Shown here piece after piece: positions 1 to 64,000 of a stretch of 64,000 nt of DNA. A program made the position numbers and the translations under genes. The DNA comes from Stenotrophomonas rhizophila (GTDB lineage: Bacteria > Pseudomonadota > Gammaproteobacteria > Xanthomonadales > Xanthomonadaceae). Positions within the stretch are counted from its first letter, which is position 1. Each line of letters begins with the position of its first letter. The notes under the pieces are model-generated. The model searched no databases. It was not told where the DNA came from and saw nothing but the letters and a program-made list of their open reading frames with translations. The DNA lies in NCBI RefSeq assembly GCF_001704155.1, contig NZ_CP016294.1, positions 2,229,501 through 2,293,500 of the forward strand. Direction: 5' to 3'.

Positions 1-1039
1 GCGTTTGAAGGACCTCCAAAGGTGCCAGCTTGAAGGCACGGCCCTCCTCACTTAAAGCGGCCACATCACCGCCCAAAAGGTTGATGGCATAGGCCTTCGC
101 GTTAGGGGCCGAGCGACCCAATACACCGAGCTCGATTCCAACATCTTCCCAAGGCGCGGCAACAGCGTAAGCCCGAGCGTCCCACCGATCTATTTTCCCA
201 TCTCGCAAACGTGGAATTCGCAATAGAAGAAGCAGCTGCAACTTGCATGCTGTTTTTTGATTTGCTACACGAGTAAGGCTTTTCAAGGCCTCGGAAAGGG
301 CTGGCGACAAATCAGACCCCAAAGCCGTGAGCTGGTCGTCCAGGGCACCCAGCGTGGAGGGGCTTCGCTGAATAGGCTGATGGCCAATGGGCGGCAGATC
401 TAAGACAGCAACTTGCCAGCGAGGCGCGCCGTCAGTTGCCTTGGTTCCCGCTAGCCAATAGCGTCTCTCCGCGCTTTCATCGGCAAGATTGAGATAAAGC
501 CGCTCTTTCTTTTCGCCGTCCCAATCAGAGGGGAGAACCACTACGTCGCCGGAGCTATAGAAAAGCTGTTCTAATGCCTGGTCCTGAGCATGGATCGTTC
601 CGTCGGCCGTAGAAGCAAGCCACCACAGCACTTTTCGGAGGTGCCGCTCTGCGGTCCACTGCCGCTCCTCGAAGCCCCAGCTCTCATAGAGACAAAGTGA
701 CGCGGGCTCTCCGTCTGGGACGCCGTTGAGATGGATGACGTCCGGAAAATCCGTGCGCAACGCCCTCACTTCGGCAGGCACCATCGAGCCGGGACAGAAG
801 CTTAGACAGAGTCGCTCCCGAGGCCAAATTCCAGGCGAGTTCTGAGGAGCAACCGTGCCGTCGCCAACGTCTGCGACCACGCCAATATGCGGCACTGCGG
901 CCTGGATCAGGCGCAACCCCACGACATCAAAGTGAGGGTGCGCCTCACAGGCGCGCAAGAGTGCGGCCAGTGCCGAACTCGCCAACTCTTCCGGGATGGC
1001 ATTGATTGGCTCACCCCAGTTGATGTAGTTCGCCATCAT
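1..1039 (-). CDS. E2-like (ubiquitin-conjugating fold) protein, probable E2/ThiF fusion, C-terminus outside window
   Basis: The minus strand is open from an ATG at 1039 to the window edge (346 codons), so the C-terminus is missing. Residues about 1-170 look like a prokaryotic E2 domain of the kind found in bacterial ubiquitin-like conjugation operons: a HLNGVPDGEPASLCLYE segment, then a WLASTADGTIHAQDQALEQ segment. The Cys in SLCLYE is the candidate catalytic residue. Residues about 175-346 form a second region with no motif I recognise; in family members an E1-like ThiF domain often follows, but that would lie outside this window. The start overlaps the stop of the metallo-beta-lactamase gene as TGATG, so the two are almost certainly translationally coupled. 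Known family role: Ubl transfer in anti-phage systems. The E2 call is by motif recall, not a search. Confidence 0.72.
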   Translation of the reverse strand, partial: MMANYINWGEPINAIPEELASSALAALLRACEAHPHFDVVGLRLIQAAVPHIGVVADVGDGTVAPQNSPGIWPRERLCLSFCPGSMVPAEVRALRTDFPDVIHLNGVPDGEPASLCLYESWGFEERQWTAERHLRKVLWWLASTADGTIHAQDQALEQLFYSSGDVVVLPSDWDGEKKERLYLNLADESAERRYWLAGTKATDGAPRWQVAVLDLPPIGHQPIQRSPSTLGALDDQLTALGSDLSPALSEALKSLTRVANQKTACKLQLLLLLRIPRLRDGKIDRWDARAYAVAAPWEDVGIELGVLGRSAPNAKAYAINLLGGDVAALSEEGRAFKLAPLEVLQT

Positions 1040-2217
1040 CAGCCCGCACGCGGGGCAGCAGCCGCTGCAAGGCCTGCCGCGCCCGAACGCTGGGCTGCTC
1101 TGACCTTCGCCCCTCCGGCCGTGATCTCAATTTCAATCGGCTCCGGAGCCCACGTTTGCGGAGTCTCGCCGGTGCAAAGAAAGGTGCCAGCCTTACTTGC
1201 CAAAATCGCCTTGTATTCTCGCTTTGCGCGGGTGCACGGCGGATCGCTCTCATCGTCCTTGATGGGCTTGGAGCTTGAAATAATCTTAGCGCCAAAGCGC
1301 GCCTGGGACAGCGCATTTCGCGCGGAAGCGCTGACCACAGCCTCCTCTCCACATCCTGACCAGCTGTCACGCGAAAAGACATGCCACGAGCAGTGGTGAG
1401 GTGTTTCAAGGACGTCGTATTCGAGCACCTCGGGCGTGTCCTTATAGCGCTCCCACAGCCGCTCCCAGATCGCGACTTCTGCATCACCAGCGGTGAGAAA
1501 GCGACAACTGCTCTGGTTCAGCCCGCCTACGGAAGACGCCAGCTCCATGTTGAGGATCACACTGGAATGGTTCTTGGCGCGCAGGTCCACCTCCTCATCA
1601 TCGTCGCAAACGAGCGACGGGGCCAGAAGCTGAGCACGGAAGTGGGCGTTCTCCATGCCATTGATGCGGCTAAAGTGGTCGCCGGAACGGACCAAGATCG
1701 CTTCAAGACCTTCGGTTTTTCCGCCTTTATCTTCGCCCATCAGCAGGATGCGGTCGCCCTCCAGGACAGCACCATCTCGGAAACTCTGAACGCGACGCTT
1801 TGCCTCGCTTCGGAAGGCCTTTGCGTCGTCGCAGAAGGTCATGATCTTCGAGGCACGACGGAAAACAATCGGTGAGGACCACATCTCACGGATGACGATC
1901 CTTTTCTCAGACTGCGGCTTCTCGTCGTCGGCGTAGCCGCTCAGAGGCCCCAGATGAAAGTGCTTTTGCAGCCCTGTGCAATGGTCCTTATCCGGGTGGC
2001 TCAGCAAAAAGACGTCCACATAGGGTCGCCCATTCGCGTCAATGGGAAGGCGAGCTCTGAGGTCAGCGGCGACGTCTCGGGCCTCATCATTGTTCGGGTC
2101 ATCGGCACATTGCCGAATGTTGATGTCCACCAAGATGGTGCTATTGGCGAAATCGACCAAGCGCACCAGTGCCATGTCTCCATTGGCTACTGGGAAGAAG
2201 GTAATCGAAGCACTCAT
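1039..2217 (-). CDS. ComEC/Rec2-type metallo-beta-lactamase-fold hydrolase
   Basis: This 392-residue protein carries the metal-binding motif HPDKDH at residues 74-79, the ComEC-type variant of HxHxDH. Further candidate ligands are the Asp in FLTAGDAE and the His pair in ETPHHCS. There is no signal peptide or membrane segment, so it is probably cytoplasmic. Metallo-beta-lactamase proteins of this type are known partners of E2/E1/JAB genes in bacterial ubiquitin-like operons, where a hydrolytic role has been proposed but the substrate is uncertain. The gene is first in a two-gene minus-strand unit and shares TGATG with the E2-like gene. It is transcribed divergently from the WYL regulator, with 119 bp between the start codons. 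The C-terminal tail is Ala-rich and low in complexity. Confidence 0.8.
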   Translation of the reverse strand: MSASITFFPVANGDMALVRLVDFANSTILVDINIRQCADDPNNDEARDVAADLRARLPIDANGRPYVDVFLLSHPDKDHCTGLQKHFHLGPLSGYADDEKPQSEKRIVIREMWSSPIVFRRASKIMTFCDDAKAFRSEAKRRVQSFRDGAVLEGDRILLMGEDKGGKTEGLEAILVRSGDHFSRINGMENAHFRAQLLAPSLVCDDDEEVDLRAKNHSSVILNMELASSVGGLNQSSCRFLTAGDAEVAIWERLWERYKDTPEVLEYDVLETPHHCSWHVFSRDSWSGCGEEAVVSASARNALSQARFGAKIISSSKPIKDDESDPPCTRAKREYKAILASKAGTFLCTGETPQTWAPEPIEIEITAGGAKVRAAQRSGAAGLAAAAAPRAG

Positions 2218-2272
2218 TGGGGTTCGCCTATCCTCTGACCACCAGATGTAGTGGCCCTCTTGAGATCGAACT

Positions 2273-2310
2273 ATACTGAGTATTCGCGTTCTGTCAATGT
2301 CGTATACTGA
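2273..2310. promoter_or_regulatory. candidate operator for the CapW-like regulator
   Basis: The 119-bp gap between two divergent starts contains a perfect palindrome, ATACT-G-AGTAT (2273-2283). A copy of its left half, TATACTGA, recurs as a direct repeat (2272-2279 and 2303-2310, 31 bp apart, about three helical turns). CapW/BrxR regulators are known to bind repeats in their own promoters. That this is the binding site here is inference. Confidence 0.4.
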
Positions 2311-2336
2311 TTGGGCCGAATAGAAGGTTCCCCCGC

Positions 2337-3236
2337 ATGAAAGAAGCCCAAGTAGCTCCCTCCCGCCGAGGCAGGTGGGGCCAAGACCGTCGATTGGAGT
2401 TCATTGACTCCCGCCTCTACTGGGAAGGTCGACTCAATCGCGCAGATCTAACGGATTTTTTCAGCATCTCGGTCCCCCAGGCCTCTCTGGACTTCGCTGA
2501 ATACCAAGCCCGGGCCCCTGGCAACATGGCCTATGACCGGGGGGAGAAGGCCTATCTGGCAGCCGACGGGTTCGCACCGATCCTCACAGACGGCAGCAGC
2601 ACCCGATACCTGGCCGAGCTCTATGCGCTGACGACAGGGGCAATCCCCGCTGATCTCAGCTTCCTGGGAGCTCTGCCTGCGTCGGATGTCGTGCGGCACC
2701 CTACTCGACTGGTGTCGGCCCCCTTGCTGCGCCAGGTGTTGCGGGCGATCAATACCCAAAATGCTCTTGAGATCACCTATCAGACGATCGCGCGGCCAGA
2801 GCCCGACCGGAGGGTAATCAGCCCGCATGCGCTCGCTTACGATGGGTATCGGTGGCACATTCGCGCGTATTGCCACAATCGCCGAAGCTTTCGGGACTTT
2901 CTCTTTGCCCGGATTTTGGAGTGTGAAGGGCCCAAGACCTGGCTACCGGTCAAGGTTCGGGACGAGGAATGGGAGACGCCTGTCACGATTGCGATCGGGC
3001 CCAATCCAGCGCTTGAGGAAGGTCGGCGCCGCGTGATCGCGCTGGACTACGGGATGACTGATGGGCGGCTGGACATCTCTACGCGCCTGTCGCTGGCCTT
3101 TTACTTGCTTAAACGCCTCGGACTGGACCGCCCCATAGGCGCACTCGCCCCCCACGAACAGCACATCACGTTGCTCAACCGGGCCGAGCTTGAGCCTGTC
3201 CTTCCCCAACTCAACCCACGCAATTCAACCGGCTAA
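2337..3236 (+). CDS. WYL-domain transcriptional regulator, CapW/BrxR type
   Basis: The 299-residue protein has an N-terminal winged-helix region (about residues 10-80, with RRLEFIDSRLYWEGRLNRAD and SISVPQASLDFAEYQ). This pattern is typical of CapW/BrxR regulators. A WYL domain follows at about 150-195 (HALAYDGYRWHIRAYC, then RSFRDFLFARI), then a C-terminal WCX-like region. Family knowledge: these dimeric proteins repress CBASS, BREX and other defence operons and are thought to respond to a ligand or DNA damage through the WYL domain. It is divergent from the MBL/E2 pair, and the four-TM gene follows four bases after its stop, suggesting one transcript. An AGAAGG lies upstream of the ATG. The assignment to a defence regulator is strong by family; the genes it controls are inferred from position. 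Confidence 0.85.
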   Translation: MKEAQVAPSRRGRWGQDRRLEFIDSRLYWEGRLNRADLTDFFSISVPQASLDFAEYQARAPGNMAYDRGEKAYLAADGFAPILTDGSSTRYLAELYALTTGAIPADLSFLGALPASDVVRHPTRLVSAPLLRQVLRAINTQNALEITYQTIARPEPDRRVISPHALAYDGYRWHIRAYCHNRRSFRDFLFARILECEGPKTWLPVKVRDEEWETPVTIAIGPNPALEEGRRRVIALDYGMTDGRLDISTRLSLAFYLLKRLGLDRPIGALAPHEQHITLLNRAELEPVLPQLNPRNSTG

Positions 3237-3240
3237 TCTT

Positions 3241-3891
3241 ATGGCACGCTCGCACAAAGACTCCAATCGCCTAGCGCTGTTGTCGGCTTTGGCGAGCAAC
3301 CTGCTTCTATACTACGCCCTTGCCCGTGGCTTGGATCTGGGAAAGATCAGCACTGGTGCGATGATGGGACACCTCAACCTGCTTCTGCCAGGTGGGCTGG
3401 CCATCGCCTTTACGAGCATAGTCAATGCACAACTGAACTCGCTGCATAAGGCAAGGATCGTCTTCTGGCGGTGGACGCATCCCCTTCCCGGCACGCGGGT
3501 GTTCACGGAGCTTGCCCCAGATGATCCCCGTATTGATCTAGATTCCTTGAACGCCCATTTGGCCCCGTTGCCGGTTGAACCTCGCCAACAGAACTCCCTC
3601 TGGTATCGCCTGTATCAAGAACAGCAAGACACTGCGGCCGTTAGTCACTTGGACCGAAATTGGCTCTTTGCCCGAGACTACTGCTGCGTCATCGCGCTCC
3701 TGGCACCGATCCTAATCGTCGCAGGTCTCTGGCAGCTCCCAAGTCTCAATGTCTACGCATCTCTCGTGGGCTTGTTGGTGTTTCAGTTCTTAGTCGCCCG
3801 GCAGGCGGCTAAGAACTACGCAGAACGGTTAGTCACCACGGTTGTCGCGCAAGCCTTGGCTAAACTCGCCGTGAAGCATGCTGGGAGTTGA
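3241..3891 (+). CDS. four-TM membrane protein, possible defence effector
   Basis: I start this gene at the ATG at 3241, four bases after the regulator stop; an upstream in-frame ATG at 3190 would overlap that gene and add a polar tail. The 216-residue product has four hydrophobic segments, near residues 10-30, 42-62, 142-162 and 166-182. A polar loop of about 80 residues separates the two hairpins. No enzymatic motif is visible. Small multi-TM proteins are common membrane-disrupting effectors in abortive-infection systems, and the CapW-like gene immediately upstream fits that reading. It could also be a membrane anchor or sensor. I do not recognise the specific family. Its end is 54 bp from the convergent CHAT gene. 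Confidence 0.7.
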   Translation: MARSHKDSNRLALLSALASNLLLYYALARGLDLGKISTGAMMGHLNLLLPGGLAIAFTSIVNAQLNSLHKARIVFWRWTHPLPGTRVFTELAPDDPRIDLDSLNAHLAPLPVEPRQQNSLWYRLYQEQQDTAAVSHLDRNWLFARDYCCVIALLAPILIVAGLWQLPSLNVYASLVGLLVFQFLVARQAAKNYAERLVTTVVAQALAKLAVKHAGS

Positions 3892-3945
3892 GGCGTATGC
3901 CAACATGCCAGTGCCGCTGTCCGGCGGCGCTAACTCGACACATTT

Positions 3946-6900
3946 CTAGAGCTCCGGTGGCGCTGCTGCAGATCTCTTCAGCATCACGTCGCCATATGCG
4001 GTCATCGCCATGGCGTACTGTGGTACGTACCCGAACTTCATATCAACGGCAGCGTTGGCCACGAAGGTCGAATCCAGTGCGGTCTCATCCCGCTCCCATT
4101 CGGCCATGAACGTTTCCAACCAATATCCCGAAATGATCGGCGTAATCGGCCACGGCGAGGCGATGACGACCCGCGAGCCGGCCATCAGTAGGAGCTTGGG
4201 AAGACCGATCGTGGTGTTGGAGTGCGGGTGCCGATCCACGCGGCCACCGCTGCAGATGAACAAGATCACCAATTCAGTCCCGGCCAGAGCTTGAGTCAAT
4301 GCCCGCGGCGAGATCACCAACTCCTTCTCATCGGTCACCCGGTGCAAAAAGCGACCATCGGTGCCGACACTCCCATGTGCCGCGATAACGGCGATCTGTG
4401 CATCGACTAGGTCCTCAGGCAGCGAGCCATTGGTATCGACCCTAAAGCCGTACTGCTGAAACGCCGTGTCGGTGCGCTGGATCACTGCAACCAAGGCGCT
4501 GTTATCGACCACCTCGCCCGGGTCGGATATCCATGCCACACGTCGGGCATGGGTGATCCTTGGCCGCGTACGGGTGGAGTGGAGCCATGTCAGCGAGGGC
4601 ACGTAGCCAATGGCGTGGTGCTGGCCCCAGAAACCGTCCCCCTTTACCATCAGGTTGAGCGGAATCTGGAGCAGCGCCGGCTCCCCCACGACGACCAGCT
4701 TGGCCGTCTCGGGCAGCGGTATCGCCAAGGGCGTCATGCTCACGAAAATCTCGTTGTTACCCTCTTCGCGCTCAATCTTTCCGTATCGAAGCGGGTAATT
4801 TTCGCTCCAGGTGGCCAGCGCATCAACAAAAGATCCCGCCTCCCGGGCCGGTCGCGCTACCGTATCGCCTTGCTCGGTCGAGGTCAGTACCGTCAGTTCG
4901 CCATCAATGTCCAAGCCCATCATCATGGCCGCCCCTGCCTCTGGGCGGATTTCATGCAAGTATCGCGAGGGCCAACTCACGTCCAAGACGCGCTCGATCG
5001 CCACTGGGTCCAACTCGCGGTCCGCCAACAGCTCAATCGCGGTTGCCGCGTCCTCGGCAGACAGCGCCGACTCGGACAGGATTCGTCGGGCGGCAAGCTC
5101 AGCGGCCAGAAGGTCTCCCGGCGCATCGTCCGCATGTCGCGCCACTTCCACGCGATTATGCAGACGTACCGCATCTTCAATGGTCGGATGAGCTGCCGAA
5201 ATTGCGTCCAGGTACGCTCGATCCGCGGCCGTCACATGTTCCATAGCCGCCACTTTGATCTCTTGGACATGCTTCGGTATCACGCCACCAACGCCTTCGA
5301 ACAACCCCATCGATTGCACCAGCAGCGCAAGCGCCGGGATCAACTCCTCGTTCATGCCTGCGACCGAGACGTAGTGATTGGCCGTGTCTTGCACCATCTG
5401 CTCAAGCATGGCCGGGGTATAGCGCTGGCTATCCATCAACCGCAGTCCCAGCTCTAGCGATTGCATGCGGGCGCGTCCGGCCGGATTGTCGGCGACCATT
5501 CGCTGCAGGCGCTTGAGAGGCACCAGCAGATCCCCCGCGAACGGGAACAGGCCTATATCACGTACGCTGCGGAACAGGGTGTAGGTCTCCCACCACAGCG
5601 TCGGGGCATCGACCGGCACATCGATTGCGAACGCAGACGAGAGACCAATCAGCGCATCCACCGGATGCCGGGAGCGCTGATACAGGTCTGCATACGCGCC
5701 CCACGCCAGCCGGCCCCTAATCTTGGAGGAGCCGGCAAGCTCAAGAATCTGCTCGGCCAAGTCGCGACTTCTCTGCACCTTACCGTCCATCGCCCGTCGG
5801 CTGGCGATCAGTCGGAGCATGTTCATGTCGGAGAGCGTGTCGGGGACTTTCCTGGCGAGCATCACACCCACAAAGGCCATGTTTTCTACATTGGCCGCCT
5901 TGTCAGGCTCCCACGTCTCGACCAGGTAGTCGACTGCCCTTGACATCGCCTCGAGCAGTTCGGCCGGGTCGTCCGCTCCGATGACAGCGTCAGGCAGTGC
6001 TGTACTGCTCACATCAATGGCACGTGCCTGGCCCATCCAATGATCAGCACGCTGCATGAACGCACTAAATTCCTGAGGCGAGGCAACCTTCACCATCGGG
6101 GGATCGATGATCGCGGCCACGGCACGTGTGGCCAGCTCCATCGTTTGCGTGACGAGCAACGCAAGGCCCCAGTTACCACTGGTCTCGACAGTGAACAATC
6201 CACGGAAGTATTCCCGCAATTCCGGATCATCTGGGTGCGTGGCGACGTAGTCGCGCAGCCGCTGGAATACCTCTTTGTAGAAGCCTGCCTCCTGTACTTC
6301 CTTTCTTTCCAGCAGTACTCGCCTGAGCGCGGCAATCAATATCCAATTGATGCGCCGAGCACTTTCCCCGTCTAAGGACGTCTGTATCGCCAGTGCGATA
6401 GCCTTACCCGCCTCATTGAGAACTAGCAGTCGGTGCGCCCCGCACAGCCTCGCAAAATCGCGTTGCTCGGCCGACCAGGGTTCACTTACCTCGGCCAACG
6501 CCTTTACCCCTTTGGTGGAGAGATCGCGCAATGAGTCGGCAATGAGAGCATCGTAGCCGGCGAGGGTTATGTGGCGAATCACGCGGCTGATCCGATCACC
6601 GGACACCTCCCGACTCCACCGCAGCAGCAAGCGCGCGCGGTAGTCCGTTAGGGCCTCACTCTCCGGATACAGCCCGCGTAGGCGCTCGTACACCAGCACT
6701 TCCAGCTCGCTATCGTCCAGCCCAGTGCACGATCCGAGTGCGCGCGCGAGGTGAGACTCCTCATTCACTTCCACTACGCTTTGCTTGATCAGCGTCTTCG
6801 CCGACTCGGGATCGCCTCCCTCCTGCGCCATCCATCCAAACCGGAGCGCGTTTTCGGACGGAACTTTGACGCCACTGACAAGTAGCGCGCGGATTTCTTC

Positions 6901-7728
6901 GGCCGCCCGCTCCCGCTCCTTGCCCCGAAAGAGCACTTGGATCCTCAGTTGCCGCTTTAGGCCTGCACTCAGATCAGATGCCTCAATCTGCGCTAACGCC
7001 TCCCGCGCACGCCCCATCTCTGCTAGGGCCGCCCACTGCTGCATGTTCTCTACGACAAAGGTATTCTGCTGCACCTCTTCTTTAGAACCAAAGCTGGCGA
7101 CAGTCAGATCGTAGATCGCCTCGATCGCCGCCTTGTTGGCCTCCCGCATCACGAGAAGCCCGGGGATACTGAACATGATCGCGCTTTCATTGGTGTGCAC
7201 ATGGTCAATGCAGTCTGGAAGCCATGCGCTGACGTTAGGCACCCAGATATCCTCTGCCAACAGCGCCGTGGCGCGCCCGTGCGGCGCACCGGCCACCACC
7301 CTGGCATCCCGATAGATCTCCGCCATTGGCACCAAGATGAAGTCGCCGTCGGATCGCACCACCTGGGCTACCAACGAGGCGGCGTTTACGTCTTCGCAGC
7401 GCACGATCGTAACTCGCTTTCTGATGATGCTCACTTCCTCGCGCGGCAGTGGAGACCCTCGAAGCTCGCTGCCGCCTTGCGAGATAAGTGCGATGATCTC
7501 ATCATCGTTCTTTGCCCACGCTGCCGCGGGCGGCGCTATCACCACGACGCGCGGGAAGGCCGGCTTACCCTCGGGGGATTCGCACATCAGAATATGCGCT
7601 GTCGTCCTGCCTACCGCCGGGTCGGTATCGACGCCGATCAGTAACGTGGCGCGCTCAGCACTTCCCCTGTAAATCGCAGCAGGATCGAAGCCCATCACGC
7701 GTGATGGGGTCGTTGTACTGGTTGTCAT
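3946..7728 (-). CDS. large CHAT-domain (caspase-like) protein
   Basis: The product is 1260 residues. The last 170 residues form a CHAT peptidase domain: the catalytic His is in VIAAHGS (about His1118), and the catalytic Cys is in ILFICSGG (about Cys1159). An ASPWPI segment typical of CHAT follows. Residues about 250-800 are alpha-helical and Ala/Leu-rich, resembling TPR-like solenoid sequence. Residues 1-200 form a mixed region without a recognised motif. CHAT proteases act in defence, for example in the type III-E CRISPR Craspase and as caspase-like effectors beside NTPases and sensors. No NACHT or nuclease domain is visible. The gene converges on the four-TM gene. Its own promoter must lie in the gap upstream of 7728. 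Its substrate and trigger are unknown. Confidence 0.85.
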   Translation of the reverse strand: MTTSTTTPSRVMGFDPAAIYRGSAERATLLIGVDTDPAVGRTTAHILMCESPEGKPAFPRVVVIAPPAAAWAKNDDEIIALISQGGSELRGSPLPREEVSIIRKRVTIVRCEDVNAASLVAQVVRSDGDFILVPMAEIYRDARVVAGAPHGRATALLAEDIWVPNVSAWLPDCIDHVHTNESAIMFSIPGLLVMREANKAAIEAIYDLTVASFGSKEEVQQNTFVVENMQQWAALAEMGRAREALAQIEASDLSAGLKRQLRIQVLFRGKERERAAEEIRALLVSGVKVPSENALRFGWMAQEGGDPESAKTLIKQSVVEVNEESHLARALGSCTGLDDSELEVLVYERLRGLYPESEALTDYRARLLLRWSREVSGDRISRVIRHITLAGYDALIADSLRDLSTKGVKALAEVSEPWSAEQRDFARLCGAHRLLVLNEAGKAIALAIQTSLDGESARRINWILIAALRRVLLERKEVQEAGFYKEVFQRLRDYVATHPDDPELREYFRGLFTVETSGNWGLALLVTQTMELATRAVAAIIDPPMVKVASPQEFSAFMQRADHWMGQARAIDVSSTALPDAVIGADDPAELLEAMSRAVDYLVETWEPDKAANVENMAFVGVMLARKVPDTLSDMNMLRLIASRRAMDGKVQRSRDLAEQILELAGSSKIRGRLAWGAYADLYQRSRHPVDALIGLSSAFAIDVPVDAPTLWWETYTLFRSVRDIGLFPFAGDLLVPLKRLQRMVADNPAGRARMQSLELGLRLMDSQRYTPAMLEQMVQDTANHYVSVAGMNEELIPALALLVQSMGLFEGVGGVIPKHVQEIKVAAMEHVTAADRAYLDAISAAHPTIEDAVRLHNRVEVARHADDAPGDLLAAELAARRILSESALSAEDAATAIELLADRELDPVAIERVLDVSWPSRYLHEIRPEAGAAMMMGLDIDGELTVLTSTEQGDTVARPAREAGSFVDALATWSENYPLRYGKIEREEGNNEIFVSMTPLAIPLPETAKLVVVGEPALLQIPLNLMVKGDGFWGQHHAIGYVPSLTWLHSTRTRPRITHARRVAWISDPGEVVDNSALVAVIQRTDTAFQQYGFRVDTNGSLPEDLVDAQIAVIAAHGSVGTDGRFLHRVTDEKELVISPRALTQALAGTELVILFICSGGRVDRHPHSNTTIGLPKLLLMAGSRVVIASPWPITPIISGYWLETFMAEWERDETALDSTFVANAAVDMKFGYVPQYAMAMTAYGDVMLKRSAAAPPEL

Positions 7729-8198
7729 CTGACTTCTCCTTGTCTGTTGACGACGAACTGGTGAGGCATGAGGATATCAGGCCAATCTCGAGTAGAGACA
7801 CCGTTGTATGCGGCCAGGCTGATACGGCATGACGGCTGGGCGATTGGAGATCGCAAGGGTATTGCCGCCCGACGGAAGAAGGCGCGCGGCATGCCACCGT
7901 ATTCTCCACCTCCCTTACCTGGCGAAGGATAGGCGCGGAATTTCACCCGACATGCTTATCCGGAATCCTAGGCGAAACACGTCCACCTTGGTAAAGGGCC
8001 AACAACTCACACCACCGGGCGTTTCCTACCCCCGATAAATCTCCCTAATCCTAAAATCGGATGGCGGCTCCCCTCCCCTATTCGTTAGGCCAAGGTCCGC
8101 TCCCGGCCAAAAGCAGACCTTGGGTAACGCCTTAGTTAAGCCGCGCCGCTAGGCGGCATCGGCTTGAATTAAGTGCTAGGCCCACGCTGGAGGCCTAC
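7729..8198. other. intergenic region with palindrome and integron-type sites
   Basis: No convincing gene is present. The left part must contain the promoter of the CHAT gene, though I see no clear -35/-10 pair. The right part holds a GTTAGGC core-like heptamer (8084-8090), a dispersed palindrome copy (8095-8118) and the attC-like site at 8122-8181. CCGAT (8032-8036) and ATCGG (8056-8060) form a further inverted repeat upstream of GTTAGGC, which could be part of an older, longer attC. Confidence 0.5.
8122..8181 (-). repeat. integron attC-like recombination site (60 bp)
   Basis: The sequence has the architecture of a 59-base element. Terminal heptamers are GGGTAAC (8122-8128) and GCTAGGC (8175-8181). 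Between them are inverted arms TTAAGCCG (8136-8143) and CGGCTTGAA (8160-8168), and an inner GCCGC/GGCGGC pair. Its core closely resembles the attC of aadA cassettes as I recall it. It sits 18 bp past the stop of the minus-strand gene at 8199-8633, in the orientation expected for that gene's cassette. The outer heptamers deviate from GTTRRRY/RYYYAAC. Confidence 0.72.
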
Positions 8199-8633
8199 CT
8201 AATATGACACCAGAACCTTGAGCACAACCCTAGAGTGCGTGTCAGGCTCGCCGGTTGCACCTGGCGTGGGATTTTTGAGGGGATCGAACATCATTGCGAA
8301 CTCGATGCGCTTCCCAATTTGATGCGCAGAGAGGTCCTTTCTCCGATTTGCTACGCAGCTGTACTTGTAGAGGGTTCCGTCATCAACGGTCATCTCAAAA
8401 CCCTGACCGTCATTGTGCATCCCCTCGCGACAGATTCGAGTAATTCTCCCCGCGAGGGTTTGAACCGGCGAGACTCCTCGCTCAATGTTGGCCCACCACT
8501 CCGGTGAGCCAAAGAGTCCGTAGGTGCCTTTGAGGCCAAATGGACGGCGCTTGTCCAAAGTGAGCACCTGCGTATCAGCCACCTGCTGCGGATCTGCATT
8601 CAGCTCTTCTTGAAGTGAGTAGATTAGTCTCAT
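8199..8633 (-). CDS. hypothetical protein, probable integron cassette gene
   Basis: A 144-residue protein with no recognised domain and no signal peptide or TM segment. It is moderately charged, with a central segment TRICREGMHNDGQGFEMTVD and a strand-rich C-terminal half (RIEFAMMFDPL, SRVVLKVLVSY). The stop codon is 18 bp from a 60-bp attC-like site, the usual arrangement of a one-gene cassette. About 200 bp upstream (8634-8838) has no gene I can support, so the cassette would have a long leader. Integron cassette genes are often orphan proteins; function cannot be assigned. Confidence 0.6.
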   Translation of the reverse strand: MRLIYSLQEELNADPQQVADTQVLTLDKRRPFGLKGTYGLFGSPEWWANIERGVSPVQTLAGRITRICREGMHNDGQGFEMTVDDGTLYKYSCVANRRKDLSAHQIGKRIEFAMMFDPLKNPTPGATGEPDTHSRVVLKVLVSY

Positions 8634-8838
8634 CCGGGCCTAGTGTCCGAGATAGGAGCATTGGCGAAGCCAGTTCATCTTGGTTGAGGTGTTAGGAGTG
8701 AGCAATCGCTTCGGCCACAGCTTTTGCCAAGGATTGGCACTGCCGCTAGTACAGCACCAATGGAGTTCCACCTGGATTGAGCGGCCAAGGTCTCCGGAAC
8801 CTCCCATACCGGGTGGCGCAACACCTGTGCGTCATCAC

Positions 8839-8898
8839 TCGGAACTACGGAATCAAGCCGACGCGCGCAGAGGTTTCGGTTTGGATGAAGTGCTAAAC
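8839..8898 (-). repeat. second integron attC-like site (60 bp)
   Basis: Same length as the site at 8122-8181 and alignable to it without gaps. Shared blocks are AAC at bases 5-7, AAGCCG at 17-22 and AAGTGCTA near the end. Terminal heptamers are TCGGAAC (8839-8845) and GCTAAAC (8892-8898). Arms ATCAAGCCGA and TCGGTTTGGAT are inverted repeats. The stop codon of the gene at 8893-9222 lies inside the terminal heptamer, as often seen in cassettes. Confidence 0.65.
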
Positions 8899-9222
8899 GC
8901 GCTCAATGGGAGGGCGCCACATAAATTGTATGGCCTCAATTGATCTGTCCCGAGGGACGAGTATGCGAACGTAGGAACTCTCAATGTGCGGCTTGTTATC
9001 CGACGGCTTGTAGATCTGCAGCTCATAAAAATGGCGCTCTGTCGGGACGACGCCGATGAGCCTTTCCCAGCCCGGGCCGGGGGTGCCTCCAGTAAGCAGT
9101 CCATGTGCCACAAGCTCATCGAGTTCGGCAGGGGTCAGGTGATCGGCGGCCGACGTACGGAAAGGCAATCGTGCCAGCTCCATGGCCTCTTCGTATGTTC
9201 TCCGAGCGTAGAGATGTGTCAT
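8893..9222 (-). CDS. hypothetical protein, probable integron cassette gene
   Basis: A 109-residue protein of unknown function. The N-terminal part (THLYARRTYEEAMELARLPF) is helical, followed by TPAELDELVAHGLLTGG and a strand-rich C-terminal half ending FMWRPPIERV. It has no TM segment or signal peptide. The stop codon TAG lies within the terminal heptamer of the attC-like site at 8839-8898, which supports a real gene carried on a cassette. It is in the same orientation as the neighbouring cassette gene. Confidence 0.6.
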   Translation of the reverse strand: MTHLYARRTYEEAMELARLPFRTSAADHLTPAELDELVAHGLLTGGTPGPGWERLIGVVPTERHFYELQIYKPSDNKPHIESSYVRILVPRDRSIEAIQFMWRPPIERV

Positions 9223-9270
9223 GTGCGCCCAATTACCTGATAGACGGACCCGTGCGTCCAGTCATACGAC

Positions 9271-9639
9271 CTAGCCACAATGCGCCGTATGACGGCCCCC
9301 CTGATTCAGCTCGATCTTAGGATTGCTGAGTCCAGCTATCAAGCGAGCGTATAACCGGGCCCAGGTGGGCTCAGTGACCACCGCAAGTTCGCTCCAGTAG
9401 AAGTGCAGATGTCTGCTCTGGATCGAAAGCCGAATTTGGCACGGACCCAACGGCTCCTTTCCTGCGGGGTGTCCGCTTCCGGCCAGAAGCGGACGGAGTC
9501 CATTTTCTGAAGAGCGCTTGATGCTATAGGTCACGGAACGTGACTGTCCATGCTGAACAGTCAGTACTCCACCAAATCTGCCGCGTCGACACAGCCGAAC
9601 CCGGTCGCCCAGCGCGAGGTCAACCCTTGGTCTGTCCAC
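9271..9639 (-). CDS. doubtful ORF crossed by a dispersed palindrome
   Basis: A 122-codon reading frame. The first 45 residues could be genuine (RVDLALGDRVRLCRRGRF resembles a small beta-barrel start). The middle is translated from a copy of the dispersed palindrome (9471-9494), which normally lies between genes. It may be a gene disrupted or extended by repeat insertion, or chance. No domain is recognised. Confidence 0.25.
   Translation of the reverse strand: MDRPRVDLALGDRVRLCRRGRFGGVLTVQHGQSRSVTYSIKRSSENGLRPLLAGSGHPAGKEPLGPCQIRLSIQSRHLHFYWSELAVVTEPTWARLYARLIAGLSNPKIELNQGGRHTAHCG
9471..9494. repeat. dispersed palindromic repeat copy
   Basis: Arms GTCCGCTT and AAGCGGAC around a CCGGCCAG centre. 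Lies inside the doubtful reading frame at 9271-9639. Confidence 0.75.
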
Positions 9640-9693
9640 CGATGTATTCCTAAGGCCTCTACAGGTAGCGGAGCCTAATTTCTCCAGGCGACA

Positions 9694-10188
9694 TCAACGT
9701 GCATGGCCTTCACGATGGACCGGATGCCTATACAGGGATCGTAGCTGGAACGGAATGCCGACGATCAGCGCCAGGAGGAGCGCGCCTTGGATGGCTAGTA
9801 GAAATGGATCATTCAAGCCAGTAGCCAGCGGATCATCTACAGGAAGCCTGCGCAGCGTCTCGCTTACTGTTGGCACCATCAGCAAAAACACAGTGATGCT
9901 GAGCGCGACGCACTGTACGTATGTCCAAGCTTGCTTTGCACGTCGCCACAGCGCGACCCCGTATCCGACCACTAGAAAAAAAAGCGTAACACTGGCGATG
10001 ATTGAGCTGACCGGCTGGCGCGCGATTGGATAGACCGTAAGCACACCGAGAAGCATGAACCAGAAATATGCACGCCCGGGTGTGGTCTCAGGGACGATTC
10101 GACCATGCCTGACCAGCATGTAGGTCGCAAGCGGGATCGCGGGGAGGCTTCCGAGCGTATGGAGCCAACCGATTGGAGAGATGCTCAT
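9694..10188 (-). CDS. four-TM integral membrane protein of unknown function
   Basis: A 164-residue protein with hydrophobic segments near residues 8-25, 42-60, 62-82, 90-112 and 128-150, so four or five membrane passes. A short basic C-terminal tail is cytoplasmic by the positive-inside rule. No conserved catalytic motif is seen. It starts 77 bp from the end of the MFS transporter gene on the same strand and may be cotranscribed with it and the SDR gene. I do not recognise a named family. Confidence 0.7.
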   Translation of the reverse strand: MSISPIGWLHTLGSLPAIPLATYMLVRHGRIVPETTPGRAYFWFMLLGVLTVYPIARQPVSSIIASVTLFFLVVGYGVALWRRAKQAWTYVQCVALSITVFLLMVPTVSETLRRLPVDDPLATGLNDPFLLAIQGALLLALIVGIPFQLRSLYRHPVHREGHAR

Positions 10189-10264
10189 AAATCATTCCAT
10201 TTCGAATAGGGGTTGTCTGACTGGTGACGGAGAGGTACGGCGAGGGAGGTGTTGGCGGGACAGG

Positions 10265-11713
10265 TTAGGTAGCCGCCTTCTCGCTGGCGTCGGTGTGCTT
10301 CCGATCTGGCTTGCAAACAGCCAGTCTCCTGCTGAGAATCGCCGCCGCCGTCATGGCGATGCTGATCAGGAAGCATCCGAAGGCAAAGCCGGATTCCACT
10401 TGATCCGGAGCTGCTCCATCTGGCACGAGTGAGAAGAAGGCCCCGCCGACCAACGCGACTGACAGTGCGGCGCCAAGTTGCATTGCCGCGCTCACCATAC
10501 CGGCGGCCAAGCCCGCCCAGCGGGGATCCACCAGGTCGATGTTCAACCGCACCAGCGCTGGCACGGCTATCCCCTGTCCAATTCCGATTAGCAGCAAAGG
10601 CAGATGAATCAGCGACGGCTTGCCCATCACGGCAGCGCCAGCCGTCAGTACCAGCCCCGTGACCTCCAGGCCCATGCCAAACGTAGCTGCGTTCGAACCC
10701 AACCAACGCGAGAGCTGCAAGCCCAGCCTCGGCCCCAGCAGCTGCCCCACCCCCAGCGGAAGGATCGCGAGCCCTGCAGCCAGTGCATCGCGATGTAGAC
10801 CCGCTTGCTGGTATACCGCGAACGTCAGGAAGAATGCCGCCAGCGCATAGAAGAGGACCGCCGCCAGCAGGCCTGGACGCAGTCCAGGGGCTGCGGATAT
10901 GACCGAGGGCGGAATCAAGGGCATCCGACCTGCGCGTTCCCGATGCTTCTCGTAGCGCCAGAAGATCAAGAGAAGTAATGGACTCAGCCCCAGCAATCCC
11001 AAGCTCCACCAGGGCCACCCTCGCTCGCGTCCTTCAATGAGTGGGAACACGACCGCGAGAACGCCAAGCGCGAGCAACGCAGCCCCAGGAAAATCCATTC
11101 TGTCTCCATGCTCTTCCTTAGTCTCGCGCACGAATACGAAGGCGGCAGGCACGGCAAGAGCGATGACCGGAATGTTGATGATGAAGACGCTGCGCCACCC
11201 CATATCCCAGAGATTCGCCGAAACCAGCACGCCTCCAAGAAGCTGGCCGCCGACGGCCGCGGCACCGAATGTCGCACCGTATAGACTGAGCGCACGAGTC
11301 TTCTCGCTCGCTGGAAACATCGCATGGATGGACGACAGCGCCTGCGGTGCCATCACAGCCGCCGCGATGCCTTGCAGCAGCCTCCCGAAGACCAACACAC
11401 CTGCCGAGCCAGCGAGCCCACAGATTGTCGATGCCAGACCAAATCCGAGCATACCCGCAACAAATGAGCGCCGGCGCCCATATATGTCACCTAGGCGGCC
11501 GCCTAGGATAAGGGTAACGGCGTAGGCCATCGCGTACACAGAGACCACAAGCTGAGCGACATCCGCTGACGCATGAAGATCAGTCCTGATCGAGGGAAGT
11601 GTTACGTTGACAATGAAAAAGTCCAATGGCGGCAGTAGCGTGCCGCCCAGCAGCACGGCCAAGGCAGGCCAGCGGCGCGCGTCCTTCGCACCCGGATTGA
11701 GTTCAGTCTGCAT
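10265..11713 (-). CDS. MFS drug/proton antiporter, DHA2 (EmrB/QacA) family
   Basis: The product is 482 residues with about 14 hydrophobic helices, the length and number expected for the DHA2 family. The family signature GGRLGDIYGRRRSF follows TM2 (about residues 76-89). An N-terminal LLGGTLLPPLDFFIVNVTLP segment matches TM1 of this group, with an acidic residue in the helix as usual for proton-coupled efflux. It lies 36 bp downstream of the SDR gene on the same strand, and a divergent LysR gene probably controls both. Substrate cannot be told from sequence; neighbours suggest efflux of a small organic compound handled by the dehydrogenase. Confidence 0.9.
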   Translation of the reverse strand: MQTELNPGAKDARRWPALAVLLGGTLLPPLDFFIVNVTLPSIRTDLHASADVAQLVVSVYAMAYAVTLILGGRLGDIYGRRRSFVAGMLGFGLASTICGLAGSAGVLVFGRLLQGIAAAVMAPQALSSIHAMFPASEKTRALSLYGATFGAAAVGGQLLGGVLVSANLWDMGWRSVFIINIPVIALAVPAAFVFVRETKEEHGDRMDFPGAALLALGVLAVVFPLIEGRERGWPWWSLGLLGLSPLLLLIFWRYEKHRERAGRMPLIPPSVISAAPGLRPGLLAAVLFYALAAFFLTFAVYQQAGLHRDALAAGLAILPLGVGQLLGPRLGLQLSRWLGSNAATFGMGLEVTGLVLTAGAAVMGKPSLIHLPLLLIGIGQGIAVPALVRLNIDLVDPRWAGLAAGMVSAAMQLGAALSVALVGGAFFSLVPDGAAPDQVESGFAFGCFLISIAMTAAAILSRRLAVCKPDRKHTDASEKAAT

Positions 11714-11749
11714 GGAGCTGATCCTGATAAGTCGCGTTCGGCCTTAGGG

Positions 11750-12496
11750 TCAGCGCATGCCGCCCGAGCCAACGATGCGTTCGCCAGTCACCCAGCCAGC
11801 ATCACCAGAGGCGAGGAACGAGACGATCGAGGCGATGTCTGTTACCTGGCCAATCCGACCGAGGGGTGTCTGCTGCTCATTCCATGCCTGGAATTCAGAG
11901 CCCATCACACCGTTGGCGTGCGTACCGTCCGTCTCGATCAGCCCTGGATTTACAGAGTTGACGCGGATTCCCCGTGGCCCGAGCTCGCGAGAAAGCACGC
12001 CTGTGATGGCATCAATGGCTCCCTTGGTTCCGCTGTAGATCGCGCTCTCGGCCGGCAGTATCCGTGTCACGAAGGAACTGATGTTGATGACGCTGCTGCC
12101 TTCCGCGAGAAATGGCGCGGCGGCCCCAGTGACCAGGAGCGGGCCAAGCACGTTCAGGTCGAACTGCAGGCGATACAGTGCCTCGGTAGTGGCCTCTATC
12201 TTTGCGAACTGGTAGATGCCCGCATTGTTGACCACGATGTCCAGCCGACCGAAATGGTCGATGGTTGACTGGACGAGCACATCTACCGCCGACTTATTGC
12301 GGATGTCTGCCCGCACCGCAATTGCGCGTCCACCGTCCCCTTCAATTTTGGCGACTACCTCATTTGCCTCGCTCTCGCTGGACGCAAAGTTCACAACCAC
12401 TTTGGCGCCTTCGCTCGCCAAGCGGCGGGCTATGCCTGCGCCAATTCCTTTCGATGCGCCTGTTACCAGCGCAACCTTCCCGTTCAGCTTACTCAT
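11750..12496 (-). CDS. SDR-family NAD(P)-dependent oxidoreductase
   Basis: Classical short-chain dehydrogenase of 248 residues. It has the cofactor motif TGASKGIG near the N-terminus, VNNAG in the middle, and a YSGTK active-site Tyr/Lys with the preceding Ser in NISSF. FabG-like members reduce keto groups or oxidise alcohols with NAD(P). I choose the ATG at 12496 rather than 12526 because MSKLNGKVALVTGA matches the usual N-terminus and a GGAG lies upstream. It is divergent from the LysR gene (120 bp apart) and followed by the MFS transporter, a common LysR-regulated pair. Confidence 0.92.
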   Translation of the reverse strand: MSKLNGKVALVTGASKGIGAGIARRLASEGAKVVVNFASSESEANEVVAKIEGDGGRAIAVRADIRNKSAVDVLVQSTIDHFGRLDIVVNNAGIYQFAKIEATTEALYRLQFDLNVLGPLLVTGAAAPFLAEGSSVINISSFVTRILPAESAIYSGTKGAIDAITGVLSRELGPRGIRVNSVNPGLIETDGTHANGVMGSEFQAWNEQQTPLGRIGQVTDIASIVSFLASGDAGWVTGERIVGSGGMR

Positions 12497-12615
12497 GTTG
12501 TCTAACTCCAACGGCAGCAACGTCACTGCAGGGCAGCATGCTCTCCCTAACAGGGTTGTTTGTGGACTGCCATTCCTGCATATTCGGCGTACATTCTTGA
12601 ACGGGCAGCTTTGGC

Positions 12616-13497
12616 GTGGACTGGAGTGATATCCGCATATTTCTTGCGGTCGTCCGCGGGAGATCGCTGGGCGAGGCGGCTCGCAGCCTTGGCGTGAGCC
12701 ATCCGACAGTCGGCCGTCGGATAAAGGCGCTCGAGGACGAGGCCGAGCAGCCCCTCTTCCGTAGAACGCGAGACGGTCTTGTGCTTACCGATGCGGGAGA
12801 CGCCGTGCTTTCACTGGCACAAGCCATGGAGGACTCGGCTCTCTCGATGGAACGGCGCTTGGCCGGCAACCATGAGCGCCTCGAAGGCATCCTGCGGATA
12901 GCCTCGGCGGACTGGTTCGCCGCCTACGTCCTGGCGCCCATATTGACCGAGTTGGGGCGCCTTCATCCTGCCGTAGTGCCCGAGGTTATCGCTAGCTACC
13001 GCCTCCTTGATCTCTCCCGCCGCGAGGCGGACGTTGCCTTCCGCATCGTGCCGTTCAGTGAGCCGGACATTGTCCAACGCCGACTGATGACGATGCCGTA
13101 CGGCCTTTATGGATCGGCAGCAACGGTGCAGATGGTGAGCGATGACCCGCAATCGGTGCGCTTGATTTTGATGAATTCGGCCCAGTCCCATTTTCCTGAT
13201 GTCACTTGGCTTCTGGACCGATTCCCCCATTCCAAGCGCGCGCTAACCAGTACCAGCCGTAGCGTTCAAGCTCAGATTTGCCTTAGGGGTCACGGCGTTG
13301 CGGTACTCCCTAGAGCGCTGGCAGAAGGGATGGGCGGGCTTCACCGCATCGATCTACTCGGGCAACCTCCTGGCAGGGACGTTTGGGTGGGTTATCACCA
13401 GGACCTTCGCCACATGGACAGGCTACGTGCACTACTGGAGATCACCGAACGAATGTTGCCGAATCCCGCAAGTCCTCCCAATGTTCAGAGGATCTAG
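12616..13497 (+). CDS. LysR-family transcriptional regulator
   Basis: A 293-residue LTTR. It has an N-terminal winged helix (about residues 1-62, with SLGEAARSLGVSHPTVGRRI as the recognition region) and a C-terminal effector-binding domain. The likely start is the GTG at 12616, giving DWSDIRIFLAVVRG, a normal LTTR N-terminus. It faces the SDR/MFS pair across 120 bp, the typical arrangement for control of a divergent target. The co-inducer is unknown. Confidence 0.9.
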   Translation: MDWSDIRIFLAVVRGRSLGEAARSLGVSHPTVGRRIKALEDEAEQPLFRRTRDGLVLTDAGDAVLSLAQAMEDSALSMERRLAGNHERLEGILRIASADWFAAYVLAPILTELGRLHPAVVPEVIASYRLLDLSRREADVAFRIVPFSEPDIVQRRLMTMPYGLYGSAATVQMVSDDPQSVRLILMNSAQSHFPDVTWLLDRFPHSKRALTSTSRSVQAQICLRGHGVAVLPRALAEGMGGLHRIDLLGQPPGRDVWVGYHQDLRHMDRLRALLEITERMLPNPASPPNVQRI

Positions 13498-13544
13498 CGC
13501 ACCCCGGAAGATACCAAGGCGATGGCTTCACGCAGTCAAAGCGA

Positions 13545-13570
13545 TGTCCGGTATCGGCCAGAAGCAGACA
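13545..13570. repeat. dispersed palindromic repeat copy (imperfect)
   Basis: TGTCCGGT and GAAGCAGACA arms around ATCGGCCA; 48 bp after the LysR stop. Confidence 0.6.
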
Positions 13571-13625
13571 TCCAAGACGTCGTCCGACTATCAACAACCA
13601 CCTTTGTTTTGACTGCTGCGATCAA

Positions 13626-13877
13626 TTAGTAGACTCCTGCTGTCGGGTCTATGATCAGTTGCGCCTTGTTGGTTACGCACCACTGTGCAAGCTCACTTCT
13701 AAGCTCCGGCCAAAGGTGCTCGGCCCATGAGGGCGCCGCTCTCTTGAACGCATCTTCAGTTGGGAGGTAGGCAGTAAGAATTCCCATTGGCAACTCAAGC
13801 ACGAACGTGCCGCCCGGCCCCGTGCAGACCAATTCTTCCTTCCACCTTGCCCTGAACTCGAAGACGGACATTGGCAT
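13626..13877 (-). CDS. small hypothetical protein
   Basis: An 83-residue protein, starting SVFEFRARWKEELVCTGPGG after a short MPM lead, with a helical centre (TEDAFKRAAPSWAEHLWPEL). No domain is recognised. Size and composition resemble small orphan or immunity-like proteins of accessory regions, but no toxin partner is adjacent. No attC-like site follows it. Confidence 0.5.
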   Translation of the reverse strand: MPMSVFEFRARWKEELVCTGPGGTFVLELPMGILTAYLPTEDAFKRAAPSWAEHLWPELRSELAQWCVTNKAQLIIDPTAGVY

Positions 13878-13976
13878 CTAGCCACTCAATATTTGAACGC
13901 GCGGGACAGATTATCCCATGAATACTCGGCATCCTCTGGGTCGATAGCACTGGTCGAGTTTCTCAGGGGGTCCTCA

Positions 13977-14001
13977 TGTCAGCTATCGGCCAGTAGCGGA
14001 C
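13977..14001. repeat. dispersed palindromic repeat copy (imperfect)
   Basis: TGTCAGCT and AGCGGAC arms around ATCGGCCAGT. Confidence 0.6.
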
Positions 14002-14017
14002 GCTTCCAAGACTTGCA

Positions 14018-14236
14018 CTATGCCGGTTCCGACGTCGGGTTGATGAGATCCAGACGTGCCGGCTCGAATGAACGAATCTCACCAACTAGGTCTGAGTGAA
14101 AGACGTCCGCCATCAGATCGTCGGCTACGGGCATGAGCCCTGATTCGACGAGCCTCGCGCGGCTTTGCCGTGCTACAAGGTGGACCTCAAGCCGTGCACT
14201 CCAGTGCGGCGGAGCGTGCCGGTCTGCGTGGACCAC
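14018..14236 (-). CDS. doubtful small ORF
   Basis: A 72-codon frame with a plausible acidic centre (PVADDLMADVFHSDLVGEI) but no recognised domain and no strong ribosome binding site. Reported with low confidence because it is the only reasonable frame between the gene at 13626 and the autotransporter. Confidence 0.25.
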   Translation of the reverse strand: MVHADRHAPPHWSARLEVHLVARQSRARLVESGLMPVADDLMADVFHSDLVGEIRSFEPARLDLINPTSEPA

Positions 14237-14333
14237 TCCGTGACGGATCGTCAGGAGAATTTACGCGCGGGGAATTGATGGAAAAAAGGGCATGAGCGGC
14301 ATATGACTTACGCGTGGTGATATATATAAAGCC

Positions 14334-17300
14334 CTACCAGTTCCAGCGCATCCCGAGCTTTCCGTTCCACGCCGTCTCGTCACCGTCCAGGCTCCAGTTG
14401 TAGTCGATGTCGGCGTACAGATAGCCCGTGTCGCTGACCTGCCATGTGCCGCCCAGGCCAACCTCGCCCCAGCTGCCCCCCAGATCCACCGCGAACGGCA
14501 CGTAACCGCTGTTGGTGGCGAAGCGGGCGCTGGGTTCGCCGCGGAATTCGTGCCAGAGGTTCGCGCGCAGCCAGGCGTTGCTGGTGCGCACCATGCCGGC
14601 GCGGTTCTCGCGTTGGCCATTGCGGTTCAAGCGCGCGCCGAACCGGCCTACCAGTGAATCGCCGTCCTCGAAGCTCACCTGCAGGGTGTCCTCGCGCAGG
14701 TCGTCGACGTCGATCTGCTGCCAGATCACCTGGGCCTGTGGCTCCAGCCGCCAGCGCCCGTCTTCAATGGTCAGGCCGTCGCCGTCATTGAGCACGAAGG
14801 GCCAGCCGCCCTCGAGCGACAGCGCCATGCCGGTCGCGTCCAGGAAGCTCTCGGTGCTGCGCGGCGACTGCAGCCGCATGTCGTACCAGGTGTACTGGCC
14901 CACGGCATCCAGGTACGCGCCTTCGGCACTGAACGCGGTCCAGTACAACCCGACCGAGCCCGCCTTGAACCGGTCATTGCCGGCGTGGATGCGGTAGTCC
15001 AGGTAGTTGTGGCGGACGTTGCCCTCGCCTTTCCCGTACGCCAGATAGAACCCCGCATGGCGGCGGCTGAGGTCGCCGGCATCGATGTGGCGGTAGAGGT
15101 CGGTACCGATCTGCAGGGCGTCGAAGCGGTAGTCGAAATCCGGGCCGCGGTCGCCGTAGATGCCGCGCCGGCCACCGTCGTGCTCACCATCGTGGCCAAC
15201 GTACCGCAGCCAGGCGCCGTTGAATCCCCTGCGTTGGGTATCCAGATCGTCGCGCTGGCGCAGCAGCTGCTCGTCGCCGACCCGCTCGTGCAGGGTATCG
15301 ATCAGCGTGCGCCCATACACCTGCGCCATGGCCGGCGCAGCGGCGATCAGGGACACTTCCTGCCGGTAGGCGGGAGGCAGCCGCGGATCCGGGTCCGGCG
15401 CGGGCGGTGTGGGCGGCGGCGGTGCTGGCGGTGTCGGCGGATCCGGTGGCGGCGGCACGGGAGGCACGGGTGGCACCGGTGGCGTAGGCGGCGCCGGCGG
15501 CTCGGGCGGCAGATTGGGGGGGCATGGCGGGATGGGCGCGCCCGGTGCGGCGCAGTCGATGACCGTGCGCAGGAACCAGCTGTTCTCCACGTCCGCGCCG
15601 CCGTCGGCCGCAGCGCCACCGCGGTACAGGAAGTATTCGTAGGGTCCGGCAACCACCGGCGCTGCCAGGCGGAAATTGTCCGGCGTGCTTGTCGCAGCAA
15701 GCGCCTGCACCACGCGGATGCCGTCCGCCCGGGTCAGATCGCCCAGGCCACCGCTGGCGTGTATCTCCAGCTGCCCCGGCCCACTGCTGGCGCCGCCGGA
15801 CACCACCAACTGATCGGAAGGCGAATCGTCGGCAGCCAGCCAGGTGTTGAGCACCAGCGTCCCATCGCCGCCATACCCGGACACGGTGAGCGTTCTGTAA
15901 CCGGCGGCCACGCTCGGATCACCCGCCGGCGGCGCGAACAGGATCCGGCTGCGCGTGTTCTGCAGCGTGGTGAGGTTGGAGCTGCCGCTCATGTTCCACA
16001 GCGAGTCCTGCAGGAGGAGATTGGCCGCGGCGCCCGGATCGGTCAGCGCCGCGCCATTGAGCGTGCTCCGGGTGGCCGTGATGTCGGCAACGGTCGGCGT
16101 CTGCGCGGCCGGCAGCGCGAACACGGCCGAGGCCGTGGCCGTCGGCAGCGGCGTGGACGGATCATCCGGCGGCAGGTCCGGTGGCAGGTCGGGCACCACG
16201 GCGTCGAGCAGCTCGAAGTTTTCGATATTGCCCACATGCAGCCACAGCCCGGTGCCGGTGGCCGTGACCGTATCCAGCGCGATGTCGGCCGCGCCAATGG
16301 CCGCCACGGCCGGCCCTGCGTCACTGCTCAGCCCGGTGCCGGTCACTGCCGCCGACGCCGCGGCCGGATCGCCGCGCACGAACAGCGCGGCGGCACCCGG
16401 ACCGTGGGTGGCGATGGTCGAGCCATCGACCTCCACCCGCCCGCCATTCCAGGCAATGGCCCCGTGTGCGAGCTCACCGGTGGTATCCACGCGGCTGCCG
16501 CCGGCGAGGGTCAACCGGCTGTTGCCCGCCCACGAGATCAGCCCGTGGGCCTGGATGCCGGTGGTACCGACCGTGCTTGCGGTGGCGTTGAGCAGGCTGT
16601 CGGCATACGCGGCCAGGCCGTATCCATGCCATCCGCTGGTGTTGATGGTGACGCCCGTCGCGTCGATGCGCCCTGCCCCGGCCGCGCGTGCGCCGATCGA
16701 ATCGGTGCCGCGCGTGGAGACCGTGACGTTGGCGATCGTGGCGCGCCCGTCCACGCCCTGGATGTTGAAGCCCTCGCTGAAGTTGCCCAGCGTGGTGATC
16801 GTGTTGCGGGCGCCGGTGGGCGCGCCGCTGAGCGGATCGACATTCATCCAGACCCGCCCCCCGGCAGCGCCCGCGTAAACGCCGTGGCCGCTGATCCCCG
16901 AAGCGACGAAGCTGGCCGGGTCAGTGACCGGGTTGCCGGCCGCATCCACCGGCCGGCCGAAGGTGGCCAGGGCGGGATCGGTGCCGAGCAGCACGCCGGT
17001 GTAAATCGTGTCGCCGCCGGAGATCAGCGTGCCGGGTGTACCGCCGCCCGCGTTGAGGGTCATGCCGGGGCGGCCGGAATTGATGATGGTGACGCCCGCG
17101 CTGTCGATGGTGCCGCCGGTCGCATTGAGGCCGCTGCTGCCGGGACCGCCGGCGCCGATGTACAGATCGCGCGCGGTCACCCGCGTGGCCGCGCCGTCGG
17201 AACGGATCCCGCCGCCGCTTCCTGCGGTAAGCAGTGTGGAATCTTCCACCGACACCTGCGCGCCAGCCTGCGCATAGATCGCATTGGAATTGATGTCCAG

Positions 17301-19058
17301 CGTGCGCACGGTCAGCCGGGACAGCGTGGCCTGCGGGCCGGGGCTGCCGGTCGTGCCCTGCACCAGCACCCCGTTCGAACTGAATCCACGGGTGGTGATG
17401 ACCGCGTTGGCCGCCTGCAGGCGCGACGTGGCCGTCGCCGACTGCGCCACGACAATGCCGGAACTGTTGTTGCCGAACGTGTCGATCCACGTGGTGGTGC
17501 CAAGTGGCGTGCCGTCGGCGGCGACATCCACCTGCAGGCTGCCACCGGTGGCCGAGACCTGCGCGCCGTTGGCGCCGGTGGTACCCACCGCCACGTAGGC
17601 GGCCGGGTCCGTGGTCGGGTTGCCGCCGGCATCCAGCGGCAATCCGTAGTCGGCACTGGCAGGGTCGCTGCCGAGCACCACGCCGGTCACGATGCGGTTG
17701 CCCTGGCTGAGCAGGGTGCCGCCGGTGGCGACCTGCAACCCCACGGCGGCATTGCCGCCACTGATGCCGGACGTATAGACGGTACTGCTGGAAAGCGTGA
17801 CGCTGCCGCCCGCCAGGGCATAGGCGCCAATGGGCGCGTTGCGCTGCAGGGTGGAGATGCGCAGGCCGTCCGCCACCACGCTGCTGCCGGCGCCATCGGC
17901 ACGCAGGCCGTTGCCGGATTGCCCGCCTGCGATCACGATGTCGCCGCCGGTGCCACTGAGGGTGATGTCACCCCCGCCACTGGCGAACACCGCATACGCG
18001 TTCTGGCCGGCCACGCGGATGTCCGCGTTCTGTACCTGGACCTGGGCGGTTCCGCTGGCCGAAAGACCGTGTGCGGTGATTCCGGAGGTAGTGACGTTGA
18101 CGTCGTCCAGGACCCCGTTCGCGTCGATGAAGCCCAGGCCCCACGCGCCGGTTCCGGTGGAATCGATGGACAGTTGCGACGCCTGCAGGAACGCGCCCGA
18201 TGCGAAGCGGGCGCCGACGTTGTTGTTGCCACGGCTGACAATGTTGACGTTGTTGATGTCGAACCGGGCACCGCCTGATGCGTTGAGACCGTGGCTGCCG
18301 TTGCTGGTCCCTGCCCCGGTCCCCATCACGTAAATGGCGGCGTCGTTCAACTGGACCGTCCCACCGGAGGCGCTGATTCCGTGTGCGGCGGTAGCCGCTT
18401 TGGCCACATAGGCGTCCGGACTGGTCACGAGGTTGCCACTGGCATCGACCGGCAAACCATAGGTGGCCGGATTGCCGGCCTGGGTGCCGAGCACGATGCC
18501 CGTTGCGATCAGATCGTCGCGGCCGGTGAAGCTGCCGCCGACGACCTGCACGCCTTCGCTGTTGGCCTGGGATGTGTAGAAGCGCGTTCCAGTGGACGTG
18601 AGCACGCTACCGGCTTCGGCGCGGGCGGCCGGGCCACCCGCGCCCAGCCGGCTGACGGTGGCGCCAGTGGCAAGGAAGTTGATTGCGCCGCCGCTGCTGG
18701 CGCAGGCCGTCGCTGTATTGGCAATACTGGTGATTAGGGCGACCGCGCCGGTGGCGTTGATCACACCGCTGTTGACGGCGAAGAAGGCCGGCGCACCGGC
18801 TGTCGTGGGGGCATAGGTGCCACTGGGCACCGCGACGGTGGTGCCATTGGCACGCACCTGTCCGGCAGGAACCGTGCCGGATACGGTGCTGCAGGTGGCG
18901 GCGTTGACATCCTGCGCCAGCACGGTCGTGGGCGCCATCGCGACCACGCCAAGCAACAGCACGCAGGGAATGAGCACGGCGCGTGGGCAACCGCCCACCA
19001 TTCGGAGCACAGGCGCGCTGTGGACCGCACCGCCACGGCGATATTCCATCGACTGCAT
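14334..19058 (-). CDS. type V autotransporter with outer-membrane beta-barrel (paralogue 1)
   Basis: About 1570 residues. The N-terminus has an extended signal region ending LLLGVVAMAPTTVLAQD. The passenger (about residues 45-1190) is built of Gly/Ala/Thr-rich strands, typical of a right-handed beta-helix. A proline-rich linker follows, then a beta-barrel of about 300 residues starting near YRQEVSLIAAAPAMAQVYGR and ending in the aromatic signature RWNW. Family role: surface display, often adhesion or aggregation. The ATG at 19058 is preferred to 19088 because AGAGG lies upstream. It is closely similar to the gene at 23095-27225 throughout the linker and barrel. No protease triad is seen in the passenger. 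The long GC-rich repeats produce many false frames on the other strand. Confidence 0.9.
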   Translation of the reverse strand: MQSMEYRRGGAVHSAPVLRMVGGCPRAVLIPCVLLLGVVAMAPTTVLAQDVNAATCSTVSGTVPAGQVRANGTTVAVPSGTYAPTTAGAPAFFAVNSGVINATGAVALITSIANTATACASSGGAINFLATGATVSRLGAGGPAARAEAGSVLTSTGTRFYTSQANSEGVQVVGGSFTGRDDLIATGIVLGTQAGNPATYGLPVDASGNLVTSPDAYVAKAATAAHGISASGGTVQLNDAAIYVMGTGAGTSNGSHGLNASGGARFDINNVNIVSRGNNNVGARFASGAFLQASQLSIDSTGTGAWGLGFIDANGVLDDVNVTTSGITAHGLSASGTAQVQVQNADIRVAGQNAYAVFASGGGDITLSGTGGDIVIAGGQSGNGLRADGAGSSVVADGLRISTLQRNAPIGAYALAGGSVTLSSSTVYTSGISGGNAAVGLQVATGGTLLSQGNRIVTGVVLGSDPASADYGLPLDAGGNPTTDPAAYVAVGTTGANGAQVSATGGSLQVDVAADGTPLGTTTWIDTFGNNSSGIVVAQSATATSRLQAANAVITTRGFSSNGVLVQGTTGSPGPQATLSRLTVRTLDINSNAIYAQAGAQVSVEDSTLLTAGSGGGIRSDGAATRVTARDLYIGAGGPGSSGLNATGGTIDSAGVTIINSGRPGMTLNAGGGTPGTLISGGDTIYTGVLLGTDPALATFGRPVDAAGNPVTDPASFVASGISGHGVYAGAAGGRVWMNVDPLSGAPTGARNTITTLGNFSEGFNIQGVDGRATIANVTVSTRGTDSIGARAAGAGRIDATGVTINTSGWHGYGLAAYADSLLNATASTVGTTGIQAHGLISWAGNSRLTLAGGSRVDTTGELAHGAIAWNGGRVEVDGSTIATHGPGAAALFVRGDPAAASAAVTGTGLSSDAGPAVAAIGAADIALDTVTATGTGLWLHVGNIENFELLDAVVPDLPPDLPPDDPSTPLPTATASAVFALPAAQTPTVADITATRSTLNGAALTDPGAAANLLLQDSLWNMSGSSNLTTLQNTRSRILFAPPAGDPSVAAGYRTLTVSGYGGDGTLVLNTWLAADDSPSDQLVVSGGASSGPGQLEIHASGGLGDLTRADGIRVVQALAATSTPDNFRLAAPVVAGPYEYFLYRGGAAADGGADVENSWFLRTVIDCAAPGAPIPPCPPNLPPEPPAPPTPPVPPVPPVPPPPDPPTPPAPPPPTPPAPDPDPRLPPAYRQEVSLIAAAPAMAQVYGRTLIDTLHERVGDEQLLRQRDDLDTQRRGFNGAWLRYVGHDGEHDGGRRGIYGDRGPDFDYRFDALQIGTDLYRHIDAGDLSRRHAGFYLAYGKGEGNVRHNYLDYRIHAGNDRFKAGSVGLYWTAFSAEGAYLDAVGQYTWYDMRLQSPRSTESFLDATGMALSLEGGWPFVLNDGDGLTIEDGRWRLEPQAQVIWQQIDVDDLREDTLQVSFEDGDSLVGRFGARLNRNGQRENRAGMVRTSNAWLRANLWHEFRGEPSARFATNSGYVPFAVDLGGSWGEVGLGGTWQVSDTGYLYADIDYNWSLDGDETAWNGKLGMRWNW

Positions 19059-19554
19059 CCTTGAGCCTCTCGATGGCCTGATCCGCAATGAACGCGTCCG
19101 GTTCGTGAATACCGGGGACCCCGAAGGGGGTGTTGCACGTGATTGCGGCAGGTCGACGGACGGAGTCTGCGTGATTCGCCCGATCAGCGCCTCTGCGGTT
19201 CTACGCAGGTTTTTCCAGTAAAACTACGGTGGCATCAGGGTGAATCTGGCTTGGCATCAGGGCTCTGCTATCGTTCACTTCACACTCACACTCAATGCAG
19301 CTGATGCGCGATGAGTCCCGGCCACCAAGACAAGGAATTGCCGGGCACAGATAGGTTCGTGAACCGTCGCTAATCTCGCCAGCGAGCGTCCCGAGGCGCG
19401 CCGTGGTCGGAAGGATTGCTCCCCAACCCCGAAGAGATTTTCCAATTCACTTCCCTGTCCACTCGATTTCCGATATTCGTTTCCGGCGAAGGATCGACGG
19501 AAGCGCAGATCATTTTACGCAGGCACGGTTGACGCTCCCAACTTGGAGAATCCT
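19059..19554. other. intergenic region upstream of autotransporter 1 and the recombinase
   Basis: About 495 bp with no supported gene. It must contain the divergent promoters of the autotransporter and the tyrosine recombinase. I see no repeat of the dispersed family here and no clear terminator. Confidence 0.4.
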
Positions 19555-20157
19555 ATGCCATCTCAATTCGCACCGTGGAACAAGGGAAAGTTGGTCGGTC
19601 AAAAGACACCGCTCAGACTCAGCGACATATGGTCGATTAGGGTGCGCCTACAGCTTGCCGGGCGTGCTCGTGACCTGGCGCTATTCAACCTAGCGATCGA
19701 CTCAAAGCTAAGAGGGTGCGATCTGGTCAGCCTACGACTGCGAGACGTATCTCATGGCTCAGCCATTGCCAGGAGGGCTACCGTACTGCAGCGCAAGACA
19801 GGTAGGCCAGTTCAGTTTGAGCTGACGGAGTTGACAAGGTCCGCACTCGCCGAATGGTCCCGTCAAGCTCAGCTACGACCAGCATCCTACTTGTTCTTTG
19901 GACAGGGTGATGGCCACCTTTCCACCCGCCAGTATGCTCGCATCGTCGCGTCATGGGTCACAGCCGTTGGACTCGACCGTCACAGCTACGGGACTCACAG
20001 CATGCGTCGGACCAAGGCATCACTGATATACCGCCGGACCAAGAACCTGCGCGCAGTTCAGATCCTGCTTGGCCACACCAAACTTGAGAGCACGGTGAGG
20101 TACTTGGGCATCGAGGTGGAGGACGCTTTAGAGATGGCGGAGCAGACCGAGGCCTGA
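19555..20157 (+). CDS. tyrosine recombinase/integrase, short orphan type
   Basis: A 200-residue tyrosine recombinase with the whole catalytic set: Arg53 (SKLRGCDL), Lys81 (LQRKTGRP), His148 and Arg151 (THSMRRTK), His174 (LLGHTK) and Tyr183 (VRYLGIE). The arm-binding domain is missing, as is usual for this widespread short family that begins MPSQFAPWNKGKLVGQKTPL. The ATG at 19555 has a GGAGA nine bases upstream. It is not next to any recognisable phage or ICE genes, and a dispersed palindrome follows 48 bp after the stop. A 51-bp remnant of the same C-terminus lies at 51622-51672. These proteins are usually annotated as integrases, but their substrate is unclear. Confidence 0.92.
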   Translation: MPSQFAPWNKGKLVGQKTPLRLSDIWSIRVRLQLAGRARDLALFNLAIDSKLRGCDLVSLRLRDVSHGSAIARRATVLQRKTGRPVQFELTELTRSALAEWSRQAQLRPASYLFFGQGDGHLSTRQYARIVASWVTAVGLDRHSYGTHSMRRTKASLIYRRTKNLRAVQILLGHTKLESTVRYLGIEVEDALEMAEQTEA

Positions 20158-20205
20158 GAGGGAGAAGCTTAAAGGACCCGCGGCCTCCACAAGGCACATC
20201 TGGAG

Positions 20206-20228
20206 GCCGCTTTCGGCCAGAAGCGGAC
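20206..20228. repeat. dispersed palindromic repeat copy
   Basis: GCCGCTTT and AAGCGGAC arms with a CGGCCAG centre, 48 bp after the recombinase stop. Confidence 0.7.
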
Positions 20229-20325
20229 CCAGGCGCACCGAGCGATGCCTCTGTCGCGAACCATGGGATGTATCTGCACTGACCCGTAGAAGCAGATCTA
20301 AACTCTCGGCAAACTCACGTCGCCC

Positions 20326-20685
20326 TCAGGCAGACCACTCCAGATTGACGCGATCCCCTGCAGTAGTGGGAGACGAAATTACCAGAAATACGACATCGGC
20401 ATCAGAATCATTGACGAAACGATGAGAAACGTTGGGTGGAACATGAAGCCCCTGATTGGGGCCAAACGATACTTTCGTGTTCTCAAACTCCAGCGTGGCG
20501 GCGCCGGAAATCACGTAGAAGTACTGTCGGGCCTTTACATGGAAATGAGGAACCTCGCCCGCATTCGGCGGCACTCGTTCCTGAATGACGCTGAGAGAGG
20601 GGTCCTTTAGTAGATGCCAGCCGTCGCACACTCCACCCCAGGTGTAGTGTTCTGCGGTGGAAGTATCAGTAACTTGGGAAATCAT
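20326..20685 (-). CDS. single-domain cupin protein
   Basis: A 119-residue cupin_2 protein. Cupin motif 1 is HFHVKARQYFYVISGAATLE, with metal-binding His residues in HFH and the Gln position after it; motif 2 is LHVPPNVSHRFVN. No signal peptide. Small stand-alone cupins bind metals and act as isomerases, dioxygenases or sensors; the reaction here cannot be told. Not obviously in an operon; the next gene on the strand is the rhodanese, 123 bp upstream. Confidence 0.85.
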   Translation of the reverse strand: MISQVTDTSTAEHYTWGGVCDGWHLLKDPSLSVIQERVPPNAGEVPHFHVKARQYFYVISGAATLEFENTKVSFGPNQGLHVPPNVSHRFVNDSDADVVFLVISSPTTAGDRVNLEWSA

Positions 20686-20808
20686 CGCGTGTATGGCCTA
20701 TTGACTGATGTACGGAAACGGAGAATACACTGGTCATCGCGGCGGCATGACCAGGGTCAGGCGCGTCGACGCCGGCTGTCCTGCCTTGGAATGCCAAAGT
20801 CAGCAGCA

Positions 20809-21276
20809 TCATCTTCGACAGCCCTCCATTGGCGAGACATCTGATTGTCCAAACCTTCCTGGATCGAGCTCGGTGATGAGGTCGAATCCCTCGTCCAGCC
20901 ACCCCGTCACGCCGCCGATCATGAGCTTTACGGGGCGCGCCAGCTCGGCTAGGCGACGGGCCGCCTTGTCCGCGCCGTTGCAGTGCGGGCCCGCGCAGTA
21001 CGTGACGAACAGGGTGTGCGGCGGATAAGGCCGAAGAGCCGTTTCGGTGATCTTGCGATGGGGCATGCTGATCGCCGTAGGCAGATGGCCGCGGTCGTAC
21101 AGGTCATGAGAACGGGCATCGATCAGCACGAATCCCGGCGCGGCAATGCAAATGGCATCGTGCACGTCCCAGCAATCCGTTTCAAAACGCAACTTTCGAT
21201 CAAAATGCAACAACGCCTCCAAAGACGGCGCGGCAGGGACCAGATTGACGGCATTCTTCATCGGAGGTTCTCTCAA
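20809..21276 (-). CDS. rhodanese-like sulfurtransferase
   Basis: A 155-residue single rhodanese domain. LIDARSHDLYDRGHLPTAIS is the conserved N-terminal motif, and the active-site loop is TYCAGPHCNGA with Cys in the CxGPxC arrangement. MIGGVTGWLDEGF is the conserved C-terminal element. Such proteins carry persulfide sulfur on the catalytic Cys. The start could be ATG 21276 or the internal ATG at 21261 (MKNAVNLVPA). Divergent from the GlxA-type regulator 208 bp away, which may control it. Confidence 0.88.
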   Translation of the reverse strand: MREPPMKNAVNLVPAAPSLEALLHFDRKLRFETDCWDVHDAICIAAPGFVLIDARSHDLYDRGHLPTAISMPHRKITETALRPYPPHTLFVTYCAGPHCNGADKAARRLAELARPVKLMIGGVTGWLDEGFDLITELDPGRFGQSDVSPMEGCRR

Positions 21277-21484
21277 CTGGGTATGGCCACTGTGCTCCCA
21301 CTACTTCGCTCCGGGAAGTGGCGGGTTAGCCATGCACTGGTAGATTCACGCCAAATCCTCGATGAACGAATTGTCCCATGCCCCGTGCGGATTCCCTTGA
21401 ACAGAGCGACTGGCCGGGAAAAGCCGGACCATGCGACAGCCGCAGCGCGATTGACGGCGCCCAATATGAGCAGATAATGGCGGC

Positions 21485-22468
21485 ATGAACGATGTCCGGT
21501 TGAATCCCGCCAGCCCGGAGCCCGGGCTCGTCGCTGTCCTGGTGTACGACGGTCTGTGCCTGTTTGAGTTCGGAATCGCAGCGGAGTTGTTCGGATTGCC
21601 TCGCTCTGAGCTCGGCGTGCCGTGGTATTCGTTCGCGGTGGTCTCCGCAGACAGGACGGTCCGCAGCGCGGTGGGCGGATTGGTACTGCAGGCGGCGCGG
21701 TCGTTGGAGGCACTGGAGTCGGCGCGAACCATCGTCATTCCGGGATGGAAGGGCGCAGACGCCGCCCCCTCTACTCGACTGAGGCAAGCGTTGATAAAGG
21801 CACATGCACGCGGCGCTCGCTTTGTCACCATCTGCTCGGGCGCCTTTCTGCTGGCGCACTGCGGCCTGCTTGAACAACGACGGGCGACTACACATTGGCG
21901 CTATGCCGACGCCTTTGCCGCGCGTTTCCCACAGGTGGAGCTGATTCCGGATGTTCTCTTTGTCCAGGACGGCAATGTCATCACCTCGGCCGGGAGCGCG
22001 GCAGGAATCGACGCATGCATGCATCTCATCCGGGAGGACTTTGGCGCCAAGATCGCCAACCGTGTGGCGCAGCGCTTGGTCGTGCCCCCACAGCGCGGCG
22101 GAGGGCAGCGACAGTTCATCCCCAGCCCCGTGCCCGAGCGCGAGGGAGGCCGCTTTGAGGGTGTCTTCGATTGGGCCCGCCAACGGCTAACCCAGCCAAT
22201 TGGGGCAGTGGATCTCGCACGTGCCGCCGCTATGAGTGAGCGGAATTTCTTCAGGCGTTTCAAGGAGGCGACCGGTACCAGTCCAAGCCAGTGGCTCTTG
22301 AATGAGCGGGTGTCTCTAGCACGCGAATTTTTGGAAGCGCAGCCGGGCTGGCCACTGGAACGAATATCTCGTTCATCTGGCTTCTCATCGCTGGAAACCT
22401 TCCGGGTCGCATTTCGCAAGGTGGTAGGCGTGCCACCCTCTCGCTATCGGGAACAGTTCGGAAGCTGA
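21485..22468 (+). CDS. GlxA-family AraC-type regulator with DJ-1/PfpI domain
   Basis: A 327-residue protein. The N-terminal DJ-1/PfpI-like domain (about residues 15-190) has VLVYDGLCLFEFGIAAELF and the elbow TICSGAFLLAHCGLL. A C-terminal AraC DNA-binding domain (about 225-325) has two helix-turn-helix units (AAAMSERNFFRRFKEATGTS and SSGFSSLETFRVAFRKVVGV). This architecture is that of FtrA/GlxA transcriptional activators, in which the DJ-1 domain senses a ligand. The rhodanese gene is transcribed divergently, so it is a candidate target. Confidence 0.92.
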   Translation: MNDVRLNPASPEPGLVAVLVYDGLCLFEFGIAAELFGLPRSELGVPWYSFAVVSADRTVRSAVGGLVLQAARSLEALESARTIVIPGWKGADAAPSTRLRQALIKAHARGARFVTICSGAFLLAHCGLLEQRRATTHWRYADAFAARFPQVELIPDVLFVQDGNVITSAGSAAGIDACMHLIREDFGAKIANRVAQRLVVPPQRGGGQRQFIPSPVPEREGGRFEGVFDWARQRLTQPIGAVDLARAAAMSERNFFRRFKEATGTSPSQWLLNERVSLAREFLEAQPGWPLERISRSSGFSSLETFRVAFRKVVGVPPSRYREQFGS

Positions 22469-22494
22469 GCGGCGCGGTTTGGACTCGCGTCTCG

Positions 22495-22560
22495 TTACTC
22501 CAACCATGCCGGCTCAATGGCCATGAAATGCTCTTGCAGCCACTCAGAGAACGCCTGGAC
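22495..22560 (-). pseudogene. remnant of a regulator C-terminus (LysR-like)
   Basis: Minus-strand codons give VQAFSEWLQEHFMAIEPAWL and then a Glu and a stop, resembling the last helix of LysR-family regulators. The codon before the first Val is a stop, so only the tail remains. It abuts the dehydrogenase remnant at 22561 with no gap, suggesting a deletion that joined two gene ends. Short, so low confidence. Confidence 0.35.
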
Positions 22561-22947
22561 CTACGGCGTGGTGCCCATCCCAACTGGGAAGAGGAAGTCC
22601 TCAAGCTGACCCAAGGTCAAGGTGTCGACATCACGCTGGACGTTGCCGGCGGTGACGGCATCAATCAGTCCGTGCCTGCCACGAAGGCTGGGGACAGGAT
22701 CGCCCAAATTGGTTTGCTTGCTGGCCAGAAGAGCGCGCTGAGTCTGATGCCAGTCATCTTCCGTCAAACCACCATCCGCGGCGTCGCCGTCGCACTCCGC
22801 TCGTCGTTTGATCGGATGAATTTGTTCCTCAACGATCACAAGATCCGTCCGGTAATCGAACGTGCGTATCCCTTTGAGCAACCACGTGAGGCGTTCGAGC
22901 ACCTCTCGCGGGGCGCTCTCGGCAAGCTGGTGGTCAAGGTCTCCTGA
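22561..22947 (+). pseudogene. C-terminal fragment of a zinc-type alcohol dehydrogenase/quinone reductase
   Basis: About 129 codons matching the second half of the MDR-type Rossmann domain and the C-terminus (VDITLDVAGGDGINQSVPAT, DRIAQIGLLAG, GALGKLVVKVS). The catalytic N-terminal domain and the GxGxxG cofactor motif are absent. A normal gene would have about 340 codons, so roughly 60 percent is lost. The break coincides with the end of the LysR-like tail at 22560. Non-functional. Confidence 0.8.
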
Positions 22948-23094
22948 TTAGGCACACGGGCCGAGGGGGCGTTACTGGATTCGCCCCCCCCCTCATGTTC
23001 GCCACCGGCAAGAAGCGGGCACGCCCAGATACAGAGGTGCCCCCTGCAAGACGCCCTTCAGCGGCACAAAGCTGGGGCCTCCACGGTGCGCCGC

Positions 23095-26000
23095 CTACCA
23101 GTTCCATCGAGCACCAACTTTTCCGTTCCAGGCCGTCTCATCACCGTCAAAGCTCCAGCTGTAGTCGACATCTGCAAACAAGTAGCCGGTCTGAGAAATC
23201 TGCCAGGCGCCACCGATACCCACCTCTGCCCAACTTCCGCTAAGATCGACATCGAATGGTACGTAGCCGCTGCCGGTGGCGAATTCGGCGCGCGGTTGGC
23301 CCCGGAACTCATGCCATAGATTGGCACGCAGCCACGCGTTGCCGCTGCGCAGCTCGCCGTTACGGTTGTCTTGCTGGTTGTTGCGGTGCAGGCGCGCGCC
23401 GAGGCGCCCCACCAGCGAGTCGCCGCTGCTGAAGCGCACCTTCGCGATGCCGTCGTCCAAGTCGTCCACCCTCACCCGCTGCCAGATCATCTGCGCCTGC
23501 GGCTCCAGACGCCAACGCCCGTCCTCCGCGGACTGTCCATCTCCATCGTTGAGGACAAAGGGCCGCCCGCCCTCCAGTGACAACGCGATTCCATGTGCGT
23601 CTGTGAAGCTGTCGGGCAATCGCAGCGACTGCATGCGCAGGTCATATGCAGTGTACTGAGCCACCGCGTCCAGATAGGCACCTTTTTCGTTGAAGCCGGT
23701 CCAGTAACCGCCCGCGGTGCGGGCAACGAAACGATCGGTACCGGCGTGGAAGCGGTACTCGAGCAGGTTGTGTTTCACCTCGCCTTTGCCGCGCCCATAA
23801 GCGAGATAGAAGCCGGCATGCTCGCGACTTTCATCCTCCTCATCGATGCGTCGGTACAGGTCGAGACCAACCTGCAACGCCTCGAATTGGTAGTCGAAGT
23901 CTGGTCCGCGTTGGCCATAGATGCCCTCGCGGCCGCCGTCATGTTCGCCGTCGTGGATCATGTAGCGGATCCACGCGCCGTTGACCCCGTTGCGGTCGGG
24001 GTTCAAGTCGCCCCGCTGACGCAGGAGTTCCTCTTCGCCCACGCGCTCGTGCAGGGTATCGATGATCGTGCGCCCGTAGACACTAGCCATAGCTGGGGCC
24101 GCCGCGATGAGCGAGACCTCCTGCCGATAGGCAGGTGCCGGAGGTGCCGGAGGTGCGGGCGGCACCGGCGGCGTCGGGGGCGTCGGCGGTACTGGCGGCA
24201 CCGGCGGTGGCACCGGGGGTTCTGGTGGTTCTGGTGGTTCTGGTGGTTCTGGTGGTGGCGGAGGAGGCGGAGGGGACGGTGGTGGAGTGGGAGGCGGCGC
24301 GGGTGGTGCGGGACAGGGCGGAACGGGCGCACCAGGCGCTGCGCAGTCGATCACCGAACGCAGGTACCAGCTGTTTTCCGTGTCGGCATCGGCCACGCTG
24401 GATGCACCGCCGCGATAGAGGAAGTATTCGTAGGGACCAGCAAGGACCGGCTGGGAGAGCGCGAAGTTGTCCACCGTGCTGGTGGCGCCCAGCGCCTGCA
24501 CGACGCGGATGCCGTCGGCGGCGGTCACCGCGCCGCTGCCACCGCTGTTGATTATCTCCAGCAAGCCGGGGCCGCTGCTGCTGCCGCCGACCACAACCAG
24601 CTGATCAGAAGGCGATCCATCCGTGTCAAGCCACGTGTTCATGGCCAAGGTGCCGTCGCCCGCGTAGTTGGAGACCGTCAGGGTCTTGTAACTGGACGGC
24701 AGCGCCGGGTCGCCCGTGGGAGGGGAAAACACGATCCGGCTGGGATCATTCACCAGCGTGGTCAGGTTGGAGCTGCCCGTCATCGTCCACAGCGAATCGA
24801 TCAGAGTCAGATGAGAGACGCTGCCTGCCGCCGTAGAGGCCGAACCGGTCAACGTGCTCCGCGTGGCCACGACGTCGGCCAGGCCAGGTAGGTTCGGGAT
24901 GGGCGCACCCGGTGGCAAAGGGGCCGGCGCCGTGGGCAGATTGCCGTCATCGTCTGGAAAGTCGCCTGGGCCCTGAATCGTCGGCGCGCTGGTGTCCAGT
25001 AGCGGGAAATCGCTCAAACTACCCACACGCAGCCACTGAGTGGGCGCCGTGATCGTGGTGCTGGTGAGCCCAATCCGCCCGTTTCCCGCTACGCCCACCG
25101 TCGGACCGCTGGTGTTGGTCAATGTGCTCCCGCTGAAGTCGGCCTGGGAAACCGCGTCGGGCACGCCGACCACAAACAGGGCCATGGCACCACTGCCGAC
25201 AGGCGCTACGGCCGTCGCATCGCCGATAAGCTGCCCTCCGATCAGCGCCACCGCGCCATGGGCGCCAGCGCCGCCGGGCCGCAATTGGACCTGGCTCATT
25301 CGTACCGACGTGGGGTTGTCGCGCGACAGTGCACCGTGTGCGCCCGCTCCGGAGGTGATGACCGCCAGATCGCTGGCGACCACCTGCGCCGACCCACGCC
25401 CCGCGGGCGTGCTGCCGTAGTCGGCAAGGCTGGCGCGCAGGCCCACCGCAGCTTCGCCGTAGGTGGTGATTGGCGTCCGGGCCAGGGTGATGCTGGCCAG
25501 GTCGCCGGCCAGGTCGTTGCGCGCCTGTGCCGACGCACCGTGCGCAAAATCGCCGCGGGTTTCCACGCTGCCGAGATTGAAGACCACAGTTGCCGGGAAC
25601 TGCGCACCCCGTTGCTCGACGATCGCCAGCACGCCGATCGCATGGGAGCCTTCCGTGTTTACCGTGACGTCGTTGACCGTGGCTACACCGCCGTCATCAG
25701 CCCAGACCCCCATTGCATAGGTGCCGAAGGTGCGCGCTGTGATGCCCTGCGCCTCAAGGACCCCGCCGGGGTTGCGTGCGCCCAGTGCGTGCGCGAAGGC
25801 GGCCGCGCGAACCTGGCTGCCATAGGTGGTGATGGACCCGCCGGTCAAGCTCACGGTCCCGCCCAGATCAGCCAACGCGCCCATCGCGTTGTCATTGCCC
25901 CGGGTGACGATCGTGACGTTGCGCGCCTCCACCGCAGCGCTGCCCGCGCTGATAGCCGCAGCATCCACCCCGGCCGTGGTGATCGACGTGCCGTCCAGCG

Positions 26001-27225
26001 TGATGGCCGAACCGCTCAATGCACGCACACCGTATGCGGTGGCGCTCTCGGTGGTGACCGCTCCGCCTTGCAGGCCTATTCGGGTGCCCGCCCCTTCCGC
26101 CTGGATCGCAGGCGAAAACGGTCCAGTTGCCGCGATGGGCGCCATTGCAACGGTGCTGCGAACGAGCGACGCCGCGGCGCCATCTTTCACAGACACGCCG
26201 AACGAGCGTGCACCGCCCACGTCGATGCGCGAGTCGGTGATGGTTGCTGTCGAACCGGTACCCTCCACGAGCAGACCAGGGGAATAGAGCGCGCCGGTAG
26301 TTGAAATTGTGCTGGTGCCACTGAGGGTGAACTGACCGCCACCAGCTACACGGATTGCAGCGGCGGGAAAGGTGATATTGCCATTGCCGGTGTGACTGAG
26401 CTGGCTGCCACTGAGAGCAACCGCAGCCCCGCTGTCGGCGCGCACCACGTTGGCCAGCGTGCCGGACGTGTTGGCCACGACGTTCTGCCCATTGATCCGG
26501 CTTCCTGCGCCACGCGCGACGATGGCATGGCTGCCATCATTTGTGGTGGCATTCTGCGCCCCGCCGGTAGTGATCCGGGTGCCCGTCAGCGTCGCCAGGC
26601 CACCATCCTGGGACAGCACGCCGAACGCACCGCGCGACAACGTATCGATGCTCCCGCCGCTGACGCGAACCTCGCTGCCAGCGCCCAGCGCCTGCACACC
26701 GTAGTTGTTGAGAGCGTTGGACCCGCCACGGACCTGCACATCTGTCGTATCCAATGTGATGAGCGCGCCGCCTTCGGCACTGACACCCCGCAGGTTCGCC
26801 GGCGAGCTGGTTCCCCCGGGTGAGAGCTGGATGCTCGATCCGACCGCCGCGATCTGGCTGCCGACACCAACAGATCGCAGCCCGATCTGCCCGCTGGCAT
26901 TGCCGGCGGTCGAGGTCGTGCGCAGGGCACTGCCGTTGAAGTTGATGATGGACTCACCTTGCGCAAGCAAACCGGTGGCATTGGCGCCGGCAAGGTTCTC
27001 GGTTATGCCGTTGGCATGAATGATCGCGCGCGACGACGCCGACACGCCCACCGCGTTGGCGGCTACAGTCACAGTGGTGCCCGGTTGCACATTGCATTGG
27101 CCGTCACTCACGACAATCGGCGTGGGGCAGTTCTGACCTTGAGCCTGCCCGACCAGTGCCAAAAGTACGCAGGTCGAAAGGAGACGGCATCGAGGCTGAC
27201 GACTGTTGAATCCACTGAGGTCCAT
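23095..27225 (-). CDS. type V autotransporter with outer-membrane beta-barrel (paralogue 2)
   Basis: About 1376 residues from the ATG at 27225, which has GGGAG upstream and begins MDLSGFNSRQPRCR followed by the signal segment LLSTCVLLALVGQAQGQ. The passenger is Gly/Ala/Thr-rich beta-helix sequence. A PxPxPP-rich linker (24140-24310) leads to a barrel starting YRQEVSLIAAAPAMASVYGR and ending RWNW. The barrel is nearly the same as in the paralogue at 14334-19058, while passengers differ, so specificity has diverged more than export. The response regulator at 27821 is the next gene upstream and could influence it. The ORF could extend to 27321, but that adds a non-signal-like segment. Confidence 0.88.
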   Translation of the reverse strand: MDLSGFNSRQPRCRLLSTCVLLALVGQAQGQNCPTPIVVSDGQCNVQPGTTVTVAANAVGVSASSRAIIHANGITENLAGANATGLLAQGESIINFNGSALRTTSTAGNASGQIGLRSVGVGSQIAAVGSSIQLSPGGTSSPANLRGVSAEGGALITLDTTDVQVRGGSNALNNYGVQALGAGSEVRVSGGSIDTLSRGAFGVLSQDGGLATLTGTRITTGGAQNATTNDGSHAIVARGAGSRINGQNVVANTSGTLANVVRADSGAAVALSGSQLSHTGNGNITFPAAAIRVAGGGQFTLSGTSTISTTGALYSPGLLVEGTGSTATITDSRIDVGGARSFGVSVKDGAAASLVRSTVAMAPIAATGPFSPAIQAEGAGTRIGLQGGAVTTESATAYGVRALSGSAITLDGTSITTAGVDAAAISAGSAAVEARNVTIVTRGNDNAMGALADLGGTVSLTGGSITTYGSQVRAAAFAHALGARNPGGVLEAQGITARTFGTYAMGVWADDGGVATVNDVTVNTEGSHAIGVLAIVEQRGAQFPATVVFNLGSVETRGDFAHGASAQARNDLAGDLASITLARTPITTYGEAAVGLRASLADYGSTPAGRGSAQVVASDLAVITSGAGAHGALSRDNPTSVRMSQVQLRPGGAGAHGAVALIGGQLIGDATAVAPVGSGAMALFVVGVPDAVSQADFSGSTLTNTSGPTVGVAGNGRIGLTSTTITAPTQWLRVGSLSDFPLLDTSAPTIQGPGDFPDDDGNLPTAPAPLPPGAPIPNLPGLADVVATRSTLTGSASTAAGSVSHLTLIDSLWTMTGSSNLTTLVNDPSRIVFSPPTGDPALPSSYKTLTVSNYAGDGTLAMNTWLDTDGSPSDQLVVVGGSSSGPGLLEIINSGGSGAVTAADGIRVVQALGATSTVDNFALSQPVLAGPYEYFLYRGGASSVADADTENSWYLRSVIDCAAPGAPVPPCPAPPAPPPTPPPSPPPPPPPPEPPEPPEPPEPPVPPPVPPVPPTPPTPPVPPAPPAPPAPAYRQEVSLIAAAPAMASVYGRTIIDTLHERVGEEELLRQRGDLNPDRNGVNGAWIRYMIHDGEHDGGREGIYGQRGPDFDYQFEALQVGLDLYRRIDEEDESREHAGFYLAYGRGKGEVKHNLLEYRFHAGTDRFVARTAGGYWTGFNEKGAYLDAVAQYTAYDLRMQSLRLPDSFTDAHGIALSLEGGRPFVLNDGDGQSAEDGRWRLEPQAQMIWQRVRVDDLDDGIAKVRFSSGDSLVGRLGARLHRNNQQDNRNGELRSGNAWLRANLWHEFRGQPRAEFATGSGYVPFDVDLSGSWAEVGIGGAWQISQTGYLFADVDYSWSFDGDETAWNGKVGARWNW
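24218..24253. repeat. 9-bp tandem repeat in the autotransporter linker
   Basis: Four perfect copies of GGTTCTGGT on the plus strand, encoding Pro-Glu-Pro-type units in the linker on the minus strand. Copy changes keep the frame, so they alter linker length rather than switch the gene off. Confidence 0.8.
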
Positions 27226-27820
27226 ATCCAGCTCCCGAGGTCCGAATATAGTGGACAACGCCATCTGAGCGGCCACAACCGTAAAATTACGGACGATTGA
27301 AGCCAGCTTGCCAACCCCCACAGCATGATCGCGGGGTACGATGGCGTCACGTCGCTCTCGCGATTTGTGAATTCAGTGACACAAATTGACCGCACTCGCG
27401 CAGCAAATTGAGCCAGTTCCCTAGGGCTGACCAACTAAGTCCCGTTCCATTCACTTCGAGGAGACTAATGGTTGCCCAAACTCAGCCCTGGCAGCAGAGG
27501 CGAGGGTCTCAGGTCCGCTAGCGGCCAGTACCGCTGGTCTGATGTAAACTTCCGACCGTCTACACAGGCTGGACTATTCACTGGTTTGCCCAGGCTCCGT
27601 TAACGAGCCCAAGCTTTAATGAAGGTCATATCTATGCCTCCGGCTATGCCAGCTTGGCAGCAGAGCCAGACTGTTACCAAATGCACTAAACAGGGGCGCG
27701 TTATTCACAGGTAGTCTTGGGAAAATCCATCATGACAACATCACGGCTTCGGATGCACTGTTGTTGGAGGCGCACGTATGCGCCGGTACCGCGACGGCTC
27801 TTCAAGGACTGGGGTAAAAC
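27226..27820. other. intergenic region between autotransporter 2 and the response regulator
   Basis: About 595 bp, with divergent promoters implied. A degenerate copy of the dispersed palindrome lies at 27512-27537. Otherwise no gene, terminator or RNA is recognised. Confidence 0.4.
27512..27537. repeat. dispersed palindromic repeat copy (degenerate)
   Basis: GGTCCGCT and CCGCTGG arms around AGCGGCCAGTA; the right arm is diverged. Confidence 0.45.
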
Positions 27821-28465
27821 GTGGGGCTTCAACATTCCAATACTACCTACCCGCTATTCAGGCGAATAGTCATTGCTGAGGACCACACGATGGTCGCGGA
27901 AGGCATCGCGAAGATCTTGGAAGACCACTGTGACTCTTCCGAGATCGTAGCGAATGGCGAGGAATTGCTGCAATCACTACATAAGCAGACCCCGGATCTA
28001 GTCGTTGCAGATATAAGCATGCCTGGGGTCAGTGGCATCGACGCAATAAAGACTGCCCATACCCAGGGTTGCTCCGTTCCGTTTATCTTTTTAACGATGC
28101 ACGATGAGCCGGCAATGGCACTGTGTGCGCTGCGACATGGCGCAGCAGGATATGTCGTAAAAAATGCCGCGGGAGATGAGCTCCTCTCCGCAATTCGGAC
28201 TATCGCGACCGGCCGGTCTTACATCAGCCAATCGATGGTCGCTCAGCTGGCGCTTTACCCCAAACCGACGGAGTACGCTCTGACGCCGAAACAGCAGCGA
28301 ATCCTACAATACATTGACCTGGGCTTGCGCCCGGCACAGATTGCTATTGAACTTGGAGTGTCCATACGAACGATTGAGTCACATAAGTACGCCATGATGC
28401 AGGAGTTCGGGGTGAGTGGCACGATGGCCCTCCTTATCAAGGCCCGAGAAGAAAAACTGTTGTAG
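27821..28465 (+). CDS. NarL/FixJ-type response regulator (orphan)
   Basis: A 214-residue protein starting at GTG 27821. The receiver domain has the acidic pair in IVIAEDH, phosphoacceptor Asp64 in VVADISMPG, the Thr in IFLTMHD and the Lys in GYVVKNA. The C-terminal LuxR-type HTH (about residues 150-214) is TPKQQRILQYIDLGLRPAQI and SIRTIESHKYAM. No histidine kinase gene is adjacent, so it is an orphan regulator. It lies directly upstream of autotransporter 2, on the other strand, and might regulate surface functions; that is inference. Confidence 0.92.
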   Translation: MGLQHSNTTYPLFRRIVIAEDHTMVAEGIAKILEDHCDSSEIVANGEELLQSLHKQTPDLVVADISMPGVSGIDAIKTAHTQGCSVPFIFLTMHDEPAMALCALRHGAAGYVVKNAAGDELLSAIRTIATGRSYISQSMVAQLALYPKPTEYALTPKQQRILQYIDLGLRPAQIAIELGVSIRTIESHKYAMMQEFGVSGTMALLIKAREEKLL

Positions 28466-28547
28466 GCGCCCTCCGCGCGGCCGTGCATGAGTAATTCTTG
28501 GCCCGAAGCAGACGAGTCCCGGGTTACGGCCGATGGTTCTGTAGAGA

Positions 28548-28570
28548 TGTCTGCTCTCGGACTAAAGCGG
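28548..28570. repeat. dispersed palindromic repeat copy (degenerate)
   Basis: TGTCTGCTCTCGG then AAAGCGG; the centre is diverged. Confidence 0.4.
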
Positions 28571-28579
28571 AGTTTCGAC

Positions 28580-28839
28580 TTACACCTTCCAGACTTTGCT
28601 GCCAACGGGTACGTCAGCCTTATCCAGTCCAGGGAGATGGAAGATCAGTTTGTAGCCGCCAGGTCGAAAGTGGTCGAAACGAAGTACTGCCTCTGCGGGC
28701 AATCTAGTGCCGCCCGGACGCTCGACGATGACAGCACAAGCTGAGTTGTGCTTGCCATGCGGGAGCGGCAAATCGGGCGCCAGAACCAAACCTCGGACGT
28801 GAGCATGAAGCGGTCCTCGACAGTTAGTAGAAGCTCCAT
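28580..28839 (-). pseudogene. frameshifted small beta-barrel-type protein
   Basis: An ATG at 28839 opens MELLLTVEDRFMLTSE in one frame. From about 28790 the adjacent frame continues GLVLAPDLPLPHGKHN to DKADVPVGSKVWKV. Read across, the two make a plausible 86-residue protein of the small group with a TVEDRF...RGLVLAPD start. A single missing base near 28790 separates them. Either a pseudogene or a sequencing error. Confidence 0.55.
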
Positions 28840-28964
28840 TAGGTCTTTCTCAATCGCGTGTAGTCCGTGACGGCAGAGTGTCGTATGGCCTGTCGCTGTC
28901 CTCGATTCCGCCGGACTTCAATGATAAAAACAAGGTGACCGCCTTCAGCTCAAGGGACGACTCC

Positions 28965-29519
28965 ATGGCTCCAACCTACTACTTCCTGGATACCGAGTGG
29001 TCCGATGCCGATGGTCGCGACTTGGTTAGCTTGGCACTGATTGATGAGAGTGGTGAGCGTCGCTTCTATGCCGAGCGCGCCCAGTTGTCGCCTAACCCCA
29101 CCGAATTCGTACGTCGCTGCGTCTACCCGCTGCTCGATCGAGGAGCTCTTTCCCTATCCGACGCGGCCTTTACCACGGCGTTGCGAGCGTTCCTTCGAGC
29201 CAGCGCCAACCCGGCGGTAATGGCCGATTACCCCACCGATCTGCAACTGCTGCAATGGGCTCTGGACGGCTGTGGACTGCCGACCGCCCAGGCTGCATAT
29301 TGCGGCCCAAAGCCTAACCTCATCCAAACACGCATGTGGAAAGAGGGACTTGCCGGGAGGTTGGTGGAAGACTGGTTCGTGGCGCATCCAGAGCTAAGCG
29401 CGAAACGCCACCACGCCTTAGTCGATGCCCAAGCGCTTCGGATGGCGTGGCTGGTGAGCACTGGTCGCCTACCGGCTCCGTTGTGGGCGGAGTCCTATCA
29501 TCGACTCAATAAATCATAA
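28965..29519 (+). CDS. DEDDh-type 3'-5' exonuclease (paralogue 1)
   Basis: A 184-residue protein from the ATG at 28965, which has AAGGGA upstream; an upstream in-frame start at 28878 is not needed. It carries the RNase T-like acidic motifs Asp9 and Glu11 (YYFLDTEW), Asp88 (VMADYPTD) and His149/Asp154 in the HxAxxDA motif (RHHALVDAQALRMAW). This matches the family of Rv2179c-like 3' exoribonucleases, which degrade RNA 3' ends with metal ions. A second copy with the same residues is at 60560-61111. The duplication is unusual, and both sit in accessory DNA. Confidence 0.88.
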   Translation: MAPTYYFLDTEWSDADGRDLVSLALIDESGERRFYAERAQLSPNPTEFVRRCVYPLLDRGALSLSDAAFTTALRAFLRASANPAVMADYPTDLQLLQWALDGCGLPTAQAAYCGPKPNLIQTRMWKEGLAGRLVEDWFVAHPELSAKRHHALVDAQALRMAWLVSTGRLPAPLWAESYHRLNKS

Positions 29520-29590
29520 GGACTACGTGCCAGGTGCGTACGGGTACAGTCGCCGGCTGGTTGCGGCCCAGCCGCCATCTGGCCATTGGA

Positions 29591-29616
29591 GTCTGCTTCC
29601 GGCCAAAAGCGGACAT
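29591..29616. repeat. dispersed palindromic repeat copy
   Basis: GTCTGCTT and AAGCGGACAT arms around CCGGCCAA. Confidence 0.75.
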
Positions 29617-29626
29617 CACTCCGTGA

Positions 29627-29983
29627 CTACGGAAGGCTATTCGTAGGTGCGCAGCTGGCAGGTTCGAAAGTCGCAAACTGACTAATACGCGCCTCAAGCG
29701 AGGACGGGTGTGGGAGCGGCACCCAGGTGAGAACGCCACGCGATGTCAGTTCCGTCAGGAGGTTTTTCACCGTTGCGGTGACCAGTAGCCTTGGCTCAAT
29801 ACCTGGGAACTGCCGGATGGTCTGCGACAGCAGAAACTCAAGCTGATCGGCAGTCGAGATGCCGGACACGCTGTCGATGGGGAGCGCTGACGATCCCGGC
29901 ACGAACTGAGCTGATGCCGAGATGCTGCCTCCATCGAACCACCACTCATCCCCGCGCTGTGACTTCCATCGATCATCGTCCAT
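29627..29983 (-). CDS. hypothetical protein
   Basis: A 118-residue protein, start MDDDRWKSQRGDEWWFDGGS, with no signal peptide, membrane segment or recognised domain. It has a helical middle (STADQLEFLLSQTIRQFPGI). No cassette site or partner. Composition is that of a real protein, so I list it as likely genuine. Confidence 0.5.
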   Translation of the reverse strand: MDDDRWKSQRGDEWWFDGGSISASAQFVPGSSALPIDSVSGISTADQLEFLLSQTIRQFPGIEPRLLVTATVKNLLTELTSRGVLTWVPLPHPSSLEARISQFATFEPASCAPTNSLP

Positions 29984-30017
29984 CCCTTCCTCCCTATTCT
30001 TCTACCCTATAGCGAAT

Positions 30018-30042
30018 ATCCGCTGCGGGCCGGAAGCGGACA
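30018..30042. repeat. dispersed palindromic repeat copy
   Basis: ATCCGCTG and AAGCGGACAT arms around CGGGCCGG. Confidence 0.65.
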
Positions 30043-30076
30043 TTACCACGGGCCCAGCGACCCGGTCCCCGGTGGT

Positions 30077-30102
30077 GCGTCCGCTTCCGGCTAGTAGCGG
30101 AC
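30077..30102. repeat. dispersed palindromic repeat copy
   Basis: GCGTCCGCTTCC and TAGCGGAC arms around GGCTAG; only 35 bp from the previous copy. Confidence 0.7.
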
Positions 30103-30222
30103 TCCGGTCACCTTCAATGAATCGGTCAATGGAGGGCTGTCGGGCCGGTGTACTGACGGCGGAATGCCGTGAATGAAAGATAGCCCTTGGCGTATCACAC
30201 GTCCGCGCAGCAAGGTTCACTG

Positions 30223-30596
30223 CTACTTAATCTTCAGCTCCGGCAGAAGAGGATCAACATCAACCAGCTCGAGGGACTTGACCATGTGCAGCGTCCCGTT
30301 CTTGTACTTGAGGAAATGCGGACTCTTCACGTGCTGTTCGTATGCCTGCCGACTCGCATATATTTCAAGAATCGTCAGTCTGGTCGGATCGTCCTTGTCG
30401 AAGACGGCGTACAACGACAGCACGCCTGGCTCAATCTCGAGGCGCGAACCTCTTCAGCCAGGGCGTCTCGATAAGCAGGGAGATGCTCCGCGTTTACGGT
30501 GATCATTGACAGCCGTGTCATCTGCACCTCCTCAGCTCCAACACTGAAGGAGCATGCAGCCATGCCGATCAAGATTCCGATGAGTATCCTTTTCAA
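30223..30596 (-). pseudogene. frameshifted secreted ABM-family (quinol-type) monooxygenase
   Basis: The N-terminal part (from the ATG at 30596) has a signal peptide, KRILIGILIGMAACSFSVGA, then MTRLSMITVNAEHLPAYRDA in an ABM start. Near 30430 the frame changes: the first frame runs into SQACCRCTP, while a second gives EPGVLSLYAVFDKDDPTRLT to PLLPELKIK, the rest of an antibiotic-biosynthesis-monooxygenase fold. One missing base in AGATTGAG accounts for it. It is last in the hydrolase/cupin operon. Homologues oxidise phenols or quinols; this copy is broken unless the base is a sequencing error. Confidence 0.8.
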
Positions 30597-30645
30597 TCAA
30601 CCCTCCAATGTGCGCGTGCCGCTCGGCGCAGAGTTTTCCCGAAGA

Positions 30646-31434
30646 TCAATCCTGCTGAGCGTTGAGCTGGCGTTGAATACCAACGCGGACACGTTCGGCA
30701 GCCTCCAAGCTGGAGTGGGCTTCGAGAACATCGGCCAGCCTTGACAGCTGCTCCGGGCGCACGCCTATGTTCATGCTGATTCCTATGTGAGACTGCAACT
30801 GGGGTTCCACCCCGGACATGGCAGCCAGCATGCTGACCGTGGCCAGCTCGCGGCTCTGCCAATCAAGGTTGTCGCGCTCGAAGATGTCGCCAAAGAGATG
30901 CGTACGCAGATACTCATTTGCCTGCGGTGCGAAATCGAACAATGGCCCTGAGACTGGACCACCCGCCAGCTTGGTCTGGTTCGCGGTGCCTGCGGCGAGC
31001 AACGCGTCGCCCTTGGGAATCGGCTTGCCCGGCTCGCGCCCGGCTTCATCCTGGATGCCCCTCTGCCTGCGTGCCTCCGCCACCTTCATGAGTTCGCTCA
31101 ATGCGTTCAGGCTCCGCGGAAACCCCGCATAGGCGTAAACCTGCACAAGGATCTCTCGTGCTTCGGCCAGACTCAGTCCCGCGTCCAAGCCTTGATTCAG
31201 CGCACCCCGAAGGCTATCCATGTTGCCAGCCGCTGCTGAGGCGCTGATCGGAATAATCGCTTGCTGGCGGGCGTCCAGTTCGGAGGTAGAACCCCCGTTT
31301 GATGTGACGTTCATAGCTGCTCCTTCGTATGCGAAAGCCATCTGTCCCGGACCGGAGGCAAGCATCGCCGCACCCATCAGAGAGGCGAGACGACTGGACC
31401 GCCGTTTCCAGTCAATCACCTTGGTACTGGGCAT
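30646..31434 (-). CDS. exported carboxymuconolactone decarboxylase-family protein (two CMD domains)
   Basis: A 262-residue protein with a signal-like N-terminus (RLASLMGAAMLASGPGQMAFA). Two repeated CMD regions lie at about residues 55-130 (SASAAAGNMDSLRGALNQGL, AREILVQVYAYAGFPRSLNA) and 165-255 (SRELATVSMLAAMSGVEPQL, QSHIGISMNIGVRPEQLS). The family includes AhpD-like peroxidase partners and gamma-CMD decarboxylases; no CxxC is seen, so an AhpD-like peroxide role is unlikely. Its 5' end overlaps the cupin gene stop by 23 bp, so they are cotranscribed. Confidence 0.88.
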   Translation of the reverse strand: MPSTKVIDWKRRSSRLASLMGAAMLASGPGQMAFAYEGAAMNVTSNGGSTSELDARQQAIIPISASAAAGNMDSLRGALNQGLDAGLSLAEAREILVQVYAYAGFPRSLNALSELMKVAEARRQRGIQDEAGREPGKPIPKGDALLAAGTANQTKLAGGPVSGPLFDFAPQANEYLRTHLFGDIFERDNLDWQSRELATVSMLAAMSGVEPQLQSHIGISMNIGVRPEQLSRLADVLEAHSSLEAAERVRVGIQRQLNAQQD

Positions 31435-31912
31435 CGGTCACCTTCTCCAACCAGTTCACGTTCTGACCATCGCGCACGCCGGTTACGGCGAGATGGGTCA
31501 TCGCCGTAGCGGGGGCAGCTCCATGCCAGTGCTTCACCCCCGGCGGGCACCACACTACATCGCCGGGACGAACGACCTGAATGGGCTTACCCCACTCCTG
31601 CACGCGCCCGACGCCAGAGGTGACCACCAAACGCTGGCCCGCAGGGTGGGTGTGCCACGCCGATCGTGCACCCGGCTCAAACGTCACCAGCCCGGCGGAG
31701 GCAGTGATGCCCGGGTCCGCGGGCCAGAGCGGGTCGATGCGAACTCTGCCGGTGAAGTACTCCGTCTGACCATTCATCGAAGCCTGATTCCCGGCAGTGG
31801 TGATTTGCTGTTCGGGCGCCGCAGCTTGAGCCTCATGGGGAACGCCAAGCAGCGCCCAGACAGAGAGGGCCAAGAGCCCGCCAACCGCGGATCGAACCAA
31901 CATGTCAGCCAC
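31412..31912 (-). CDS. exported cupin protein
   Basis: A 166-residue cupin with a signal peptide ([21 protein letters not shown]). Motif 1 is [17 protein letters not shown], with metal-binding His pair, and motif 2 is [16 protein letters not shown]. Its C-terminal tail resembles the neighbouring cupin at 31905-32345, showing a tandem duplication. It overlaps both neighbours. Presumably periplasmic, with unknown substrate. Confidence 0.88.
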
Positions 31913-32345
31913 CTCCGTCGGAGCGGGCCGGTGCGTCAGCAGCGGTAGGTCCGGCCAGGTACTGCTCTTCGGTCACATGCTCCAGCCAGTCAACGTTCCT
32001 GCCATCCAATGCCTCCTGGATTGCGATGTGCGTCATGGCGGTGGTGGGCGATGCACCGTGCCAGTGTTTGTGACCCGGCGGGCACCAGATCACGTCACCC
32101 GCGCGGATCTCCACGATCGGGCCGCCTTCGCACTGTGTCCAACCGAAGCCGGCTGTAACGATAAGCGTCTGCCCCAACGGATGGGTGTGCCACGCAGTTC
32201 GCGCGCCCGGCTCGAAGGTGACTGCCGCGCAGGATACCCTCGATGGCGCAGGGGCGGCATTGAGCGGATCGATGCGGACCGTGCCCGTAAACCAGTCCGT
32301 CGATCCTTTGATGGACGCTTGGGTGCCAAGGCGTTTGATTTCCAT
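31905..32345 (-). CDS. cytoplasmic cupin protein
   Basis: A 146-residue cupin. The start at ATG 32345 is preferred to 32384 because AGAGGTGAG lies just upstream and [10 protein letters not shown] is a natural start. Motif 1 [17 protein letters not shown] and motif 2 [16 protein letters not shown] match the exported cupin next to it; signal peptide is absent. Overlaps that gene by 8 bp. The two probably handle related compounds on the two sides of the membrane. Confidence 0.88.
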
Positions 32346-32387
32346 TTTGCTCACCTCTTTGTGGTGTGTTGGGTATGCAAACAACGG

Positions 32388-32873
32388 CTAGTCGGACTCA
32401 ATCCGAACCGCGAGCGGCCCTTCCGTGCGAAGGAGCTGCAGTCCTCCTTCGATTCGACCCAGTCGGATCAGACCCTTCGAGTACGCAAAGGGCCTGTGGA
32501 AAATCGCCAGATTTCCCCACGGCGCATAAAAGGCGATGTCGCCCGCCGCCGGCGTGACTCCCTCCGGCTCACCGGCCACGCTGAGACGGCGCGGAAGCTG
32601 CGCGATTTTCTCGGTCGCGGCGTAGTCCTCGAGCTGCAGCGTCAGCGGCAACTGGGCGATGAACTCGCGCGCCGGGATACTGTCTTCCATGGTGGCCGAC
32701 AGCATCTGATCGTTGATGATCAGTCGAATCTTCATGGAATGAACCTCCGGGTTTGACTCTACCTTCCTAGCTGCAATAGCGTGATGAGTGGGCTCGGCAG
32801 AGCATGCCGCTATTGCCCCGAATGCAAGCAGGAGGCAAAGCAGGGCTCCTGTGATCGACGTAACGCACCTCAT
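32388..32873 (-). CDS. cyclophilin-like-fold lipoprotein
   Basis: About 161 residues from the ATG at 32873, which overlaps the MFS stop as ATGA. The N-terminus CVTSITGALLCLLLAFGAIA followed by ACSAEP looks like a lipobox. The rest (MKIRLIINDQMLSATMEDSI, AGDIAFYAPWGNLAIFHRPF) is the short beta-barrel of the cyclophilin-like family often found next to hydrolases and cupins. No isomerase residues are known to be required. Part of the same operon. Confidence 0.82.
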   Translation of the reverse strand: MRCVTSITGALLCLLLAFGAIAACSAEPTHHAIAARKVESNPEVHSMKIRLIINDQMLSATMEDSIPAREFIAQLPLTLQLEDYAATEKIAQLPRRLSVAGEPEGVTPAAGDIAFYAPWGNLAIFHRPFAYSKGLIRLGRIEGGLQLLRTEGPLAVRIESD

Positions 32874-34081
32874 GAGCCCCGGGCCTCCACAGCGACCACC
32901 GGCCCCGACGTGGTCGCCCGCTCGGACGCCGTCGCATAAGCGAGCAGCGCGGCGCACAGCAGCAGGCCAGCACTGGCCAGGAACGTGCTGGCAAAGCCGA
33001 GACTGTCAAACAGCAGCCCGCCCACGGTCGAACCGAGTGCGATGGAGCACTGCACTACCGCCACCATCAGCCCGCCGCCGGCCTCTGCGTTGTCAGTGAA
33101 AGTGCGAGCCAGCCAGCTCCACCAGCCCACCGGTGCGGCCGTTGCCAGCAGGCCCCAAGCCGAGAGCAGTGCGGCGGTCGGCCAAAGCTGGGGCCCCAGT
33201 GGAACCAAGGCCACGGCAATGAGAGCCATCAAGGCTGGAATGGTCACCAGAGTTCGGTAAAGCCCACGCCTGATGAACACGCCAATGACGAGCGTGCCCA
33301 CGAAGCCGCTTACGCCGATAGCCAGCAGCACCAGCGGTACAGCAGACGTTCCTGCACTGGTCACCCGCTCCAGGAACGGCCGCACGTAGGTAAACAGGGC
33401 AAATTGCCCCATGAAAAAGGCACCGCAGGCAAGCATCCCAAGTGCCACCACACGTCGCCGGAACAACGCGATCAACCCGCCTTGTGACTGCCCGCTCTCC
33501 GCAGGCATGGAGGGCAGACAAACCCACTGCCATGCGAGCGCTATGACAGCCACGGGCAGAAGGCACAAGAAAGCGCCGCGCCATCCAATCATGCCACCCA
33601 GGTAGCTGCCCAATGGCGCCGCAACTACCGTTGCAAGCGCGTTGCCACTGTTGAATATCGCCAGGGCGCGCGGGACTTTTGCGGCGGGCACCAGCCGCAT
33701 TGCCGTTGCGGCAGACAGTGACCAGAACCCACCGATCACCACGCCAATCAGTGCACGCCCCGTCATGTAGACCAGATAGTTCGGAGACAGGGCCACCACC
33801 ACACCCGACACCGCCATCAATGCGGTGAGGATCAGCAGCAACGTTCGTCGGTTCATGTTGCCCGCCAACCGGGAGATCGACAGGCTGGTCAGCACCGCAA
33901 AGGCTCCCGAAATGGCAATGCCGTACCCAGCAAGCCCTTCGGTCACGCCCAGATCTGCCGCCAAGGGAGTAAGCAGGCTCACCGGCATGAATTCGGAGGC
34001 GATCAACGCGAAGACGCACAGCGTCATCGCGAGCACGCCCCCCCAGTTGGCGCGATCTGCGTTCACGTGGGTGCGGCTCAT
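32870..34081 (-). CDS. MFS transporter, sugar-efflux/AraJ-like
   Basis: A 403-residue, 12-TM transporter with the N-terminal MTLCVFALIASEFMPVSLLT segment typical of the SET/AraJ group, where the Glu in SEFMPV and the Pro are conserved. Overlaps the hydrolase gene (ATGA, 34078-34081) and the lipoprotein gene. Probably exports a product of the operon. Substrate unknown. Confidence 0.9.
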   Translation of the reverse strand: MSRTHVNADRANWGGVLAMTLCVFALIASEFMPVSLLTPLAADLGVTEGLAGYGIAISGAFAVLTSLSISRLAGNMNRRTLLLILTALMAVSGVVVALSPNYLVYMTGRALIGVVIGGFWSLSAATAMRLVPAAKVPRALAIFNSGNALATVVAAPLGSYLGGMIGWRGAFLCLLPVAVIALAWQWVCLPSMPAESGQSQGGLIALFRRRVVALGMLACGAFFMGQFALFTYVRPFLERVTSAGTSAVPLVLLAIGVSGFVGTLVIGVFIRRGLYRTLVTIPALMALIAVALVPLGPQLWPTAALLSAWGLLATAAPVGWWSWLARTFTDNAEAGGGLMVAVVQCSIALGSTVGGLLFDSLGFASTFLASAGLLLCAALLAYATASERATTSGPVVAVEARGS

Positions 34082-35136
34082 TTCCCGGCCAGGCCGCGCT
34101 GGAAGAACGTCGTCAGTTTTTCGAAGGGAATCAGGTTGGTACGGTCATACAGGTCCACGTGCCCCGCACCCTTCACCCAGTAGAGCTCCTTCGGTTGGCC
34201 CGCCCTTTGGTATGCGTCCTCGCTGAACTCGCGTGAATGCGCGACGTCGCCAGAAATGAACAGCATCGGCCGCGGCGAGATGGTCTCGATGTCATTGAAG
34301 GGATAGAAGTTCATGAATTTGACCAGGCTGCTGAAGAGCGGCTGGGTGGTCAGCTCTGCCGTATCGCCCTTTGGCGTGTAGGCGCCGCGCGGGGTACGGT
34401 AGAAGTCGAAGAACTCGCGTTGGATGGCAGGGGTCTCAGCATCGAGTCTGTTCACTGTGCCTGGCACGTACACAGCCGCGCCGCCCTTGAACTCGGCCAA
34501 GCGCTGGTCGGTTGCGGACTGGATCACTGTCTTGCGCTGTTCCAGCGACTGCCCGTTGTTCAGCCCCTGCCGTGCCGCCGCACCCATGTCGTACATGCTT
34601 ACCGTGGCAATGGCCTTGATGCGCGGGTCGATCTTGGCGGCGCTGATCACAAAGCTGCCGCTGCCACATATACCCAGGCCGCCAATCCGTTCCGGGTCCA
34701 CATAGGCCTGCGTACTCAGGAAGTCCACGGCGGCGCTGATGTCGTCTGAATAGATTTCCGGCGCCACCAGGTGCCGCGGGGCGCCACCGCTCTCTCCCCA
34801 GAAGGAAAGATCGATCGCCAGCGTAACGAAGCCCTGCTCGGCCAACTTCTGCGCGTAGAGCTGCGAGCTCTGCTCCTTCACCGCGCCCATTGGATGGCCA
34901 ACCACCACGGCGGGGGCGCGGCTGCCGCGAGGCAGGCCTTGGGGGCGGTACAGCGTGCCCACCACTTCCACCTGGTACTGGTTGTGGAAGCTGACGCGCT
35001 CACCAGTGACCGTGGGGCTGTGGTAGAAGTTGTCTGCCCCGGCGGGATGTGCTGCCCCAGGGGTATCGGCAGCCATGGCGGGAAGCGGAAGTACGTAGCT
35101 GGCAAGCAGCGCCAGCAGCAACGTGGTCGGTTTCAT
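34078..35136 (-). CDS. exported alpha/beta hydrolase, dienelactone-hydrolase-like
   Basis: A 352-residue protein with a signal peptide (TTLLLALLASYVLPLPAMAA). Motifs are VVGHPMGAVKEQSSQ (oxyanion region), LAIDLSFWGESGG, the nucleophile elbow GGLGICGSGSF and the catalytic His in KGAGHVDLYD. The elbow has Cys where most members have Ser, as in dienelactone hydrolases. Similar to YcjY-like proteins. First gene of the operon, 113 bp from the divergent LysR start. Confidence 0.9.
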   Translation of the reverse strand: MKPTTLLLALLASYVLPLPAMAADTPGAAHPAGADNFYHSPTVTGERVSFHNQYQVEVVGTLYRPQGLPRGSRAPAVVVGHPMGAVKEQSSQLYAQKLAEQGFVTLAIDLSFWGESGGAPRHLVAPEIYSDDISAAVDFLSTQAYVDPERIGGLGICGSGSFVISAAKIDPRIKAIATVSMYDMGAAARQGLNNGQSLEQRKTVIQSATDQRLAEFKGGAAVYVPGTVNRLDAETPAIQREFFDFYRTPRGAYTPKGDTAELTTQPLFSSLVKFMNFYPFNDIETISPRPMLFISGDVAHSREFSEDAYQRAGQPKELYWVKGAGHVDLYDRTNLIPFEKLTTFFQRGLAGK

Positions 35137-35248
35137 GCGAGTGCGGCCTCGGTTGGGGGGACTGAGGTCGCCACGATAGGCTCCGCCCGCTACCGCGATA
35201 AGCCGGCTGAAAGTTGATGCATTGTTGAGTTGAGCTCACAATTGATCC

Positions 35249-36142
35249 ATGAGCGCCGTGAAGACCAATGATCTGCAAGCCTTTCTGGTGGTGGCCCAGG
35301 AGCAGAGCTTCACCAAGGCCGCCGTTCGCCTTGGGGTAACGCCCTCTGCGCTGAGCCATTCAATGCGGTTGCTGGAAGAGCGCCTGGGCATTCGCCTGCT
35401 GGCCCGCACCACCCGCAACGTTTCTCCCACTGAGGCGGGCGAGCGCCTTATGCGCTCCATCGCACCGCACTTCGAGGCCATCGGTGCCAGCGTGGAAGCC
35501 CTGGGAGACCTGCGCGACCGGCCGGCGGGAACGCTGCGGATCTCCTGCACGGATGATTCGATGGAGACCATCATACGACCACGGCTTGCCGGGTTTCTGG
35601 CCGAGTACCCGGACATCACGCTTGAGTTCTACGTGGATTACGGCTTTACCAACGTGGTGGAGCAGCGCTTCGACGCCGGCATCCGGCTCGGAGAAGCGCT
35701 GAGCAAGGACATGATCGCTGTCAGGGTCGGACCGGATTGGCGCCTGGTGGTGGTTGGATCTCCCGACTACTTCGAGAAACATCCCAAGCCCAGGAAGCCC
35801 GCCGACATCACCCGACACCGCTGCGTGCACATCCGGCATCGCCCAAACGGCGCCATTTATGCCTGGGAGTTCGAAGAGAAGGGCAAGGAATTCACCGTAC
35901 GCGGCGACGGACCGTTGGTCTTCAACAGCATGACCCACGTAATCAATGCCGCACTGGACGGCCTGGGCTTGGCCTATGCGCCGGAACCGATGGTAGCCGA
36001 GCACATTGCGCAGGGCAGGCTGGTGGCTGTGCTGGACAGGTGGTGCGTGCCCTTCCCCGGCTACCATCTTTACTACCCGAACCGCCGGCAGCCCTCGCCC
36101 GCATTCACGGCACTGGTAGCTTGGCTGAAGCTGGATGTTTGA
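35249..36142 (+). CDS. LysR-family regulator of the hydrolase/cupin operon
   Basis: A 297-residue LTTR: winged helix at residues 5-62 (TKAAVRLGVTPSALSHSMRL), then a substrate-binding domain with DRPAGTLRISCTDDSMETII. It starts divergently to the operon, so control of 30223-35136 is the natural reading. The intergenic 112 bp has no obvious T-N11-A box that I could fix with confidence. Confidence 0.93.
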   Translation: MSAVKTNDLQAFLVVAQEQSFTKAAVRLGVTPSALSHSMRLLEERLGIRLLARTTRNVSPTEAGERLMRSIAPHFEAIGASVEALGDLRDRPAGTLRISCTDDSMETIIRPRLAGFLAEYPDITLEFYVDYGFTNVVEQRFDAGIRLGEALSKDMIAVRVGPDWRLVVVGSPDYFEKHPKPRKPADITRHRCVHIRHRPNGAIYAWEFEEKGKEFTVRGDGPLVFNSMTHVINAALDGLGLAYAPEPMVAEHIAQGRLVAVLDRWCVPFPGYHLYYPNRRQPSPAFTALVAWLKLDV

Positions 36143-36682
36143 TGTGCAGGACGATGCGGGGTGCGACCCTAGTTCCCCGCATGTGTCTTACTTCGGCTGG
36201 AAATGGACACCCGCCCTGCCCACGATGCATCCCTAATGCCACGCCCTCCAAGGTCCGCTTTCGGCCAAAAGCGGACACGCATGGAGGATGGCGCCTGTCA
36301 ACGACATCCTTATCGATTCAGAGGGTTGGTTGCTGGTTGGGGCAAGGCGTTGGCAGGAAAGACCTTAGCGCGGATGCCCTAGGTCGATAGCCGTAGTTCT
36401 ACTGGATTCGAGTTGGACTTGGCCAAGCTTTGCTTTGAATATGCTGCAGAGATCAGCGAATCAGGAAGGGTTTGCGGATACCAGCCCCTTGCGCGTCAAT
36501 CTTACATTTCGTCCCCCCTTGGCACCCCAGAGCGAAGACCCTATCCTGCTGGCGGCCGAAACGTACGCAGCGGGCTGACGCAAGCCCCAGACTGGCCCTG
36601 TGCTTGCTGCGCAACCACGTGCAGTCCTGGTTCCGGCGAAGGTCCGCCTCGCGTTATTTTTTTTTTGATCAAGGATCATACT
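36143..36682. other. intergenic region with palindrome
   Basis: About 540 bp. Contains a perfect-looking palindrome copy (36252-36276) and a run of nine T near 36660. The long frame from 36413 is not needed for the next gene. No RNA gene is recognised. Confidence 0.4.
36252..36276. repeat. dispersed palindromic repeat copy
   Basis: GGTCCGCTTT and AAAGCGGAC arms around CGGCCA; the best-preserved copy. Confidence 0.8.
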
Positions 36683-37570
36683 GTGCTTCTTGCCGTTTCC
36701 CCCGGCCGCCTTTGCCGCTGGCACGTTGTCCTGTTCCCACTGTTGGCCGTGCTGGCCCTGCCCGCTGCCGCGCAATCGCCGCGTTGTGGCACCTTCAAGG
36801 ATCCGGCCAGTGGCGCCGTACTTCGGGTTGACAGTGCGGTGCAAGGCGAACGTCAACTGCCCGGCGAGGCCGCAGAGCCGTATCACTTACAGCACAACGG
36901 CGATCAACTGCTGGCGGCCAATCTGGCCAGCGGCAGGATGACCAGGCTAGCGGTCAGTACCGATAGCCGGAACCTCAGCGACGACGCCGGGCATTACGTG
37001 CTCGAAGCTGACGTCGCCTGCCAAGCCGCGTCGACCTTCGCGCCCGGCAGTTGCCGCGCCGATATCACTACCTGCTTTGGCCAGATGACGTGGGCCGGCG
37101 CAGACAGCTGGAGGCGATGGTGCACCGAAGGCGTTTCCGCCGCCTGCAACCGGTTGATCGAGGACTACCGCAGCGAAGCTCGCAGCGCGTGGGTAATCGC
37201 CAAGGTCATGGCCGACGAAAGCATCCCCTCCAGCGCCCCAGCGGTGTGCGTGAAAGACAGCGCGGTATTCGATGCCGAGGCCTGCGGCCACGCGGAGGAT
37301 GCCGAGCGCGCAAGGGCGGTGGGCAAGGCATTTGCGTTAACCAAAGGCATGCCCAACGAACCGACCTTACCCGATGCGGAGTTGGACGAAGTGGCCAAGC
37401 TGTGCCGCCAGCAGCCCAGCGTCACCTTTTGCACTGCCGTGGCGTCAGCCCTCCGTGCCGCCGGGCGGCTGCCAGCCGCGCTTGAAGCAATGCAGCTGGC
37501 ATGTAGCACGACCGAGAACCCGCAAGCTTGCGCGCAGCTGGCCACCCAAGGCACCGACACTCCGAACTAA
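36683..37570 (+). CDS. secreted Cys-rich hypothetical protein
   Basis: I start at GTG 36683, with AAGGA nine bases upstream, giving a clean signal peptide (WHVVLFPLLAVLALPAAAQS). The mature part, about 265 residues, contains more than a dozen Cys (for example AACNRL, CRQQPSVTFCTAV, ACSTTENPQACAQL). The C-terminal two-thirds has helical Cys pairs resembling Sel1-like/HcpA repeats. No catalytic motif. Probably periplasmic and disulfide-bonded. Confidence 0.7.
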   Translation: MLLAVSPGRLCRWHVVLFPLLAVLALPAAAQSPRCGTFKDPASGAVLRVDSAVQGERQLPGEAAEPYHLQHNGDQLLAANLASGRMTRLAVSTDSRNLSDDAGHYVLEADVACQAASTFAPGSCRADITTCFGQMTWAGADSWRRWCTEGVSAACNRLIEDYRSEARSAWVIAKVMADESIPSSAPAVCVKDSAVFDAEACGHAEDAERARAVGKAFALTKGMPNEPTLPDAELDEVAKLCRQQPSVTFCTAVASALRAAGRLPAALEAMQLACSTTENPQACAQLATQGTDTPN

Positions 37571-38065
37571 CTGGCCATGTCAGCGTCACTGAGCACCGGA
37601 ACATCCACCGCCCTGCGGCATGGGTGGCTTCCCGGCGGTGTGGGGGAGTTAAGGCAACTTTCGGAGCCGCTCTTTCCCACCACTTCGTCCGGTCCCGCAC
37701 CTTCCGCCGGACAGACTCTTTCAGGGACGCGGCGCACTGCTCTTAAAGGGTGCAGGAATCAGGCAGCAGGAGGTGCCCTAGGGTGGGCGCTAGCTTAGTG
37801 GGATCCACGCGGTGTGCCCGCGCGGCTTTGTCGGGGATATCCCTCTAGCCACCCTAAGCCGGGCCCGGATAAGGGGACTAGAACGTCCGCCTCGCGGATC
37901 CGCAGGAGATCTGGCCGAATGTATTACCGACCTCACCCTGCGGATCCGCTCCGCGTCCAGCTGGAGTCCACCCAGTGGGTGGTGTCTCCCCCGTTATTGG
38001 ATGGAAATGTCCGCCGACAGGCGTGAAAACGGCGCGAAGAACTTGGCCGTCACCAGGTAGCTGCT
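37571..38065. other. gene-free stretch
   Basis: About 495 bp between a convergent gene pair. I see no gene, repeat copy, tRNA or clear terminator; a region near 37800-37840 is rich in short CG-rich inverted segments. Confidence 0.4.
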
Positions 38066-38521
38066 TCAGGCATCCCACAAATCGGGCAGGTCCACCCCTT
38101 CGTACGGATCGATCAACCTGTTGACGCGTTCGATGCCGGTAGGCACTTGGAACATTGTGACCTCTTCGCGGGGTAGCAAGCCTCGCCAGTCACTTAGCTT
38201 CGCAATGCGGAGGTCCTCGGGCTCAACAGGCAGCCACCGCATCGGCCAGTAAGGAAACCGTCTCTGCCCGCCTACGCTACGCGCCAGCTCGGCGATGTTT
38301 TTATGGCAGCTTGCACTGCTGATTCTCGACCAAGCATCCACCACCGCTCCCTCAAGACCTTAGATGTATTGAAGGAACCGGCTTCCGTCGGTAAGCAATA
38401 CGCCGGTGACACCTGTAGTTGCGTTATGAGTGGCGGCGCTACGCCCCACTTCCTTAACCTGAAGAAGGGTCGCCCCAAGGCCAACTTGGCTCGTGTAAAC
38501 AAGCGTGTGTAGCTTTCCCAT
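38066..38521 (-). pseudogene. BLUF photoreceptor gene broken by an in-frame stop
   Basis: From ATG 38521, with GGGGGAGG upstream, it reads MGKLHTLVYTSQVG, with flavin-binding Tyr9, Asn33 and Gln51 present (LLTDGSRFLQYI). Codon 54 is TAA (38360-38362), where paralogues have Glu. The frame then continues intact to DPYEGVDLPDLWDA. A single nonsense change in an otherwise complete BLUF protein of about 151 residues. It could be a very recent pseudogene or a sequencing error. Confidence 0.85.
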
Positions 38522-38773
38522 GCCGCCTCCCCCAGATCGACCAGGATGCGCGACTCTACCATCCCATCAGCCGACGACTGACGGCTAGGATCCACTCTTC
38601 GGCGGAGGGCTGGCCCGAGCGCCCCACGCTGAGACGGAACTCTAGCCCGCGCAGGCCGTCGGTCAAGCGTGATCGCAGTTGCTTCAAATTCTACACGCCG
38701 ACGGCGCGGCATCTACCGTCCCTTAACTAGCAAATTTCATAAGCTGCGCCTTCGTTCGAAGGTAGGGACCGCA

Positions 38774-39049
38774 ATGCCGAATACTGGCGCCTTCTATCTC
38801 CATGAGGTCTCGGGGCCCACGTTAGGCTCCCCCGGGCAGTTCACGTCCATCTCGATGGTAAGTGCGACATGCACGAAGTGCAGCCATAAGTTTCACGCGA
38901 CTGCTCCACCCGACTTAGTGACCATCGCGGGTGGGACGGTGCTGACGTGCTCCGCATGTGGCGCGAGACAGGCTATCAGCAAAGCACGCTTTGACCTCTT
39001 CTCGACCCGCCTCAGCTCGGAAAGCGATCCTCGGTCTGAGCAGGATTAA
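38774..39049 (+). CDS. small zinc-ribbon-like hypothetical protein
   Basis: A 91-residue protein from the ATG at 38774 (AGGGA upstream) with two CxxC pairs, ATCTKCSHKF and LTCSACGARQ, spaced like a zinc ribbon. No other domain. It converges on the BLUF gene and the two stops overlap by three to four bases. Role unknown. Confidence 0.6.
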   Translation: MPNTGAFYLHEVSGPTLGSPGQFTSISMVSATCTKCSHKFHATAPPDLVTIAGGTVLTCSACGARQAISKARFDLFSTRLSSESDPRSEQD

Positions 39050-39468
39050 GCGATATAGGGAGCTGCAATTTCGGCTAGACGCTCTACCCCGGTGGGCACA
39101 AGACGAGAGCCCAAGGTTCGACCACCGAGGCGCGTCCAATCGCTGAACGCCGCCTCTTGGAATTGGGTATCGACGATAGGAATCCACCGCATTGACCAGT
39201 AGGGCATACGTCGCTCGGAGACCCGTCCACGGGCAAGCTCAACGACATTGCAGTGTTCACGAGAATTGACGATCCGCGAATAAACCATCGACAGTCCATC
39301 ATCCGGGCCCTCGATGTACTGCAAAAAGCGTGACCCATCAAAAAGCAGTATCCCGGTCACGCCCGCCAGACGGTTATGCGCAGCGGCTTTCTCAACCAGT
39401 CGGTTCAACTGGTCGTTGCTCAGATCTATAGCCGCCTCACTGGCGTATGCGATTGCTTGCAGGGTCAT
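39046..39468 (-). CDS. BLUF-domain blue-light sensor (stand-alone)
   Basis: A 140-residue short BLUF protein. Conserved residues are Tyr8 (QAIAYAS), Asn32 (AAHNRLAG) and Gln50 (GSRFLQY), which hold the flavin and make the hydrogen-bond switch. The ATG at 39468 has AAGG upstream. The C-terminal 45 residues form the usual short capping helices; there is no output domain, so it must act through a partner protein. BLUF proteins bind FAD and signal on blue light. Three BLUF genes occur in this window. Confidence 0.92.
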   Translation of the reverse strand: MTLQAIAYASEAAIDLSNDQLNRLVEKAAAHNRLAGVTGILLFDGSRFLQYIEGPDDGLSMVYSRIVNSREHCNVVELARGRVSERRMPYWSMRWIPIVDTQFQEAAFSDWTRLGGRTLGSRLVPTGVERLAEIAAPYIA

Positions 39469-40058
39469 TCCGACCTTTCTCCGCTGCTCTGGTTTCCTAT
39501 CCCGGGGAGAGAATCGTAGCGGACAAAGTAGAGCACCCGACGTGAGCGAGCGCCCATTTCGTCGCTCGCGACCTGAACTAGCTGAACGGTTTAAGCGCTT
39601 GGCCAGAACCGATGGTCTGACGCCATGGTCATGCTGCTGGCCAGCGAGCCGCCGGATCTCGCTGCTGAGCGGGCGGACACTACTTGCAACTTGCATATCC
39701 ATTGTGGGCACTCCCTTGGTGACAGTTGGCAAAGCTGCATGGGCTTGGGGAGGAGCTGCCTGAAAGCCAGTTTAGCTCGGGCAGTCGCTTCGGCGGAGAC
39801 CGCCTTCGTTTCCGCTGTTACACGAATCGAATGCGGACGGCGCTGCGCCGCAACGCTGCATCCCGGCAAGAGGCCCTGGCTGAGCCTGAGTTATTTGGAG
39901 AACGCATAGGTGATTTGATTACCTGCTCGCACACCGCCCACCGCTCAGCGGCCCAGATGGCTTGGTTAAGAAATTCTCAACGCCGAGGGGTCTACTTTCA
40001 CGCGTCTTGGTCGAGGCTGGCGGCAAGGTATTGGCTCACCCCACCAGAGGATCACTAG
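39469..40058. other. gene-free stretch upstream of BLUF and YciF-like genes
   Basis: About 590 bp. Several open frames exist on both strands, but none has a recognised domain or consistent start, and they overlap each other. Divergent promoters for the BLUF gene and the YciF-like gene must lie here. Confidence 0.4.
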
Positions 40059-40556
40059 ATGGCCATCAAAACGCTTGAAGAGCTGTTCGTTCACGAGCTG
40101 TCCGACATCTACAGCGCTGAAAAGCAGCTGACAAAAGCCCTGCCCCGCCTGGCCCGAGCCTCAGAAAACCCGGATCTGGCGGCTGCTTTTGAGACCCACC
40201 TGGAAGAGACACAGGGACAGATCGAGCGCATCGATCAGGTCGTTGAAGTGCTGGGCATCCGCCTCAAGCGCATCAAGTGCGCCGCGATGGAAGGGCTGGT
40301 TGAGGAAGGCAAAGAAGTCATTGATTCGGTTGAGAAGGGCCCGGTGCGCGATGCCGCGCTGATCGGCGGGGCCCAGAAGGTGGAGCACTACGAGATCGCC
40401 TCGTATGGCACCATCGCGGCGCTCGCCAAGCAGCTCGGGTACAAGGACGCGCTCCCGCTTCTTCTTGAGACCCTGGAAGAAGAGAAGGCAACCGATGAGA
40501 AGTTGACGCTCCTGGCCAAGTCCGGTGGAAATGCCAAGGCAGCCCAAGCGGCGTGA
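40059..40556 (+). CDS. YciE/YciF-type ferritin-like stress protein (DUF892)
   Basis: A 165-residue all-helical protein of the DUF892/YciF family: the start KTLEELFVHELSDIYSAEKQ, the pair ETHLEETQGQIERIDQVVEV, and EHYEIASYGTIAALAKQLGY. The Glu and His residues in these helices are the candidate di-iron ligands of a ferritin-like bundle. Members are induced in stationary phase or stress. A strong terminator-like hairpin follows 54 bp after the stop. Confidence 0.92.
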   Translation: MAIKTLEELFVHELSDIYSAEKQLTKALPRLARASENPDLAAAFETHLEETQGQIERIDQVVEVLGIRLKRIKCAAMEGLVEEGKEVIDSVEKGPVRDAALIGGAQKVEHYEIASYGTIAALAKQLGYKDALPLLLETLEEEKATDEKLTLLAKSGGNAKAAQAA

Positions 40557-40609
40557 GGTAGGACCATGGAACGCGACCAGAAAGCGTCCTGACCCAGCTG
40601 GTAATCCGG

Positions 40610-40632
40610 GGAGCGGCACTGGCTGCCGCTCC
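40610..40632 (+). terminator. terminator-like hairpin after the YciF-like gene
   Basis: A 9-bp stem GGAGCGGCA/TGCCGCTCC with a five-base loop; a short TTC follows, so the U-tract is weak. Confidence 0.55.
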
Positions 40633-40692
40633 TTCACCGGATTTCTCCACCGGCGGGACTAACGTCGGACAGCTAGCTTAACTCTGGGCCGT

Positions 40693-41337
40693 ATGGGAAT
40701 GTGGAAACGTAACGGTTTATCGATCGTGCTGCTCCTTTTGCTTCTCTGCTTCTTGGGAGGGCAAGTGTGGACCGGCTTCCTGGCACACAACCAGGAACTC
40801 GCTGACGCACACCGAGCGCCGCTGGACCTGTGGGACTATCTGCAGAGCGGGCACTTCGTCAGCGCCACGTTTGAGAACTGGGAAAGCGAGTTCCTTCAGA
40901 TGGGCATGTATGTCCTGCTGACCGTCAGCCTGCGTCAGAAGGGCTCTGCTGAATCCCGACCACTGGACGACGCCGAAGAAGAGGAGCGCATTGAGGCTGG
41001 CCCTACCCCTTGGGCCGTTCGCAAAGGTGGGCTCTGGAAGACCTTATACGGCCACTCCTTGGCGATCACCTTCGGGGTGCTGTTCCTGTTGAGCTTCTCG
41101 TTTCACCTTACGGGTAGCTGGCGCGCGGAGGTCGATGAGCAGATGGCCCTTGGACAGCCCACGCCGACGTGCTGGGAACATCTCTGGAGCAGCAGCTTCT
41201 GGTTCGAGTCGTTCCAGAACTGGCAGAGCGAATTTTTGGCTGTTCTTGCGTTGGTCATCCTGACCATTTTCCTGCGCCAAAAGGACTCGCCACAGTCGAA
41301 GCCGCTGGCTGCACCGCACAGTCAGACGGGCGATTGA
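40693..41337 (+). CDS. DUF6766-type membrane protein with internal duplication
   Basis: A 214-residue protein of two similar halves, each with a TM helix, a WexxF helix and a second TM ending FLRQK or LRQK (ENWESEFLQMGMYVLLTVSL; QNWQSEFLAVLALVILTIFL). It has four TM segments and no catalytic motif. It belongs to a small stress-related membrane family. It is followed by the cysteine hydrolase 15 bp later, likely in one operon. Confidence 0.85.
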   Translation: MGMWKRNGLSIVLLLLLLCFLGGQVWTGFLAHNQELADAHRAPLDLWDYLQSGHFVSATFENWESEFLQMGMYVLLTVSLRQKGSAESRPLDDAEEEERIEAGPTPWAVRKGGLWKTLYGHSLAITFGVLFLLSFSFHLTGSWRAEVDEQMALGQPTPTCWEHLWSSSFWFESFQNWQSEFLAVLALVILTIFLRQKDSPQSKPLAAPHSQTGD

Positions 41338-41352
41338 GGGGCCGGAGCATCC

Positions 41353-41901
41353 ATGAGTCAGCCCACCCCTGCTCTTCTGATCATCGACATGTTCACTCTG
41401 TTCGACTTCCCCGACGCTGACCAGGTGAAGCCCAACGCGTTGAAGGCCGCCGGGCAGATCGCTGTCCTCGCGCGGCGCTTCCGCGAGCGAGGTAACCCGG
41501 TCATCTATGTAAATGACAACTTTGCCAACTGGCAGATGGACTTCAAAGAGTTGGTAAGTCTCTGTCTGGCGACGGAAGGCGAGTCGTCAGCGATCGCTGA
41601 AGTTCTACAGCCGCACCTTGGCGACTACTTCGTGCTCAAACCCAAACACTCGGCCTTCCTCGCCACCCCGCTTTCCGTGCTCCTGGCCAAGCTGGGCGTG
41701 AGGGAGCTAGTCATTACAGGAATGACCGCCGAATCATGCATCGCCGCTACCTGCTTCGACAGCAATGCGAGGGAATACCAGACGACCGTGGTGCAGGAAG
41801 CGGTGGCTGGCATTGGCTCCAGACGAACGACCGCATTACGGCTGCTGGATGACTCCAAGGCGGCTCGTGTCCTCAAACTGGCGAGCTACCTACGCCGCTG
41901 A
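41353..41901 (+). CDS. cysteine hydrolase, isochorismatase family
   Basis: A 182-residue protein with the catalytic triad of the family: Asp in LLIIDMFTL (residue about 12), Lys in LKPKHSAF and the nucleophilic Cys in TAESCIAATC. Members hydrolyse isochorismate, nicotinamide or similar small amides. In operon with the membrane protein just upstream; specificity unknown. Confidence 0.92.
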   Translation: MSQPTPALLIIDMFTLFDFPDADQVKPNALKAAGQIAVLARRFRERGNPVIYVNDNFANWQMDFKELVSLCLATEGESSAIAEVLQPHLGDYFVLKPKHSAFLATPLSVLLAKLGVRELVITGMTAESCIAATCFDSNAREYQTTVVQEAVAGIGSRRTTALRLLDDSKAARVLKLASYLRR

Positions 41902-41936
41902 GGGGTGTTTCTCAAGCCCCCGTGCCGACCCTGCAG

Positions 41937-42455
41937 CTATTCTTCGGTCGAGCCGTTGGACGCTGCGTTCTGGTCTGGGTTGGGACGCTCCTTGACGTTG
42001 CTGCGGGCGTCGTGAGCGTGGGCACCCGTTGGGTCTTGAAGCTGGACCACCCTCCCCTGTTGCCAAGCGTCTGCTCCCGGGTCTATAGCGGGCTCGGGGA
42101 TATCGGCGCGGCGTTTCCGTTTGTCCTCGCTGCTGACCCCCAGCCGTGCGTCCCGAGCCGCCACCATCGCTGGATCGGCTTGGCCATCGGCGGTAAAGCC
42201 CATCATCAGCTGCGGCATTCCGCGCGGCAGGTCTTTATCCAGGTCGGTGTGCCAGGTGTGCCACGTTTTTCCATACGTGTGGATGAGCTTCTCCATGCGC
42301 TCATGCTCGGCCACCTCCGGGATCCCTGGTGCGATCAGCTGCCCCGATTTCACTTCGTGGACGTGGCTGTGCCAGAGCGCCTTTTCCTGCTCAGGGAGGC
42401 CAGCGAACAGTTTCCCACTGATGATGTATTCAACGCCCATCAGCTTGAGGGACAT
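41937..42455 (-). CDS. N-terminally truncated DUF1264 (OBAP-like) protein
   Basis: A 172-residue frame beginning MSLKLMGVEYIISGKLFAGL then LPEQEKALWHSHVHEVKSGQ, the middle and C-terminal part of the DUF1264 family. The family N-terminal region of roughly 50-80 residues, which holds the start of the fold, is missing here. The ATG lies 14 bases after the DUF3606 stop, and no upstream frame restores the missing part. It may be a remnant or a reduced form. Its C-terminal tail is Asp/Arg/Ala-rich and probably disordered. Confidence 0.7.
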   Translation of the reverse strand: MSLKLMGVEYIISGKLFAGLPEQEKALWHSHVHEVKSGQLIAPGIPEVAEHERMEKLIHTYGKTWHTWHTDLDKDLPRGMPQLMMGFTADGQADPAMVAARDARLGVSSEDKRKRRADIPEPAIDPGADAWQQGRVVQLQDPTGAHAHDARSNVKERPNPDQNAASNGSTEE

Positions 42456-42468
42456 GCCCTGCCCCGAG

Positions 42469-42645
42469 CTACTTGCCCAAGTGCTTGCGCACTGCGACCG
42501 CAGTAGAACCCACCGCTTTCACCGCGGCCCGGAGTTCTTCGGCGTTGACGCCCAGTGCCTTGGTCCAATATTGCAGCTCATAGTCTTCGTTGACGTTGAT
42601 GCGATCGCGGTCCGGGCTACCAGCGTTCTTTTTGTCGTCGGTCAT
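42469..42645 (-). CDS. DUF3606 protein
   Basis: A 58-residue DUF3606 protein (RDRINVNEDYELQYWTKALG, then VNAEELRAAVKAVGSTAVAV). The start at 42645 has AAGGACGAG upstream. The family is a small cytoplasmic stress protein in proteobacteria of unknown function. It sits upstream of the truncated DUF1264 gene. Confidence 0.88.
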   Translation of the reverse strand: MTDDKKNAGSPDRDRINVNEDYELQYWTKALGVNAEELRAAVKAVGSTAVAVRKHLGK

Positions 42646-42703
42646 GATGATCTCGTCCTTGCATTCCAGATTGTTTTCGCGACCAGCAATTGCCGGCGCC
42701 AGG

Positions 42704-43048
42704 TCACCGCGCCGCGCGTGCTGCGGTGCCGCTGAAGGTGGGCGACCGAACGGCGGCGGGTGCGTAGGCCATCTCGTCTGCAGCCGCGATGAGCTCCAGA
42801 AGATGTGCGGCAACGGGGCCAACTTCTTTCCTCACGCCGATGAAGTGGACCCATGAGCCCTCCACTTCCACTCGGGCTCCATCAAGCTCAGTAGACCGGC
42901 TGACCAGTACGCGAAGGTTCTGGATCCACGTCTCGCAGGGGACCGCGTCCAGCTGAACCGCGGTGGTGGCATCGCCCACGTAGAGATCCGCCATTTCCAT
43001 CCGAGTCACGCGGGGAGTTGCCGCCCGTAACTGTCGGTAAGCACTCAT
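42704..43048 (-). CDS. hypothetical protein
   Basis: A 114-residue protein with a strand-rich core (VRKEVGPVAAHLLELIAAAD, ELDGARVEVEGSWVHFIGVR). No domain or signal is recognised. Same strand as the stress genes and may be cotranscribed with DUF3606. Confidence 0.5.
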   Translation of the reverse strand: MSAYRQLRAATPRVTRMEMADLYVGDATTAVQLDAVPCETWIQNLRVLVSRSTELDGARVEVEGSWVHFIGVRKEVGPVAAHLLELIAAADEMAYAPAAVRSPTFSGTAARAAR

Positions 43049-43320
43049 AAGATCTTCCTAGTAGATATTTGATGACAAATATCCGCTTGGCGGAGGGCAT
43101 GTCGCGTCACTGCGGCGTCAAGGGAACGTCAAACGACTGGGCCGGTTGCAGCGAGTTGCTGTTCATGGATGGATGGGCGGTACGCACGCCAGAAAATACA
43201 CACCGCCGTGAGCGGCGGTCACCTATTATCTTCTATCGGGCTAACCTTGGATCCGCTACAGGGAGTCACGATGAAAAGTGATTGCAACCGAGTCTGGGAC
43301 GTCAAAGGATCAACTCAGCC

Positions 43321-43815
43321 ATGGACGTGACGGCTTGGCACGTCCTCTATCTCTTTTGGCTGGTTGCAGGGGCCATGGACTTTCTGCTTCACCGAGCCAG
43401 CAGCATCGAATCCACATCGGGACTGAAAGAGGCCACGCTGCACTTGGCGCAGATCGCGATCCTGGGGGCGGCAACGCTCCTGTGGCTCTCCTTTCGAGCA
43501 TCTCAACCGCTTTTCGTGATCCTTCTGGGGCTGATGTGCCTGCATGCCATCACAGGCTATTGGGATACACGCGTGGCCTATCCCACCCGAGCCATTGGCC
43601 CCTTGGAGCAACACGTTCATAGCGTCCTGGACTTGGCCCCTTGGATCGCTATCGGCGCCTTTTACTGGTCCCTTCCTGATACGCACGCGGTAACTGGCTT
43701 GGTGTTTGAACCGGCTCCCATCGCCATGTGGCTGTTTGCCATCGTGCCGGCGCTACTTCTTACGGTGCTTCCCGCCCTCGTTGAGTTCCGACGCTGCCTT
43801 GCCTACCGCGCCTAG
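43321..43815 (+). CDS. four-TM membrane protein
   Basis: A 164-residue protein from the ATG at 43321 with hydrophobic segments near residues 8-24, 45-65, 68-84, 108-125 and 140-160. No motif is recognised. The next gene is convergent, with a strong hairpin between. Confidence 0.7.
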   Translation: MDVTAWHVLYLFWLVAGAMDFLLHRASSIESTSGLKEATLHLAQIAILGAATLLWLSFRASQPLFVILLGLMCLHAITGYWDTRVAYPTRAIGPLEQHVHSVLDLAPWIAIGAFYWSLPDTHAVTGLVFEPAPIAMWLFAIVPALLLTVLPALVEFRRCLAYRA

Positions 43816-43831
43816 GCGAATCCGGCCCGCA

Positions 43832-43860
43832 ACCCGGCGGTCAGGGAGACCTCGCCGGGT
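43832..43860. terminator. bidirectional terminator-like hairpin
   Basis: Stem ACCCGGCG/CGCCGGGT (8 bp) with a 13-base loop, placed between convergent genes. No U-tract, so termination strength is uncertain. Confidence 0.4.
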
Positions 43861-43914
43861 GGAGCTCAGAGATTGCTCGCAGCCGAGCGGGGCGCCGCCA
43901 GCCCGTCTCGTTTG

Positions 43915-44565
43915 TCAGGGGATAAGGATCACCTTGCGGCAGTCCTCCTCCTTACGGTCGAACAGTTCGTAGCCGCGGGCGGCTTCTTCGAGCGGAAGAC
44001 GGTGGGTGATGATCACTCCAGGGTCGAGCGCGCCTTCCCCGATGTAGTCGAGCAGTTCGGGCATCAAACCCTGCACGTGGGTCTGGCCCATTTTGAAGGT
44101 CAGACCCTTGTCGAACGCATCGCCAAGCAGGAAGCCATGCAGATAGCCGGAATAGACGCCGGGAATGCTCACCGTGCCGCAGCGGCGGGTGGCGGCGATG
44201 CACTGGCGGATCGCAACCCCGCTGCTGCCTTCCACCTTCAGCGTGGTCAACGCCGACTCGAGCGCGCTGCCTTCGGCTTCGAAGCCGACTGCTTCGATGG
44301 ACGCGTCCACGCCGCGCCCATTGGTCTGGGTGATGATGTATTGCGCAGGGTCCTCGATCTGACTGAAATCCACCGGGGTTACGCCGTAGGTCTGCGCGGC
44401 GAAGGCCAGCCGGTAGGCCAGATGATCGACCATGAAGATGGTCTCAGCGCCCAACAAGCGACAGCACGCTGCAGCCATCAGTCCGACCGGGCCGGCGCCG
44501 AAGATGGCCACAGTAGACCCCGGTTTGACGCCCGCATTGAGCGCGGCCTGATACCCGAAGCGTGC
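43915..44565 (-). pseudogene. 3' part of a zinc-dependent alcohol dehydrogenase
   Basis: About 215 codons of an MDR dehydrogenase, from [20 protein letters not shown] (cofactor GxGxxG in FGAGPVGL) to the C-terminus [11 protein letters not shown]. The N-terminal catalytic domain, including the zinc ligands, is missing. The upstream sequence changes at about 44565 to an autotransporter. Both genes are on the minus strand, so a deletion is the simplest cause. Resembles glutathione-independent formaldehyde dehydrogenases. Confidence 0.85.
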
Positions 44566-45868
44566 TCCCGGACTGAAGCTCGAAGGTGCTTGCGGCGATG
44601 CCGTTCAAGCCGAGATCACCGCCCGTGATGCCCGGAGTGCCCGAGCCAAATACGACGGCTCCAGAGTCGTTCCGGATGCCGACGGACCCTGCTCCGGTCG
44701 CAGTGATAGCACTGGTTCCATCGATGGTCAGGCTGGTGCCGTCATGCATCAGGGCACCGAAGCTGTTCGCGCCCGCTGAAACCGTCGTGTTCGTAAGGCG
44801 GCCGACAGCGCCCGTGGCCATGAAGAGGCCCCAGCTTCCGGTGCCGACGTTGAACTGGCTGTCGGTGGCGGTGAGGCGGGCCGGTGCGAGTGCGCCATTG
44901 CCCCACCACCCAACGCTGTCATTGCCGAGCGTGATCGAGCTGCGGAGGACATTTGATCGGGAGCCTGCGATGGCGCCTGTGTAGGACCCGGCGAAGTAGT
45001 TGTAGATGCCGAGCGAGTAGTTGCCTGCGGTAATCGTGCTGTCGGTCAGGTTCGACTCGGCCTCGCCCCCGACCAACGCTCCACGGGTCCGGCCAGTGCC
45101 AGCGATTCCATCGCCCAACGTGACGGTCAAGTTCGACGCATTGATCTGGCCCAGAGCACTTTGACCCGGCAGACCGCCCCCAGGTCCGGAGTTGGTGATC
45201 TGGAACACGGTGGCCAACGTGGTGGGCAGGTTGACCACCGTGCCGTTGGCGTTGACCACACCGCCTCCGAACGCCGTCAGCGCTGCGATGGTCATGGTCG
45301 GCGAGTAGGTGTTGGCGGGATTGAGGCCCACTACCGTGCCCGCCCCCAGGTTGAGCACGCCCCCCGTGGTCGCGATGGCGTTGGCCAGGGATTGGGGGGC
45401 CATGTAGATCGTGGTGTTGGTGAACGTGCCGGTTGCGACCGCATAGGCGCCATCCGGCCCACTGAACACGGTGATGGGGCTGAAGAAGCCCGCGCCGCCG
45501 GTCGGTATCTCGGCCACGATGTTGTAACCGTTGAATGTAGCCGTGGTGCCATACCCCACGCGGACCACGTCCCAGGTCGTCCCGGGGACCGTTGCATCGG
45601 GTAACGCGTGCGTGGCGCCGTCGCACAGTGATACCACGCGAGGGTTGGTCTGGATGCCTTGGCACCCAGACCCCTCCGACGGTGCGGTCAGCAGCGTCGT
45701 TCCCGACAGCGTGGGCAAGGGTTCCAACCCATGGTCCGGAGGCGGGGCCGCAGAGGTTACGTAGCTCATGAAGCAGGCGGATGCCAACGCGGTCAGCCGC
45801 AACGCCTCTCGAGAGCGCCCCCGGACATCCCCCGTCCCCTTTGCCATACCCATCGGCGTAGATGACAT
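44566..45868 (-). pseudogene. 5' part of a third autotransporter-like gene, barrel lost
   Basis: From the ATG at 45868 (GGAG upstream) a signal-bearing start, LTALASACFMSYVTSAAPPP, leads into a Gly/Thr/Ala-rich passenger (SVGIRNDSGAVVFGSGTPGI). About 434 residues remain before the junction near 44565. No linker or barrel follows, so the protein cannot be displayed. Passenger style matches the two intact autotransporters, but it is not obviously a close copy. Confidence 0.82.
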
Positions 45869-46144
45869 GTCGAGCTCCGCTTGGGAGCATCGAGTCTATT
45901 TTTGCCTGCTGCCACGTGCATCCGCACAACTGCCGGTTACTCGTCAGTATGTTTACTGAATTCCACAGCGAACCCTGATCACCCGCGGCGGCCGCATGTG
46001 AGCCTTCTCTCACAGGAGGCTTCCCTACCTTGAAGTGCTGCGCAGTAGTTTTACTGAGGTCGGATGCGCATTGACACGCATGCATTCAGGTCTGCCAGGA
46101 CGAGACACTTGGGGCCCCCGGGTCACTACCATCATGGAGTTCCC
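45869..46144. other. divergent intergenic region
   Basis: 276 bp with promoters of the autotransporter fragment and DUF202 gene; nothing else recognised. Confidence 0.4.
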
Positions 46145-46555
46145 ATGAGCCATCTGCCTGCCCCGCCCGACGCCCCGCCTCCCTCCACGTTGGCCAACGA
46201 CCTAGCACGTGGCCGCACCCATCTGGGCAACGAGCGCACCCACTTGGCGTACCTGCGCACAACGGTGTCGCTGATCGGCTTCGGGATCACTATCAACCGC
46301 TTCAGCACTTACCTGATCCAGAACGACCAAGCGCCCAAAGGCAACAGATTGATGCTGCACGACGCGAGCAACGCGGGTTTTGGCATGGTGTTGCTCGGGT
46401 TGGCGCTGCTTGTCTGGTCCCTTGTCCGCTATCAGCTGGTGACCAGGGATATCGAACGCGGCATCATCGATCCTAGGCATCGCGCGACAACGGTCTTTAC
46501 GATGGGTCTGTTACTGCTGGGCGGGCTGACGGCGGTTTGGCTGTTCACCAGCTGA
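46145..46555 (+). CDS. DUF202 membrane protein (YidH-like)
   Basis: A 136-residue protein starting at ATG 46145. The DUF202 motif LARGRTHLGNERTHLAYLRT is followed by three TM helices (VSLIGFGITINRF, FGMVLLGLALLVWSLVRYQL, TMGLLLLGGLTAVWLFT). The family is a small inner-membrane protein of unclear role. The longer frame from 46064 has no support. Confidence 0.9.
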   Translation: MSHLPAPPDAPPPSTLANDLARGRTHLGNERTHLAYLRTTVSLIGFGITINRFSTYLIQNDQAPKGNRLMLHDASNAGFGMVLLGLALLVWSLVRYQLVTRDIERGIIDPRHRATTVFTMGLLLLGGLTAVWLFTS

Positions 46556-46571
46556 GGTCTGCCGCGCCGAG

Positions 46572-46600
46572 GGCGCCGGAGTCCCAGGACACCCGGCGCC
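46572..46600. terminator. terminator-like hairpin between convergent genes
   Basis: Perfect stem GGCGCCGG/CCGGCGCC with a 13-base loop and GTTATT after it, between DUF202 and the arylsulfatase. Confidence 0.6.
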
Positions 46601-46607
46601 GTTATTG

Positions 46608-48215
46608 TCAGTTACTGCTCCCGGCCGGGTTCTCCATCTTCCGCTGGGCCTCTTCCAACGCCTTCTTCATGCTCAGGGTATCGGCGCCCTGCGACGGAGG
46701 AAACTCCATGAGCGTCTTCAGGTGCGCGGCGATGAACGGGCCGGCAGCTGTGGGTGCCCACAACTTGGAGGCGAAGAACTTGCGCCCGATGTAGCCCCAT
46801 TCCGGCGACTGTGGGTCCATTCGCTCCATGGGATCCATGCGCAGGTTGAAGATGTAGGGCACGGACGGGTAGTACTTTTCATCCCACCAGCTGCCCTCCC
46901 GCTTCACGCCGATGTGCATCTTCCAGTTGTCCACGCGCACCGCCATCAGGTCGGTTTCATCGTAGTAGAAGATTTCGCGCCGCGCCGACTTGGGCGATTC
47001 CCCGGTCCAGTGGGCCAGATTGTTGTACCCATCCAGATGCACCTTGTATTTGGTGCCATTCATGGTATGGCCCTTGATCAGCTTCTCCTTCAGATCGGGA
47101 AGCCCGGCGGCTGCGGCCAGCGTGGCGTAGACATCTTCGTGGTTCTGTGTTTCGTTGGAGACGCTGCCGGCGGCGATCCGGGCTGGCCACTTGACCAGGT
47201 GGGGTACGCGCACACCGCCTTCCCAGGTCGTCCCCTTTTCGCCACGGAACGGCGCGTAGCCGCCATCGGGCCAGAGCATCAACTCATTGCCGTTGTCGGT
47301 GCTGTAGATCACGATCGTGTTGTCTTCGATGCCGAGCTCCCGGAGTTTGTCCAGCAGCTGACCGACCTGCTCGTCATGCTCAAGCATCTTGGCCCGCACC
47401 ACGTCTTCCTCCGCCCTGCCCTCGTCCACGGCTTTCTGTATCCACTTTTTCGGCGAGTGGGAATGAATATGGATGGCGGTTGTGTTGAACCAGCCGAAGA
47501 ACGGCTTGTCACCCTTGCCCACCCGGTCCAGCCAGTCGAGGGTTACCTCGACCACTTCACTGTCGAAGGTTTCCATGCGCTTGCGCGTGAGCGGGCCGGT
47601 ATCCTTGATCTTCTGCTTGCCTACCCGACCAAACTTCGGGTCGGTGGTGGCATCGTCCTTGTCCGAGGCCCAGGCGTGGAGCACGCCGCGGGGACCGAAG
47701 GTTTGTTTGTATTCGGGATTTTTTTGCCCAGGGTAGTCAAGCTCCTCGGGCTCCTCTTCCGCGTTCAGGTGATAGAGGTTGCCGAACCACTCGTCGAAGC
47801 CGTGGACGGTAGGCAGAAACTCGTTGCGGTCGCCCAGGTGGTTCTTGCCGAACTGGCCGGTCACGTAGCCGACCGACTTGAGCACTTCGGCCAGCGTCGG
47901 GTCGCTTTTCTGGATGCCACGGGTGGAGCCGGGAATGCCAATGGTGGTCATGCCGGTGCGGATCGGCAGTTGGCCCATGATGAAAGCCGCGCGCCCAGCC
48001 GTGCAACTGGGCTGGCCATAGTGATCGGTGAAGAGCATGCCTTCACTGGCAATGCTGTCGATGTTGGGGGTGCGCCCCATCATCCCGTGCGTGTAGGCGC
48101 CAACGTTCCACACCCCTATGTCATCGCCCCAGATGACCAGGATGTTGGGGAGCTTGTCAGTGCTACCGTTTTTTGCGGAGGACGGCTTCGTAGCTTTTTC
48201 TGCTGTCTTGACCAT
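46608..48215 (-). CDS. arylsulfatase (Cys-type), paralogue 1
   Basis: A 535-residue sulfatase. The metal-binding pair is in NILVIWGDDIGVWN (Asp31, Asp32), and the modified residue is Cys71 in PSCTAGRAAF (C-x-A-x-R, needing a formylglycine-generating enzyme). Further motifs are GQFGKNHLGD and IVIYSTDNGNEL. No signal peptide is visible, so it may be cytoplasmic, or exported by another route. The start has GGAAAGGAG upstream. It follows the MetA-like gene at 60 bp. A close paralogue lies at 57587-59128. Its sulfate-ester substrate is unknown. Confidence 0.93.
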   Translation of the reverse strand: MVKTAEKATKPSSAKNGSTDKLPNILVIWGDDIGVWNVGAYTHGMMGRTPNIDSIASEGMLFTDHYGQPSCTAGRAAFIMGQLPIRTGMTTIGIPGSTRGIQKSDPTLAEVLKSVGYVTGQFGKNHLGDRNEFLPTVHGFDEWFGNLYHLNAEEEPEELDYPGQKNPEYKQTFGPRGVLHAWASDKDDATTDPKFGRVGKQKIKDTGPLTRKRMETFDSEVVEVTLDWLDRVGKGDKPFFGWFNTTAIHIHSHSPKKWIQKAVDEGRAEEDVVRAKMLEHDEQVGQLLDKLRELGIEDNTIVIYSTDNGNELMLWPDGGYAPFRGEKGTTWEGGVRVPHLVKWPARIAAGSVSNETQNHEDVYATLAAAAGLPDLKEKLIKGHTMNGTKYKVHLDGYNNLAHWTGESPKSARREIFYYDETDLMAVRVDNWKMHIGVKREGSWWDEKYYPSVPYIFNLRMDPMERMDPQSPEWGYIGRKFFASKLWAPTAAGPFIAAHLKTLMEFPPSQGADTLSMKKALEEAQRKMENPAGSSN

Positions 48216-48274
48216 GATCTACTCCTTTCCAGTTGAGACGGATCAAACGGACTGCTGCCCACGGGGGCCTTTCG

Positions 48275-49111
48275 TCAGCGGGGATAGAGCAACGTGACAG
48301 TGAAGCGGATGCCCCAGTCCGGCCCGCCCCGCGGCCCCTCCAGGTAGGCCCGAACTCCACCCTGGTAGCTGATCATCTGGCTACCAAGCTTGCTGACCTT
48401 CGAGTACTGGACGTTGAGCGGCACGTTCCACTGCCTCGCTTTCCAGTCGTAGGTGGACTCGATGTTGAAGGCCAGGGTGCGGCCGCCCGAGAACGCCTTG
48501 GCGAGGAACGGCTGGACGAACGTGTTGCTGATGTCGCGCCGGCGGGAGCCGCTGCCGGCGATGTCCGAGATATGATTCACCAGCGCGCCGTAGGTCCAGC
48601 TCGCGTCCTGCTTGAGCAGGACGAAGGTCGGACCAGCACCCCAGGTGTCGGCGCCAAGATCGTCGGTGCCTGTGGGCAGGAGCAGTGCCGGACCGATGCC
48701 CCAGACGATGCCGGAGGGGCCGGTTTCCTTCGGCGAGAAGAAGAAGCTCTGGGTGAGGTCACCAAGGCCCGCCTGGTCAGTACCCGAAATCACGTTTTTC
48801 TGGTAAACCACCGGCAGAATGGTGCGGGAGATGACGTTCCACTCCGGGGAGACCGAGAACGGTGCGACAGGCTGGATGTTCAGCGTATGACGATAGCCAT
48901 CGTTGGAATAGCCGTCGTCGTAGTTGTACTGAAGCGGGACGCTGATGAGCGCTGCCACAGGATTTGACAGCTTCTTCGCCAGGGCATCGGCGTCCTGCGC
49001 CCACGCCGGCTGGGACAGCCCTGCCAGGGCTGGAAAGATGACCGATGCACCGAGCAACGGTCGAAGGCGCAGAGCGCGAGCAGCGCTGGATGAGAGCGGC
49101 ATGGCGGACAC
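48275..49111 (-). CDS. outer-membrane MetA/phenol-degradation-type protein
   Basis: A 278-residue protein with a signal peptide (ASVIFPALAGLSQPAWAQDA), then a beta-strand-rich region (QYNYDDGYSNDGYRHTLNIQ, PEWNVISRTILPVVYQ). This is the MetA/transporter family seen beside aromatic-degradation and sulfatase genes, presumably an outer-membrane channel. It ends in a typical aromatic-terminal beta-strand (RFTVTLLYPR). Starts 3 bp after the DUF4239 gene stop. Confidence 0.82.
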   Translation of the reverse strand: MSAMPLSSSAARALRLRPLLGASVIFPALAGLSQPAWAQDADALAKKLSNPVAALISVPLQYNYDDGYSNDGYRHTLNIQPVAPFSVSPEWNVISRTILPVVYQKNVISGTDQAGLGDLTQSFFFSPKETGPSGIVWGIGPALLLPTGTDDLGADTWGAGPTFVLLKQDASWTYGALVNHISDIAGSGSRRRDISNTFVQPFLAKAFSGGRTLAFNIESTYDWKARQWNVPLNVQYSKVSKLGSQMISYQGGVRAYLEGPRGGPDWGIRFTVTLLYPR

Positions 49112-49114
49112 TTG

Positions 49115-49912
49115 TCAGGGGGTGGGCAGACCCACGGAGCGCTGGAGATCGAGCATGGGGTCCTGTGGCACGTTGATGCCGCCGGTACTTGGCAGATCCA
49201 GATCCAGGACCAATCCCACGGCCAACGAGAACAGCAGGAGCAACAAGGTTGTCGACGTCCGCTGGCGGGCGCGCTCATAACCAAGCAAGCCGGCGGCAAA
49301 TACTGCGAACAGGAACAACATCCGCAGGATCCGGTGTGGAATGTGATCCTGGCGGGCCGCGAACCGTTCCCCGGCCAGATCGATGGATTCGTTGGTGGTG
49401 GTGACCATCAGGCTTGCGCGCGGCGTATCCCGAAATGAGGCGGTGGCCGCCATCACAGCGGCCCATAGCTCCGTCTGCAGCGCGGTGGTGCGTGCGTACT
49501 CATCCACCTCCTGCTGCGCGGTCTTTGCCTTCGCAAAATCCACGCGTGCGTCGATGTATCGGCGCAGCACGGCGCGTACCTGCACGGCGTCGGGCATCTC
49601 CAGCAGGTCCGCCCGCAGCCAGGTGGTTCCTAGCGCGTTGGCCTCATGCAGAACCAGCGACCTGCGCTCGTCGTAGCGGCCAAGTGCGAGCGAAAAAGTG
49701 AAGCCGATAAGCAGCGCCAGCAGACCCAGCACGGTGTTGGTCGAGAACGAGTCGCCTTCATCGGCACCGGTTGTTACAGCCTTCCGTGATCTCCGCAGGC
49801 TCTGTCGAGAGCGCAGGAAGGCCCCCAGCTCGCGGGCGGCCAGCAACGCCGTGAAGAAGATCAAGGTGAGCAGCCACAGCGGGATGAAGGATGAGCTGCC
49901 TGGCAGATGCAT
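49115..49912 (-). CDS. DUF4239 bestrophin-like membrane protein
   Basis: A 265-residue protein with TM helices near residues 10-28, 60-80, 195-215 and 220-240 and a charged cytoplasmic loop (residues 85-190) of helical type (LHEANALGTTWLRADLLEMP). This fits DUF4239. Function is unknown; the operon suggests a link to the sulfatase. Confidence 0.85.
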   Translation of the reverse strand: MHLPGSSSFIPLWLLTLIFFTALLAARELGAFLRSRQSLRRSRKAVTTGADEGDSFSTNTVLGLLALLIGFTFSLALGRYDERRSLVLHEANALGTTWLRADLLEMPDAVQVRAVLRRYIDARVDFAKAKTAQQEVDEYARTTALQTELWAAVMAATASFRDTPRASLMVTTTNESIDLAGERFAARQDHIPHRILRMLFLFAVFAAGLLGYERARQRTSTTLLLLLFSLAVGLVLDLDLPSTGGINVPQDPMLDLQRSVGLPTP

Positions 49913-50069
49913 GTTCCATCACCAACGGGGTACGCGGGGGTGAGTTCAAGGATGACCGACGGGTGCAGAAGCTGCTTCGGTACTTCTACCGATCCTTGCC
50001 CAGTGATTGATGCATGCAGGCGCCGGTACCGACCGCCTCCTGACAGTGCCAGCCTGGCGACCTTCACCC

Positions 50070-50939
50070 TTAAGCGCTGCGTCCCGAGGCGGGCGATTCC
50101 ATACGGCGACGCCACTTGATGTAAGGGATGGCCAGCAAGGTCACCATCAGCAGGTACAGCACGATCGTGGCGGCCAGGAACGGCTCGTCAGGAAAATTGG
50201 TCTTGGCAATAGCCAGCGCAATCGCGGGATGGCGACTGGCCGTGGACAGGGCCAGCACGGTCTGGCGCTGCGCTACCGCCCCGGCCAGCAGCTGCCCCAC
50301 GGCCAGGCCGATCATGATGAATGCCACGATGGCCAGCAGGGTGCCGCTGTGCAGCAGGTTGACCACGATCGGCACCGCAGCGAACAGGACGGGCGCCGCG
50401 GCGGCCAGCAGCGGCACCAGCGATGCCAGCTCGATGGGCCGGGCCAACTTCCTGGCAAGCGCCGGCGCCACGATCCGGACCAGCATGCCCGCCAGCAGCG
50501 GCAGCACGATCATCACGAGGATGATCCTGGCAATCGACGTCGGCGGCATGCCGAAATCGCGGTCGAAGTACGCCCCGAGCATCCACGCCAGCAGCGGCAC
50601 CAGCAGGATCGCCAGCATGCCCATGACCACCATCAAGCCCAACGCATAGGCGCCCTCGCCACCGGCTTTGCTTTCTTTTTTGGGGAGCAGCGGCGGAATC
50701 GGCGCCAATGCCAGAACCACCAGCGCGATCTCCGTTGCACGGGGCAGCGCGAATACGTCCACCATCGCGATGGCTACCAGCGGCATGATGATGAAGATGG
50801 CGAGCACCGAGCGCAGCAGCAGACCGGGGTGGCGCACCAGGAACAGCGCATCCGAAACGGCTGCCTGCAGGCCGTACGAAAATACCGTGCCGAGGATGCT
50901 CGCCTGCAGGCAATGCAGGATCAGCGTCTGGGTGTTCAT
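50070..50939 (-). CDS. bile acid:sodium symporter-like transporter
   Basis: A 289-residue protein with about nine TM helices (LLLRSVLAIFIIMPLVAIAM, YALGLMVVMGMLAILLVPLL and others). The core resembles the BASS/ACR3-like fold, with the ASRHPAIALAIAKTNFPDEP segment as the conserved crossover. Possible substrates include organic anions; arsenite is unlikely given the neighbours. Overlaps no gene; 157 bp before DUF4239. Confidence 0.82.
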   Translation of the reverse strand: MNTQTLILHCLQASILGTVFSYGLQAAVSDALFLVRHPGLLLRSVLAIFIIMPLVAIAMVDVFALPRATEIALVVLALAPIPPLLPKKESKAGGEGAYALGLMVVMGMLAILLVPLLAWMLGAYFDRDFGMPPTSIARIILVMIVLPLLAGMLVRIVAPALARKLARPIELASLVPLLAAAAPVLFAAVPIVVNLLHSGTLLAIVAFIMIGLAVGQLLAGAVAQRQTVLALSTASRHPAIALAIAKTNFPDEPFLAATIVLYLLMVTLLAIPYIKWRRRMESPASGRSA

Positions 50940-50945
50940 GGACCG

Positions 50946-51332
50946 CTACTCCTCATTGGCTGGCAGTACCCGCTCGGGTGGTCGCTTCCAGGGCCAGAAC
51001 CCCTCCACTTCCAGCACCACGGACCAGCTCAGGAAGGTGCGGATGATGACCAGCAGTCCGAGCGACAGAATCGCATTCAGGGTGCTGTCCAACGCCACCG
51101 TACGGACGATGTCGGCGGCCACCAGAATTTCCAGGCCCAGCAGCAGTGCGCGGCCCAGTCGACGCCGGTAGCGCTCATAGCTGTCCGCCCGGTCCTTGTG
51201 CTGCACGGCCAGTGCCAGCAGGTAAACCACCGTCGAGACCAGGATGGTGGCGACAATCAGGCCGATCGCCACCAGCTCGATGCCAAGCGCAGACCATTCA
51301 ACCCATTGTATGGCGTCTTCTTGACTGGGCAT
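50946..51332 (-). CDS. DUF1622 membrane protein
   Basis: A 128-residue protein with three TM helices (LGIELVAIGLIVATILVSTV, ALLLGLEILVAADIVRTVAL, ILSLGLLVIIRTFLSWSVVL). The ATG at 51332 is chosen because it gives MPSQEDAIQWVEW, a normal start; the longer frame to 51455 is unsupported. First gene of the minus-strand group. Confidence 0.85.
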   Translation of the reverse strand: MPSQEDAIQWVEWSALGIELVAIGLIVATILVSTVVYLLALAVQHKDRADSYERYRRRLGRALLLGLEILVAADIVRTVALDSTLNAILSLGLLVIIRTFLSWSVVLEVEGFWPWKRPPERVLPANEE

Positions 51333-51843
51333 GACGCACTGTCCGACGCTGGAGCCTGCATCAAGAATCGCGGCAGCGCGCATCCGCAACCAGCGTTTTA
51401 CTACCGGGCACTGCTCAGTAAATCTACCTGCATGGCACCCCTGCTGGCCGCCCACGTCGCTCAGTTACCGATGCCGTTACCCTCTACGGCACGCTGGCCG
51501 GGCACGTGGCGCCGCCACTGGCATTGCAGCTGCCGCAGGTCAAGCATGCCCCAGAAGATCTGGCCAGTACCGAATGGGTAACATCGCCCCCCACGATGCT
51601 GGCCGCACAGAGCGCTAGCTGGGAATAGAGGTCGAAGATGCGCTTGAGATGGCAAAGCAGCCGAAAGCCTAGCGAGCACGAAACCTGAAGCGGACCTCTG
51701 CCCTACCCCTGATAACGAACCATAATCACCTGCTCGAACCGCACGGCTGCTCTCGGCCAGAGGTACTCATCGGATCCAGCTATGAGATCCTGCGACGAAA
51801 TAAGTCTCCAGCAGGCTTCCTGGCCCGTTTTCCGGCACGTTTT
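51333..51843. other. intergenic region with a recombinase remnant
   Basis: No full gene is supported. It holds the 51-bp integrase remnant at 51622-51672, a half-palindrome GAAGCGGACC (51691-51700) and a degenerate palindrome near 51743-51764. Confidence 0.5.
51622..51672 (+). pseudogene. C-terminal remnant of a tyrosine recombinase
   Basis: Seventeen codons read GIEVEDALEMAKQPKA and stop. The tail of the intact recombinase at 19555-20157 reads GIEVEDALEMAEQTEA, so 13 of 16 residues match. Nothing upstream belongs to that gene; Tyr and the catalytic core are gone. Confidence 0.75.
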
Positions 51844-52299
51844 CTAAGTATCAGGGACGCGGCTGCGCAAATGCTTCCGTCGGCCCCTGGAAATGAGGTC
51901 CACCACCACGAGCGCCCTTGCCCTAGGTCGACCCGGCACGCACCAAAGCCCCCAGAGACCATCCCGAAGGTTCCATTCTTGGCCTTCGAGCGTACAGTCC
52001 CGATCCGGCTCAATCTGCCCGGCCCGACAAATTGCGTCTGCCATTGCCTCTTGTGGGGTTTCGAACCATCTATACCCCAGAGCGCAAATCGCGACCGGCT
52101 GGTCTCCGATGCCCGGATACGCAGGCAGGAGGTCCGTCAGCTTTTGGGTAGCATCTCTCAAGGCCTGCCTGCGGAATTCAGGATCCAGCTGCCAGCGTTG
52201 AAGAACTTCCCTCTCTAAGCATTGCATGCTTCCATCCCAACTGTACAAGTGGTGGATGGATGGCTCCCCCGAGACTGAGGGAAAATCTGCTCCCATCAA
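51844..52299 (-). CDS. hypothetical protein
   Basis: A 151-residue protein, no signal or TM, with a central segment CALGYRWFETPQEAMADAIC and a Trp-rich C-terminal third (EWNLRDGLWGLWCVPGRPRA). No family is recognised. No cassette site nearby. Confidence 0.5.
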   Translation of the reverse strand: MMGADFPSVSGEPSIHHLYSWDGSMQCLEREVLQRWQLDPEFRRQALRDATQKLTDLLPAYPGIGDQPVAICALGYRWFETPQEAMADAICRAGQIEPDRDCTLEGQEWNLRDGLWGLWCVPGRPRARALVVVDLISRGRRKHLRSRVPDT

Positions 52300-52612
52300 C
52301 GTTAAAGTGGCGCGAGGGCCGATCAGGGACTATGGCAACGGATTGCATAGGCTACTGGTGAGGGCTTTGTTGTTGAGGTGAACATCAACTCCAATTGCTC
52401 CGGGGTCCTTAACCGAGTTTGCACCAGGAGGTCCAACGGAGCGCTGCGCAATGCTCCATGTCTGCTTTCGGCCATAAGCGGACACAGAAATGAACCTAGA
52501 GGCGCGCGCGGAGAACAGTTCGGTCGCCGCGCGGGAAGTTGACCTCGGACCGAAGGCTTCCGCCTTCGTGCGCTACGCTGGGTGGGATACATTGGCCCGC
52601 AAGGAGGGCATC
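52300..52612. other. intergenic region with palindrome copy
   Basis: Contains a palindrome copy at 52459-52484. The longer upstream frame from 52490 is not needed by the next gene. Nothing else recognised. Confidence 0.4.
52459..52484. repeat. dispersed palindromic repeat copy
   Basis: TGTCTGCTTT and AAGCGGACA arms around CGGCCAT. Confidence 0.75.
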
Positions 52613-52873
52613 ATGGAACTTATCGAGGACCCGACGTTCTTGAGCCTTTTCGCACAAGTCCAAGTGATGGACGCGGTTCTGATGGCGTCGCTTAAGTCAC
52701 ATCCTCGCCCGGCCGAGCTGCTGGAGCACATTGAGCAGAACATTGCTCTCGTTCGTTCGGTGAGCGCGCTACGGGCTGCAGACGGTCCGATTGGCAAACT
52801 CGCGGATGAGACGATGGCACCTCAGGCGGACGGCTGGCTTAGCTACGCTCGCAACGTGCTGACCGAGGATTGA
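52613..52873 (+). CDS. small hypothetical protein
   Basis: An 86-residue, mostly helical protein (PTFLSLFAQVQVMDAVLMAS). The ATG at 52613 has AAGGAGGG upstream, the strongest ribosome binding site seen in the accessory part, which supports a real gene although no domain is recognised. Confidence 0.7.
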   Translation: MELIEDPTFLSLFAQVQVMDAVLMASLKSHPRPAELLEHIEQNIALVRSVSALRAADGPIGKLADETMAPQADGWLSYARNVLTED

Positions 52874-53079
52874 AGGCTTTTGCCGGGTGCAGATGCCTCG
52901 AAGGCTCATCGCGCAATGTCATAGGCGCCCTCTTCAGCGCGAGTTGCCAGTTCTCGGCCCGAATTCAGTTCTAGGCTCACGAAGATGAACTGCTTCAGAC
53001 CCAAAGTCCGACCGTCACGTGATGGTCAAGGCATCGGCCTAGCGTCAAGTGGATCTATCGGCCTGACTGAGACGTTTCT

Positions 53080-54648
53080 GTGTCCCTGGAACAGAACACG
53101 GAAGTGAGCAAACCACAGAACGGGGCCAGAGGCCTTCGCGCGGCGCAGTACGTGCGCATGTCGACCGAGCACCAACGCTACTCGACTGAGAACCAATCTT
53201 CGGCCATCGCCGAATACGCGAAGGCGCACGGCATTGAAATCGTTCGGACCTACGAAGACGCTGGCAAGAGCGGCCTAACCCTGAAGGGCAGGCCCGGCCT
53301 GCAACGGCTACTGGACGATGTCCAAGGACCCGGCCGCGATTTTGAACTCGTCTTGGTCTACGACGTGAGCCGCTGGGGGAGGTTTCCTGATCCGGATGAA
53401 GCAGCGAGCTACGTCCACGCATGCAAAAAGCGGGGCGTAGCGATCGTCTACTGCGCCGAGCCCTTCCAGAACGACGGCTCCCTGCCCTCTGCCATCATGA
53501 TCGGCCTCAAGCGGGGCATGGCGGCCGAATACAGCCGAGAGCTTTCGGTGAAAGTGTTCCGCGGTGCCTGCACGATAGTCCATCACGGGTATCGCCAGGG
53601 CGGGACAGCCGGCTACGGCCTAAGGCGCCAACTGCTGGACGAACAGCGCCAGCCCAAAGGACTTTTGGCCCGGGGTCAGCATAAGAGCATCCAAACCGAC
53701 CGGGTCATCCTTGTGCCGGGGCCCCTGGAAGAGCTCTCTGTCGTCCGCCGCATATACGACCTGTTCCTCAGAGGCAATCCGGAGCGTGTCATTGCGGCCA
53801 TCCTCAACCGGGAGAACGTTGCAACGGAAACCGGAAGGCCTTGGTCCCGTGGCGTCGTTCACCAGATCCTGACTAACGAAAAATACATCGGCAACAACGT
53901 CTACAACCGGACTTCTTTCAAGCTAAAAGCCCAACATGTGAAGAACCCACCAGAGGAATGGGTGCGGAAAGCTGACGCCTTCCCAGCCCTCGTTCCGATC
54001 GAGACGTTTTTCCAGGTCCGGGAGATCATCGCCCAGCGCTCCTCGCACTACGAAGACGACCAGCTCTTAGGGATGCTTCGGCAGCTACTGGCTAAGCACG
54101 GCGCACTGTCTGGGTTGATGATCGACGAAGAGGAAGCCCTCCCGTCTAGCTCGGCATTCCGCTCCCGCTTCGGCAGCCTTTTGCGCGCCTACAGATTGGT
54201 TGGCTATACGCCCGCCCGAGACTACGCCTACTTAGAGATCAATCGTGCTCTGCGGAAGATGCACCCAACTATAGTTGAGAACATGAGCCGGCAGATCGAA
54301 GCGGCTGGCGGGCACGTGCAGCCCCATGGCAATACAGGCCTGCTGCTGGTCAACGGCGAGTTCACCGCATCACTCGTAGTCGCTCCATGCAAGCCAACCC
54401 CGGCAGGCTCAATGCGCTGGCGGATGAGGTTCGAGAACGGCCTCCAGCCCGACGTAACCCTCGTCACCCGACTGTGCGCTGACAACCGAGTCCCTTACGA
54501 CTATTACGTCTTCCCTTCCCTGGATTTTAGTCAGTCAGATCAGCCGAGGCTGGACAACAACGGGCTGTGGCTGGACCTGTATCGCACGGACGATCTCCAC
54601 AACTTTTATCACCTGGCCGGCCGAGCGCCGCTGAAGGAGAGCGCATGA
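53080..54648 (+). CDS. large serine recombinase (resolvase/invertase-type)
   Basis: A 522-residue protein starting at GTG 53080. The N-terminal resolvase domain has catalytic Ser28 in QYVRMSTEHQ, then GRPGLQRLLDDV and the VYDVSRWGR motif. A recombinase domain follows (YGLRRQLLDEQRQPKGLL; VIAAILNREN with VVHQILTNEKYIGNNVYNRT). The C-terminal region (about 330-522) has no clear zinc ribbon. Large serine recombinases integrate or excise elements. The next gene overlaps as ATGA, so this is the first of a translationally coupled trio. Confidence 0.93.
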   Translation: MSLEQNTEVSKPQNGARGLRAAQYVRMSTEHQRYSTENQSSAIAEYAKAHGIEIVRTYEDAGKSGLTLKGRPGLQRLLDDVQGPGRDFELVLVYDVSRWGRFPDPDEAASYVHACKKRGVAIVYCAEPFQNDGSLPSAIMIGLKRGMAAEYSRELSVKVFRGACTIVHHGYRQGGTAGYGLRRQLLDEQRQPKGLLARGQHKSIQTDRVILVPGPLEELSVVRRIYDLFLRGNPERVIAAILNRENVATETGRPWSRGVVHQILTNEKYIGNNVYNRTSFKLKAQHVKNPPEEWVRKADAFPALVPIETFFQVREIIAQRSSHYEDDQLLGMLRQLLAKHGALSGLMIDEEEALPSSSAFRSRFGSLLRAYRLVGYTPARDYAYLEINRALRKMHPTIVENMSRQIEAAGGHVQPHGNTGLLLVNGEFTASLVVAPCKPTPAGSMRWRMRFENGLQPDVTLVTRLCADNRVPYDYYVFPSLDFSQSDQPRLDNNGLWLDLYRTDDLHNFYHLAGRAPLKESA

Positions 54649-55562
54649 AGAACTCCCCTCCGTCCAATCACTCGACTTCATCGGAAGTTGTGATGTTGGC
54701 AATCGACGATATCGCAATCGCGAATCCGCGCGCCCGCAACGATCGTGCACATAAGGCTATCGTTCGGAGCATCGAGCAGATTGGCCTTAAGCGGCCGATC
54801 ACCGTCCGCCGCAGGCCAGAGAGCCCAAACGGCCAACCCTACGCGCTGGTTTGCGGTCAGGGGCGCATGGAAGCCTGCCGACTTCTAGGGCATCGGCAAA
54901 TCGCGGCCTTCGTCATCGATGTGGATGAAAGCACCGCGCACGTCATGAGCATCGTGGAAAATGTAGCCCGGAGGACTCCCCGCGCCGCGGAAACCTTAGA
55001 GCATGTGCGCCTCCTCCGGGAGCGTGGTTACTCGGATTCCCAGGTCGCTGAGAAGTTGGGATGCTCACCATCCTGGGTCAACAATGTGACCACGCTCCTG
55101 CAGAAGGGAGAGAAGCGCCTGCTCGCTGCTGCCGAAGCCGGGCACATACCGATTCACTTGGCTGTAGGCATCGCTCGAGCGACCGATGTTGAGACACAGC
55201 AGCTTCTTCAAGACGCCTATGAAAAAGGCGACCTCCGAGGGAAGCAAATTTTCCGCATTCGCCAGATCTTAGAGCATCGGAACCGGAGCGGTAAGCAGGC
55301 CAAGAATGACTTTGTGAAGGGTGCTCCGCGTAAGCCCATGGGTCGCGAGGAGCTTGCCAAGCTCTACAAGCGAGACGTGGAAGCCCACCAACGCATCCAG
55401 ATGAAGTCCGAGTATGTGCAGCAATCGCTGCTCGTTGCCAGGCAAGTGTTTAAGGAGCTGTATGCCGACGAGGAGTTCGTCGCGCTTCTTCAGGCGCAGA
55501 AGTTAACGACGGTGCCCCGCCCTCTCGCGGACCTCGTCCCTGCAAAGGGAGCCCGCCGATGA
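54645..55562 (+). CDS. ParB/Spo0J-like DNA-binding protein
   Basis: A 305-residue protein from the ATG at 54645, overlapping the recombinase stop. The ParB N-terminal domain has LAIDDIAIANPRARND, SIEQIGLKRPITVRRR and the CTPase box GQGRMEACRL (about residues 71-80), with ENVARR near residue 108. An HTH follows (YSDSQVAEKLGCSPSWVNN). The C-terminal half is charged and helical. ParB proteins bind CTP and DNA at parS or operator sites. In a trio with a recombinase it may regulate or partition the element rather than a plasmid. Confidence 0.88.
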   Translation: MKNSPPSNHSTSSEVVMLAIDDIAIANPRARNDRAHKAIVRSIEQIGLKRPITVRRRPESPNGQPYALVCGQGRMEACRLLGHRQIAAFVIDVDESTAHVMSIVENVARRTPRAAETLEHVRLLRERGYSDSQVAEKLGCSPSWVNNVTTLLQKGEKRLLAAAEAGHIPIHLAVGIARATDVETQQLLQDAYEKGDLRGKQIFRIRQILEHRNRSGKQAKNDFVKGAPRKPMGREELAKLYKRDVEAHQRIQMKSEYVQQSLLVARQVFKELYADEEFVALLQAQKLTTVPRPLADLVPAKGARR

Positions 55563-56455
55563 GCGCCAAGGGGACAGGGTTGCGATTAGCGTTCGAGAAG
55601 AACTGCGTCGACGTGGACCTTTCGTTGCTCAGGGCGGCCATCGCGCTACCTGGCGGTGCCAAGGCCTCCGTGAAGTATCGTCAAATCGTAAAGTCCATCG
55701 AGACCATCGGCATTGTTGAGCCAATCATCGTCACCACGGACCGTGACCAGCCCGGCCGCTTTCTTGTCCTGGATGGCCATATGCGGCTTGAGGCACTCAG
55801 AGATCTAGGGGTAACGAAGGCACTGTGCCTCATCTCCACGGACGACGAGGGCTACACCTACAACAAGCGGGTCAATAGCCTATCGGTGATCCAGGCGCAC
55901 AAGATGATCCTGAAGGCCGCCGAGGGCGGGGTGTCGGTTGCCCAGCTCGCCGAGGCGTTGGACCTGTCAGTCAACACCATCCGGGCCAAGTTCAGGCTCC
56001 TCGACGGCATCTGCCCTGAAGCCATTGTCCTGTTGGCGGAGAAGCCGGCAACCTCAGGGATGTTCAACGTGCTTCGACAAATGAAGCCGATGCGGCAGAT
56101 CGATGTGGCGCAAACCATGGTGAATCTCAACACCTACTCGACTCGACTGGCAGTGGCCCTCCTGCGCAACAGCTCCCCAGACCAGCTGGTTCCGGAAGCC
56201 GCCCAAAGAAAGACAGATGCCACACCAAGTGAGGCACTGAAGCGCCTGGAACAAGAGCTGGCCGCATTGCAGGCAGATACCGAGACGCTACAGGAGGGAT
56301 TTGGCCCGGCAAGCCTCCAACTGGAAATAATCAAAACCCACGTCGGAAGCTCCTTGCTTAACAACCCGGCGGTTGTTAGGTGGCTGGCCAAGCGACGCCC
56401 CGACCACCTTCAGCAGTTACAAAAGCTCTCTGAAATCAAAAATTTGCCAGGATAG
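55559..56455 (+). CDS. RepB-like partition/ParB protein
   Basis: A 298-residue second ParB-fold protein overlapping the first (stop at 55560-55562, start at 55559). It has SIETIGIVEPIIVTTDRDQP, FLVLDGHMRLEALRDLG as the ParB box, an HTH (VSVAQLAEALDLSVNTIRAK) and a C-terminal RepB-like region. It differs from its neighbour, so not a simple duplication. Its partner role with the recombinase is known only by recurrent association; mechanism unclear. Confidence 0.85.
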   Translation: MSAKGTGLRLAFEKNCVDVDLSLLRAAIALPGGAKASVKYRQIVKSIETIGIVEPIIVTTDRDQPGRFLVLDGHMRLEALRDLGVTKALCLISTDDEGYTYNKRVNSLSVIQAHKMILKAAEGGVSVAQLAEALDLSVNTIRAKFRLLDGICPEAIVLLAEKPATSGMFNVLRQMKPMRQIDVAQTMVNLNTYSTRLAVALLRNSSPDQLVPEAAQRKTDATPSEALKRLEQELAALQADTETLQEGFGPASLQLEIIKTHVGSSLLNNPAVVRWLAKRRPDHLQQLQKLSEIKNLPG

Positions 56456-56827
56456 AGGCTCAGTTTCGGGTCGTTCTGGGTCGCTCTGGGCCTCCTGGCT
56501 CGGGCTGTTGAAGGCAGCCGTCCCGGCGCTTGCGAGCGGCGCACATGAGGTTATGGTCGGGGGGGCCATCCGACATTGCTGTGCCAGCGGATACTTGGAC
56601 CCGATTTTTCGCTGCCCTTGCGGATGAGATGCTGCGATCGTTCAGCCGCGCTGAAACCAAGGGGTGCACGACAAGTGGGTGCATGCCGCGCTCATCCAAG
56701 CGATGGGTGCACAGGTCGACAAACCACCCTCTTCCGTTATTGCGCTGGGAGAGCCCGACCATTTGTGCCCCGTCGCAGCACAAGCTCTCATGCATCCCCT
56801 GAGACGGTGGGGCTGCGGAGCGCCATC
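56456..56827. other. gene-free stretch after the recombinase-ParB trio
   Basis: About 370 bp. The sequence starts with a short direct repeat, GGGTCGTTCTGGG and GGGTCGCTCTGGG (56467-56491). Frames on both strands overlap without a recognised domain. It may hold one end of the trio element. Confidence 0.4.
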
Positions 56828-57283
56828 TCAAACAGGATCGCCGAAATCAGGTATTTCAATCCCCAGAAAGGGATCAATCAGTTGGGTGAGGCGCTCTATG
56901 CCGGCGCGTACTTGGAACACATCAACTTCCTTCCGATGGGCCAAGCCCCGCCAATCGCTGACGATGGCAAGCCTGATATCTTCGGGCTCAACCAGGAGCC
57001 AACGCAGGGGCCAGGATGGGAACCGCCTCTGCCTCCCCGTGCTGCGTCCCAGCTCCACCATTCTGGTATGGCTTCGGGCGTTAGTGATTCGCCTGTAGTT
57101 TTGCTTTACCGCCGTTTCGGGACCCTCAAGGTACTGCAGGAACCGGTTTCCGTCGGTCAGCAGGACTCCGGTGACGTCCATGATCAGGTTATGCACCATG
57201 GCATCCCGGGCGAGGTGATCCACCTTGTCAAGAGTGAGGTCGGGTACGACTTGGCTCCAATAGGCAATGGCGTGTAGAGGCAT
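56828..57283 (-). CDS. BLUF-domain blue-light sensor (stand-alone), paralogue
   Basis: A 151-residue BLUF protein from the ATG at 57283, with GGGGAG upstream. Tyr8 (HAIAYWS), Asn32 (MVHNLIM) and Gln50 (GNRFLQY) are all present, and the C-terminal SWPLRWLLVEPEDIRLAIVS matches the other two. Closely similar to the broken copy at 38066-38521 (which has YWPMRWLPVEPEDLRIAKLS at the same place). No output domain. Confidence 0.92.
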   Translation of the reverse strand: MPLHAIAYWSQVVPDLTLDKVDHLARDAMVHNLIMDVTGVLLTDGNRFLQYLEGPETAVKQNYRRITNARSHTRMVELGRSTGRQRRFPSWPLRWLLVEPEDIRLAIVSDWRGLAHRKEVDVFQVRAGIERLTQLIDPFLGIEIPDFGDPV

Positions 57284-57450
57284 CCTGCTCCCCGTTAGCT
57301 GTCCGAGGTCCAAACAATACCACTGCGCGCAACAACCACCTTACAGCCGGCACTTCGCTGAGCCCTGCTAGTGGCAAACACACGCACTGATGCGCTCGTA
57401 GGATGAAATGCATAGCCGCGGATCCAACGCGGCGACCTGCCACGCCCACC

Positions 57451-57474
57451 GTCCGCTTTCGGCCAATAGCGGAC
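57451..57474. repeat. dispersed palindromic repeat copy
   Basis: GTCCGCTTT and TAGCGGAC arms around CGGCCAA. Confidence 0.75.
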
Positions 57475-57586
57475 TAAGTGCACGCTCAGACGTCATCTTC
57501 GCCCCTTTGACCCATAGGCTGGGCCGCTGCACGCTGCTACATCCAGCGTTGCGAGTAAGCACATTGGGGCCGCCGTTGCGGAACCA

Positions 57587-59128
57587 TCAGTTCTTTCTGC
57601 CCCCTTCTTCTAACGCTTGCAGGGCCTTATCCACGCTGAGCGATCCGGACACCTGGCTGGGCGGATAGTCCTTGAAGGTGGCTAGAAACGCACCGACGAC
57701 GCCCGTGGCGGGCATCATCACCCACAGCTTTTCGCCCCACCACTGGCCGTAGGACGTGGACTCGGTCTGGTAGCGCTCCCACGGATCAACCCGCAGGTTA
57801 GTTACCAGTGGCACGTTGGTTGAATCTTCCTTGCCACTGAACAGGTTGCCTACGATGGTCTTGAAGGTGATCTTCCACTGGTTGTAACGCACCGCCATCA
57901 GATCGGCGTTGTCGCTGAAGTAGAAGAATTCGCGACGCGGGCTCTGCGATACCGTTCCCTCAAAGAAAGGCTTGAAGTTGTAACCGTCAAGATGGTTCCT
58001 GAAGGTCGTAGTGCCTGCTTGGTAGCCCTTAAGCAATTTTTCCTTGAGTTCCGGCTCGCCAGCGGCCGCTACCAGCGTCGGCATCCAGTCTTCGGCAGAC
58101 ATGATCTCGTTGATGATGACCCCGGGGGGGATCACGCCGGGCCAGCGCGCCAGCATCGGCACGCGGAAGCCGCCCTCGTACACGGTGCCCTTTTCGCCCC
58201 GGAAGGGATGATTGCCTCCGTCGGGCCAGCTGAAGATCTCGGCACCGTTGTCGCTGGTGAACAGCACCACCGTGTTGTCGGCGACGCCTAGCGCGTCCAG
58301 TTTGGCCAGTAATTCCCCCACGATCCAGTCAAGTTCGGCCATGGCGTCCGCAAACAGGCCGAACCCGGTCTTCCCGTCCCATTCCTTGGACAGATGCGTC
58401 CAGGAATGGCACCGCGTGGAGTTATGCCAGAGGAAGAACGGCTGGCCCGCGCTGACGGAGCGCTCGATGAATTCGCAGGACCGCTTGACCAGGTCAGCGT
58501 CGATATCCTCCATGCTCACTTGGGCAGCCGCATCCATGCCTGGATGCGGTGGCAGGGGTCCTGCATCGCTGATCTTCTGCCTACCGATTCGCCCCCAGCG
58601 CGGATCTTCGGTGGCGTCGTCCTCTTCGGCCGCTACGCTGTGAATGATGTTGCGGGGCCCGAACTTCTCGCGGAAGCTGGCCTCCTTCGGATACTCCGGA
58701 TCATAGGGCTCCTCCATCGCGTTGAGGTGGTAGAGAATTCCGTGGAACTCATCGAAACCGTGCACCGTGGGCAGGTATTCATTGCGATCACCGAGATGGT
58801 TCTTGCCGATCTGCGCCGTCGCATAGCCCAACGGCTTGAGGATCTCAGCAATGGTAGGATCGGTAGCCTGCAGCCCCTGCTTGGCGGCAGGCAGGCCCAC
58901 TTTGAGCAAGCCGGTACGGAAGGGTGTCTGCCCGGTGATGAAGGCTGCGCGTCCGGCTGTGCAGGACTGTTGCCCATAGTAATCAGTGAACAGCGCACCT
59001 TCACCGGCCAATCTGTCGATGTTCGGCGTATTACCGCCCATCATGCCTCGATGATAAGCACTGACGTTCCAGATGCCGACATCATCGGCCATGATCATGA
59101 CGATGTTCGGCTTGGTGGTGGTATCCAT
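57587..59128 (-). CDS. arylsulfatase (Cys-type), paralogue 2
   Basis: A 513-residue sulfatase from the ATG at 59128 (GGAG upstream; the longer frame to 59164 lacks support). Asp15/Asp16 (IMADDVGIWN), Cys56 in QSCTAGRAAF and VVLFTSDNGAEIFSW are the family motifs. It shares its layout and the TPNID and HLGDRNEYLPTVHGFDE blocks with the gene at 46608-48215, but lies 9 kb away in another orientation context without the transporter genes. No signal peptide. Substrate unknown. Confidence 0.93.
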   Translation of the reverse strand: MDTTTKPNIVMIMADDVGIWNVSAYHRGMMGGNTPNIDRLAGEGALFTDYYGQQSCTAGRAAFITGQTPFRTGLLKVGLPAAKQGLQATDPTIAEILKPLGYATAQIGKNHLGDRNEYLPTVHGFDEFHGILYHLNAMEEPYDPEYPKEASFREKFGPRNIIHSVAAEEDDATEDPRWGRIGRQKISDAGPLPPHPGMDAAAQVSMEDIDADLVKRSCEFIERSVSAGQPFFLWHNSTRCHSWTHLSKEWDGKTGFGLFADAMAELDWIVGELLAKLDALGVADNTVVLFTSDNGAEIFSWPDGGNHPFRGEKGTVYEGGFRVPMLARWPGVIPPGVIINEIMSAEDWMPTLVAAAGEPELKEKLLKGYQAGTTTFRNHLDGYNFKPFFEGTVSQSPRREFFYFSDNADLMAVRYNQWKITFKTIVGNLFSGKEDSTNVPLVTNLRVDPWERYQTESTSYGQWWGEKLWVMMPATGVVGAFLATFKDYPPSQVSGSLSVDKALQALEEGGRKN

Positions 59129-59583
59129 CGAGCAGCTCCGTTGACTCGGCAAAACGCCGGCCATTGGATGGATTCTGGATGCTGCCAGCGCTCACTACCG
59201 CCGAATTTCTACGTGGCATGACTCGGTAATACTACTGAGGCCAGCGCGTCCGTACCGATACCCGTCCTTTCAGGCGAGCCCTGATCGGCACTGCCGAGTG
59301 GGTCTCGGTGGATATCAGCTCCAACGGAGGAGGCCCACCTTCCTTTCTCTGTGCGGTTTCTGCCAAAGCCCTACCGGTTTGAGCAGTTGGCGGCCGCTAG
59401 CTAAAAACAGGTGCAGTGCGCTTCGGTATTTGCCCCCTACCGCCAACGGTCAGTTATGGTCAACATGTCCGCTTCCGGCCAGAAGCGGACCATCGGATAG
59501 CAGCAGCTGATTCAAAGTCGCCTGGGCGATTCAGCTGATCGCCGCAGGCTGCAGGCGCGCATCCGGGCCGTTGCCACCCCCTT
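59129..59583. other. intergenic region with palindrome and hairpin
   Basis: About 455 bp. A palindrome copy (59466-59490) is followed by a perfect CAGCTGA...TCAGCTG hairpin (59504-59537) that contains a second TCGCC/GGCGA pair inside. No gene recognised. Confidence 0.45.
59466..59490. repeat. dispersed palindromic repeat copy
   Basis: TGTCCGCTT and AAGCGGAC arms around CCGGCCAG. Confidence 0.8.
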
Positions 59584-59958
59584 CTACCGAAGCCGGCGAG
59601 AGTAGTCCCCGGCGAAATCCATCTGGACGTTCTCGTCACTATCAAATTCAAAGCGTACATCGATGCTTGATTTAGGTCCTCGCCCGACTTCCTCAAGCGC
59701 CTGCAGAGCAGCCCCCTCTATTTCGGAAACAAGTCCAGACTCATGCGCGCTAGCAACTTCTGTGTTTGACTGGAAGAAGACGAATACGCCAAAGCTATTG
59801 GTTGCACGTGAGTACAGTGAAAACACCTGGCGGATCCCTCGCGATCCGAACTCGTTCATGATATTTCTCCGAACATCAGCTAGCCCCTGATCGTCCTTCC
59901 TCATTGCCGCTTTTGCGCGAGCAAAATCTTCTTGAGAAGGAACATTATTCCGACTCAT
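59584..59958 (-). CDS. hypothetical protein
   Basis: About 124 residues from the ATG at 59958 (MSRNNVPSQEDFARAKAAMR). It has a VFSLYSRATNSFGVFVFFQS core and an acidic C-terminal part (DVRFEFDSDENVQMDFAGDY). Its size and composition resemble immunity proteins, but no toxin is adjacent. Unknown. Confidence 0.55.
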   Translation of the reverse strand: MSRNNVPSQEDFARAKAAMRKDDQGLADVRRNIMNEFGSRGIRQVFSLYSRATNSFGVFVFFQSNTEVASAHESGLVSEIEGAALQALEEVGRGPKSSIDVRFEFDSDENVQMDFAGDYSRRLR

Positions 59959-60105
59959 CGCACGGCCTCCCATGCACATTCATTCAACTGTCTATATTCA
60001 TAGCACAGATCGTCAAGGTGCTTTACCTCGCGACCGAAGAAGTGTCTGCGATTGTCCTTGAGCGAGTTTCCCAGGTTGTGGTCGCTCCCTGCCAGCCGAC
60101 TTCGG

Positions 60106-60132
60106 TGTCCACTTCCGGCCATTAGCGGACAT
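60106..60132. repeat. dispersed palindromic repeat copy
   Basis: TGTCCACTT and TAGCGGACA arms around CCGGCCAT. Confidence 0.7.
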
Positions 60133-60256
60133 CCTATCCGCGACCGCCACGACTCGCCCTACCCTCGATAACCATCCCTAATCCCGTGGCACGCAAAGCC
60201 GGAGGCGTGACCTCCTGTGCCACGATCGAACTGAAGGGCCCAGTGAAGGAAGAGCA

Positions 60257-60508
60257 ATGACGGACGCGAAAAACAAAGCGTGGAAAAGAGCGGGCGATGA
60301 CCTGCTCCGGATGATCCAGGAAGCACTCGCCCTGCTAGGCAAAACCGCCAGTACGAATGAAGGGGCCGACCGGATACGCAGGCTGGATCTGGAGTGGCCT
60401 GCAGAAGACGAGTTCTTCGTCTTGCGTACATGGCTGGGGCGCTGTGAGGTGGTTCACGCGCTCGATCAGCGACAGGTGCCCTCCTCGTCTAGGAGAAATG
60501 CGTTCTGA
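60257..60508 (+). CDS. small hypothetical protein
   Basis: An 83-residue protein (TDAKNKAWKRAGDDLLRMIQ, then WPAEDEFFVLRTWLGRCEV). AAGGAAGAG upstream of the ATG supports it. Unknown function. It precedes the exonuclease gene by 52 bp, so perhaps cotranscribed. Confidence 0.55.
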   Translation: MTDAKNKAWKRAGDDLLRMIQEALALLGKTASTNEGADRIRRLDLEWPAEDEFFVLRTWLGRCEVVHALDQRQVPSSSRRNAF

Positions 60509-60559
60509 CCAAGACCGCCCTACCCTGGGGGGCCTTGAAAGCTATGGCATCATTCATCC

Positions 60560-61111
60560 ATGGCTACCGCGTACTACTTTTTGGACACCGAATGGGCCGA
60601 TGTGACGGGCAGCGAGCTGGTGAGTCTGGCGCTAGTGAACGAGGATGGAGATCGTCATTTCTACGCCGAGCGAGCCATCCTGCCCGACGCCCCCACCGAT
60701 TTCGTTCGTCAAAGCGTCTACCCGCTGCTCGACCGCGGCGGCGTAGCCTTGCCTGATGCCGCCCTGACCACCAAGCTGCGCGCCTTCCTGAACGAGACCG
60801 ACGCGCCAGCGGTGATCGCGGATTTCCCGAACGACCTTCAGCTGCTGCGGTATGCCTTGGATGGGTTTGACTTGCCTGATGACCAAGTCGCTGCATGCGG
60901 GCCCCGGCCGGCCCCGGTCATGACACGCATGTCGAAGGAAGGCCTTCCGGGACTGCTGGTCGAGGATTGGTTCGCAGCCCATCCGGAACATAGGGCCAGA
61001 CGCCATCATGCCCTGGTGGACGCGCAGGCCTTGCGGATGGCTTGGCTAGTATCGACCGACCGCGTCCCAGCTCCCGCGTGGGCCCACTCCTACCGTCGCG
61101 CCCGGGGATAG
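60560..61111 (+). CDS. DEDDh-type 3'-5' exonuclease (paralogue 2)
   Basis: A 183-residue protein with the same acidic set as the copy at 28965-29519: YYFLDTEW, IADFPND and RHHALVDAQALRMAW. The two align without gaps for nearly their whole length, so they are recent or well-conserved paralogues. Family: 3' exoribonuclease, Rv2179c-like. Accessory location of both copies suggests horizontal spread. Confidence 0.88.
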   Translation: MATAYYFLDTEWADVTGSELVSLALVNEDGDRHFYAERAILPDAPTDFVRQSVYPLLDRGGVALPDAALTTKLRAFLNETDAPAVIADFPNDLQLLRYALDGFDLPDDQVAACGPRPAPVMTRMSKEGLPGLLVEDWFAAHPEHRARRHHALVDAQALRMAWLVSTDRVPAPAWAHSYRRARG

Positions 61112-61202
61112 TAGCTTGGTGTCGATCCCGGTATGCTTGCCCTATGACCCGCCTGAGCCCGCTCGACCCTCGAATACCGGCGTGATCGCTTCGATCGATC
61201 AC

Positions 61203-61305
61203 GCCCCTGTTGCTCATGTTGGTCAGAGCGCCGGCCTTATACCCCGGTGAGAGCACGCGCCAGATAAGCGCGTACACGTCGGTTCGATTCCGACCAGGGG
61301 CACCA
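61203..61305 (+). tRNA. tRNA-like sequence with duplicated D/anticodon segment
   Basis: Acceptor arms GCCCCTG (61203-61209) and CAGGGGC (61295-61301) pair, followed by A and CCA. The T-arm GTCGG/CCGAC with loop TTCGATT is normal, and a D-stem GCTC/GAGC is present. In the middle, two anticodon-arm-like units follow in tandem. One has CCGG...CCGG around CTTATAC (anticodon UAU, with a C-C mismatch at the stem base). The other has ACGCGC/GCGCGT around CAGATAA (GAU, but A instead of U at position 33). Deleting 25 bases from 61224 leaves a canonical 76-base-type cloverleaf. It may be a real tRNA-Ile variant with a long insert, or a decayed one. Confidence 0.5.
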
Positions 61306-61685
61306 CTCGGACGGAAGCCTCAGGTCTCTGGGTGCAGCGATCGAGGCTATGCGGCTTTACAGCTGTAACGATAGCTGTGATTGCTGCCTGGGACTGAAGC
61401 CTGATCCCGCCGTTAAGGAATTGGAGGGGATCTGTTCCCGCCGCCGCCGCTGGTATTGCATGCGCCAAGAAGCAGTTTGGGGATAGCATCGACTTACAAC
61501 TGATTGCGACCCCTCTCCATAAAATGCTGCGGTGGTGATTTCGTTCTGACTCAGGACATCACCGCGTCCTCGATCTTGCGCCGCCCGGGCGGATCCAACA
61601 AGCTGCTTTCACTTTCGAGTTGCGTTGCGAGACATGACACGGATCACTTGGACGTTTCCCGATGGTTGGAGTTGAGCCGTCTGCC
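61306..61685. other. gene-free stretch after the tRNA-like sequence
   Basis: About 380 bp with no supported gene. It could contain the end of an element that starts after the tRNA-like locus; I see no direct repeat that proves it. Confidence 0.35.
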
Positions 61686-62972
61686 TCATTCGCTCACCAC
61701 TGGGATAACGTCAAAGATGGATTTGTTACCGAACACAATCCACTCCGATTCCGAAATCGGTGGCCGGCACCGTTGGGCATAGAGCGCAGCGGGCATTACT
61801 AACGGATCCAGTCGAGACGTTGCCGCATCTTCGGGATCCATTATTAGCACTTCGATCGCACGAGAACGATGTTGGGCGATGTGTTCGCGGTGAGCTGCCA
61901 GCCATTCATATAATGGATCGGCGTCGCGGTAGTCGACGTTGCGGTAGCTCGAGAAACCATCGTAGTGAACGCAACACGCACGAATCAGAACCTTTCGACG
62001 CCAACGACGTTCGCTGCGGCCCTTCTTAAGCTGTCCCGGCGGCGTGTGTGGCTTCGTCTTGGCAAGCTTTGCGAGACGATCGTGCTCCTGCAACAACTCC
62101 TCCTCCGCCCGCGTGATCGCTGCTTGACTAGGCTGAAAACGTGGCGCCCAGTCCACAATCCGGGTTTCGAGCAAAAACCGCCATGTATCAGATGCTTCGT
62201 TGTGATAACGGTAGTGCCGTGGCCACTCAGAACCCAACGCATAGAGCAAGCTTCGGAACATCGCTGCCTGGCTTCGATGCCCCACGTCTTGAGCTTCGCG
62301 ATAGAGCAGTAGCAACAGCAGCAGGCCATCCAAGGACATAAAGCGACTGAAATGCAGATCCAAGGTGGACTTGGAGTCCCATTCCCTTTCGTCTGGAATC
62401 AGACCCAACTCAATGGCATGCAGCTCGTCCCCTGGCTCGATCCGCAGGATCCGGTGGAGCTTGAGCTGCTGGGTCAGCCAGGAATCGCGCTCGGGGAAGC
62501 AGGGCGCGCGGTATGCCAAGTGGTCCCATACCGGGTGCATATAGGCGCGCTGTGTGGCCTTGAAACCTCTTTGGCCTGCTACGTGCTCACGTAGCCAACG
62601 AGGGGGCGTGTAGCCGTCCAGCAGGACGGTTTCGAATCGACGGCCTTGGGACTGGCCCCGCATCAGCCGGTGGCGGGGCGTGTGTCGGTCCAGCACATGG
62701 ACACTGTCTACCTGGGCGGCGGCAAGAACCTCGGCCAGCCAATGCCATGCCCGGACACGGTCGGCGGGCTCGCCAAAGCTTCCTTGGAGTCGTCCGGCAG
62801 GAATAGAGCGTAATTCCCAATAGTGGCGGCAGGTGGCGGGCCCATCATGTGCTTGTATGGCCGCACCTGTCCACTGGAGGGCACTGGTGACCGCATCCGT
62901 CCCGTCCCCAGCCTCAAGCGACTCACAAAAAGAGTGGGCGACAAGCCTGCTTGCGGTGCATGGCGAGCTCAT
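61686..62972 (-). CDS. large hypothetical protein of a mobile-element region
   Basis: A 428-residue frame. The middle has conserved-looking segments (AWHWLAEVLAAAQVDSVHVL, ELHAIELGLIPDEREWD) and a Leu run (LDGLLLLLLLYREAQ) too short and too flanked by charge to be a TM segment. A basic C-terminal region (PPGQLKKGRSERRWRRKVLI) suggests nucleic-acid contact. The ATG at 62972 overlaps the opposite strand start by CATG, so the true start may be different. No family is recognised. Confidence 0.6.
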   Translation of the reverse strand: MSSPCTASRLVAHSFCESLEAGDGTDAVTSALQWTGAAIQAHDGPATCRHYWELRSIPAGRLQGSFGEPADRVRAWHWLAEVLAAAQVDSVHVLDRHTPRHRLMRGQSQGRRFETVLLDGYTPPRWLREHVAGQRGFKATQRAYMHPVWDHLAYRAPCFPERDSWLTQQLKLHRILRIEPGDELHAIELGLIPDEREWDSKSTLDLHFSRFMSLDGLLLLLLLYREAQDVGHRSQAAMFRSLLYALGSEWPRHYRYHNEASDTWRFLLETRIVDWAPRFQPSQAAITRAEEELLQEHDRLAKLAKTKPHTPPGQLKKGRSERRWRRKVLIRACCVHYDGFSSYRNVDYRDADPLYEWLAAHREHIAQHRSRAIEVLIMDPEDAATSRLDPLVMPAALYAQRCRPPISESEWIVFGNKSIFDVIPVVSE

Positions 62973-63168
62973 GGACGGTCAGGCCCTGGCCGCCCTGTTT
63001 AAATTTGGTAGCGACCGCTCCTTTCGGCGGAGCGCCAGCAAAGGGGCGTTGCCGGTGAGCGTATTTCGCGTTCCAGGCCGCCGCGGTTGGTTTGCGCGCA
63101 CACGCGATGTGGGCCTTTGGCTGGCGTCGGTCTCCGCTGCAGGCTCGCCTGACGATTGCCAAGCCTAA
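62887..63168 (+). CDS. HTH-type small regulator of an integrative element
   Basis: A 93-residue frame from GTG 62887 (an ATG at 62971 gives a 65-residue form). The pattern SLLAVHGELMDGQALAALFK and ALPVSVFRVPGRRGWFARTR then DVGLWLAS is common in small proteins of ICEs and Tn7-like elements, which have an AlpA-like HTH. Its start overlaps that of the divergent gene. A strong hairpin lies 74 bp after the stop. Confidence 0.55.
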   Translation: MTASVPSPASSDSQKEWATSLLAVHGELMDGQALAALFKFGSDRSFRRSASKGALPVSVFRVPGRRGWFARTRDVGLWLASVSAAGSPDDCQA

Positions 63169-63242
63169 TGTCCATGCCTTTCCCCAGCCATGCCAAGAGG
63201 AGGATTGTGTAGTCCCACCCTGCCCTAAGCGGAAACGGAAAA

Positions 63243-63263
63243 CCCCCGGGTGCGAACCGGGGG
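63243..63263 (+). terminator. terminator-like hairpin
   Basis: Stem CCCCCGG/CCGGGGG with a seven-base loop, preceded by AAAA and followed by CTTT. Confidence 0.55.
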
Positions 63264-63383
63264 CTTTGGGTGCCACTAAGACTGCTCTAACGGTCTGAAG
63301 GCTACCCCCGTTCTTCGCCGACGTCTACCCCTTCCTCACTGGAAGCCGGGTACGGGCGAACTTGTCCACAACGGAGCCTTCCT

Positions 63384-63710
63384 ATGACAGCTATCCCACT
63401 TGCCCCGGTCGCCTCGCGCCCGGAAGAATCCCGTTTTCTGGTCCTGCGTGTACCCGCTGGCGTCCGCCGGCCTAACTCTCCCCACTTTGCAATCGAATCG
63501 ATTGGGGTGGGGGGAGTACCTGATCTTGCCCCCATCACGTCCCATCGCTGGCCATCGTTTGAGGGACTCGCCCTGCTGGAGCGGCGTTTGGGCGCGCTCA
63601 CCTCGTTGTTCGTCAACAACCTCACGACCCCTGCCGCCATGAAGTGTCGACTGCCACCCCGCGTGGTCGCGGCCGCCCTCCCCACCCCGTCAGAACGGAG
63701 CCATGCATGA
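63384..63710 (+). CDS. hypothetical protein upstream of the TnsA-like gene
   Basis: A 108-residue protein (PEESRFLVLRVPAGVRRPNS, GLALLERRLGALTSLFVNNL). CGGAG lies upstream of the ATG. Its stop overlaps the next start as ATGA, which supports both genes. Unknown function. Confidence 0.6.
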   Translation: MTAIPLAPVASRPEESRFLVLRVPAGVRRPNSPHFAIESIGVGGVPDLAPITSHRWPSFEGLALLERRLGALTSLFVNNLTTPAAMKCRLPPRVVAAALPTPSERSHA

Positions 63711-64000
63711 ACCGCCGCACGGTGGGAGATACGGCGCCTTACGCTGCCCGCGAACTGACCCGTTCGCAGTTGCAGCGCCAAGACATCTATCTATATGAGT
63801 CGCCCAAACTGGGGCGCCGTGTGACGGTCGTGCGGCCGACGGCCTTGGCGCTAGCCTTGGAGTTTGAGTTCTCGCCCGAGATCGAAGCCTACGTAGAGCG
63901 ACCGAGGATACTGCGAGTCGACGGTACCGGGCAGGAGCTTTCGTTCTGGACCCGCACGCACCGTGGTCTGGAACAGTTCCATCTGCTCACGGCTTATCCG
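63707..64000 (+). CDS. TnsA-like endonuclease N-terminal part (cut by window end)
   Basis: The open frame from 63707 gives 98 residues to the window end: RRVTVVRPTALALALEFEFS and PEIEAYVERPRILRVDG. This resembles the N-terminal TnsA-type restriction fold (the E-F-S-P-E-I block and the following RPRI), but the PDF motif with the second catalytic acid is replaced by SFWTRTH. It may be an inactive or divergent relative. The gene is coupled to the preceding one. Identity is by motif recall and incomplete. Confidence 0.4.
   Translation, partial: MNRRTVGDTAPYAARELTRSQLQRQDIYLYESPKLGRRVTVVRPTALALALEFEFSPEIEAYVERPRILRVDGTGQELSFWTRTHRGLEQFHLLTAYP

Follow-up and report, generated by a model that had tools for sequence, protein, structure and literature searches.

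Arrays of at least two serial attC sites with no integrase are classed as CALINs, and IntegronFinder, which defines them, detects no attI outside class 1, where such sites are poorly described (PMC9024848). The attI of such an array would therefore go unseen, and attI-headed arrays are now placed among the CALINs because no attI is searched for outside class 1 (PMC9024848), a category that is usually read as degraded integrons. In Xanthomonas, the chromosomal integron lies downstream of ilvD and CALINs are reported away from the ilvD locus (PMC12444791); in class 1 and 2 integrons the Delta-attI cassettes carry an attI that replaces the attC downstream of an ORF (PMC12901181). The array of Stenotrophomonas rhizophila described here resembles each of these in part. 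Its few degraded cassettes are those of a CALIN, it belongs to the same order as the Xanthomonas off-locus CALINs and is likewise eroded and remote from intI, and its attI is displaced from an integrase as in the Delta-attI cassettes. Unlike a plain CALIN, however, it possesses a homologous attI with a promoter and palindromic boundaries; no attI is named for the Xanthomonas CALINs in the available part of their description; and in contrast to the Delta-attI cassettes, a full attI stands upstream of normal attC cassettes.

The array lies in a 64,000-nucleotide stretch, hereafter the window, which is part of a complete 4.20-Mb single-contig genome, and all of its genes and recombination sites are on the minus strand. 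The original prediction from the DNA letters was of two 60-bp attC-like sites at 8122-8181 and 8839-8898, and the two stretches are indeed found there and give an ungapped alignment on the minus strand. Their attC identity is borne out by a covariance model (R1) with the canonical R/L pairing (R''-L''-L'-R' fold). It was trained, with the window excluded, on 31 attC taken from integrase-linked arrays of other genomes, and its two top matches in the whole 64 kb are 8120-8181, with 54.8 bits (E 1.1e-11), and 8840-8898, with 26.3 bits (E 3e-4). The same search finds a third, eroded site at 8636-8697 (22.1 bits, E 0.004) that had been overlooked and that retains the CCTAACA and CTTCGC motifs. The terminal site, 8120-8181, is the best preserved, and similar sites do exist elsewhere, as BLAST of the region against 91 genomes of the genus returns more than 100 relatives, which are clustered attC sites. 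This site folds better than shuffled sequence on both strands (z -1.9 and -2.2). The site 8840-8898 shows no such advantage over shuffled sequence (z +1.0 and +1.4), and its minus-strand arm reads AAACCG in place of the proposed AAGCCG, so that it is visibly eroded.

The three sites divide the array into cassettes of plausible layout. The ORF of cassette 1 (8893-9222, 109 aa; ORF list and profile search) has its start codon a few bp past the attI core, and its stop codon TAG, ending at 8893, sits in the R'' box of the attC 8840-8898, just as had been proposed for the terminal heptamer; the protein shows a weak likeness, below cut-off, to the HI1450/DUF440 dsDNA-mimic family. Cassette 2, closed by the eroded attC, has a possible ORF of 55 aa (8640-8807) that is known from the ORF list only and is of doubtful coding status. 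The 144-aa ORF of cassette 3 (8199-8633) matches no known family in family searches and begins 3 bp beyond the eroded attC 8636-8697, as expected of a cassette gene. Judged from sequence, both predicted sites and the third one are genuine, degenerate attC, and the array is one of three cassettes.

Just upstream of the first cassette ORF, the segment 9220-9321 recurs at the head of other arrays in a BLAST search of 91 congeners. In 20 aligned copies conservation extends as far as GTTRRRY and is followed by immediate divergence into cassette sequence, as is characteristic of an attI. A model (R2) built from 25 homologous copies with the window excluded recognizes 9226-9365 on the minus strand with 100.8 bits (E 1.9e-30), and this segment is homologous to the attI found beside a real IntI in other genomes and ends at the cassette crossover. 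The homology between solo and IntI-linked copies starts sharply at GGGCCCGGTTATACG (9348-9364, minus strand; alignment A1), the beginning of the conserved module and an inverted repeat of the segment 9255-9269. A consensus scan places a Pc-like promoter, TTGATA-17-TAAGAT, at 9314-9342 (minus strand) in nearly invariant columns of A1; the family consensus is TTGTTA-17-TAAGAT, and the predicted promoter would read into cassette 1. By its homology the segment 9226-9365 is identified as an attI (type B), the putative cassette-docking site of the array itself, with a Pc-like promoter. The crossover core of this particular copy is eroded, reading ATTGGGC at 9227-9233 against the consensus GTTAGGC, so the intact GTTRRRY is lost through mutation of the crossover G (GTT to ATT) and no functional claim is made for it. 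The possibility that the attI leader forms an RNA structure or riboswitch was also considered and rejected: RNAalifold yields 14 pairs with one compensatory change, and with almost no covariation the conservation is treated as that of a DNA site.

The claim that no intI accompanies the sites, which makes the array a CALIN, stands for the complete genome as well as for its surroundings. No integron integrase (TIGR02249) is encoded anywhere in the genome, where XerC/D-like proteins give only partial matches, the best with 77 bits against a cut-off of 265, and a search for an integrase elsewhere in the genome found only XerC/D and other tyrosine recombinases. Likewise, no intI remnant was found near the array, so that three serial attC are present without an integrase and the attI lacks the neighboring intI of a complete integron. 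Within the genus, an integron integrase is present in 16 of 91 Stenotrophomonas genomes.

The same attI is, however, found beside an integrase in other members of the order. In Dyella sp. S184 (L095) a divergently transcribed intI is located about 120 bp away from the attI, which stands at the head of at least 12 attC. Three further cellular genomes and two contigs of the viral collection are arranged alike; the loci with this attI beside intI include L095/L150, L142, L144 and L158. The integrase, here named IntI-B, is a second Xanthomonadales integron integrase; the three proteins tested score 373-383 bits on TIGR02249 with its cut-off of 265. IntI-B shares only about 50% identity with the Stenotrophomonas IntI, so that the attI of the window is that of another integrase lineage. 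Every full-length IntI of Stenotrophomonas is of the non-B type, and one partial copy (L110) fits neither type closely. The IntI-linked attI of Stenotrophomonas was considered as a parent of the window attI and rejected, as the model finds no match there. The Dyella integron resembles the window array in that attI and promoter are homologous over about 140 bp and an attC array follows, and differs in its intI about 120 bp upstream and in having no palindromic left end of the kind described below.

The array is delimited by copies of a dispersed 24-bp palindrome, P (GTCCGCTTYCGGCCARAAGCGGAC), which counted with a strict pattern occurs 14 times in the 64 kb compared to about 0.2 in shuffles, while a loose pattern yielded background only. 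The copies start at window positions 8095, 9471, 13546, 13978, 20205, 28549, 29591, 30018, 30079, 36253, 52460, 57451, 59467 and 60107. P is similar to REP/REPIN repeats (PMC3733652, PMC3116915) in being a short dispersed palindrome, but its consensus is devoid of the GTAG or CGTC tag of the described REP families, and it bounds an integron unit. On the left, an exact P (9471-9494, GTCCGCTTCTGGCCGGAAGCGGAC on the minus strand) lies 45 bp before a second palindrome, P-prime (9409-9434, minus strand), which comprises CGATCCAGAGCAGACAT and its left arm and is part of the solo-attI left end. On the right, P (8095-8118) lies just past the terminal attC. The suggestion that the sites could be the tail of a bigger array consequently falls away, as this is a whole three-cassette array with its own attI and promoter at 9226-9365 and P on both sides. 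About 70 bp past the right P (8024-8094) recur after P in other Stenotrophomonas (L076, L077, L078, L079), with or without an attC.

The boundaries are shared with other solo units, whose left end has the order P, 43-45 bp, P-prime, usually about 50 bp, and attI. The 43-45 bp spacing is kept in 10 of the 12 solo units where both palindromes were found, and P-prime is present upstream of 49 of 66 solo attI (1.9 expected) versus none of six IntI-linked sites. At the other end, 15 of 21 attI-led arrays have a P no more than 35 bp beyond their terminal attC, compared with 3 of 120 internal attC, none of 11 other array ends and a background of 0.6%. In tandem units (L062, L065, L067, L071) P or P-prime comes after an attC and precedes the next attI, and the P-attI-ORF-attC segment could be excised as a cassette.

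The attI family is widespread in the order. Of the 91 Stenotrophomonas genomes 52 carry it, with up to seven copies each, and across the order it occurs in 73 of 397 genomes, which belong to 24 genera but only two families. Upstream DNA of 1150 bp or more was available at 71 distinct sites, of which 66 have no adjacent intI and five do; tblastn detected no intI fragment upstream of the solo copies, many of which are decayed. A scan with the exact core matches Pseudoxanthomonas, Luteimonas, Rhodanobacter, Lysobacter, Dyella and Corticimicrobacter, a betaproteobacterium in which the core alone is conserved. In representatives of Pseudoxanthomonas, Luteimonas and Corticimicrobacter (L084, L085, L092) conservation is confined to the final 24-29 bp of the attI, and attC still follow. 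Spread on plasmids or phages was considered and rejected, as the attI had no match in plasmid or phage collections; the attI core is present on eight contigs of a viral collection.

Taken together, it is highly probable that 8095-9494 represents an eroded solo attI unit in which P and P-prime are followed by an attI with a Pc-type promoter, by three cassettes and by a closing P. Cassettes would have been captured at the attI by an integrase supplied in trans or formerly present, the proximal ones would be transcribed from Pc, on which the remaining genes would depend, and the array is now probably frozen and dead for recombination, given the mutated crossover G of the attI and the degradation of two of the three attC. 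The main rival holds that each solo array is a separate relic of a complete IntI-B integron, left behind after deletion of its intI. Complete IntI-B integrons do occur in the same families, many solo copies are decayed, and integrase loss is common in Xanthomonas (PMC12444791), but the rival fits poorly with the derived left end of P, 43-45 bp, P-prime and attI, which is common to the solo copies and absent from the six IntI-linked ones and would not be expected from independent deletions. As the solo copies also lack upstream intI fragments, and as many as seven of them occur in one genome with no IntI-B in Stenotrophomonas, independent integrase loss appears unlikely.

Much less probable still is an ordinary CALIN formed by cassettes inserted at a chromosomal attG with no involvement of attI. 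The arrays do occupy scattered chromosomal positions, and attG insertion has been documented for IntI1 (cited in PMC12901181 and PMC12444791), yet attG sites are not long conserved sequences, whereas the window array is headed by 140 bp of homologous attI and promoter ending exactly at the crossover core. A reading of the attC-like sites as chance palindromes or as repeats of the REP type can be practically dismissed: the region is rich in palindromes and the second and third sites are weak, but an independent model returns 54.8 bits (E 1e-11) for the terminal site, and three serial sites on one strand, each after an ORF and near an attI, are hardly of that kind.

The solo unit is the preferred reading of the locus. 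For its homologue in S. maltophilia SJTL3 (L069), P-like sequence borders the filled site on both sides, and in four other genomes of the S. maltophilia group (G022, G001, G006, G010) the flanks are joined precisely with a single P. Other species carry a decayed attI at this locus, and the empty state needs two to four changes on a poorly resolved tree, on which gain and loss are not polarised. The search for an empty site at the locus of the window itself found none among the genomes of the genus, because the flanks are too poorly conserved, the left-flank DNA having no match in the genus and the right flank only partial matches. Spread of each unit as a whole is suggested by the number of copies, by the derived left end that they share and by the precision of the empty site. 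It is conceivable, as a tentative proposal, that P-attI-cassettes-P is a distinct class of dispersed non-autonomous integrons, docking sites with a promoter that move as units within Xanthomonadales genomes by targeting the 24-bp palindrome or recombining at it and that integrases load with cassettes in trans, which if true would provide a genome with several independent cassette-expression platforms.

Stand-alone attI-headed arrays in at least 24 related genera have apparently not been described before, and a limited search covering part of the literature found no earlier report of attI-headed CALINs. The attI family implies that many CALINs may be self-contained capture-and-expression platforms without a local integrase, several to a genome, and raises the testable question of whether integrases serve attI in trans. 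Many clinical resistance cassettes have been proposed to derive their attC from those of the Xanthomonadales type (PMC8352920), and the sites of cassette docking and expression in these bacteria bear on that origin.

Some further observations concern the surroundings of these units. The array adjoins a gene for a 1260-aa CHAT-domain protein (window 3946-7728), the searched part of which (from 5800) has no DNA match in other genomes of the genus. Beside the SJTL3 unit there is an ORF (L069, 3733-4173) that by eye is similar to rifampin ADP-ribosyltransferase (Arr). Finally, the same chromosome as the window carries a truncated attI relic followed directly by an attC relic (L224, G000:C1:2347416-2347512, minus strand).

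Follow-up and report, generated by a model that had tools for sequence, protein, structure and literature searches.

A five-armed tRNA gene with UAU and GAU loops in mobile elements of Xanthomonadaceae and in phages

The locus and its surroundings

The window, a 64,000-nucleotide stretch of Stenotrophomonas rhizophila DNA, is part of a 4.2-Mb single-contig genome and carries close to one end a 103-nt gene that is almost certainly a genuine, conserved five-armed tRNA (Table 1). Its outer parts are those of an ordinary cloverleaf, with a 7-bp acceptor stem free of mismatches, a 5-bp T stem closing a TTCGATT loop, A73, and an encoded CCA end, but the single anticodon arm of a cloverleaf is replaced by two arms that are both conserved and covarying. 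The preliminary description of this DNA had reported ideal acceptor and T arms with CCA, as well as two internal units, one beginning with GGTCAGAGC (61221) and the other with GGTGAGAGC (61246), and a hairpin after each of them; all of these elements are present where it had placed them. The 5′ strand of the D stem pairs perfectly with both candidate partner tracts, D3a and D3b, and arm 1 presents a 7-base loop, CTTATAC, in which a UAU anticodon is accompanied by U33 and A37.

Table 1. Features of the tRNA locus, in coordinates of the window
Feature	Position	Strand	Basis or remarks
3′-5′ exoribonuclease-like gene, not part of the tRNA	60560..61111	+	PF16473, 18.8 bits, below the cut-off of 27
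Leader hairpin GTGATCG/CGATCAC, ending right before G1	61182..61202	+	Sequence; membership uncertain
Whole five-armed tRNA gene, CCA encoded	61203..61305	+	Sequence, Rfam tRNA model, model R1
Acceptor stem, 5′ strand (GCCCCTG)	61203..61209	+	Partner 61295-61301
D stem, 5′ strand (GCTC)	61212..61215	+	Alternative partners 61226-61229 / 61251-61254
D3a, D-stem partner 1 (GAGC), immediately 5′ of arm 1	61226..61229	+	
Arm 1, stem CCGGC/CCCGG, 31:39 mismatch	61231..61247	+	Covariation
Arm 1 loop CTTATAC	61236-61242	+	Anticodon TAT 61238-61240; U33 at 61237
D3b, D-stem partner 2 (GAGC), immediately 5′ of arm 2	61251..61254	+	
Arm 2, stem CGCGC/GCGCG	61256..61272	+	Covariation
Arm 2 loop CAGATAA	61261-61267	+	GAT 61263-61265; A33 at 61262
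Variable region, 5 bases, 3′ of arm 2	61273..61277	+	
T arm GTCGG TTCGATT CCGAC	61278..61294	+	Sequence, alignment
Acceptor stem, 3′ strand (CAGGGGC), then A73 and CCA	61295..61305	+	

The leader hairpin abuts the tRNA and, among 13 Xanthomonadaceae-type loci that were aligned, is retained in most, and it may for these reasons have a part in transcription or in processing of the 5′ end. Neither a promoter nor a terminator was found in scans of 60900-61500. Homologs of the product encoded at 60560-61111 are annotated as 3′-5′ exoribonucleases, and such a gene adjoins the tRNA, on either side, in 20 loci besides the window, several of which are duplicates of the same record. A second exoribonuclease-like copy, 67.8% identical to the first, lies at 28965-29504 with no tRNA or tRNA piece detected beside it. 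The window also encodes one serine recombinase and two ParB/RepB-like proteins, a gene content in keeping with location of the tRNA on a mobile element.

Gene finders and covariance models

Models built for one-armed tRNAs read the gene in two mutually incompatible ways, as a UAU tRNA or as a GAU tRNA. The covariance-model check proposed in the preliminary description was carried out with the Rfam tRNA model, which gives 48.9 bits over 61203-61302 and takes the UAU arm for the anticodon arm. It does not fit all 103 bases, since 27 of them have to be treated as an insertion within the variable region. ARAGORN reports only 61233-61305, calls it tRNA-Ile(gat), and loses the 5′ part of the gene. 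An Rfam scan of the window returned no family besides tRNA, and the layout is not that of a group I intron, since the additional ~25 nt lie outside the arm 1 loop. Model R1, the training set of which included the window copy, scored this copy at 107.8 bits; the genome's next tRNA reached 62.9.

Relatives in Xanthomonadaceae and on plasmids

Among 90 other genomes of the genus that were searched, 9 hold a copy with 98-100% identity and 3 a copy with 73-74%; at a loose limit all 91 of 91 genomes matched somewhere, mostly through short pieces of tRNA genes. Nineteen plasmid records, all from Xanthomonas, match at 99% identity or above, and in others the tRNA is diverged or incomplete. With each species represented by a single genome, a pattern scan yielded 11 stretches, including some from Lysobacter, Luteimonas, and a Sneathiellales metagenome-assembled genome. 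Model R2 was run against 398 genomes of the phylum and, among the matches listed, placed none besides G000 clearly above the level of ordinary tRNAs; because it matched mostly ordinary tRNAs, it is unusable for estimating prevalence. Three Xanthomonas plasmids (L036, L037, and L038, at ~2990-3077) hold only the 3′ half of the tRNA behind an unrelated 5′ part, and in this relic the arm 2 loop is altered to CCGATAA.

The preliminary description had asked for a comparison with relatives and allowed that neither form might have any; relatives do exist. The conservation at 98-100%, the plasmid copies, and the diverged homologs with compensatory changes in both stems place the window copy far beyond chance. 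It is one member of a five-armed tRNA family that is widespread, with carriers among mobile elements of Xanthomonadaceae and many phages.

Short and long forms of a shared architecture

From the family loci, 104 distinct sequences were extracted, a few of which are not tRNA-like, and two forms can be distinguished. The short form measures mostly 90-95 nt; its D stem has as partner the tract immediately 5′ of arm 1, which occupies the normal anticodon position and is followed by an arm 2 of ~3 bp with the loop CAGATAA. The long form, 97-103 nt and including the window copy, has the same loop on a 5-bp arm 2, which stands one base 3′ of the second tract (AAGC or GAGC), the partner of the D-stem 5′ strand. 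A variable region of 5 bases usually comes next, and in this pairing arm 1 falls within the D loop.

Both arms are upheld by covariation. Of 38 long forms, 32 were aligned (alignment A3), with L062, L144, L145, and L176, which have a 6-base variable region, omitted along with L092 and L068; of 35 short forms, 23 were aligned (A4), the other twelve being diverged. In the long forms (n = 32), two-sided changes occur at four of five pairs in arm 1 and at four of five in arm 2, where 99.4% of cells are paired, and 96.0% of cells pair in these forms, versus 67.5% after shuffling and no more than 44.8% with slid partners. The short forms (n = 23) pair in 96.4% of cells, with two-sided changes at two of the three arm 2 pairs. 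Across the family, the 31:39 pair of arm 1 is often mismatched. The C-G pair closing loop 2 is fixed in part because the search patterns demanded C-G, and phages found by BLAST have A-T beside an unchanged loop 2.

The D stem of the long forms pairs in 86.7% of cells with the second tract versus 66.4% with the first. Of its four pairs with the second tract, three are invariant and so give no evidence of covariation. In plain secondary-structure calculations, which take in neither tertiary contacts nor modifications, the window copy has energies of -38.9 kcal/mol when folded with D3a (fold A) and -35.8 kcal/mol with D3b (fold B), its minimum being -43.3 kcal/mol, and for the majority of phage long forms folds A and B lie no more than 1.5 kcal/mol apart, with B usually ahead.

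Under another explanation the gene would be functionless, either a broken or chimeric tRNA or an attachment-site relic, and the 3′-half relic on Xanthomonas plasmids and the travel of near-identical copies on mobile elements would accord with such an origin. This explanation is very hard to credit, as it is contradicted by compensatory changes in all helices, by the setting of the same two loops in different tRNA bodies, and by a CCA end that is encoded in most of them. The new tRNA architecture raised in the preliminary description is instead backed by its conservation and covariation and by its reappearance in unrelated tRNA bodies. The alternative of a tRNA with an insertion is not supported as far as an accident is meant, although the gene could plausibly have originated by tandem duplication of a unit comprising the anticodon arm and the 3′ strand of the D stem. 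Judged from the aligned sequences, the recurrence of the family and the covariation of both stems mean that the two-armed architecture is real and not an oddity of a single locus.

Phage carriers

Phages carrying the family infect Vibrio, E. coli, Klebsiella, Pectobacterium, and Acinetobacter. The short form occurs in Thalassa-group Vibrio phages, henriette 12B8, and Acinetobacter phage vB_AbaS_qsb1, where it is mostly annotated as tRNA-Ile, and the long form occurs in 24 phage records (Escherichia, Pectobacterium, Vibrio, Klebsiella, and Pseudomonas phages), with both loops present in all seven of the records inspected. The window copy used as a query found no match in the phage records, although other family types do match there; two further family types used as queries also found none. 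The long two-armed tRNA is unannotated in Escherichia phage EC3a (L282), Klebsiella phage KP13-26 (L284), Pectobacterium phage Arno162 (L285), and Vibrio phage River4 (L287), which shows, together with the ARAGORN call on the window copy, that a common phage gene is misread or overlooked by standard tRNA finders. The tRNA array of KP13-26 also includes a gene annotated as tRNA-Pyl (L284:4049-4123), which is probably a suppressor-like tRNA.

Within one genus, Thalassa (short form) and River4 (long form) carry the gene in the same slot, between an identical tRNA-Ile(gat) gene and a tRNA-Phe gene, which suggests that short and long forms do the same work. The presence of the same RNA in these phage tRNA arrays also speaks against the relic at an integration site that the preliminary description had considered. 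The plain tRNA-Ile(gat) of Thalassa (L260:2913-2988) and River4 (L287:2233-2308) has C33 in a CCGATAA loop, which is unusual for a decoding tRNA.

Carriage by phages and plasmids, together with the exoribonuclease-like gene that often adjoins the tRNA in Xanthomonadaceae elements, would be compatible with a decoy, in which arm 2 mimics the arm of tRNA-Ile(GAU) and absorbs or resists a host anticodon nuclease or anticodon-binding factor. Such a role is quite improbable. It leaves the constant UAU of arm 1 unexplained, we know of no anticodon nuclease directed against tRNA-Ile(GAU), and the exoribonuclease-like gene was found only at Xanthomonadaceae-type loci and on viral contig L140, and at no other phage locus examined.

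Co-occurrence of the UAU and GAU loops

Members of the family have ordinary acceptor and T arms. Their arm 1 loop is NUUAUAN, with the anticodon UAU for the codon AUA, and their arm 2 loop is CAGAUAA, which is the anticodon loop of tRNA-Ile(GAU) with A replacing U33. The main form of arm 2 has G34, A35, U36, A37, and A38, and positions 37 and 38 differ in some forms. In viral contigs, a strict pattern gave four matches, one of which (L051) is not tRNA-like, and two looser patterns gave at least 120 each. One of these looser patterns asked for CCAGATAAG and a T arm, and for nothing in arm 1. The matches listed cover 119 sites, of which nine were set aside as not tRNA-like and 110 kept, corresponding to 72 distinct sequences, a few of them doubtful (L113, L116); among these matches, TTAT stands upstream at the place of arm 1 in 72 of 72, against a background of 11%. 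Two loci, L121 and L089, hold only the 3′ part of the tRNA. Viral contig L169 encodes a one-armed tRNA of ordinary size with CAGATAA as its sole anticodon loop (Ile GAU, A33).

Single positions of loop 2 were then changed in viral scans that required TTATA and kept the rest of the motif fixed, position 37 being varied only jointly with another position. The unchanged motif, the other of the two looser patterns, gave at least 120 matches, while a change at G34, at A35, or at U36 gave none in each case. A change at position 33 gave 13 matches and one at position 38 gave 12, with the loops CAGATAG and CAGATCG. The 13 without A33 include four ordinary tRNA-Ile(GAU) genes in which TTATA occurs by chance; R2 identifies five others as two-armed, one (L202) is two-armed by eye only, and three are ambiguous; two-armed forms with U33 carry CTGATAA, the exact loop of tRNA-Ile(GAU). 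R2 was applied to nine of the 12 position-38 loci and six of the 13 position-33 loci, with scores that include 53.2 for L253, within the range of ordinary tRNAs, and 63.7 for L257, barely above that range (62.0). The lack of changes at 34-36, set against changes at 33 and at 37/38, identifies the fixed core of loop 2 as GAU, which is the anticodon of the major isoleucine tRNA.

Because UUAU of loop 1 is complementary to AUAA of loop 2 in the common form, the two loops could instead be conserved for mutual pairing, with loop 2 serving as an internal mimic of AUA that holds the tRNA inactive, shapes it, or joins two molecules. This too is quite unlikely, since pairing would not explain the invariant G34 and C32 of loop 2, and the CAGATCG variant sets C opposite U34 with no compensation in loop 1 (L250, L254, L255, L257, and L258). 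Hairpins only 0-3 bases apart could, moreover, hardly kiss within one molecule.

Isoleucine codons and a proposed division of labor

The two anticodons jointly cover every isoleucine codon, and one alternative is accordingly a dual decoder, with two alternating folds in which UAU reads AUA and GAU reads AUU and AUC, so that one tRNA would serve all three codons. The fold energies within ~1.5 kcal/mol in most long forms and the U33 in arm 2 of some short forms lend this idea some appeal, but it is considered unlikely. U33 is nearly universal in decoding loops, and A33 is the rule in arm 2, an argument weakened by the C33 in the plain tRNA-Ile(gat) of Thalassa and River4. These two phages already have that plain tRNA-Ile(gat) alongside, and the second fold is impossible for the short form by the same pairing.

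The reading favored here, with slightly better than even confidence, is that of a five-armed tRNA-Ile of mobile elements in which, on sequence grounds, arm 1 would read AUA and arm 2 would give identity to isoleucyl-tRNA synthetase (IleRS). E. coli IleRS reportedly charges a UAU tRNA poorly, the cause being the Trp of its C-terminal CxRCW motif. The host of the window copy has TilS, tRNA-Ile2(CAU), and one IleRS above the family cut-off, with the motif CVRCW, the Trp of which we take to be the E. coli-like residue; on this motif, the host enzyme is not an IleRS adapted to U34. A plain UAU tRNA is expected to be poorly charged in a host with the usual IleRS, TilS, and tRNA-Ile2(CAU), an obstacle that a second, GAU-bearing arm would bypass. 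E. coli IleRS does not charge a tRNA with unmodified C34 (PMC11938285), and the U34 tRNA of Mycoplasma mobile is accompanied by a changed IleRS (PMC4014445). One pattern written for the host's ordinary tRNA-Ile(GAU) gene gave no match. AUA accounts for 61 of 701 isoleucine codons in the window versus 70 of 1254 in host stretches, a weakly raised share based on crude open reading frames.

We infer that the gene is expressed and that its arms act in the following manner. Arm 1, with UAU, U33, and A37, would be the decoding arm for AUA, and arm 2, as a copy of the tRNA-Ile(GAU) loop, would be the recognition arm for the host IleRS. With the two jobs split, an ordinary IleRS could load a UAU tRNA with isoleucine without the lysidine made by TilS. 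In the long form, the D stem would swap partners and thereby bring either arm to the anticodon position. That the adaptor function is divided in full, with GAU presented to the synthetase, UAU to the ribosome, and the long-form D stem switching the arms in turn, seems about as probable as its opposite. A split between identity and decoding would explain both the co-occurrence of UAU with GAU and the invariance of the GAU core, and an arm 2 that served identity alone would be free to lose its U33.

For bacterial IleRS, A73, C/G34, A35, U36, A37, and A38 are listed as determinants (PMC9976931). In a count of 99 family sequences, for which five of the 104 were left out because they do not resemble a tRNA or have a damaged 5′ side, A73 is kept in 98. 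Against the split, the CAGATCG and CAGATAG forms lose A37 and/or A38, and the minor isoleucine determinants C4-G69 (43 of the 99 sequences) and C29-G41 (19 of 32 long forms) are not kept. The split also does not explain the constancy of C32, the preference for A33, or the variants at 37/38, nor how the arm 2 of the short form, of ~3 bp and in the place of the variable arm, would reach the anticodon pocket of IleRS.

Comparison with known tRNAs

Some genes of the family are already on record as tRNA-Ile, and the two-armed architecture itself was not found described: searches of open full-text literature, which lacks most subscription papers and all preprints, listed no paper on such a tRNA. A close functional likeness would be tRNA-Ile(UAU), or tRNA-Ile3, of Mycoplasma mobile, lactobacilli, and other bacteria, in which an unmodified-type UAU reads AUA with no lysidine-CAU (PMC8450103 and PMC9976931). 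That tRNA is an ordinary one-armed molecule in hosts with a changed IleRS (PMC4014445), whereas the present tRNA has a second arm and a host IleRS with the usual CxRCW motif. The same codon is read by tRNA-Ile2(CAU), whose lysidine or ava2C is produced through TilS, and the UAU tRNA described here would need no lysidine. Phages also carry tRNA-Ile2(CAU), a vibriophage being one example (PMC13191261), and the host of the window tRNA has both the UAU tRNA and the tRNA-Ile2(CAU)/TilS system. With the chloroplast tRNA-Ser(GCU) described as having "two anticodon arms" (PMC10228390) only the phrase is shared, since the second arm there reads as an ordinary class II variable arm, and the passages on it make no claim of a second identity loop that is conserved.

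Class II tRNAs (Leu, Ser, and Tyr) resemble the short form in having a fifth hairpin between the anticodon arm and the T arm, and the arm 2 of the short form has the place and size of a class II variable arm. The fifth hairpin of the present family differs in ending in an invariant GAU loop and, in the long form, in occupying the canonical frame of an anticodon arm, one base after the D-stem strand and followed by a 5-base variable region. Mukai et al. in 2017 reportedly found allo-tRNAs and other novel cloverleaf tRNAs by genome search, with acceptor/T splits of 8/4 and 9/3; their architecture is likewise unusual, but the family described here keeps a 7/5 split and doubles the anticodon arm. 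A tRNA is normally identified and used through one anticodon. If the proposed division of labor is true, the five-armed tRNA would physically uncouple identity from decoding, with one arm for the enzyme and one for the ribosome, and would represent a new solution for reading AUA as well as a ready-made design for engineered tRNAs.
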